This document shows positions 1 to 64,000 of a stretch of 64,000 bases of DNA, one piece after another. The position numbers were made by a program, and so were the translations under genes. Location: positions 7,306,350-7,370,349 of the forward strand of contig NC_084773.1 of the NCBI RefSeq assembly GCF_028858725.1. Reading direction: 5' to 3'. The stretch is from Colius striatus (Eukaryota; Chordata; Aves; Coliiformes; Coliidae). Position 1 is the stretch's first letter. Every line of letters starts with the position of its first letter. The notes beneath the pieces were generated by a model, which ran no database searches, had not been told where the DNA came from, and saw only the letters and a list, made by a program, of their open reading frames with translations.

Positions 1-292
1 ATCACACCTGATACCTGGGACATATTAACTTCAGGCCTCATCGTGGCTCTCAGGCTTTTGTTTTCCCCTGCACATGGTAGTGGTGTAGGCAGAAGGCAGC
101 TTGGAGCCAGCCCTGTGCAGTGTTTGCTTTCTGAGCTGTCATTTGTATCTCTGACGAGAGGAGGGGCAGAAATTGTCTGGACACAGCCTATGATCTGGAC
201 TTACCATGCCATAATTTTGATTGCATTGTATTAATACAGCCTGGGACTTTAGGATATGGATTGCTTCAGAGTACTTTCTTTTCCTTACCCAG

Positions 293-961
293 CTGGGGGA
301 TTTGGTTGCCCTGGTCCGTGGAAAATTGTCCAAGATGCAGCGAGCAGTGTTGTCAGCTCTTATTGTGATCGAAGTCCATGCCAAGGATGTTGCAGCAAAG
401 CTGATTGAGGAGAATGTGACAAGCATGAATGATTTTGAGTGGATCTCCCAGCTCAGGTAGAAAGCATAGCTGTTGAGCCTCACCTGGCCTCCCTGGCCAC
501 TCTTTGTTCTCCTTACCCATCAATCGTGTCCATGGCAAATAGAATCAAGAGTCTGCATAGTTTGTTGAGCAGCATTCTTGACGTCTGTATGAAAAGTGAT
601 TTTGAAGGCTGCCAAGGAATTTGAGACAGATTCTCCTGCCCAAGGAGTGTGGTGTTTGATATAACACCTAATTTCAGGGTCTATGAGAACTCCTGTCCAC
701 CCTGTTGTTTTACCTTATCTCTCTTCTCTTGAGAGGGAAATCCCTTGACATACAGATCTCCAAACCTGCAGGCTGTAGTCTTTTGAGCTGCTATATTGTC
801 TGTCAGCCAGTGTTTATCTGTCTGATGTCATGTTTACTCATCATTAGGTACTACTGGACGAGGGGAGACCTGTACATCAGAGCAGTCAATGCTGAATTTA
901 TCTATGGCTATGAGTATCTGGGGAACAGTGGCCGTCTGGTTATCACACCCCTCACTGACAG
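293..961 (+). CDS. DNAH1: DNAH1 exons: end of linker and entry to AAA1
   Basis: Two exons, 293-456 and 848-961, joined in phase 2. The first encodes the end of the linker ([19 protein letters not shown], then DFEWISQLR); the second encodes [17 protein letters not shown] and [13 protein letters not shown], the conserved stretch just before the AAA1 nucleotide site. The linker swings across the AAA ring during the power stroke. Bases 1-292 are intron; the acceptor is the AG at 291-292. Confidence 0.93.
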
Positions 962-3900
962 GTAAGGAGATTGCTTTCTGGGTAATAAATGTATCTTTTT
1001 CAGTTTGTTTGTGGTTTAGGGGTTTGTCTGGGTTTGGTTTTGTTTGGTTGGGGTTTTTTTCTGGATGAACAAGCCTCATTGGGAATTAACCCAAGGATCT
1101 GACCATGATAGTCTTCCTGCTTCATGGATGTAAATAGAACCCATTGTGCAGTAAAGGACTACCTGAGACAAGGGCACAGGAACACCCTGGCATTGATTCT
1201 ATTGTATTTCTAGAGATCAGTGCTCACACTGATTACTTTCACTCTCCTCATTCTTAACGTAGTGCCCTAACTCATATAAAATGCCCACCTGATAGCTAAG
1301 AAGCTCTTCTACAAACCAGTAGATAGGGACATCTAATACTCCAGAATATACAGCAGCAATAATAGTTTTACCCTTTTGTAACTGTCCTTTGTCTGGAGAG
1401 TGAATTTGTAGCCAGTGGCAGCAGGATTTATCCATGCAGGCCCCCGTGAATACTAATCAAGGCCACATAGCTCACTCCTTTGCAGAATGCTGCATATATA
1501 AGCAGTTCTGCAGAATAATAAAGAATGGATTCCTACTTGTCTCCAGCTGGATGCATCATATGTTTCCCTTACTGAAATCAGGAGCAGAAATGCTTTTCAT
1601 CATCTGGTCTCTCTTTGTTGTAGGTGTTATCTGACACTTACAGGAGCTCTGCACCTGAAATTTGGAGGAGCACCCGCAGGACCAGCAGGAACAGGCAAAA
1701 CAGAAACAACAAAAGACCTGGGCAAAGCACTAGCAATCCAAACTGTAGTGTTCAACTGCTCTGACCAGCTTGACTTTATGGCAATGGGAAAGTTTTTTAA
1801 AGGATTAGCCAGGTACAATGAGCTGCTGCGTGTTGTTGTGAAGGAGTGGGTAGCATCGAGCCACTGGGGATTGGTGGGTATTTGTCATAGCAGCCCAGCA
1901 GATCAAGCAAAGCCCTAATAAAGAGGTCACTGTGTTCGTTCCAGAATGAGCAAAGTTACAAAGTTCCTGCCAGAAGGGAAGGACAGTTGAGCCAATTAAA
2001 AAAAAACAAGCTAAAAAGAGATCCTCTTCAATTAGGGCAAAATTAAACTGCTTTGCACCAGTCCACTCTTAGGCACCTGTGCACATTTTTGCAGCTCTGG
2101 CCATTGTTTTAATATCATACACATTGGATGGAGATTCAGCCCACAATCTGCTTAATCTTAAGAAGGAGAGAATCTGCTGAGTGTATCCAAAATTGAGCAG
2201 CCAAGAGAGACTGCTCTAGGCCCTGAGGGATCCTCTCAGAGAAGCTTCTCTCTTCTCTACATTTCAAACAGAGCTGCTCTAATTAGTCTGTTGCACACTG
2301 GTGAATCTGAATTAGTTACTCCAACAAAAGCTGATACTTTTTTCTCAGATGTTTCCTTTGCAAGTAATTTAACTTCTTTCTTAAACCATGCTTTGTGGGA
2401 AGATCACCTTCCTCATATCCACGTTTCCAGCTTTATACGTAGCCTTGCAAGCTCTGAAAAATGGACTTGAGAGAATCTGCTACACCTACACCTTGGGTAC
2501 AAAATGGGAGTTCAGCATGATACCCCTTCCAAGCCCAAATGTGGGACATGCAGAATTTGTCCCAGGCTGCAGGATCAGACATTGCCATGGTCTTGCAGGG
2601 GCCATGCACCTTTTCACTCACCACATGGCCTGGGATGTGTAGTGGGGGCCAGGGGCTATGGCCCTTCGCACTGTACCACTATGCTGCGGCTCTGTCCCTA
2701 CCTGCTGGGGGTTGTTAGGGGCCACTCAGGTTCACTTCTTGTCTCTGTGCTGCCTCTCCAGTAGGTGGATATGTAATTTCTACATCTAGCTGAGCTTTTG
2801 AATGCAAGTTTGCTCCTGTGTGATGTTCCTGACACCTCTAATTTTCCCTTCCTTGCCCAGCTCTGGTGCATGGGCTTGCTTTGATGAGTTCAACCGCATT
2901 GATATCGAGGTGCTCTCTGTGGTGGCCCAGCAGATCACAACCATTCAGAAAGCACAGCAGCAGAGGGTATGTAATGAATATATGGATGCAAAACCAGACA
3001 AAACCAATTTCCACTTGAGCTAGCATAGGCAAGTCCTTGTATTTGCATGCATCTTCACAGAGGATCAGCTTCACTGCTCAGGGGCAACTGGGACAGACAT
3101 ACTTGAGCCTGCAAGGGCATGAGTAATGCCCTCACTGGGGTGCATCATATTAGGCCATTACACAGTCAGCATCCTGAGTGGGCTTTGTAACCTCACTCTA
3201 GTCTGTGCTGCCACAGTTGCTCACACTCACAGGCTCAACTATGTCTCAGCTTGAGCTGCAGTGCCAGCAGACTTTGGTGTGGGAGACACTCGGATACAGA
3301 TCCTGAGCTGCTACAAATTGTAGTTGTGGTAAAGGCAGCCAGTGTTCTGCCATGAATTGCTCAGCACCACGTTTGTCTAAATGTGTTACCCAAGCTTTAG
3401 TGGAGTCACAAAACCCCATACACACAGAAAAATGCATACTCATGCACACACAGAGTTGCAATGTAAAGTGAACTGTTAGCTTTACATGGAGACTCAGCTG
3501 CCAGACAGTCTACCAGCCAGCTTCAGCTTCATTCTCTGGAGACTCAGGGGTTAAGACCTGAATCACCTTGACTTTAGCTTGGAATTAGAAACTTGCTCTC
3601 TGTGAATCTTCTGCATTACTTTATTCCCCACCTGAAATTACTACCTACACAGCTTTAAAAGGATTTAGGTTTCTCTTTGCCCTCTCTGACATGAATTAAT
3701 TCAGGTCCAAACTCTACTGCAGAATAGATGGAAAGATGTTTGTTTATATCTGGAGGGTTAGAAGTCTGTTCAAGAGCTAAAGAAGAAAGAAAGAAAAAAA
3801 TACCGTATCAGTAAATCTTCCATGAGCACAGTTTCTTAAACAGGGGAAAAATATTGCTGGTAATGCTGGATTCCTGCAGTGGGATCAGATTGAGTCACTA

Positions 3901-6900
3901 CAGCTGTGGGCAGCTGTATGTGTCTGTGCTTGATAATTTAACTACTGAAAGCCATGTTTTCCTCTTGGAAGATTCTGTACATGATTTAATTTGCAGGTCA
4001 GGCTCTGTTCTTTGAGGATGATCATATTTTTAATTGATGATCCAGGTGGATCGCTTCATGTTTGAAGGCACAGAAATCCCACTGGTCCCATCCTGTGCAG
4101 TCTTCATCACAATGAACCCAGGCTATGCTGGGCGTACTGAGCTGCCTGATAACCTCAAGGTAAGAAGGGCAGACTGCATACACAGAAAGAAGAGGGGTGA
4201 CACAGGTGCTGGATGCTACCCAGACCACCAGTGTGTCCAGGACAAGGATTAGGATGTGATCCTTTTGGAAAGTTTCTAGGATCATTTTGAGATTCGAATG
4301 ACATTTCTAGCCAAATGGTGCTTTTCAGATTGTAGTCTGTAATGATGCTACCCTGACAGGTGCCAGGCACATTCATGCTATGCCCTCTAAATAGTCTGGG
4401 GTAGATATTCAGCCTTTTCAGTTTGCTGGGAAAAGTAAGGAACAACAGTGTTTTGATCTTGTGTTGGAACTGTATGTTTCAGGCTCTCTTTCGTCCTGTG
4501 GCTATGATGGTCCCAGATTACTCCATGATTGCTGAGATCTCACTCTACTCCTTTGGGTTTAATGAAGCCAAAGTCCTTGCCAAGAAGATCACCACAACAT
4601 TCAAACTACTGTCAGAGCAGCTCAGTGCCCAGGTAAATGCTTTAATGTCTATGAATGTTTTTTTTTTTTAAAGGTGAGGCTTTCTGTGCTGGGGCACTAA
4701 GCACTTGGATGCTTCTCTTGGTGCCTTGTGATAGTGTGTCACAAAAAGGTCATAATACCTTTTCTTCAGCTACCACACTCCTTAATTCTCATCTCCTCTT
4801 CTGTGGCTGGACTTGCATTCACCTTCAGTCCTAGTTAGGATGACAATGGCAGGGCAGTTGAGCCAAGCAGCCCTGCCTACTTCTCACTCCATTTAGGATT
4901 TTTCATCATAGTTTTTTCATCTTCCTCACCTGCAGTTTGTACAACTGAGGACTAGTTAGTTGTCTAAAGGATCCTGAGAGCAGACTTGGATGAAGGAGCA
5001 GTTGTTCTAAAGACACAACTCTCTCCTTTTCCTTCTCTTACCTGCTGAGCGCATGCATAGTTTCACTCTGGTTTACGTGATGCTCCTGTATCTGATGACT
5101 TTGTTTCCTCTGTGCTTTTTCCAGGACCACTATGACTTTGGAATGAGATCTGTCAAGACTGTCATCTCAACAGCTGGCAACCTCAAAAGAGAGAATCCTA
5201 CAATGAATGAGGTAAGTGTACTTACACTTTACAGTGTCACAGACTCCCGCGGCCTTTTCTGCAGCCACAGAAGAGAGGCAGGATCTTGGAAGTTCTGACT
5301 TCTTAAATCTTTGCAGGAGCTGATCTGCCTGCGGGCTATCAGGGATGCCAACATACCCAAATTCCTTCAGGATGACCTCAAGCTCTTCAATGGTATTGTC
5401 TCAGATTTGTTTCCCAAGATCAGAGAACAGCCTGTTGATTATGGCATCCTGGAAGAAGCCATTCGCCAGTCCTGCATCAAACTGAATCTGAAGGATGTTG
5501 ATGGTGAGGGGAAAGGCTCTCCACAAGCTCCCTCTGGGTCTGGGCTTTTAGGCTAGTGCTCTGTCCTAGGAAGGAGACAGGGGGTCTCAGGCCCACTCTG
5601 CATCATCTTCCTCTACAGGTTTTGTGACTAAGTGCATCCAGCTCTACGAAACCACTGTGGTTCGTCATGGCCTTATGCTGGTGGGGCCAACAGGCTCTGG
5701 GAAGACAAAGGTATAGTTGAGACACTCTGCTGGCTCCGTAGAGAGTGATGCAGAGGGTTAAGCTTCACAGAAGACTCACACACCAGTATTTCCAGCTTCT
5801 CTCAGATAGAATTCAGGGTACCAAGATGCTGCCTTTTAGTATTGATTTATAGCCATGGGGAAGTATATTACTAGCTCATTCTTGAGCTGGGAGATTAGAC
5901 TGAGGCTTATTAGCTCTGCTGCAAATTGCTAAAGCTGAGACATAGTCTGACATCTCAAGATGCTTCAGGCCTCTTATACAGGAGATCTAACTTCCTCCCT
6001 GCCTTTACCAAGAATGCTTTATTTCTGTGAATACAGCCAGGCATCTCCTTTCTAGATATTATCCTTCACTATGTCTCCTCACTGCCTTTTGAATGCAATT
6101 GCTGTGAAAACAAGTGGCTTTGTCATTATGGAGCTGTGGTAGTTCACTTTCTTGCTCTCCTGCTTTTTGCAGAGTTACAAAGTCCTGGCAGCTGCAATGA
6201 CATCACTGAAAGGTCAGCCTGCAGCCAGTGGTGGGAATTACGAAGCAGTCAACTACTTTGTACTGAATCCCAAATCCATCACAATGGGCCAGCTTTATGG
6301 AGAGTTCAACTTGCTAACACATGAGTGGTAAAGTACAAAACCTGCTCTCCTTCCTTCTTCTAGTGCTGAGCCTCTTCTCTTAAAGGCCGAGAACTGTGCA
6401 AGATAGTGGCATAAAGCCAGCAGTGATCAAGTCCTTGTCCTCACCAAGCTGCAACAGGCAGTCACGGTGATTTAAGCTGACATCTTCTGTGGTGTGCTTG
6501 GCCCAGACAGTTACTGCAGCTCAGCTCGCAGCATTAACTGTCTAACAAGAAATAATTGAATTGCTTTGGAGCACAGGCCCCTTGCTCTAAGGTGCAGCAG
6601 CTTTAAAACATTTGTTTTGCTTCTGAAGAAAAGTGACCTCTGTACTGCACACTTGAATCATTCTGTATAAATACACTGGTGGCCTTGAACAATGAGGCAT
6701 GACTTTCAGGCATAAAGAGGCATTTCATCCCTGTTACCAGGGCTCCTGCTTGCTTACGTGGTTTGGAAGCAAGAACCAATAGCCCCTTTACCCTCTTGAC
6801 AGCCAGGTCCTGCTGCTTATGCTTCCATATAATGTAAGGAAATACTTCTTCCCTGTTCAGATGAGGGAGCCCTGGAAGGGGCTGCCCAGATGGGTTGTTG

Positions 6901-9900
6901 AGTCTCCTTCTCTGGAGACATTCAAAACCCACCTGGATGAGTTCCTGTGTGACCTACTCTAGGTGGTCCTGCTCTGGCAGAGGGGGTGGACTGGATGATC
7001 TTTTGAGGTCCCTTCCAACTCATAAGATTTTGTGATGTGTGACCAGAGGTTGAATTTGCATCTCACTTTATCCAAAAGCTAAGGCGTGAGAAGCAGTGTG
7101 AGTCTTCCTTTGGCCCCATCACCCACCACTTGTTTAGAGGCAAAACTAAAAACTATGTTCTGTAAAGCAGGGAAACTAAATATGAAACTAACTGCCTACA
7201 GGAAAAGTGAAAGCAAGTGAGCATTACTGATGATACACAGAGCTTCCCAGCTTGGGCTCTGGTGCATCTTTACTGAAGGACATTTTCTAGGATATTCCAG
7301 TAAAGCTCGACAGTTTATTTATGATGTGCCTCTACCCAAGGGCAACACACAGGCACATCAACATGACAAAACAAAAATACAACAGCCATGTCAAATGTAT
7401 TTCCAGACAAATCCATCTGTTTTAATCAGCTGAGCTTTAGAACAGACTGTTTTCCCTTGATCTCAATAACAATACCCTGGAATTCACTAGCACTATAAAA
7501 ACAACAAATAATTAGTTGATAATGGGAGTAGAGTCCAGAGCCTGAACAGAAATTGCACTCCAGGTTTCCATGTACAGATTAAGTTCTTGCTGTCAAAAGC
7601 CAGCATTCCTCATGTGTCCTGTTCACCAGCTCCAGCACCATCCAGGTTCACAGGCTGCTGAGAATGGGGAATTTCAATTAGAAAGAGGGTAAAGTCATGC
7701 TCTGTATTCATCTTCACAACCTGTAATTACCCAGCTGAAGCATCTGAATTAGCAGAGTAGCTGTCCCGACTCTCCCTTTACACTTGGCAGAGGAAAGAGC
7801 AGATAACTTTCCTATGACCTGAACTGCATGTTAGCAAGGTCTCTTTGTTTTTCACTGAAGACAGAGATGTTAAAGGGAAGCTTGGCACTTTATAGTTAGA
7901 TGACATGAAGTCCAAATCCTAATACCCAAAGAAATTGTCTCATGGTGTCACTCAGGCTGAGATGTATCTCTCGGTAAATGAAAGAATGAGATGGATTCAT
8001 ACAGTTCATCAAGTGAGGCACAGGTATCCTTGGGCACACAAACCTAGGAAACCTTCTGGCTTTGATGCTTTGAGTGGTGGAGGCTTTGTCATTGATTTCA
8101 GCAAAACCAGAATGGGCCAAGCTCTGCCTTCCTCCCACCTTTCAGGACAGACGGGATCCTTTCCTCACTCATCCGGCAGGGAGCTGCAGCCACTGACACC
8201 AGCAAGAAGTGGTACATGTTTGATGGGCCAGTTGATGCTTTGTGGATTGAGAACATGAACACAGTGTTAGATGACAATAAGAAGCTGTGCCTCAGCTCAG
8301 GGGAAATCATCAAGCTGACAGAGGTAACTCATCCCTCCCATTGTTGCTCTCTGTTGCCTGTTTTCCTTCCTCCCTCTTGAAACAGACCTGCCTTTTACTT
8401 TGCACTTGATGTCTGTGATGGGCTTGTATGCAAAATGGTGTCTCAATAGCACATCTGTGTTGGCCAGTCCTCTGTTGTGCTGCACTAACACAACAAAAAG
8501 AGGCATCCTGCAACAAAGGGAAAGATTTCAGCTTTGCTATATTATGCTGAAATATATATTAGAAGTGATTAAGTCCTTATCCTCCTTTTTTCCCTTTTGC
8601 AATTGCCAGAGCATGACCATGATGTTTGAAGTCCAGGACCTGGCTGTTGCTTCCCCTGCCACAGTCTCCCGCTGTGGCATGGTTTACCTGGAACCCAGCA
8701 TCTTGGGGCTGGAGCCTTTCATCGAATGCTGGTTGCAAAAACTCCCAGGCATCATGCAGCCCTTCTCACAGCAGCTAGCATCTCTCTTCAGGAGATTCCT
8801 CAAGGTGAGTTACAATGCTGTTCCAGCCTTTGTGTGGCTTGGAGCTTGTCAGCTGAGATAACAACCAGCCCAGACTTGTCAAGGTCTGGATTTAAATGCC
8901 ATTGTGGGAACACTTCAGACTACGAGGATACAAACTGCTCTGTGAATTTCCTGGGTTTAATGAAGGTTGTTTGCTGATCCCTCTAGATGTGACTTAGTCT
9001 TATTGGTCATTATAGCTTGTTTTATTTCATTTTAAAATTATCTTCTGGACAAAAATCATCCCTCCTGCAGCTCTGTTGCTTACAGTGGAGTAACTCCAGG
9101 GAGAAGGTTGTAAGAGCAAGTTGTATTATTTCCACCCTGCTCCTAAGCCACTGGTTTAATGAATAACTAAAGGCTCTGAAGAGAGCAAACCATTTAACAG
9201 CAGTAATGGCACAAGATGCACGTCACTGTTGCACAAAGCCAAAAGGCAGGCCCAGAGGTGTGTTGGAGTTAAAACTGAACCAAAGGGTTTGACTTGCATC
9301 TCTCCAGTCAAAACTGTGGTACTCGGGATGCAGTGGGAAATGGCAGCATTCTCAGTAGTACCCTCCCTGCCAAATGTAGCTGGCAGGGAGGCAAGGAGAA
9401 ACCAGAACCCTAGAAGGTAAAAGCAAAGTGAAATGTGTTGGATGGTGATGCTGAGCTGTTCCTGCCTCACCTTACAGGAGGCCATCGTCTTTGTCCGGGG
9501 GTTTGTGAAGGAGATAATTGCCTCAACAGACAGTAACCTCACAAGGAGCCTCCTCATGCTCTTGGAATGTTTGTTTCAGCCTTTCATTCCCATCGAGGTA
9601 GGATTTTGCTGCCTCTATCACTGTGGCTTGTGCCTGTAACTCTTAAAGGCACTAAGTCATGCAGAGGGTTAATCACCAGAGAACAAGGTGTTGGTGCAGA
9701 AATGTCATGCTGTAGCTCATCTATGTGGCATAAGATAATACAACATCCTGCAAAGCACAGGTAAATCTGGAAGGATTATGCTTTGCCTGCTGAAAGAACA
9801 AAAGATAAGCTCCATGCCTACCAGGCTGAAGGGAAGAGGTACACTTTTATTTATAGCAGAGGGAATTGGAGAATGAGTGGAAAGCAGAGATCAGAGCTAA

Positions 9901-12900
9901 GCAGTGATGCACTTCAGATTGCAGACCCTTTGAGACTTAGTATTGAAGAAGGCTGGACAATTTTCAAATTAAAAACCAAAGACTAAATTCTTCTCCCAGC
10001 TCCTTTTGAATGACATTAGCTCAGCAAGGGGAGTCTCTCAAGTACACCAATCGAACAGCAAGTTTTAATCCACAGGATACATTAACAAGGGCTGTGAAAA
10101 ATGATCTAGAAAAAGCTAAGTAGAGGCTGAACAGAATTATGAGCACATTAAGAAGAATCTGGGGTTTGTGTACCTTAACCATGCCTGAGCAGTTTACTTC
10201 TGCTCTTCTCTGATTGTCAGGGAATTAGGACGATTCCCCAGGAGAAGGCAGCTCGTATTGGAGAGCTGGTTGAACCCTGGTTTATCTTTGCCTTGATCTG
10301 GAGTGTGGGTGCTACCGGAGACTCCCAAGGTCGTGTGGCCTTCAGCTTGTGGCTGAGGGAGAAGATGGCAAAGGAAAAGGTGAGTAAAGGAAAAGCAGAT
10401 CTTCTCTTATTATAGAGGAACTGGTAATGAGGAATGGGGTCAGAGTTTCTTCAATGGGCTTCATCTTGGGATCTGGTGTGCCACATCTGCCTCAAACTTC
10501 AAGGGACCCCTGGAGTTGGAAGATGTGGGAGAGAAACCTGACCTCGCTGATGTGGGCAGCATCCTGTTAGTAAAGTCTTCCTTGCAGTAGTGCAGATCCT
10601 GCTATGAATTCAGTCAGGTTCACCACAGCTTTATTCCCACAGATCCAGTTACTTTTCCCAGAAGAAGGGCTGGTTTATGACTATAAACTGTATGATGCTG
10701 GGCTTAGCAGTGCTGAAGATGATCTGGATGAAGAGGTCATTAGGGAGGTAATATACTTTACTTTCATCTCCAAGCTGGGAAACTGGGGGAAGGGATCAGG
10801 AAGCAACATAGTCCTGCTGCATTTGGTAGGATTTTCTCATCAAGGGCAAATAAGAAAGGCCTATAGAAACCAAGTGAGAATGTTTAACGTGAAGTTAAGC
10901 TTTTCATTAAAGGCCGCAGGCAGTTTCTTCCCATCAGGGTTGTGAAGCAGATCTTTTGAATCTGAGCCACAGGCTGCTCAGTTCAGACCTGAGTGCCTCT
11001 GCTAGTGCTCAGGAAAGTGAGAGAGCTCTACAAGTGTGGCTGCTGGAGGACAGGGAGAAACTCAGATGGAAAGGTCTGTGTTAGAAAGCAGTGCATGACA
11101 GCAGAGGAGCTGTGTGCAGCAGTCTGCAGGACGGGCAAGGCAGACAAGTCTGACATCTTTTTCACAGGAGACAGCAGACCAGTAGGGCATGCAAGGCCCA
11201 TCTGACTGACAGTCACCAGCCCCTGAGCCAGGGAAGGAAATTGCTTCTCCTTCCTGAAATCAGAGCAAAGTAAAGATCCCACATGAACATCAGATGCTCA
11301 GCAGAAGCTGCCAGCATCAGTGGCATTTCCCCCAGCATTTCTGCGGGGAAACCACACAGGCTGGTCAAGAACATGTATTATCTCAGTATTGTCCAGCATA
11401 CCCTTGATAAAACCTTTATCTCACTTGTATAGTGGCCTCTAGGAGGTTGGTCTGTGACTTGATTCTAGCACAGGTCATCCATATCTTGTACAAGTACAAA
11501 CCCTCTGTGTGCCTCTGAGTACAACACAGGCAATGGCACCAAACATGAAGGTAGGATCCCAGTTAAGCCCTCTTTGTGCCTCTGCCATGGGGGCACTTAC
11601 AGGGTAGATCAGCTTAGGACAGAATTCCCATCCTTGCAAATATCACAGGTTCTCCATCACCCTTTGGTCACAGTTTTGAGAATGGAGGGCAAGTATGTTG
11701 CTGCTGGAGCAATGCTGGAGCTCTTGGGCAACCTTCCCCTGGAAGGAAATGAATGAGGCCCTCAGAGCATTGCCATGCACAAAGGCAGAGGTGACAAGAC
11801 TAGACAGAGGAGGCAGAAACCTGAATTCCTCGTCAGAATCTGAGCAACTACACAATGAGCTGTGATAGAGCAAACACAGCAGAAATAGCTTTCCTGTTCC
11901 TGTAGGGGAACAATGCAACTGCCCCTTCTAAACACTCTCATACCTTTCAGGTGTGTTGGGAGAAGTGGCTGGACTCTACAGCAAAGTTCACCATGGTCCC
12001 TGATACCAACTTCTGTGACATTATTGTGCCCACGCTGAACACGGTCCGCATGGCCCAGCTGCTGGAGCTGTTGCTCACCAACCATAAGCCAGTATGTGCC
12101 CAGCCTTGTCTTGGATTTCTTGTTTCAACCTTGTTCTCGTCAACAGGGGTACCTTTTCTTCTCCCAGTGCAGTCCAAGCCTAACAGCTACCTGACACTGT
12201 GAGGTTATTTCCCACTGTCATGGATTTGTGTTTCTCCACTCAGAAGCTGTGCCTAAGCAACAACAGTTCTCCATTCAGTCACCAGGCACCATGCCAGTGC
12301 CTCAAAGGAATATCAACACTCACTTGTTCAATCAAAATGCAGCAATTGCTAAATAGCCCATCACCATCCCTCTTTATGTGTTTCCTAGGGTTCCATTTCA
12401 TACTTCTCTGGTTGAATTCCCTCGCCACCAAGTGATCTGTTGAACAGTTGGCCTTTACTGAAGGAGCAAACCTTCTGTCCTCCCCCAGCCTTTGAATGCC
12501 TAAGTGAACACTAACCTGCAAATGTCAGCTGAGAAACACAGACTGCATGCCTATGGTTATGTTACGTTGCTGCTTGTGCTTTTAGGTTCTCTGTATTGGT
12601 CCCACTGGCACGGGGAAGACTCTCACAATTACAGACAAGCTTTTGAAGAACTTGCCTCTCAGATTCATCACCCACTTCCTGATGTTTTCGGCACGTACCT
12701 CTGCTAACCAAACCCAGGATCTCATTGACAGCAAACTGGACAAGAGGCAAGTTTCTGTGTTTGCAAAAGCAGTATCCCTGAGCTCAGTGCTTCTACTGAC
12801 TTGGCCATTTAATTTCATCCCAAGACCTGAAAGGGCCCCAACCACATGCAGCTGTGGATAACAAATAGGACATACACCAAACCCGAGCTGGGCTTGTGAG

Positions 12901-15900
12901 AGACAGTAGTAACTTGATACAATGGCAAGAAAGTGAGAAGGATTAGTGAGAGTCTGTAAAAGTTGCTCCAATTCTAGTTATTCCAACAATATTTGCATAA
13001 TATATAAATGCTATTTCTATGTAAAGGCTTAATGTAATGCTACTTAACAACAGAGGTGTTTGCAGACCCTAGTGTGGGGTCTTTGTGGAAACTGATGAGT
13101 GGAGAAAACATAGCTGCTGACCCCCAATCCTACTCCCCATGGCTATCAGCTTCCCCTTTGCCTCACCATTCAGCCTATGGTTTGAAGTTTCCAACAGATT
13201 CATGGGCTCAAGCTTTGCTTTTAAATGGGTGCAAATATTCATGGACATGGTGCATGAGTAAACAAAATCTCACTCGTGTCTGGAGAGGAGTCAGTGCCTC
13301 AAACACTGCATGGAAAAGATCTGGAGTAAAGACCTCTATAAAGGGGCTGATGGACAAGTGTGAGGACAACTGAAACTGCTGACCCAGGAAGCCTCTGGTC
13401 TAAAACCTGCTTTTGGCCCAAGTTAGGAGTACCTTTGCAAGAGGAGTTGTGCTTCTGTCCTTACAGGCGCAAGGGGGTGTTTGGGCCTCCTCTCGGGCGG
13501 TACTTCATCTTCTTCATTGATGACCTGAACATGCCCATGCTGGAGCAATATGGTGCTCAGCCTCCCATCGAGCTGCTGAGGCAGTGGATGGATCACCAGG
13601 GCTGGTACGACAGGAAACACATCGGTATGAACACTGCTCTTGGCAAAAGCTGGCCTGTTGGTAGCTGTGCATACCTGCTGGGGAGGGGGTTTACCTACAA
13701 CTCAGCATTCTTTCCTGGTTTTACACCCTTCAAGGTACTTTTAAGAAGCTGGTGGATATGAATTTTGTCTGTGCCATGGGACCTCCTGGAGGGGGGAGGA
13801 ATGCTGTCACGCCACGCCTCACTCGCCATTTCAACTACCTCTCCTTCACTGAGATGGAGGACAGCAACAAGAAGACCATCTTCTCCACCATCCTGGGCAG
13901 CTGGATGGGTAAGTTCTGCAGACAGCTGCCACCTTCTGCTCACGTTTCATGTCAAGCTGGAGATGATGGAGGCTGGAATACTGATGATCTGATTGAAGTA
14001 GTGGGGCTTGCATTAGTTGCCTGAAGATGTTTATGGGAAAGTGGTGTTTGAATCTCAGCAGAGAGCTCACACACTGTTCAGTCTCGGGGCTGAACTCTGC
14101 TGCTGCAAGTCAGCAAACTTCACCTTTGGCTCTCTCAGTTTCATAAGATGTCCCACAGCCTAGGCCTTTCAGAAAGGGTTTTGATTGTGCTGGAGGATGC
14201 AGATATCCTTCACCTCAGCAGGGGAAGCAGTAACTCAGGACCTTTGTCTTTTTCTAGCTGGACTCCTAGGAGAAAGAAGTCACAGAGATCCAGTGTGTAA
14301 GTAAGCCCAGAATGATGAGAGAGCCTGTGAACAGAACAAGCTGATGGGCACAGCATGGCATAGCTTACCTGTGCCTTCAGCAGACAGACACTCGCCCAGA
14401 CAACAGCCTTCTGTGGAAGCAGAGCCTTCTGTTACTCTCCATCTGCTGCAGCCTGTGGACAGCTGAGCAGGGTGGATCCAAGCATGGTGCTACAGCCACC
14501 CAGGAAAAAAAGGGTTCATTTGGAGTGAAATGAGTCCTCTTCTATTTGACAGGGTGGGAATTCAGGATCATCTTTACAAATGTGCCCTCATCTGCAAATC
14601 TGCCAGTAGGAAGAATAGTGAGCTATGAGAGAAGCGAAGCAGAGCTTTCTGAGTGCTTGCAGTATTCACCAGCATCAGTACCTGACTGAGCTCAGGGGCA
14701 TGCTGACACATCTAGCTGTAACTTCAAAAGAAATCAAAGAATTTTGAAATAATGCCAAAAAAGTGCAAAATGCAAAGGTGTCCCAGGGCTCTGCTTCTCC
14801 AGGAGGGCTTGTAATGAACTTAGTTGGGAGTGAAAAAAGCATTCTGTGCTCTAAACCTGGCAACTGTGTTTCAATCTTGCCAGACTGTTGCACAAGAAAT
14901 TATTCTTCAGTGGCTTTGCATTTGCAGAGTTAATGAATTGTAAGGTGGGTTAGCTAAGAGGGCACTCACACCTTGTAGCTGAAAAGCAGCTGAAACTCCA
15001 CTGTGGGAGTACAAGAAGGTGGAAGGAAAACCTGTCTGGAATATTTCAGGTAGGCATCAATTACCTGTCTGGCAGTGTCTTCTCTCTCCCTGGGACCGCA
15101 GAATTGTTGTGATGCATTCTTCCCTCCTCACATCTCATTCACTTTGGCTGGGAAACTCATGGGCAAACTGTCTGTCCACTGTAGTGAGCATGTGCTTGGT
15201 CAGGTCCTCACAGAGTCTCTGCATAAGAAAACATGTGTTCCTGGTCAAGTCCTAGAAACACTCATGCCACTGAGTGCCACCTGTTTGCACTGCTAGGACC
15301 TTCTGAACCCAGAGGGACCACCTAGGCATGCTCTCCACCTTCCTTTCTCTCTGCAGCAGGAGCACCTGCAGTCAAAGACTTGAATGAGCCCTTGGTTGAT
15401 GCCACTATCAGGTTGTATTTGACCATCACATCCCAGCTGCTGCCCACACCAGCAAAGTCACATTACACCTTCAACCTGAGAGATCTCTCCAAGGTGTTCC
15501 AGGGTATGCTCATGGCTGAGCCCAGCAGCATCGAGGTGAGTCCTCCCCTCAGCACTGCCAGGCCACACAGGACAAGGACAAAAATCTTCCAGATAAGGCC
15601 TCAAACAGGCCTCCATTCCTTGTTGAAGCCGCACATTGGTACTGTACAATGAATGTGGCAACCTCCCCATTGGCTATATTGCCTAGTACCGGTAGCAAAG
15701 GGCCCCCACCAGCAACCCCCAGCCCTTGCTTGGCATGGGAGAAGGTGAGTGGCCCCAGGGAGTCTGTACAACAGAGCCCAGCCATTCAGGGCTGGACAGG
15801 GGATCACGCAGGGTAGAGATGTTGTCCTGTCACCAGCTTGTAGCAATAGAGGCTTCTGCCCCTTCAGCTCTCCTAAAGACCTTGCTGTGGCTCCAGCCTG

Positions 15901-18900
15901 GCCAGTGGCGATTGACTTGTCCCAGGAAGTACTTGGGCCCTGGGTTCTGTTCCCATAAAAGGATCTTTCCCAAAACAACAAGAACTTCTGAAAACAGTAA
16001 AAATTCAGTCAAACTGGGGAAAAGATAAGGACAAGCCACATGAAATTTAAATCAAAGAGAGCCTGACGTATGGACAAATGGGGGGAGGGGATTAGCTGCA
16101 GCTGTAATGAGCTCCCTGCAAAGCAGCTGTTTTGACAAGAGCTGATTTTTGAGAGGAGAAGGGAAAGCAGTTTCTCGTGCCTAGTTCTTTTTCCACTCCA
16201 GCTGCCTTCTAGCAGGAGTGGAGCTGGCCACATGCTGGGCAGGAACTAGCTTTCCTGACAGCAAGGCTCTTCATACTTCTCTGCACCTCTCACGGGGGCG
16301 TTTCGCTTGGATTCCCTGCCAGAACAAAGTGGACCTGCTGAGACTGTGGTACCACGAGAGCTGTCGGGTCTTCTGTGATCGCCTGGTCAGCGAGGATGAC
16401 AGGACCTGGTTTGACAACCTGATGAAGAGGATGATGGAGGAGCTGGGCACCACTTTTCAGGAGGTTGTCCCGTCCCAGCCAGTCCTGTTTGGGGATTTCA
16501 TGGAGCCAGGTGCCAATATCAAACTGTACAAAGCAATCGACAGCCAGGAAAAGGTAAGAGCCCTGGGAATCACTGATCATCAGAACTCTGTTCACATCTT
16601 CCAAATCTTCTGCAAAAAGACAAAAGAACAAAAGAAAAATGTTAACAGTAACCACAGAATTGAAGGTGTCTAGAGTCACAAACCCTCCCAGGGCTCTCCT
16701 GTGAGATCCTTCCCCCCGATGTGGATAGCGACTGCATTTGGGGCGATGGCAAGTTGAGGTGGAGCAAGCTGTCTCTGTGTTGCCATCCTGGGGGCAGCCT
16801 GCTATGCCAAAGCTCTCAGATGAGCTGTGCTTGAGACTGAAAAGTGAAATTTGCTGGAAAGAAATGGCACATTACCCCCAAACAATACTTCTTCTGCCGT
16901 TAAAGACTTCACAATTGACCTTTACAAGTAATTAATGTTACTGCCAGATTCCCTGTTGGAGAAGATACTGCCAGTACTTTGGTAGTGATAATTAGGGAAA
17001 GGCAATGAGCAGTGCATTTTGCACTCATTATCAGAAACAGATGATTATCCTGTTGCCTCTCCTCTTGTGATAGCTGTGTGACAAGGCCTGGTAATTAACT
17101 GAGCTTTCCAATCTCTTTTGCAAAGTAGGTAGGCCTATCCCCCACTGAGGTGAGCACAGCTGAGACAGGCAGACTTACCAAGCTGCTGCACAGGCCGCTG
17201 ATGCACACAGGGCTCTGGCATCTAGGCAGGGATCTCAGCACTGTATGAATTCCAGCTGATGTTGTTTGCCATGGGAGATGACCAAATCTCAGGTCTCTTC
17301 ATGCTTCATCTCCTGGTCTGGCCTGAGGGTGCTGTTGAAGAGAGCCCTGGAACAAGCAGGAGAGAATGCTCCTGCAGCCATTCTGGGCAATGACTGGACC
17401 CAGGAGAGGAGCGTGCACCTCTACACATCTACAGCCAGCAGCCCTTTTCAGACAGGATCCTAACCACAGGATGCAGCAACGGGCATGCTCAGCTATAGAG
17501 CCAGCAGCTCTCCCAGGGGAAGGCCCTGGAACAGTCAGCCAGCCATAAGCTCTTTTATTTCTCCAGGCAAACAGCACTGTTGGGAAGAGCAGACCTTACT
17601 CACTTGCCCAAGTTAGTTTAAAGTCACCATTCAACAGCTGATCCCACCACCATTTACTAAATTCAGCCCAGTTCAGTAGCAATTCCTCTAGGAGCACAGA
17701 GCAAAGACAGCCATCACCTTCCACAAGCAGCTCCTAGGGAGCAACTGAGAGAGCCAGCTGCTCCCAGACCCCGCTGAGCACCAGGTTCTGCCCTGGCAGA
17801 GGCCTGGCTGTACCTACAGAAAGCCACCCACTCCCTCACAGTCCTTATCTGGTAGCCACAAATGACTGTTTCTGCCCACAGCTGATGGTTGTGATTGAGG
17901 ACTACCTGGAGGAGTACAACCAAACCCACACCCCAGAGCTGAAGCTCGTGCTTTTCATGGATGCCCTCCAGCACGTGTGCCGAATCAGCCGGATCCTGCG
18001 GCAGGCTCCAGGGAACGCTCTTCTCCTGGGAGTGGGGGGAAGTGGGAGACAGTCTCTCACCAGGCTGGCATCTCACATGTAAGTCATGCCCTCCTATGCA
18101 CATAATGTGGAGCTGTTTGATCAGGGCTGCCTCCAGAGAATCGCTTTTTCTGCCCTTCCTGCTCCTGGTTTCTCTTTCTCGTTGCTCTCCGACTCTTCAG
18201 ATTTAACACCCTAAGAGCTAGGGCTCAGTTAACATGCACATCTACACTAGAAAAATTGGATGCTTTTGCCTACTAGTAGTTTGGGTTACTGCTATGGGCA
18301 TGCAGGGAATGAGCAAAAGCAGCATGGTCCATGTCAGCTCCCTGGCCTGTGCAGCACTTAGCATGGCAGGGGGACAGATGGGCTGCTTCTGGGGAGCTGG
18401 GTAGCCGGAGGACAAAACCAGGAGCTACTAGCAACAAATGACTGAGTGACACTGGCAGCCTGGCAAGTAGGACTGGTGAGTTTTGGGAACCAAGAGAGCC
18501 TCAAGGGAGAGAAATTGAAGAGGCAGTGAACTAGGCTGAGGAAGAAAATTCTTCCAGCTCTGAGTACAGGGTATGATCCTAGTGAAACCGAACCTAGTGG
18601 TTCCCAGGTGCACCAGCCTCTGAGGGCAGCATTACATAATAATACAGCTTGAGTTGCTCCCTGTGCTCTCTGAAGCACTGGGGAAGCAGTGTGACTCTGT
18701 TAACTCATGGTGTTATACTTCTGGTTTCTAGCTAGCTCAGGTATCTCTGCCTCGGGCAAAACATGCTCTTGGGTTGGTGATTGAACATGCACAAGGACAG
18801 ACATGTGCTCAGGACTCATTGCAGGAAAACAACTTGCTTGAGTCCTCTCCCTCTGAGTCCACAACACAGACTCAGGATTGACAGAAGGAGAGATTTTAAT

Positions 18901-21900
18901 TGGATGTAACTCTACAGGTTTCTCTTTCCTTTAGGGCAGATTATGAGTGTTTCCAGATCGAATTGTCCAAAAATTATGGCATGACTGAGTGGCGAGATGA
19001 TGTGAAGAAGATCATGATGAAGGCAGGCCTTCAGAATCTACCCAAGACCTTCCTATTTGTAGACACACAGGTACAGGAGTATTAGCATGGGCTCCATCTC
19101 AAAAGGGGTCAGAAACACATCTCAAAGCTCAATAAATCCCCCTAAAAGAGGATTGAGGATCAGAAACATATCTCAAAGCTCAATAAATCCCCCTAAAAGA
19201 GGATTGAGGAGCTTGATACAAACCAGGCACAACTTGTATCTCTTAAGGAGCCCATCTTCATCATCTTGTAAAAAAAGCCCCAGGGAAACTAAAGGCAGTG
19301 CATGTGTCTGTGGAGGGAGTGTAGTGGAGTGTTAGTGGGCTTATTCTTCTGATGTTCAAGGAAACTTCTTGCAGCTTCATCCACGGGTTTGGTGAGATCA
19401 AAGATTTTAGACCCAGCTGCTTGAAGCTGAGCACTATTAGAAGTCCAAAGTAACAACAGTCTCTTCAAAGATACCAGTAGATTTAGGGCCCTATACCTGC
19501 TGGTTCCACAGCATAATGTTGGCTTGTTACTGTAAACTGTAACTCACTAATGACTAGGCCAGCTTCTGGAATCCATGGTTATGTTCCCCACAGGCTTTTT
19601 TACTGCCTTCATTATCATGGGAACCAGGTCCCTTCTGGCAGTGCTTAGGGCACTCACAGCAGTGAGATGAGCAGCTGTCAAATGCAGCTCGTTCATACAT
19701 CCTTTTCCCTGCAGTGGAAAGCACGTGTGGGAGAAGAGGGGCAGGGGAGGGTGCATTTAGTCAAGTAGATGGATGCTGTGGAGAGGTGAGTGGAGCTCTG
19801 GAGGGAGATCATCCCACAGACTGTGACACATCCCTACAATTACTCTGTTGTCTCCCACACCAATGAGCTTTATCCTCATAGTGAAGTGTTCTGTGCTGGA
19901 AGAATGGAGACACAGAGCAGCCTGGTGTCTAGGGTCTGGCTGCAATCACTGTGAGGCAAGAAGCAAGGCCCAGAGCTCAATTTGTCTGTAAGGAGACAGT
20001 GAATGAGCAGAAGGATGGTTGTTCTCAGACACACAGCACCACTCCTGAGCTGTCTGAACATGGCTGTTCAACTCAAAATACTGGACAAAGGTCAGAGTAT
20101 GTTTTACTGGAGCAGAGGCTGAGGGCTATAGCTACCCAGAAGTGATCTCCGTGGCCTGTGGAGACACGACTGTCTTATGACTTAGGAAACTGCCTTTTTT
20201 AATCATTATTATTATCCCCTCTCATCTACTTAGATTAAAAACGAATCCTTCCTTGAAGATATCAACAACCTCCTCAACTCAGGTGATGTGCCCAACATTT
20301 ACAACCCTGATGACCAAGAGCAGATCCTGCTGGCCATGAGGGCTGTTGTCCGGGAGCTGGGCCAGCAGCCCACCAAGGCCAACCTGATGGCTGCCTACAC
20401 AGGCCGGGTCCGCAGCAACATCCACATGGTCCTCTGCATGAGGTAGGGTCCAGGGGCAAGGGCTCCAGTCTGGCAATCTTAATTAGTCCCTCCTTGTCCT
20501 TTGCCTTGCATCATTTTGGCTTGGGAGCTCTGTTTCCAAGCCCCTGACTCTGGAGGAGGAGTCAGGTTTGCACACCACGTTCCCATAGGACTGGAGATGG
20601 GGTTTTAATGCTTTCCTGGCTTCAAGGTGAAGTTTGAAAAGTTTCTGAGTATGATTATCTGTGATCCAGATGAAATACAAGCTTCCTGCTTCATGCACCA
20701 CTGAGCTGTCTGCTACAAAAATACCTGGCTAGAATTTGGGGCTCAGTTGCTCATGTTTGCTAGTGGATGTACTGCACAGTTCATGAGCAGCTTGCTTGCC
20801 TGCCAGGAATTATGGGCCATTCCCAGTGCAAGTGGTAGAACTGGGGCCATGACTTTGGTCTGGTGACATGATTTCTGCACTCACCTGCTTCAAGCAGATT
20901 TCAGATCACATTTATTTCTTACCCCTTAAGTGTTCTCCCTAGGGAGGAAGCCATCAAACATCACTTCCCTACCATCTTAGTACTTCCAGGGTACAGCCAG
21001 AGTTTCTAAGGAGTGAACTGTGACACGCACCTTAGGACAGGAACCTTACTGCCTCCACTTTCACTCCCTATTTCCCTCCCTCCTTCTTCCTTGCATTTAT
21101 TCCCTTTCCTTCTTGCTGTGTAAGAGTTCAGGATGGTTCTGGGGAAGTAGGAAAGCTATTTTATCCTTGCATTTCTGATTAGCTGTAACATCTCTTTTCT
21201 GCATGTCTGTCCCTCAGCCCCATTGGAGAAGTCTTCCGTGCCCGCTTGAGACAGTTCCCCTCTCTTGTGAACTGCTGTACCATCAACTGGTTCACTGAGT
21301 GGCCAGCTGAAGCCCTGCAGTGTGTTGCCTCCTCCTTCTTGCACGAGATCCCACATCTTGGTGCCACTACTGAAGATGTCAATGGGATGGTAGGTGCCAC
21401 ACTCAAAACACCTCCTGTATGGTCAGTTTGCCCTGTCTCTAGAAACACATGGACAACAGATGCAGGACACACCTGTAGCAAGGTCCTACCCTGTAGCAGA
21501 AATGTTTCATGGCAGGCTCATTCAAATGCAAAACTGGTTAGCTCTTGTATGCTTTGAAATGGGCATTGTCCATTTATCACCCTCCCTGTGGCACTGAGGC
21601 CCACACACATATATAAGCTCCCCTGCAACTGTACACTTGGGCTCTTTGTAAGCCCCTTGTTCTCTCTCTGGGCATCACAGGCTTCCCTACCCTATGGCCA
21701 GTACTGAATAAGATTCATTCCTTTCTCCTTGTAGATTCAAGTATGTGTAGAAATCCATCAGAGTGTGGCAAAGAAGTGCCAAGTATACCTAGCAGAGCTG
21801 GCCAGGCACAATTATGTCACTCCCAAGAGCTACCTTGAGTTCCTCAGCATCTTCAGTTCCCTGATTGGAAAGAAGAAACAGGAACTGAAGACAGCCAAGA

Positions 21901-24900
21901 ACAGGATGAAAAGTGGCCTGGACAAGGTTTGTCCCTCACCCCCAGGAGAGCTTTGGGCTCCCCTCACCTGCTCTGAGCTGCAGAGATGCAGTGAGATGCC
22001 CTACACAGCTTGTGTGCAGTAGAAGAAAGCTCATACTACAGCAAATGAGGACTATGCCTCCTGTCTGGGCCAGTCTTTCTGAAGGTCTGAAAGTATGATG
22101 GTGCCTAATCTTTGGGGGCCCCACAGACCTTGCTGTAGTTCCTCATCTCTCAGGATGTTCCTTATTAACCATTTAATGGAAAGCCTTAGAACAACTGACA
22201 TTGCTGTGAGCTGCTGAAGTAATGCCCATCATGCTCATCAGCTACTACGATTCAAACCCACCACAGTGCCAGATTGTTGCTTAAGCAGGGACCAGGACAA
22301 GACCTGCCCAGCCCTTTCCTTTCCTGGAGCTTTCTGTGGCTGCTGCCTGTACTCTCACCCTGCTCTGCTCCCACAGCTGCTGCAAACGGCAGAGGATGTG
22401 GCAAGGATGCAGGAGGAGCTGGAGTCCGCCCGCCCTCTCCTGGCACAGGCAGCCAAGGACACGCTGGCAACCATGGAGCAGCTGCAGGTACATGGCTGGG
22501 CAGCCCTGGGCTGGCCCAGGCTGCTCACACCAGACACAGGGCTTGGGGGGGCTTTGCAGGTGTCATACAAAATCCTGCTTCGTCTGACAGTTAAAAGGTC
22601 TCAGATTAGCACAGCAGGTACTGATGCAGAGCAGCCCTGCCACTGAGAATGGCTTTCTGCTCTGGTGTTGGTGGGGGTCTGTCCCTAGCTACTAGCCAGC
22701 TGCTGGCAGCAGCAGTGTCTCACATGCCACGGTCAGACCCCAACTGAGGGGTCATGCAGCCAAGCAACCAGCTCCTTTTCCTTGCTGGTTAGAGCCTTGC
22801 AAGCACAGACTAGCCACACTACTAACACAGTCCTCAGGTGGCCTGAGCAGCTTTAAGCCCAGACTGTTGTTGCTGAAAGAAGTTGTTGCCAAAAGGGATT
22901 GTTGCCCCTCATCCCACCCCCAGAAGCTGCTCCAGCTGGCAGCTTGCCCCTGCTAGCCCAGACCTCAGGGATCACCACAGAGCCACTCGTGCCATTGCAG
23001 AAGAGGAAACTGTCCCGTCACTGTTGGCTGTCACTACCTTCCCTCCTCCTTGTGTTCCTCTGCCTCTCTCCTGCTGTGGGATGGCCAGACTGAGGCAGAG
23101 GGAAGAGAGACACTATCATCACACATCTCTGCATGCAAAGGGGAGAGAGTCGGCACTCTCCCCTGTTCCCACATAGCAGATAAAGATTTGGCTATATTCC
23201 ATGTTCCCTTTACACCTCCTGGTAGTGTTTCAACCCTGGCAATAGGCAAAAGTGACAGTTTTAGAAACAAAACCCAGCCTATCTTCTTACTCCTCCATCT
23301 CCCTACACATTAGCACCCAATATGTATCTGCTTCCTGTGCCAACAGGCTAAATGAGTAGAAGAGCTTATTCCTGCAGGACTAACACTGTTCCAGCACAGC
23401 CAGAGCTGGAGCTTGTGAATGGTCTCCACAGGCTGACAAAAGCCTCCTGTCTGTATGATGGAGGAAGAAGAGATCCTGTCCAGCGTGTCTCTGCTGGAAG
23501 AACACCCATGACCATGGTCCTTACAAGGCCAAAGGGGTGCTCTGGCTCCAGCACACTCCTGAGGCTGTCTCTGGTGTTGCAGGTGGACACAGCTGTGGCT
23601 GAAGAGACAAGAAGTGCTGTGCAGGCTGAAGAGATGAAGGCCAAAATGAAAGCTCAGACTGCCCAAGCCATTGCAGATGATGCTCAGAAAGACTTGGCTG
23701 AAGCTCTCCCAGCCCTGGATGCTGCTCTTGCCAGCCTGAGGAACCTCAACAAAAGTGATGTTACTGAGGTAAGTAGGTTGAGAGGGAGGGTGGCAGAGCT
23801 GGGTCTGGTCCTGGACAGCCTCTCACTTTGCAGCAACTTTCCTTTTGTAAGTTTGTAGCATCCCCAGCATCTCCATCCATCTCCCTGGGCTCAGTTTACA
23901 CAACTGCCCAGAAGCAGTTTTGAAGGGCAGAAGCAGAAACTGGCTCCTGGGTCTTCCTACCTGTTGTTTCCCAGTTGTGCCAGAGGGTGCTGAGGAAGGC
24001 TCACCCCACAGTGCCTGTCCAGGGGGAAGGTGTACCACAATGCAGCCCTGAGCATTGCTGCTAGATCTGTCCCTGTGCTGTGCAGACACAGTCTGAACCA
24101 GCAGGCCCTTGGGAACAGGGATCCCCCACAGGCACAGGAAAGGAAGAGGCAATGGTGGGCTGACTTCAAGAAATACTGGCTTGAAATAGGCTAGTCAGAG
24201 AAAGAAGGGCAATTCTGAGCCTGGCAAGTGTCCCAGCCCTTAGCCAAGTGCAAACTCAGTGAGTGTAACAGCTGTGGGGGGGAGGAACAGGCTCACTGCT
24301 CTGCAAGTGTGAATAACAGACCCTTTTATTCCCCATAAGAGTTACAGAACTCCTTTCCCTAGAAGGTGGGGAAAGACCCAGACAGTGTCAGTCTACTTGC
24401 CCCCAGCACCATCCTCTTGTAGAGCTGGCATGAAGTCTCCTGTCTACACAAGCCTTCCAGTGCCAACTCCCCAGATGAATCAGTTTCTTACCCAACATCT
24501 AACCCACTCACCAGCTTCAGGAAACTCTTCATTTAAGGAATAAGCTCCCTGCTTCTTTTAAGCTCTGCTGCTGGGCCATGACACAAGTAACCTGTCACCA
24601 GAGCCAGGACCATCAGAGTTCTCTCCCAGCCCAACCAAGAGGTGACCCAAGACAGCACTTCAGTGGCAGGGAGCCAGCATTCCTTTGAGCTACTCCTTTG
24701 TGGAGGGCAGCTCCATAGTGGTTCTTTGGAGGAAGCTGCCACCTGCTCGAGCTGCTCCACCACATCCCTCAGCTTCTCCTTGTTGCAGTAATGGTACACG
24801 TAGAGGTTACGCTCTGTCTGCAGGACAGGGCTCTCCAGAGATCTCTGCTTGGCTCTCAAGTCACTCAAGAGGACTTGCAGCTTTTGGCAGAGATTGTTAT

Positions 24901-27900
24901 GCATGGTGATCAGTTGCTGCAACAGCTTAGTGGCCTGCTGAGGGGCACAGCCCAAAGGCACACGAGCATGTAGAAAGAAGGGGATTTCCTCCCACCTATG
25001 GCCTCAGGTTGCCCCAGGGGAGGTTTAGACTGGAGCTGAGGCAGAACTGTTTCCCTGAGAGGGCTGTCAGCCCCTGTGCCAGGCTGCCCAGGGAGCTGGG
25101 GGAGTGCCCAGCCCTGGAGCTATTGCAGAACAGTGGAGCTGTGGGCCAGGGATTAGTGCTGGGCTTGGCAGGGTGAGGGTAGGGGTTGGACTCAAAAGAG
25201 CTTAAAGGGCTTTTCCAACCAAAATGATTCTATGAAACAGCTCAGCCCACCAGAAACAAGCTGCCCACTGGGCTCTGGCCTGCAAACACAGCCAGTCCAA
25301 GGAACTGAGGTACCTTACTGGGCCACCTTGGCTCAGACACCCCTATCTCTGTAACCAACAGAGATGGGAAACACCTTTGGCCAGCCACAGCCTCCCTGAT
25401 AGTTTGTGGGATAAGGCAAGGATCAGACCAAGCTCATCTCCCTCTGTGGGCCAAGAGGCAATGTTCCCTCCCCTGCAGCCAGGGAGGGTGGCACAGAGGG
25501 CTGTGTGTGCCCCACAAGGCCCTGTGGAGCAGCAGCGGGTGCTTACCGGGGAGCTGAGCTGCAGCTGGCTGGAGCTGTCAGATAGCTGCTGGTACAGCAC
25601 CTCTGTGGAGGACTCCAGGGCAGGGAGCTGGGACAGAGGAGCTTCCAGCTGTGCATCCAGCACCCTCTGCTCCTGAACCAACTGGGAGCACTTGGCTGCC
25701 ATGGCTTCATAGCTTTGTAATGGCTGCTTCACTTGGTCTTGCCCTACCAGCATGTCCCAGAGCCTGCAAGAGAGCACAGCCAGAGGGCTGAGCAGCATGC
25801 CAGCATGCAGGAAGAGCAGGGCTCAGGGGACACTGTGCCCTGGAGGACTGGGATACAAGGAGCTGTGGGGCAACAGTGAGAGGACTGCCACTCCTGGTAA
25901 GCAGCTCATGCTCAGGAGGTCTGGGAAGAGCACCATAAAGGACTAGGCTGGCTTAAGAGCCAGTCAGGGACTCCTTGCTGGCCAATACCAGCTACTCCAG
26001 AGCTCTGCAGGGAGGACTGAGAAGCCCCTGTCACTGCAGGACACCCAACCAAAGAAAGCTCTTGCTCCAAGCAGCTTGTGCTTCTCCTCTGTGGCTGAAG
26101 TCCCCACACCTCTACCTTGGCATGGTACTCATTGCTTTCTCCAAGCCCACGCTTTGCTGCATCAGCCCTAGCCAGGCAGGAAGAAGTGGGTACCATCTTT
26201 GGGGAGTCAGGGTGACAGGAGAACACTGCCAGACTGCCTGGTAGTTTGAGGTTGCCTTATGCCTCTGCCATTCCCATGGGACCTCCCCCACATCTGGTTT
26301 GTTCCTCAGGCACACGTCCCCCTCCCCCAGGCCCTTACCATACAGCACAGAGGACTTTGGGGTCTGTCCATTTGCACTCACAACTGTTCTGGGAGGAGCT
26401 GGCATCTTTGAAGTGATCCCGCTGCTCCTGCAGCCTGCTCTGGGCTTCCCTCATGGCAGTTTCCATCTTCCCCAGCTGAGCAGCCTTCTGGTGCAGCTCC
26501 TTTCGCTCCCCCTTCAGCTGCAGCTCCAGCAGCCCCAGGCGGCTGTGGCGGCTGGCCAGCCGGGCAGCCAGCGCCTCCTGCCAGCCAGCCAGGAGCTGCG
26601 GGTGCGAGGCTTCCAGGCTGAAACGCCCGTGCAGGAGGGGCAGGGACGCCCGGCGAGCCTCTGCCCTCGGCAAAGGGGCAGCGGGCGCCTCAGGGTCTGC
26701 CCGATGGCGCGATGCTGGTCGTGAAGCTGCCTTTGGAGCATGGGAGCCTGACCCCTGAGCTCCCCCTCGACCGTGTGCTGTGCAGGAGGAAGATGGGACA
26801 GGCTGGTAACTAGCCCTGCCTGGCTCTTCCACCCCCAAGTGGTGTCAGCTGTGCTCCAGCCTTCACCTGCAGGGACTGCCTGTAGCACAAGCAGCCCCTG
26901 CCTCAAAGGGGTGGTGCAGGAAAGGGAGCAGTGAGCCTACCTGGGTCTCCTTGAGAGTGTCCAGAGTCCTCTGGGCCCACTCCAGTGCTGCACAGTTGCC
27001 TTCTACTTCTGCTGACATGACTGTAATTGCCCTCTGGGCTCAGCACATTCTCCTTGCTCACCACGCTGCAGAACCACTCGAGGAACTGCTTTGTCTCAGG
27101 GCACTCAAAGAGCCATTCCAAGTCCTGCTTACAGAAGGCATCTCCATAGGGGTAGATCGGCCTCAGTGTTGACATAAATCCTGCCCCTCTGTTGGCTGTG
27201 CCCCATGGGAAGGCCTGGGAGGAGCTCTGTCTGAACATGGCAAGGGTGGTCAGCACTGGAGGGGAAAAAGCAGAAGTCATCCTGAAAGGTCCTGACATCC
27301 ACAGCACTCAGCTGCCTGCCTGAGGAGAGACCCAAGCAGCCCCTCCACAAGTGTTACAGACCAGCTCACAGGGTACAGCATTGCTGTGGTGAGTTGCAAG
27401 GCAAATGAGAGCCCACAAAGCAAGGGAGAAAGCCTGGCCTGTGCCCCATTTCCATACAGCCTCCTCCCCAGGGCCATACAGCTCTAACTCCTTTGCCAAG
27501 CCAGTTGTAGCCTGTAAGATCCCCTTACCAGAGCATCAGGGCAGGCTTTTTCAGCCCACCTATAGTTTCCTCCATGCCCATCTTTCCCTTCAAATGCCTC
27601 TGCCCTTCCTGCCTGTGCATTGCATCCCCTCTGGTGCCAGTGTCCCTGGGGCCAGCTGAGGGCTGAGCACTCCATCTCACTGGGAACTGGGCCACAGCTG
27701 TGTCTCCATCTGGGTTGGCAGGTGCGAGCATTGCAGCGGCCTCCCCTCGGGGTGAAGATGGTGATTGAGGCCGTCTGCATCATGAAGGGAGTCAAACCCA
27801 AAAAGGTGGCAGGAGAAAAGCTGGGATCCAAGGTGGATGACTACTGGGAGCCAGGCAGGGGCCTTCTCCAGGACCCAGGGAAGTTCCTGGACAGCCTCTT

Positions 27901-30900
27901 TAAGTATGATAAGGTAAGTGGGGGCAGAGGGAGGCTGTGGCCAGGGATTAGCTTCAGAGATCCTCCTCACGGCAATGAAGCTTAAAGGGGCTTGTGGGCA
28001 GCACTGAGGATGTGTTTGGCTGGGAAGTCCTCCTGTCAGCTGGCTGCACTTCATTGCCTTGAGCAATGGGACCCAGACACAGGGGTCTTGCCCTTCTGCC
28101 CCCCTGCTCTTTCCACGTGGAGGAGCTGGTAGGGGAAGGGATTTACCCAGTCCCACAGACATGCCTCAATACTCAGCAGTTTGATTCCTTACTCACCCTG
28201 CCAGCTCCTGCAGCAGGCTGCAGCCCCTGGGGGAAGCCCTTTGGGCCCCTTCCCCCAGGCACATCTCTAGCACCCTCATCACCTATCTCCCTTCTCTCCC
28301 CCCATCCCTTGCAGGACAACATTGCAGACAGTGTGATTAGGGCCATCCAGCCCTACATTGACAGTGAGGAGTTCCAGCCTGCTGCCATTGCCAAAGTGTC
28401 CAAAGCCTGCACCTCCATCTGCCAGTGGGTCCGAGCCATGCACAAGTACCACTTTGTGGCCAAGGTGGTGGAGCCCAAGCGGGTAAGAGGCTGCAGGAGC
28501 CACTGGCTGTGGGTGGTAGAGAACACAGCACTAGCTGCAGGGAGAGGCACCTTGTTCTGCAGGTCAGGACCAAACCTTAGCTGAGCCTAAGCATCCAAAT
28601 CCAGACACATCATAAAGTGGAGCAAATCAGCCTCGAATATGCTGGGGCAGAAGTGACACCTCATTCTCAGTGCTGAGTTCCTGGCATAGCAGAGCCTGTA
28701 CCTACAGCAGCAGGCTCACACCTCACCAGTGTTTCAGCCTCAATCCTCTCCAAGCCTAGCTGGTTCCTTGTTATTATTATGGGACAAGCAGAGGAGTGTT
28801 TCCTCCTGTTCACCAGTGGGCCACATCCTGAGCTGGTGTAAGCTGACACAGGCTCTTGGCTTTTTGGAGCTCTGCAGAAACTGAGACTGCCCTCACTCTT
28901 ATGGTTACTACTGGAGTTCCAGAGCATCCCCATGCAATTAGGCAGGTCAACCTTTGTCATACAGGGAAGGATCTCATTATCAGCTAGTCCTTTTATAGAA
29001 AACTGACCCTCTGGCTTTTTGGGGAAGAGCCTGGCCACATGCCCAACATACATCTTCCTTGTGCATCTGTCTCCCCAGCAAGCCTGGCGGGAGGCAGAGG
29101 AGGACCTGCGTGCCACTCAGCAGGTCCTTGAGGAAGCCAAGCAACGCCTGAGGGAGGCTGAAGGTGGCATTGCCACACTGCAAGCCAAGTACAAGACCTG
29201 TGTAGCCAAGAAGGAGGAGCTGGAGATGAAGTGTGAACAATGTCAGCAAAGACTGGGCCGTGCTGATAAGGTAAGGGCCTGAGCTGGGTTCTGCCTGCTT
29301 CCAGGAGACAACCTGCTCTCAGGTCAAGGGGCTGTGATGAAGACATGTGCCTGAGGCTGGTGACAGTCCTTGGGTTGAAGCTGCCTGGCCAGCTGTCAGC
29401 AGCACAACAGGACTGGGGAAGCCAAGCTAACCAAGAACTGGGTTGAAAAGCTGCTGTCCTCCTGTGCACAGCTTCTTCAGCCAGCAAGGGGTCTCCAGGA
29501 CAGCTGAGAGCAGCCCAGTAATCCCAGGATTAAGTGCTTAAAGCTGGGGACAGAATTCAGGCTATGACAGGAGCCACCCTGCAACCTCAGCTCACCAAAG
29601 TCATCCACAGCATTACCCACAGAGCAGCAGGTCCAGGACACCAGCTCAGACCACAGAGCAGCTCTCACTTGTGCAACTTCTCCCACAGCTCATAAGCAGC
29701 CTGGCTGATGAGAAGGTGCGCTGGCAGGAGGCTGTGGAGAACCTGGACTACAAGATCAACAACATCACTGGGGATGTGCTGGTTGCAGCTGGCTTTGTGG
29801 CCTACCTGGGCCCTTTCACAGTAAGTGTGCAATGCTCCCTGCCAGGGGCTCTTAGCTGCTCTGCTCTCTTGGCCTCTTGCTGGGAGGAAGGAACAGGGCA
29901 AAAGTGTGCAGGATCCCTCCTGGATCTCTCTGGGCCAGAGGCTGCACAGGGGCGCCTGTGAATGGGAAGAGGAGGGTTTAGCTGCTCACAGCTGACCAGC
30001 TGCAACTAAAAGAAAGGCTGTGATGGTGCTTCTCGTGGCAGGGCCACTATCGTGTAGCACTGTGCAAGGAGTGGCTGAGGCAGCTGGCAGAAAACAGCAT
30101 CCCTCACACCAAGGAGCCCAACCTGCTCAGCACCCTGGGGGACCCCGTGCAGATCCGCTCCTGGCAGGTAAGCTGCAGAAAACCCCAGCGCTAGGGGCTG
30201 AAGGGAAAGGCTGAGGCACTCAGCTCAGCACTCACAGGGGTCACCTGCACCAAAGGACAGGCCCAAACAGCTCAAAAATGACCCACCTCCATACACCACA
30301 GAGCTGGAATTGCTGCCAGGCTGCTTGTGCCATGAACCTGGCAGCAGCCAGGGCAGCAGGATAACCCATAAGGCTTCCCCCCCACAACCCACGGGCTCAG
30401 AGCCAAGCCCTGGCATTAGCCTGCCCAAGCCTGACTCTGGCCCGTGGCTCAGCTGCTGTCAGAAGTACCCTCACCACCATCCCCTCTCCACCACACTGGG
30501 ACCACACCAGGGCCAGGGCTGCTCAGGTCAGCTGTGGGGTTGTACTACCAGGTGTTCCCAACAGCTTTTTCTACCCCCACAGATTGCTGGTTTACCCAAT
30601 GACACCCTGTCTGTGGAGAATGGGGTAATAACACAGTTCTCCCAGCGCTGGACTCACTACATCGACCCCCAAGGACAAGCAAACAAGTGGATCAAGAATC
30701 TGGTAAGAGCTGCAGGGAGGAAAGCCAGGTCTGCCAGGATAGGAGAGGCAGCTTTCTGTTAGGAGCTGCACAGAGCAGCCACAGGCTTTGGGCCCTAAAG
30801 CTGCAAGACCCCACACTGTCCCAAGCCCAGCCTGCCCAGCATCAGAGAGGTTCTGCATTTATATTGATCCCAGGTAGGTTTTGCTGCTTGAGGAGAGCAG

Positions 30901-33900
30901 CATAGGCCAGGAAGGGCCCTGCTGTAAGCAGGTGAGGCATCAGATTTCCCCTCAGGCTCTCCATTAGCATTCTGAGGGCTTTATATCCTTCTCCACACCC
31001 TAAAACACACAGAGTAACACCAACATCCCCCATAGCAGTCTTTGAGGTCCCCTAGGACAGGGCAGCCTTACCTGACAAAGCACCAGAAACCCACCTCTTC
31101 CCTTCCCCCAGGGAGGGGCTGCTGCCCTTTTGAAGGGTGAGGCAGGGGGCTCGGGCAGCTGCTCCTGGTTTGCTCCCCAAGGGGTTTTCTACTCACCTGC
31201 TCTCACTTCACATGTAAACAAGCTGAGTTGTCAGTGTGGAGCTCTGCAGGGGTATGGCTCTTTAAAGAGCTTCTCCCTGTTCCCCCCTCTTCCTTATGGA
31301 GCTGTCTGTAGAGCCTGGTGACAGGGACTAAACTTGCCAAAATAGCCAAGCAAGAGAAGATGTTCTTTCTGCTGTCCTGGGGAGCTACCCCAGCTCTGTG
31401 AGAGGGGCACTGTGCACCCAGGGAGCCTGCCCTCCCCTGCTGCCTTTCAGGAGAAGGGGAACAGCCTGGAGGTGGCTAAGCTGAGCGACAGAGACTTCCT
31501 CTGCAGCCTGGAGAACGCGCTCACCTTCGGGAAGCCCTTCCTGCTGGAGAGCGTCGGCGAGGAGCTGGATCCAGCGCTCGAGCCCGTGCTGCTGAAGCAG
31601 GTCCTGTGCCTGCCCCTGGCAAGGAGGGGCCCTGGGTACCTGGCTGGGCTGTGAGGGGACATCTGGCCAGGGAGCAGTGGGACTTGGTGGGTCTGTGGGT
31701 GTCAGGGCAGGCAGTGCTCGCAGGATGCTGCCTGTTCTGTGCTCGTGTGTCTTGGCCAGGGCTTCAGCGTGCTGGCAGCCTCCTGCCTGCCCCAGGCTCC
31801 TGCCAGCAGGCAGCTCTGCCTGGAAATACAGCTGCTCCAGCCAGGTCCAGGCCTTTGGGTCTGCTGGGCAGCTTTGAGCTCCTCTGTCTCAAGAGCCTTC
31901 AGACTCTGTCCTCCCTGCAGAGCCCAGGGCATAGCAGGATGCCTTCCCTCACAGCACGTTGTCATCACAGCCTCCCTGTGTTTGTCCTTCTCTGGTACAG
32001 ACCTACAAACAGCAAGGCAACACTGTGCTGAAGCTGGGGGATACAGTGATCCCCTACCATGAGAGTTTCAAGATGTACATCACCACCAGCCTGCCCAACC
32101 CTCACTACAGCCCTGAGCTCTCCACGAAGCTCACTATCATCAACTTCACCCTGTCCCCCAGGTACCTGCTCACCCTGTTAGCTGCCCGTGCTGCTCAGCT
32201 CATTCCTGGCACTCCTCTAACCCACCTTCATGCCTTTTGCTGTAGTGGCTTGGAAGACCAGCTGCTGGGAGAAGTGGTGGCTGCAGAGAGGCCTGACTTA
32301 GAAGAGGCTAGAAACCAGCTCATTGTCAGCAATGCCCAGATGCGGCAGGAGCTGAAGGAGATCGAGGATCAGATCCTGCATCAGCTCAGCACTTCTGAAG
32401 GAAACCCTGTAGATGACTTGGAGCTCATCAAAGTGCTGCAGGCCTCCAAGCTCAAGGCTGGAGAGATCCAGGTCAGAGGTGGAGGTGCTCTGCCCCTGCA
32501 GCTGTGCATCCCCTGTCAGCACTGCACTAACTGAAGGGTCTGTTCCCTCCCCCAGGCCAAGGTGCTGGTGGCAGAGCAGACAGAGAAGGACATCAATGTC
32601 ACCCGCCTGCAGTATGTGCCCGTGGCCACCCGCTCGCAGATCCTCTACTTCTGTGTCTCAGACCTGTCCAACGTGGACCCCATGTACCAGTACTCACTGG
32701 AGTGGTTCCTCAGCATCTTCCTACTGGGGATCAGTAACTCTGAGAGAGCAGGTGCCTGCCCAGAAGGGCCCCTTCCTCTCCTCTTCCTCACCCCACGCTC
32801 CTGGTCCAGCAGCAGCAGGCCAAGGCAAACGTGGCTGCTGCTGTTGGCTCTCACCGTGGCCCAGAGCTGCCCCTGCTTGTGCCCAGCAGCAGGGGAAGTG
32901 TGGTGGCAGCCTGCCCTCCGTGCCCTTCCCCACCACTTCCCTGCTGCCTGCCTGAGCCTGTGGCAGGGGTGTTGGCACAGGGCACAGGCGTGGCACACGC
33001 CATCCTGGCAATGCCAACCCACTGCTGCTGCCAGGCTGGGCCAGCTTTCCCTGCCCAGTGTGTTAGGCAGGATGGGGGTGGCTGGGCTGCCCAGGGGCAG
33101 CAAGGTCTCTCTCCCAGAGCCAGGGCAGTGTTTCCTGCTTGTCCTTTCACAGGGGTTGTTGTGCTAGGTCTGTGCTTGCAAGCAGCACGTGCTGGATGGG
33201 GGTGTTTCCCTGTGACCAGGGACCAGCAGCTGGCTGGGAAAGCCCCCTCCACAGCACCCACCACGCTTCTCTGGGGGTTGTGTTTGTCCTCAGACACCCT
33301 GGAGGACAGGATCAAGAACATCAACAGCTACATCACCTTCAGCCTGTACAGCAACGTGTGCCGCAGCCTGTTTGAGAAGCACAAGCTCATGTTTGCCTTC
33401 CTGCTCTGCGCACGCATTCTGATGCACGACGGCCACATCCACGTGGTGAGCGAGTCACTTTGGTGGGATCCCACCAGGGTCAGCCCAGCCCAGCCTCTTC
33501 AGCCCCTGAGAACAGTGCCAGGGTGGAAAAGCTTTGTTCCCTGGGGCTGGGGGCAGCTTGGCAGGCTGCTGGGCCGAGGGCCCTTCCCTTCACTCAGACC
33601 TTTCCCTGTGTGTACACTCAGAGCTGCCCAGCCTGAGTCACCTGCAGCTTTTGCCTGTTTGCTGCCAGGCTGCTGCAAAGGTTAGCAAGTTTAGAGGGAG
33701 CAGGTAGGAAATCAGAAGGCAGAGAAAAGCTGGTGGCAGCTGAACAGGGACGTTGATCTTCCCAGACGCTCTGGTCACTTACCCTTACACACACACACAC
33801 ACACACAGCAGCACAGGCAGCCAGAAACTTACTACAGGATTTCAGCGGGCTATGGCAGAGGCCCACGTGCCTCAGGCTCTAATCCCAGACCACATCCTCT

Positions 33901-36900
33901 CCTGTTCCCAGGATGAGTGGCAGTACCTGCTGTCAGGAGGGACCGTGAAGGAGATGAGGGAAAACCCAGCTCCAGACTGGCTGAATGAGAGGGCCTGGGG
34001 GGACATCCTGGCCCTGAGCACCCTGAAGAACTTCTCTGGCTTTGCCAACGATTTTGCAGCCAACCTTGCAGCCTTCAGGGCCATTTTTGACAGCCCCAAG
34101 CCTCACAGGCAAGTGCCTTCTGCTTTGTCAGCTTAGTAGGTAATGGTGTCCCTGGGAGAGCAGTACCAGCTCTGCTGTCAGTGCAGTCCCTTGTCTCCTC
34201 AAGGGTGGCTCTTGCCTCTGCATGTTGCTTGTCCAAGGCAGAGCCACGCAACACCTTAGCCCAGCAGCATTTGGTGCTTCTCCCATGGAAGCAGCTCTGA
34301 CTTGCTGGTGGTTTCAAAGCTACAAACCACCTCAGCCAGGTGATGGAAGGTCTTTGTCCCTTCTGAAAGCCCAGTGGCTGCCTGCAGGCAACTTGAGTGC
34401 TTCCTGGGGAGCTGCAAGATCTGGCACTTCCCCCTAAAAATGCACCTAATTGCTTTACAGAGAGCCTCTGCCTGGGAGGTGGGAAGCTGAGCTTGATGCC
34501 TTCCAGAAGCTGCTGGTTCTGCGGTGCCTGAGGGGAGATAAGATCCCCAACGCCATGCAGGACTTTGTGGCACTGAACCTGGACCAGCACTTCATTGAGC
34601 CACAGGTGAGCAGCGCCAAGGAAGGGCTGGTGGGGTGGGGTCTCCAGCCTGCTCTAAAAGAGCCCCTGAGAGGGTTGTCAGCCCCTGTCCCAGGCTGCCC
34701 AGGGAGGTGGGGGAGTCCCCAGCCCTGGAGGTATTAAAAAGATGCAGAGCTGAGGTGCTGAGGGCCCTGGGTTAGTTCAGCAATGGGCCTGGCAGTGTGA
34801 GGAGCGTGGACGGACTCGATTAGCTTAAAGATCTTTTCCAGTCAAAATGATTCTGTGATTCTAAGTGGTTGCTGCCCTGCTCCTGAGGCTGCCAGAGCAG
34901 AGCTGTACAGGCCCTTATTGTCCTAGGCCTTGGCACCCAGCAGCAGGCTGGTGCCCTGTGAGGAGCTGGAGGCCAGGCAGGGTGAGGAGGTGCCATGTGT
35001 GCTGCCACGCTGGCGCCTCTGAGCAGCTTTCTGTGTTGCAGACCACTGACCTCTCAGTTGTCTTCCGGGAGTCCACAGCCACCACCCCGCTGGTCTTCGT
35101 GCTGTCCCCTGGCACCGACCCTGCTGCTGACCTCTACAAGTTTGCTGAAGAAAAGAAGTTCTCCCAGAAGCTCTCTGCCATTTCTCTGGGCCAAGGCCAG
35201 GTAAGCTGCCTGTGCCCACCTGGGGCAGAACCATCCTGGCACTCCCAGCAGCCTCATCCAGCTCCAAGTAGGTCAAACGCCCTCCTACCCGAGCCCTTAC
35301 TGGTCAGCCTTCTGCTAGCTGGGGGAGCCAAGCTGGGCGTGGGGGGCTGCTGTGGTTCCCTCTATAACACCCTCTAACTTCCTGAATCCATCCCCAGTTC
35401 TTGCATTCCCTCCACTCTCCCACACAGGTTTGCAAAAGCTGTAAAGGGGCCTTTGCTGTGCCATCAGACAGCCAAGATCCAGTTCAGCCATGGAGACAAA
35501 GCCGGGCTGCAGCTCTGGAAAGGGCTCCTTCCACCCAGCAGCTCCGTCTCCCTGCCCAGCTCAGGGCCTCTGAGCTCTTCTCCTCTGCCTCCTCAGGGCC
35601 CCCGTGCTGAAGCCATGCTGCACAGTGCCATGGAGCAGGGCAACTGGGTCTTCTTCCAGAACTGCCACCTGGCTCCCAGCTGGATGCCTTCGCTGGAGAG
35701 ACTGGTGGAGAGCATCGACCCCAGGCAGGTGAGCTGGTGGGGCAGCCTGCCCACCCAGGATGAGGACGAGCCTGGATCTGATTTGAGCCCATCCACAGGT
35801 CCCCCTTTTAAGCAGAGGGTCAGTGCAGGAGCCTGTGCTGCAGTCTGTGCCTGCACCCCCTGAGCACACGTGCCTCCTGCCTTCCCAGGTGCATCAGGAC
35901 TTTCGCCTGTGGCTCACCAGCCTGCCAAGCAACCACTTCCCTGTGTCCATCCTCCAGAACGGCTCCAAGATGACCATCGAGCCACCCCGGGGGGTCAAGG
36001 CCAATCTGCTCAAGTCCTACACCAGTTTCAGTGATGACTTCTTGAATTCCTGCCCCAAGGTAAGACCCAGGTTGTGCTTTGGTTTGCAGGCCCATGCCTG
36101 CTGCAGTGGATCAGAGTCACAGAACCCAGTGCCTGGCTCTGGACACACTGCAGCATCCTCTGCACCTGGACATTGCTCCTCCCTGCTAGAGCCCTCACAT
36201 GCTAGAGGAGGGCTGGTGGGGTTTCTCATGAGCCCACATGTACTCTGTGATGAGCCATTTAGAGAAACAGAAGCAACAGGATTGTGGAGGCCTGGCACAG
36301 GACACTTGTAGCTCTCTTTAAGCAAAGGAGGGGTCCACAGCCCTTCCCAGCACAGGAGCCTGAAGGAGGTTTTCCCCTCTGGAGGCCCAGCTGGCACTGC
36401 TGCGTTGGCACATCTCCCCTGCTGGCTGCCAGCAGCAGCTGACCTCATCCAAGGAGGCTCCCCGCAAGCTTAGCATCTCTTCTCCCCCCTCCCCTGCCCA
36501 CAGGTCACAGAGTTTAAATCCTTGTTGCTGTCACTGTGCTTCTTCCATGGCAACATGCTGGAGAGGAGAAAGTTTGGGCCTCTGGGGTTCAACATCCCCT
36601 ACGAGTTCACAGACGGAGACCTCCGCATCTGCATCAGTCAGCTCCAGATGTTCCTGAGCGAGTACCCAGCCGTCCCCTACAAGGTGTGTGTGTGAGCTGT
36701 GGCCCCATGGAGGGGTTCAGCATGCACATGGGGGCTGAGAGCCCAGGGGGGTCCCTCTCAGGTCCTCAGGTACACAGCGGGGGAGATCAACTACGGCGGC
36801 CGCGTGACGGACGACTGGGACAGGCGCTGCATCAGCAGCCTGCTGGAAGACTTCTACAAGCCTGAGGTTCTCACTCCCCACTTTGCCTATTCCGAATCGG

Positions 36901-39830
36901 GCATCTACAAGCAGATCAGTACCTCTGCTGACCTCCAGGTGGGTATTTAAGCAATGGATGGCAGCTCAGCTCTGGGGGGATCATCACAGTGCAAAGGGGA
37001 TCTGCTCCTCCCTCACACCCGCTGAGTTCCAGCTCCCAGGGGGAATGTGGGAAGCCAGGGAACCCCAGCTGCTTTCAGGAGGCTGGATCTGTTTCAAGCA
37101 ACAGGAAGGAAACCTTGTTCCTGTGCACAGGAGGTGGTGGCAGCTATCACCAGAGTTCCCCAGCTGAGAGCTTTTGTACTCTGAACCATTTTGATGTCAC
37201 AAACCTAAAGTAGCTGTGGAGCTCCCCACCAAGCTGCCCCTTCTCATAGCACAGGTTTGCTTCTGCACTCCCCAGCCACACTGCTGAGCATGGCTACGGC
37301 CTCCCCTCAGCCACCAAAGCTGGCCCAGAGGAGCTGCTCCCCCAGCAGCCCCAGTCCTGCCTCAGGGAGCACACAGCAGCTGTCCCCCACTCAAAGCCAC
37401 AGGCTGTGTTTCCCGGGTGAGGCAGGGGACAGAGAGCTGTGCACGAATCTCAAACACCAAGACAAGGAATATCTCCCACCTGAGTCTGTCACCGCTGGGT
37501 TTTCTTATCCAGCAACCCAGGCTTAGTCATTTCTTCAGGCCAGGCCCATGGCAGCCCAAAGAGCCACAGCTTTAGCCCTGTGCTCTCTGTGGGCTCTTCT
37601 CCAGGGCTACCTGCAGTACATCAAGAGCTTGCCCCTCAACGACAGCCCGGAGCTCTTTGGTTTGCACGACAACGCCAACATCACCTTTGCTCAGAAGGAG
37701 ACCTTTGCTCTGCTGGGGGCCATTACACAGCTGCAACCCAGGACCCTCTCGCTGGGAGGGCACAGCAGGGAAGAGGTGGGTGCCCCGTTCCCATCAGTGC
37801 TCTGGCAGCCAGCACCAGCACCAGCTCTCCCTGGTGCCAGCCATGGCACTGCCACTGGGGCAGGAGCTGTGGCCAGGAGGTGCTCACCCGCTTGCTGCTT
37901 TCCTTCCAGCTCGTGGAAGAGACCTCCAAGGCCATCCTGGCAAAGCTGCCTGCCCCCATGGACCTGCAGCAGGTGATCCTCAAATACCCACTGCTCTACC
38001 AAGAGTCCATGAACACGGTGCTGGTACAGGAGGTGATCAGGTAAAACCCCTGAGGGCTCACGTCCCACGCTGGTCCCTCAGGGGACAGCAGAGATGTGCA
38101 GGCCCCTGCTCCCACCCGCCTGAGGAACCTCATTGCTGAGCAGGGCAAGGGCTGACAGCCACACCAACAACTGTGGTGCCCCGGCCACGACCTTCAGCTG
38201 GTCCCTGTCCTGTGGAGACTAAGAAGTGTCCCCATCTGCTACCATCAGGGCTGGGGGACAGCTGTGAGACCCTGTTAAGGAGGAATGGGGCTGGGGGTTA
38301 CAGAGGAGCTTCATCCATACAGAGATCCATCCATACTTCCCTGGGCAGACCCAGGCCATCACCCACTGCTCCAGGTCGCTCTGCTCCCTCTGCCCTTGCT
38401 CTGTAGGTACAACAGGCTCCTGGAGGTGATTGCTCAGACACTAAAGGACTTGCTGAAAGCTCTCAAGGGCCTGGTGGTGATGTCCTCTCAGCTGGAGCTG
38501 ATGGCCAGCAGCTTGTACAACAACACTGTCCCCGAGCTGTGGAGTGCCAAGGTGTGTGCCCCAGCCAGCCCCGCTGCCTGCCCAAGCTGCCACGGGGCAG
38601 CAGCTCCCGGGGACAGGCTGTGCCCACAGCCACTGCCCCGTGCCCCCGGGCACGGCTGTGCCTCCACAGCAGGGCTGTCCCCAGCCCCGGGGCAGCTGCC
38701 AGCACAGGGCTGAGGGACGCCTCCCTGGGTGCCCGCAGGCCTACCCGTCGCTGAAGCCCTTGGCATCCTGGGTGAACGACCTGGCGCAGAGGATCGAGTT
38801 CCTGCAGACGTGGATCAGCCACGGCATCCCCTCCGTGTTCTGGATCAGCGGGTTCTTCTTCCCCCAGGCCTTCCTCACCGGGACGCTGCAGAACTTCGCC
38901 AGGAAGTCGCTCATCTCCATCGACACCCTCTCCTTTAGCTTCAAGGTCAGTCCATCGACCAGGGGCCCTGCATTGTTCTGCAGTTACTGGGAATCTGCTG
39001 CAGGAAAGCCCCAAAGGCAGTTCTAGCCCTGACTGCCCAAAGGTGGAGCTGCCTCAGGCCTCCAGCAGCCCCACCTCCAGAAGACAAGCAGAGGCTCCCG
39101 TGCCTCTCCAGCCCTGCTCACGTCCCCTCCCCGGGCTTTGGCACAGGCTGCCCCACACCTCCTGACGTGGAAACCCAGGGCAGCCCCTCGGAGAGCTGGG
39201 GCGGGGCCCTGTGGTCCCTGATGGGGGCCCTGTGCCCGCTGTGCTCCGCAGGTGCTGAAGGAGGCTGTGGCTGAGCTCAGGCAGCCCCCGGCCGAGGGCT
39301 GCTACATCCACGGGCTGTTCCTGGAGGGCGCGCGCTGGGACAGGGCCGCGGGGCTCCTGGCAGAGTCGCGCCCCAAGGAGCTCTACACGGAGATGGCCGT
39401 GCTCTGGCTGCTGCCTGTGCCCCACCGCAGCCCCCCGGCCACGGGCACCTACCTCTGCCCCATCTACAAGACTCTGACTCGTGCAGGTAGGTGCCCTAAA
39501 GCCAGAGCTGCAGCAGCAGGCAGGAGGGGCAGCCCAGGAGAGGCTGCAGGCGTTCTCGTGCCTCACACGGGCACGGAGCCAGGCGCTGCTGGCTGAGAGC
39601 TGCCAGGCAGAGAACGCTCTCTGGTGCTGTGGTGCTGCAGGCAGGGCAGGCAGCCCAGCTCCCAGCAGTGGGCAGGAGCACCCTCTCAGCCTCGCTCCCC
39701 CACTCCAGGCACACTGTCAACAACGGGCCACTCCACCAACTACGTGATCGCTGTGGAGATCCCCACGGACAAGCCCCAGAAGCACTGGATCAAACGGGGC
39801 ACAGCCTTGGTCTGTGCCCTGGACTTCTAG
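293..39830 (+). CDS. DNAH1: DNAH1, dynein axonemal heavy chain 1 (3' part, 53 exons, 5'-incomplete)
   Basis: This is the ATP-driven motor subunit of an axonemal inner-arm dynein, which slides doublet microtubules in cilia and sperm flagella. Exons were assembled by eye from reading frame, splice sites and knowledge of the family; their lengths sum to 8388 bases, or 2795 residues plus a TAG at 39828-39830. The vertebrate protein is about 4,260 residues, so the N-terminal tail and most of the linker lie upstream of the window. Visible landmarks in order are the linker end, P-loops of AAA1 (1679-1702), AAA2 (5684-5707), AAA3 (12598-12621) and AAA4 (18029-18055), the coiled-coil stalk with its microtubule-binding tip, AAA5, AAA6 and the C-terminal domain. 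The AAA1 motif GPAGTGKT, Walker B CFDEFNRI and the C-terminal [13 protein letters not shown] stretch identify DNAH1 rather than another heavy chain. All exon phases agree and no frame disruption is seen. Exons are listed in the domain entries below. Confidence 0.97.
1624..5211 (+). CDS. DNAH1: DNAH1 exons: AAA1, the main ATPase site
   Basis: Exons 1624-1812, 2861-2966, 4046-4159, 4483-4632 and 5125-5211. AAA1 is the module whose ATP hydrolysis drives movement. The Walker A motif GPAGTGKT is at 1679-1702 and is followed by [11 protein letters not shown]. The Walker B motif CFDEFNRI is at 2877-2900. The exon at 4046 encodes [20 protein letters not shown] (sensor 1 region and arginine), and the next encodes [12 protein letters not shown]. 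All catalytic residues expected for an active AAA1 are present. Confidence 0.96.
5317..9597 (+). CDS. DNAH1: DNAH1 exons: AAA1-AAA2 junction and AAA2
   Basis: Exons 5317-5503, 5619-5710, 6173-6327, 8146-8323, 8610-8804 and 9478-9597. AAA2 binds nucleotide structurally. Its P-loop GPTGSGKT is at 5684-5707, just before the donor. Later exons carry [34 protein letters not shown] (Walker B region) and [19 protein letters not shown], which are hallmarks of dynein AAA2. The intron 6328-8145 is the second largest in this gene within the window and holds a CR1 fragment. Confidence 0.95.
6830..7038 (+). mobile_element. CR1 LINE 3' fragment in a DNAH1 intron
   Basis: A 5'-truncated CR1 tail: ggagccctggaaggggctgc, then tctccttctctggagacatt, then ggtcccttccaactc, ending near ttttgtgatg. 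This is the usual layout of avian CR1 3' ends. Non-coding and old. Confidence 0.8.
10221..15535 (+). CDS. DNAH1: DNAH1 exons: AAA3 including a 39-base micro-exon
   Basis: Exons 10221-10379, 10643-10747, 11951-12091, 12586-12746, 13467-13624, 13735-13908, 14258-14296 and 15357-15535. AAA3 is a regulatory ATPase site. Its P-loop GPTGTGKT is at 12598-12621 and the Walker B region reads FFIDDLNMP in the exon at 13467. The micro-exon 14258-14296 ([12 protein letters not shown]) is too short for an ORF scan. It was found because the flanking exons left a gap against the family, and it keeps phase 1 on both sides. The donor at 12747 is GC, not GT; only this choice keeps the frame (KLDKR then RKGVFGPP). 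Confidence 0.94.
16323..21389 (+). CDS. DNAH1: DNAH1 exons: AAA4
   Basis: Exons 16323-16553, 17882-18078, 18935-19070, 20234-20442 and 21218-21389. AAA4 has the altered P-loop typical of dyneins, GVGGSGRQS, at 18029-18055. It is followed by [56 protein letters not shown] and [19 protein letters not shown]. All four introns are phase-consistent. The intron 19071-20233 contains a 51-base tandem duplication. Confidence 0.95.
19109..19210 (+). repeat. 51-base tandem duplication in a DNAH1 intron
   Basis: Two nearly identical 51-base units, 19109-19159 and 19160-19210. The only difference noticed within the unit is acacatc versus acatatc. Each unit holds a sense-strand AATAAA (19131-19136 and 19182-19187). 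It begins 39 bases after the exon ending at 19070. Confidence 0.9.
21735..29270 (+). CDS. DNAH1: DNAH1 exons: stalk coiled coil and microtubule-binding domain
   Basis: Exons 21735-21926, 22377-22487, 23583-23768 (stalk helix CC1), 27722-27913 and 28315-28482 (microtubule-binding tip, with [17 protein letters not shown] and [20 protein letters not shown]), and 29079-29270 (start of CC2). The charged, Ala/Glu/Lys-rich segments around 22377-23768 and 29079-29270 fit an antiparallel coiled coil. The 3953-base intron 23769-27721, the largest in the visible gene, separates CC1 from the tip and hosts the antisense HAUS3-like gene. Confidence 0.95.
24325..24330 (-). terminator. HAUS3-like: Polyadenylation signal of the HAUS3-like gene
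   Basis: AATAAA on the minus strand (TTTATT on plus) sits 205 bases beyond the TAA-side end of the last HAUS3-like exon and inside the same DNAH1 intron. It gives the nested gene its own plausible 3' end. Confidence 0.5.
24533..27238 (-). CDS. HAUS3-like: HAUS3-like gene nested antisense in a DNAH1 intron (5 exons)
   Basis: Minus-strand exons, assembled by eye: 27238-26941, 26777-26382, 26167-26116, 25763-25547 and 24937-24533. All have GT donors and AG acceptors, phases fit, and the frame is open for 455 residues. The first exon ([36 protein letters not shown]) matches the N terminus of HAUS3. The second exon ([20 protein letters not shown]), the fourth ([14 protein letters not shown]) and the last ([20 protein letters not shown], then [20 protein letters not shown]) match its C-terminal coiled coil in order. 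HAUS3 belongs to augmin, which recruits gamma-tubulin to spindle microtubules. About 250 central residues are absent, and about 40 residues follow the usual end. The introns argue against a processed retrocopy. The start ATG (27238) is uncertain: an acceptor-like tract ends at 27256, so an upstream exon may exist. It could be a diverged paralogue or a decaying copy. Confidence 0.7.
25008..25238 (+). mobile_element. CR1-like 3' fragment in an intron of the HAUS3-like gene
   Basis: Contains tttccctgagagggctgtca, caggctgcccagggagctgg and ttttccaaccaaaatgattc, ending in ttctatg. It is the same subfamily as the copies at 34630 and 44662. It lies between the last two HAUS3-like exons and inside the host DNAH1 intron. 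Confidence 0.75.
29689..32471 (+). CDS. DNAH1: DNAH1 exons: end of stalk and AAA5
   Basis: Exons 29689-29820, 30042-30167, 30583-30702, 31451-31600, 32001-32161 and 32246-32471. The first closes CC2 ([15 protein letters not shown]) and enters AAA5 ([17 protein letters not shown]). Later ones read [32 protein letters not shown] and [17 protein letters not shown]5 has no P-loop, as expected. The exon at 32246 encodes SGLEDQLLG and the conserved [19 protein letters not shown] strut/buttress region. Confidence 0.95.
32556..39830 (+). CDS. DNAH1: DNAH1 exons: AAA6 and C-terminal domain to the stop
   Basis: Exons 32556-32751, 33294-33445, 33912-34108, 34461-34605, 35042-35200, 35597-35728, 35889-36059, 36504-36683, 36762-36938, 37605-37775, 37910-38040, 38407-38551, 38739-38945, 39252-39486 and 39709-39830. 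Landmarks are [100 protein letters not shown] and [16 protein letters not shown]. The protein ends VCALDF with TAG at 39828-39830. The donor at 34109 is GC: using the nearby GT instead shifts frame and hits a stop. Confidence 0.96.
33787..33807. repeat. (AC)n microsatellite
   Basis: A run of about ten AC units in the DNAH1 intron before the exon at 33912. Confidence 0.9.
34630..34864 (+). mobile_element. CR1-like 3' fragment in a DNAH1 intron
   Basis: Carries agagggttgtcagcccctgt, gaggtgggggagtccccagc and the end gattctgtgattcta. It begins about 25 bases after the exon ending at 34605. Confidence 0.75.
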
Positions 39831-40044
39831 CTGCAAAGCCGCCAGGAGAGCACCCCAGGTGAGGGCCTGAGCTGGGCCCTCTGCTGCCCTGAGCTGTGTC
39901 AATAAATTGAGCTCAATCTCACCAGCATCACATCCAGCTGCCTTTGTTGCCTCAAGCTTTTAGCCCCAGAGAAGCACTGCCAGTGGGGAGAAGGTGGCCT
40001 TGAGCACAGAGCCAGCCCCACACCCCCCTCAGCCCTCTCCCTTG
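39831..40044. other. DNAH1-BAP1 convergent 3' junction
   Basis: Only the DNAH1 3' UTR and about 140 bases of GC-rich spacer lie here. The two polyadenylation signals face each other at 39901 and 40070. No other gene is visible. Confidence 0.7.
39901..39906 (+). terminator. DNAH1: DNAH1 polyadenylation signal AATAAA
   Basis: A canonical AATAAA lies 71 bases after the DNAH1 stop, giving a very short 3' UTR. A T-rich stretch (ctttgttgcc) follows near 39940. It is the only hexamer between the stop and the opposing BAP1 3' end. Confidence 0.75.
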
Positions 40045-41197
40045 GCTGGCTGTTACAGGATAGCTTTATTCCTTCAGACAGATCCGTTATTTACACAACT
40101 TGGATATCAGACACAGCAGGAGACAGAAGGATTTTCTTCCCTTTGACAAATACCAAAAGAACAGTTTTCATTCCCTAGCCCAGGTCTGTACAAATTTGCA
40201 CATTTGCAAAACTCAGTCCTGTCCCGTGGCTGCTGTGCCTCAGGCCCCAGGGAGGTGCCGAGCTCTGCCTGGCACACGGGCTGCTGCCAGCACCTGCCAG
40301 CTCCGGGAGCCATCCCCATCGCACCAGTCGCCTCTCCCCATGCTGAAAGGCCTTGCCAAGGGCACCCTGTGACTCTGCATCCAGCACCCACCCCAGGGGC
40401 TGTGCCCAGCAGCAGCCCCCCAGGATGCCCTCTGAGCAGGGTCTGTTCCTAAAGCAGGGGTTGGGCAGGGCACTGCCAGGGCTGCAGTGCTGCTCCCCAG
40501 GAGAGGGGCCGTGGTGGCAGAGCCCCCTGCAGGAAAGGCTTCCTAAGGCACCAGGCTGAGCCCTCCCGGCCTGCCCCGGCCCTGGGGCTGCCATGGCCCC
40601 GGGGAGCTTGACCAGGCTGGCAGAGGTGCCACCCCAGAGCAGGCATGGCCGGGCCTGCCTGGCCCCACGGCAGCCAGCCCTGGGAAGGGGCTCTGGCCAG
40701 GAGCCGCCTCATCAGCCACAGCCAAGGCCTGGGTCAGAACCAAATATAAGTCCGGGGAAGGGAGGGAGAGGGTCAGAAAACACAGCCAGGAATGTCCCGG
40801 GGAAGCCCAGAGCTGAGGCCTGGCCGCAGGAGGCCACGAGCCCCAGGCAGCTGTGGCCGGCACAGCCTGGCAGCACCAGCGTTCCCACCGCGCCAGACCC
40901 ACCCCTCGGCTGGCTCTGCCCCCCCTGCCCGCCTCGAGGCACAGGCTGGGGGCAGCTGGGGCACATCAGCGGGCACTCAGGGTTGCCTGCTGCCGCAGCT
41001 GCAACCTCAGGGCCCCGTGCTCCCGCCTGTCGCGCTGGGGCTCAGAGAACACCTGCTCTCTCTTTGTCCCAGGCTGCAGCTCGGCTGGGGGCCGCTCGCC
41101 GCGGGCCCTTTTCCTTGGGCAAAGGGTGACACGGGTGCAGGTGCCCAGAGCCCCCAGGGCCGGGTGGCGCCGCCGCTCCCGCAGCGTGGTCCCGCGG
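40045..41197 (-). other. BAP1: BAP1 3' UTR with polyadenylation signal
   Basis: About 1.15 kb from the BAP1 TAG (41198-41200) to an AATAAA at 40065-40070 on the minus strand. It is GC-rich, and its open frames show no family resemblance. The exact cleavage point is inferred. Confidence 0.7.
40065..40070 (-). terminator. BAP1: BAP1 polyadenylation signal AATAAA
   Basis: TTTATT on the plus strand reads AATAAA toward lower coordinates. It is the only hexamer between the BAP1 stop and the DNAH1 3' end and lies 158 bases from the opposing DNAH1 signal. Confidence 0.7.
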
Positions 41198-52728
<11,531 letters not shown>

Positions 52729-52821
52729 CTTCCCGCGGGCCGGGCCGCGCCGCCATGTCCGGCCCCGTCCCCGGGCTCCGCCGCCGTCGCCCGCCGCAGC
52801 GCGTCATCGCCGCGCGCCGCC

Positions 52822-52829
52822 TGACGTCA
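52822..52829. promoter_or_regulatory. BAP1: Palindromic CRE (TGACGTCA) upstream of BAP1
   Basis: A perfect TGACGTCA lies 94-101 bases upstream of the BAP1 ATG inside the CpG island. This octamer is the full CREB/ATF site, and this distance is usual for a working promoter element. Binding is inferred. Confidence 0.55.
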
Positions 52830-53700
52830 CGCGAGCGGCGCCGCGTCGGGCCCTGGGGCCGCCGCTACGGGCCCGCCACAGCGGCCCGCGGCCCGGCGGG
52901 TACACGGGCACGGGTAGCGGAGAGCTGCCACGGGCGGAGAGCGCACAGGAGACGGCAGGAGCTCTGTGCAGCGGGCTCGGATGCACCAGGGCTGTGTAGT
53001 TAGAACTCACGCTAAGGCGGTGCCGGTGACAGTGAGCGCGAATGGGCTCAGCGCTCACGCCGTGCCGCATCCAGGGTGGGCTGGAAGAGCAGCCGCAGTG
53101 GTCACAAGCTCTCTGCCTGACGGGGACAGGCCAACAGCTGGCTTCGTGCGCGTGGCTCGGTGCCAGCCGTGCTCTGACCCGCCTGGGTCCTGCGAGGGGC
53201 TGTACTCCTGAGGAAGGATCAGGCTGGTGAGGGCAGAACAGGGGTGGCTGGTTACTCATCCATACCAGGCAGAGGACTCACTGAACAGAGCAGCAATACG
53301 TGTTATGTGAGCTTTTTGTATCAACACAGCGCGGGATGTACTGTCGGATGTGCTGCTTGGTGCTGCTTTGTGGGGTTACCCCCTCAGCACCCCTCTCTGC
53401 ACACACATCATAAATCCCCGCTCTGCCTAGGCTGGCGTATTGCATACGGGGCACAAATGTGCTTTCTAGGCATCAGCGGTGAGGCTGGGGCAGCCACGGC
53501 TGCCGGCAGCTCTGCTGGTGAGGCTGGAAGGCTGCCGGGGCGAGCGGGTGCCCCAGCGCCGTGCTTCCGTAGGAAATGGGATAAAAATAGGAGCCGGATC
53601 TGCGGCTGCGCCCGTCCCGTCCCCCCCAGCCATGGCTTTGTTCTGCGGCTGTTCCCACGCACACCCGGCCGTGCAAGGACAGGCCTCGGCCAGGGAGTAC

Positions 53701-53734
53701 CGAGGCCCAGGCAGGACCGAGGCCCAGGCAGGAC
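53701..53734. repeat. 17-base tandem duplication
   Basis: Two exact copies of cgaggcccaggcaggac, 53701-53717 and 53718-53734. Confidence 0.85.
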
Positions 53735-54715
53735 GCATTCTCCCCACAGAGAAGAGACCCAGAGGCAACGGTTCTTTCCCCACTGAAGTTGTCTCCTTCC
53801 ACCCCCCCGCAGTAGTGAGGGTGTGTTTCTTCAGTTAGCCCCTGGAAATTTCGACTCGAGCTGCCCCTGATGGCTGGTTATCGTGAGACAAGGCTGGAAT
53901 GTCAGCTGTGCAGAGCCCCTGGCACAAGCCTTTCTGCTCCAGCCTTACTGCTGTAAACCTACCCAGGAGGGCCTGCCTCAGCTGCCACCGAGATTTACTG
54001 GAGTGGGGTGGGGGGCCTTTCAGCGACTGCTTTCTTCTGGTCTTTGTCCCTGTTCAGTTTGAAACATCGCTGGCCCTGGTGTCACCTGCAGTGTCCACCT
54101 CAGGCCAGGTCCCACATGCAGCAGAGGCCTCAGGATCCCCCTCGCAGCCCCTGGGGTGGGCAGCCCAGTTCCTGCTCTGCAGAGCACAGGGGGCAGTGGG
54201 AGGCAATGGGGTGCAGGCATTGCAGCATTGCAAGCACTTCAGAGCCATTAAATCCAGGCCCTGAGGAATCAGACTTCTGTCTCTTATTTCTGGCTTTACA
54301 CCTCTTTTCCTCCTTGTCTCTACTTGTTGCTTATCATTCTCCTGTGCCCCCTGGGCCTGCAACTAACCAAATCCACACTCTTGGCTCCAGCATGGCCCGT
54401 AAATCATCCGCTCCCCTCCCTGCAGGTCATGCCCCAGCCTGCCACAGCCCCACCACAGCTCTCCCATCCCAGGAGACACCCCGAGTTTGCAGGAGAGGTG
54501 GGACAGGGAGCTGAAGAGGGTCAGGATGCACAGGGCATCTCCAGGGCAGTGCTGAGGGGAACAGGGCATTGCTGGGGGAGATAGTGCAGTGTGTCCAGGG
54601 ACTTTGCTCCTATCAAAGGCACCGCAGTGCTCCACTGCTGCAGCACAAACACACATACACCGAGGGAGGAGCAATGACATCATGACCTGGCTTTGCACGA
54701 GCTATTTAGGGGTTT

Positions 54716-54738
54716 AATTATTATTATTATTATTTTTC
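54716..54738. repeat. (ATT)n microsatellite
   Basis: About six ATT units followed by a short T run, in the gap between BAP1 and SEMA3G. Confidence 0.85.
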
Positions 54739-55535
54739 TTTCCCGTTCCTCTGCCTCTGAACAATGCCTGTCCCAGCAGGGCCTCGGTTCACACCATTGT
54801 GTGGGGCTGCTCAGCCTCAGGAAGGGGGAGATCTTTATCACCCCAGGCAAGGTGAGTGAGCTCACGTCGGGCCAGGGAAGCACCGGAGCCCTTTGCCAGC
54901 AGCCTGGGAGGGTGCTGGCAGCCTGTGGGTGCTCTTCACACACACACACCCCCCCCAACCCCTGTGTTTGGGGGAGGCCCAGGATGCTGGTTCAGCTTCC
55001 AGACCCACATCAGGCCCCCCAGCCAAAACAGTCTAGTCCAAGCCAGCCCTGCAGAGCCATCAGAAACACACTCGGGCTGGGGTGCAGCCCCCTACACTGT
55101 GCTGAGGGCACCTTCTTCTACAGGTTCCCACTCTGTGATGGGTGGCATCAGTGCCCCTCCTGTGTTTACACAGGAACGGGTCTAACCTGCCTGCAGCCGT
55201 TTGCTTTCCTCCCCAACCCTGCCCAGCCCTAAAACGGTCTGTGGCTGGTGGGGGGATGGAGGGGAAGTGGGGAGCTGCACCCAGACACAGGCTGGCAAGC
55301 GCCCTGGTGCCACAGGGAAGGTTGGAAGGAAGCATGTCCCCCAGGGCACAGCTCTGGCTGGCACAGCATGGCCACAGCTTGCCAGGCACAGTGCACAGCA
55401 GGGTTATCTTGGGCACAGAGGCTTTTTGGGGTGATTCTCATTTTTTTCCCCTGGGAAGCACAGGCATCATCTTTCCCAGGCCCCACACTGGTGTGGAAAG
55501 AGCCTGGAGCCATCAGCCGCTCCCCACTTGGCCCT

Positions 55536-55541
55536 TTTATT
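55536..55541 (-). terminator. SEMA3G: SEMA3G polyadenylation signal AATAAA
   Basis: TTTATT on the plus strand, about 303 bases beyond the SEMA3G stop codon (55844-55846), implies a 3' UTR of roughly 330 bases. No closer hexamer was noticed. Confidence 0.6.
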
Positions 55542-55843
55542 TCTGGAGGAAGCCAACCATGCAGCTCCCCGGGGTGGTGGCACAGCAGTGGCCCGTGGCC
55601 CACACGCAACGGGTGCCAAGGGGTCCCACCACACCGCCCGTTTCAGCAGCAGCCCTGCAGCCACCACGGGCAACGGCAACCTGCCCAGGAGCTGGCCCCC
55701 GGCATCCCACCCACCACAGCCGGGGAGGCCGAGCTGGTGCCGCTGCAAGCCCCCTGCCCAGGGCACGAGGCCCCCAGGGCCGCCAGCGGCACGGGGAGCC
55801 CGCCATTGCCCACGGCCACCCCTCGGCCATTGCCCTGCCCGCT

Positions 55844-63486
<7,643 letters not shown>

Positions 63487-64000
63487 CTGCCAGGGAGAGG
63501 GGGAAGAATCAAAAGGAGCCTTCTCAGACTCAAACACTGCAGGGTGTCATAAGCACTGTGTGCCCAAAACGTCCCCTCCCAGCCATAGACACAAATGTTT
63601 GCCTCCAGCCTGGGGGACAGCCTCTGCCACTCACAGCCAGTCAGCAGTAGGGTTCCAGGCGACTTTCAGCCAGCAAGGTTCATCTGAACCACCGCGGGCT
63701 CCTGCCACAGCCGTGCCGCAGTGAGAGGGACGTGCAAGAGCCTGGTGAAGGCTGTGCCCGCCGCGGGCTGCGCTCGCAAGGAGCCCGGGGGGCGGCGAGG
63801 GCACGAGCGGAGTGGGCAGAAAGCAAGCCCGGCCGCCCCCCGTGTGCCAGCTGCGGACACAGCAGCACACATTCGGACAGAGCCGGGGGAAATCGGCACA
63901 CAAACCCCCCGTCCGCCAGCCCTCGCTGCCGGGGAGGCTTCCTCCCCGTCACGGCACAGGGATGGCGCTGCGGAAAGGCACCGACACGGGAATGCTGCAT
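63487..64000 (-). other. SEMA3G: Upstream edge of SEMA3G: intron with a CpG-rich segment
   Basis: Sequence 5' of the first visible SEMA3G exon. From about 63690 it is rich in CG. The minus-strand frame open to the window edge (64000-63680) does not read as a signal peptide leading to the expected SYKE-like junction, so the first coding exon is probably further out. The CpG-rich part could be an internal promoter or ordinary GC-rich intron. Confidence 0.45.

Follow-up and report, generated by a model that had tools for sequence, protein, structure and literature searches.

According to the available part of PMC4591814, HAUS3 is located in intron 1 of POLN in zebrafish, mouse and human, and the mouse Haus3-in-Poln annotation is repeated in the accessible portion of PMC3009607, which questions the shared exon and also describes a small non-coding 5' exon in mouse Haus3 transcripts. 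In the augmin model, as presented in the accessible text of PMC9512787, residues 96-434 of HAUS3 are taken as the H3/H5 arm, and the outgoing half of the HAUS3/HAUS5 arm is modelled, in the part of the published description at hand, together with HAUS2/6/7/8. A second HAUS3 gene was not seen described in the open-licence literature, which was judged mostly by titles and the beginnings of abstracts.

The 64,000 nucleotides of Colius striatus analysed here (the window) contain a genuine HAUS3-like feature placed antisense inside an intron of DNAH1. The minus-strand gene structure that a preliminary description had set in this intron was recovered, with exons joined at GT/AG sites, and the host was identified from solved chains, the top 4 of 50 being DNAH1 (213-218 bits, against 118 for the following chain). 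Five exons with canonical splice sites and an open frame of 455 residues had been described; the GT/AG structure and a frame open to the TAA stand, with four coding exons, 452 residues and a candidate fifth exon that is non-coding. The polyadenylation motif previously read past the stop is also present (24330-24325). The features are the following:

23769 to 27721, plus strand: host intron of DNAH1, flanked at both ends by stalk exons of DNAH1, the next of which begins at 27722
27529, minus strand: putative donor at the last base of a possible non-coding 5' exon, second of 186 GT sites
26941 to 27238, minus strand: coding exon 1, with the ATG at 27238, placed by Pfam, solved HAUS3 chains, tblastn and frame alignment
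27030 to 27045, minus strand: deletion junction, which removes residues 55-273 of own-genome ordinary HAUS3 and shifts the frame
26339 to 26777, minus strand: coding exon 2, HAUS3-like in frame 1 until about 26676 and in frame 0 from 26673
26671 to 26680, minus strand: frame 0 regained by a second change within a C/T homopolymer tract
25547 to 25763, minus strand: coding exon 3, placed by homology to ordinary HAUS3 and by matching intron places and phases
24998 to 25235, no strand given: interspersed repeat in the third intron of the HAUS3 copy, with copies elsewhere in the genome 85-90% identical
24533 to 24937, minus strand: coding exon 4, with the stop TAA at 24535-24533 and HAUS3 homology that stops near 24743
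24325 to 24330, minus strand: AATAAA, read in the sequence

The splice sites of the copy are mostly strong. The donors of the three coding introns rank 3, 4 and 5 (the last tied) among the 186 GT sites of the host intron, scored with approximate consensus weights, and the acceptors rank 3, 6 (tied) and 24 among 374 AG sites, scored with a simple ad hoc pyrimidine count. A non-coding 5' exon, comparable to the small one of mouse Haus3 transcripts, is possible if the donor at 27529 is paired with the acceptor that opens an exon at 27255 (17 bases before the ATG) and stands at the top of the 374, tied with one other. The repeat in the third intron is presumably CR1-like, by a motif, and a scan for viral contigs revealed nothing.

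Judged by sequence comparison, homology to HAUS3 is far beyond chance, and the earlier assignment of N- and C-terminal parts to HAUS3, in their proper order, was borne out. The comparison with HAUS3 that had been proposed as a check gave significant matches to the Pfam family HAUS-augmin3 (PF14932; 3.5e-9, 37 bits against a cut-off of 29.4), over profile positions 1-28 of 260 only, and to solved HAUS3 chains in the PDB, for the exon 1 (8.9e-8) and exon 4 (0.0012) open reading frames. The HAUS-augmin3 domain of the copy is incomplete, residues 55-273 being deleted, whereas ordinary HAUS3 matches positions 1-259 of 260. When the pieces were read in the inherited frame, they aligned with columns 4-55 and 289-594 of a HAUS3 profile; the C-terminal coiled-coil half (columns 289-594) is collinear in the copy, and the middle piece in frame 1 contributes 14.0 bits, with a score that none of 500 shuffles attained. 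Exon 3 is identical to ordinary HAUS3 at 23 of 72 positions (0 of 300 shuffles attained its score). A genome search with the exon 4 piece gave the ordinary HAUS3 gene as the best other place (E 0.0067), while the search with the exon 2 piece missed that gene and returned only the piece itself and a place on C30 at E 0.36. No family was found in the Pfam search of the frame-1 open reading frames.

In this genome, ordinary HAUS3 has four coding exons at C4:90807992-90813792, in agreement with the earlier statement that the usual locus lies elsewhere, and only two places in the genome were found in the HAUS-augmin3 Pfam search. All three coding introns agree in place and phase between both genes; in ordinary HAUS3 the intron between exons 1 and 2 has phase 0, which the copy shares solely under the inherited frame. 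Given this agreement of the introns, the duplication took place at the DNA level and not through a retrocopy. The preliminary idea of a diverged, intron-bearing paralogue thus holds, with three shared introns and 26-28% identity to human, Xenopus and own-genome HAUS3. Its proposed arrival by segmental duplication is sustained as far as copying of DNA with introns goes; the duplicated segment itself did not appear among the candidates scored in the genome search. With positions 24900-27260 as query, the matches listed were, besides self, only to the third-intron repeat (39 of 40 scored candidates, from 5112 in the first look), and no recent segmental duplication was seen among those 40.

An intact gene with a compatible frame throughout, as described previously, was not sustained. 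Exon 1 is in frame 0 over 27238-27038, with HAUS3 residues 4-54 from 27187 onward, and its HAUS3-like letters pass to frame 1 from 27039 onward. The deletion amounts to 219 residues and breaks the reading frame on its own, the copy having lost roughly one third of its length; about 67 codons past it are read out of frame until the second change, and from ENVLS to LPRAEARR the HAUS3-like letters follow a frame other than the one reported before. The inherited frame is not continuous: two changes that cancel each other interrupt it, and no stop occurs in the shifted stretch. As regards the marks of a pseudogene, 0 stops were found in 382 inherited-frame codons (with borders set by the frame model), together with the cancelling changes and the large deletion. 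A tblastn search with HAUS3 residues 56-285 over the window gave nothing convincing (two matches, the best at E 0.82 and one with stops), and relocation of the missing middle was rejected on these weak matches and on the finding of just two Pfam places in the genome. Seven GT-AG pairs (22-73 bases) in exon 1 could switch frames as a micro-intron preserving the inherited frame; they were rejected because they are very short for vertebrate introns or lose conserved letters.

The middle piece gave weak results in single comparisons, its score being attained by 5 of 300 shuffles against human HAUS3, by 32 of 300 against the own-genome gene, to which it aligned at the wrong place (residues 508-534), and by 85 of 300 against Xenopus. 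When the alignment was limited to the expected region, the shuffles attaining the score were 6 of 2000 (human) and 72 of 2000 (Xenopus) for the middle piece, and 122 of 2000 and 1986 of 2000, respectively, for the frame reported before. GC by codon position in the middle piece in frame 1 is 0.72/0.49/0.72. The last 69 codons, past the HAUS3 homology, are flat (0.52/0.58/0.52), and the final 69 residues of the open frame look non-coding. Frame calling by codon signature has been used as support only, its controls being imperfect: a false switch occurred in 1 of 14 left-out exons and a short one in 1 of 2 control halves, the switches were absent at penalties of 1e-5 or lower, and the first 412 bases were called non-coding by one DNAH1 half-model.

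The copy is old by its identities to the three HAUS3 proteins. Relative to ordinary HAUS3, the copy differs by 0.545, 0.436 and 0.701 at first, second and third codon positions (365 codons), with third positions near saturation and second positions constrained; since the 382 codons are also free of stops, prolonged retention as a protein gene is indicated. The protein branch length is 1.60 for the copy and 0.32 for the ordinary gene. The best tree joins the copy with own-genome HAUS3 (bootstrap 71, AU 0.77); placements outside amniotes (AU 0.30) or with human (0.065) were not rejected, and several dates remain compatible. With neutral drift at 0.1 per site, all 382 codons would stay free of stops with a probability of 0.015, so any loss of function would be recent.

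Our leading explanation, held with moderate confidence, is that the locus is a long-lived HAUS3 paralogue whose augmin function was lost recently or is now being lost. HAUS3 was duplicated as DNA with its introns, the copy sits antisense in the DNAH1 intron, and for most of its life it probably encoded a fast-evolving augmin-type subunit; in this assembly it lacks residues 55-273, and the codons that follow are out of frame until the second change. From the accessible part of the published model, the lost portion would make up the greater part of the outgoing half of the folded-back arm of HAUS3/HAUS5, and any product could retain the N-terminal bundle and, with HAUS1/4/5, the C-terminal four-helix arm, but no normal arm. 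Against this explanation stand the cancelling frame changes, the stop-free shifted stretch, the kept splice sites, the imperfect controls of the frame calling and the weak single comparisons of the middle piece. Stretches of 222 nt at similar GC are open by chance in 25-28% of cases and, by our own estimate, the direction cancels about half the time, so an open cancelling frame has a probability of about 13% under decay.

A less probable but substantial alternative is a working short paralogue, in which the deletion and a compensating shift made a Ser/Gly/Ala/Pro/Arg-rich linker from part of the arm. Such an armless HAUS3 (N-terminal bundle plus C-terminal coil) may join HAUS1/4/5 and modify or compete with augmin, perhaps acting in the male germ line. 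The single open frame across four spliced exons, with its ATG and AATAAA, the cancelling shifts and the long-term constraint on the protein agree with it, and the deleted and scrambled parts both come from the arm as delimited in the available text of PMC9512787. However, the middle retains the codon-position GC of frame 1, and hence the shift appears too recent for a selected new linker; the non-coding appearance of the tail also speaks against it. Decay is slightly preferred over such a rewired protein. An artefact of the assembly or the individual, with the species' gene intact and the deletion and frame change being errors or a rare allele, is improbable: reads may err in the homopolymer tract of the second change and its very GC-rich region (71% over 26500-26799), but the adjoining 14 DNAH1 exon matches (758 codons, with ends trimmed by eye) are clean, each keeping one frame without a stop, contigs are chromosome-sized (C1, 206.6 Mb) and the larger lesion is no base error. 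A recent HAUS3 retrocopy or a chance open frame, with nothing in its favour beyond the status of second copy, is refuted by the presence of all three introns at the places and phases of the ordinary gene, and by the low identity and the homology E-values.

It is doubtful, though conceivable, that the long-lived antisense HAUS3 in DNAH1 is shared by birds or a wider group and now encodes an armless augmin subunit, plausibly of the male germ line; with such a variant, the HAUS1/3/4/5 and HAUS2/6/7/8 halves of augmin could become uncoupled. Constraint until third positions neared saturation would imply an extra augmin subunit gene in some lineage. The half-broken, frame-compensated copy also lends itself well to the question of whether a gene can be rescued by compensating frameshifts or whether these are just a sign that it is declining.

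Compared with known systems, the copy resembles ordinary HAUS3 in part order, in its three introns and in its N- and C-terminal homology; it differs in its missing residues, its out-of-frame codons and its position inside DNAH1, with 27.5% identity over 363 columns and a GC3 of 0.75 versus 0.39. It is collinear with human and Xenopus HAUS3 (PDB 7sqk_C and 8at2_C) over residues 4-54 and profile columns 289-594, and 26% identical to them, whereas human and Xenopus are 51.5% identical on the same 363 columns. The arrangement in POLN intron 1, as far as the available parts of PMC4591814 and PMC3009607 describe it, is likewise a HAUS3-type gene within the intron of another gene; the nested gene is in that case ordinary HAUS3, which in mouse is oriented like Poln, whereas the DNAH1 gene is a second copy in antisense orientation.

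A second HAUS3 gene (the copy) is located antisense within the DNAH1 intron 23769-27721, where four minus-strand exons with GT/AG joins produce an open frame of 452 residues. The spliced gene with an open frame announced in the preliminary description was therefore recovered, with four exons instead of five and 452 residues instead of 455. The coding exons of the copy are the following:

27238-26941, minus strand, coding exon 1, GT/AG join, open frame
26777-26339, minus strand, coding exon 2, GT/AG join, open frame
25763-25547, minus strand, coding exon 3, GT/AG join, open frame
24937-24533, minus strand, coding exon 4, GT/AG join, open frame

The three donors ranked 3, 4 and 5 (the last tied) among the 186 GT sites of the intron when scored with approximate consensus weights, and the three acceptors ranked 3, 6 (tied) and 24 among 374 AG sites with a simple ad hoc score. 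A non-coding first exon is suggested by the best acceptor (tied with one other), whose exon would begin at 27255 and thus 17 bases ahead of the ATG, together with the donor ranked second, whose exon would end at 27529. Mouse Haus3 has five exons, one of them drawn as a small 5' non-coding exon in PMC3009607. The best-scoring minus-strand donor of the intron, 24512, is found directly beyond the stop codon of the copy, and a 3' untranslated intron starting there is possible.

The relationship with HAUS3 held up, as the exon 1 ORF matched Pfam HAUS-augmin3 (3.5e-9) and the solved HAUS3 chains 8at2_C (8.9e-8) and 7sqk_C (2.4e-7), and the exon 4 ORF matched the C-terminal ends of the same chains (0.0012 and 0.0034, respectively). 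When a profile of human and Xenopus HAUS3 was compared with the 1640 six-frame ORFs of the window, the top three were exons 1 (2.9e-11), 4 (3.5e-8) and 2 (0.0023), followed by exon 3 in fourth place with a non-significant value of 2. Exon 3 was identical to the ordinary HAUS3 of the same genome at 23 of 72 positions, a score matched by none of 300 shuffles, and it was weak against human (17/300) and Xenopus (11/300, with a misplaced alignment).

Across all 191 contigs of the genome (1.21 Gb), the Pfam HAUS-augmin3 model matched two places, the copy, covering model positions 1-28, and a full-length gene on contig C4 covering positions 1-259 of 260 (3.3e-76), which is the usual HAUS3 located elsewhere, as had been proposed. 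The four coding exons of this ordinary gene measure 915, 437, 229 and 267 bases (including the stop) and encode 615 residues. The gene was the best place besides the copy in a genome search with the exon 4 piece (0.0067), and was not found with the exon 2 piece. Its first and third introns, both in phase 0, follow ...LQSLKSK and ...LQLRSP, and its second, in phase 2, splits the R codon of ...FSCR; in the copy the first and third introns follow ...LDTLKETQ and ...LQLSSP and the second splits the W codon of ...LCAVW, all three agreeing in phase with the ordinary gene, given the inherited frame (the one alignable with ordinary HAUS3) at the first intron. A retrocopy is excluded by these shared intron places and phases.

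An intact gene of 455 residues, as previously described, was not supported. Residues 55-273 of ordinary HAUS3 are absent from the copy, a deletion that alone shifts the frame, which is then restored by another change near 26676, within a C/T tract, leaving about 67 codons out of the inherited frame. This middle piece, between ENVLS and LPRAEARR, has no HAUS3 likeness in the frame of the spliced ORF (frame 0) and shows it in the next one (frame 1), which raised the profile score from 98.3 to 112.3 bits (101.2 in frame 0 and 103.9 in frame 2), a value attained by none of 500 shuffled pieces. Single-sequence comparisons were less strong: against whole proteins, 5/300 (human), 32/300 (C4 gene, with the best alignment in the wrong place) and 85/300 (Xenopus) shuffles attained the score; within the expected region only, 6/2000 (human) and 72/2000 (Xenopus) did so in frame 1, and 122/2000 and 1986/2000, respectively, in frame 0. 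GC by codon position (0.72/0.49/0.72 in frame 1; 0.73/0.72/0.49 in frame 0) fits frame 1. A codon model trained on DNAH1 called frame 0, frame 1, frame 0 and non-coding in succession, changing state at spliced bases 216, 400 and 1152; in controls it gave a false switch in 1 of 14 left-out DNAH1 exons and a short switch in 1 of 2 spliced halves, the frame switch was no longer called when the penalty was 1e-5 or lower, and one half-model took the first 412 bases as non-coding. Among the independent lines of support for frame 1, the intron phase is the strongest. Homology with HAUS3 stops before the last 69 residues, which appear to be non-coding, in a C-terminal end that is labile, since the ordinary gene itself extends 11 residues past the human end.

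In an alignment of 363 columns, identity of the copy was 26.2% with human, 26.4% with Xenopus and 27.5% with same-genome HAUS3, three proteins that share 44.6-54.5% among themselves. The informative sites gave no clear leaning to any one HAUS3: of the 57 at which C4 alone departs from the other two, the copy matched C4 at 9 and human at 14; of the 32 at which human alone departs, it matched C4 at 12 and human at 5; of the 68 at which Xenopus alone departs, it matched human at 13 and Xenopus at 9. The tree grouped the copy with the C4 gene (bootstrap 71, AU 0.77), and placements outside amniotes (AU 0.30) or with human (AU 0.065) were compatible with it as well, so that more than one duplication time fits; the branch of the copy measured 1.60 versus 0.32 for the ordinary gene. 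Both genes differed at 0.545, 0.436 and 0.701 of codon positions 1, 2 and 3 (365 codons), or 74, 61 and 92% of the expectation for unrelated letters of the same composition, indicating near-saturated third and held second positions; GC3 was 0.75 in the copy versus 0.39. No stop was found in its 382 inherited-frame codons (piece borders from the frame model), and when neutral drift was simulated at 0.05, 0.1 and 0.15 per site, 8.8, 1.5 and 0.1%, respectively, of 1000 runs each stayed stop-free. Held second positions and the lack of stops hence indicate that the copy was a protein gene during most of its existence, any loss of constraint being recent. A genome search with its own DNA gave 5112 candidates, and the 40 of them that were scored comprised only the copy and the interspersed repeat of its third intron; this repeat (24998-25235), presumably CR1-like by its 3' motif, is 85-90% identical to the 39 other places listed.

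The host gene was indeed DNAH1, with DNAH1 chains in the top four places among 50 PDB chains and 14 ordered exon matches downstream of the intron (758 codons after trimming by eye, zero stops), the last of which, clipped by the window end, scored -0.9 bits on its own. Minus-strand ORFs at 42826-44514, which we take to resemble BAP1, gave no Pfam match at 0.001, and a minus-strand ORF at 56668-57180 contains a semaphorin-type PSI domain (1.2e-5); both agree with the order DNAH1-BAP1-SEMA3G of human 3p21. Tandem repeats were observed at 44664-44730 (13-base unit ATAGAATCACAGA, 5.2 copies) and 19109-19210 (51-base unit, two copies, 98%). CpG observed/expected was 0.00-0.04 in the introns and flanks of the copy (23769-27721); among its coding pieces the middle one had 0.52, the exon 2 core 0.34 and the others 0.00-0.23, compared with 0.26 in pooled DNAH1 exons, 0.08 in DNAH1 introns and 0.34 in ordinary HAUS3.

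No description of a second HAUS3 gene was found in titles and abstract openings of the open-licence literature on HAUS3 with bird, avian duplication, paralog, pseudogene, retrogene or DNAH1, testis-specific augmin paralogs and DNAH1 nested genes. The copy retains the first 54 residues and those from about residue 342 to the end. According to PMC9512787, HAUS3 and HAUS5 build the N-terminal bundle and folded-back arm, HAUS3 residues 96-434 served to model the arm with HAUS2/6/7/8, and HAUS3/HAUS5 with HAUS1 and HAUS4 form the C-terminal four-helix arm. The outgoing half of the arm would be mostly gone from the product of the copy and the returning half partly scrambled, so that the normal arm would not be formed. 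The copy may thus be a gene in decay, or a working gene for a short subunit able to sit at the HAUS1/4/5 side with the other half absent. Two lesions that cancel with no stop left have roughly a 13% chance under decay (about one half, our own estimate, multiplied by the 25-28% of 222-nt stretches that are open), and the working gene is therefore kept at about one third. With respect to known nested arrangements, zebrafish, mouse and human all have the HAUS3 coding exons inside the first intron of POLN according to PMC4591814, and the shared exon of the POLN/HAUS3 arrangement is doubted in PMC3009607.
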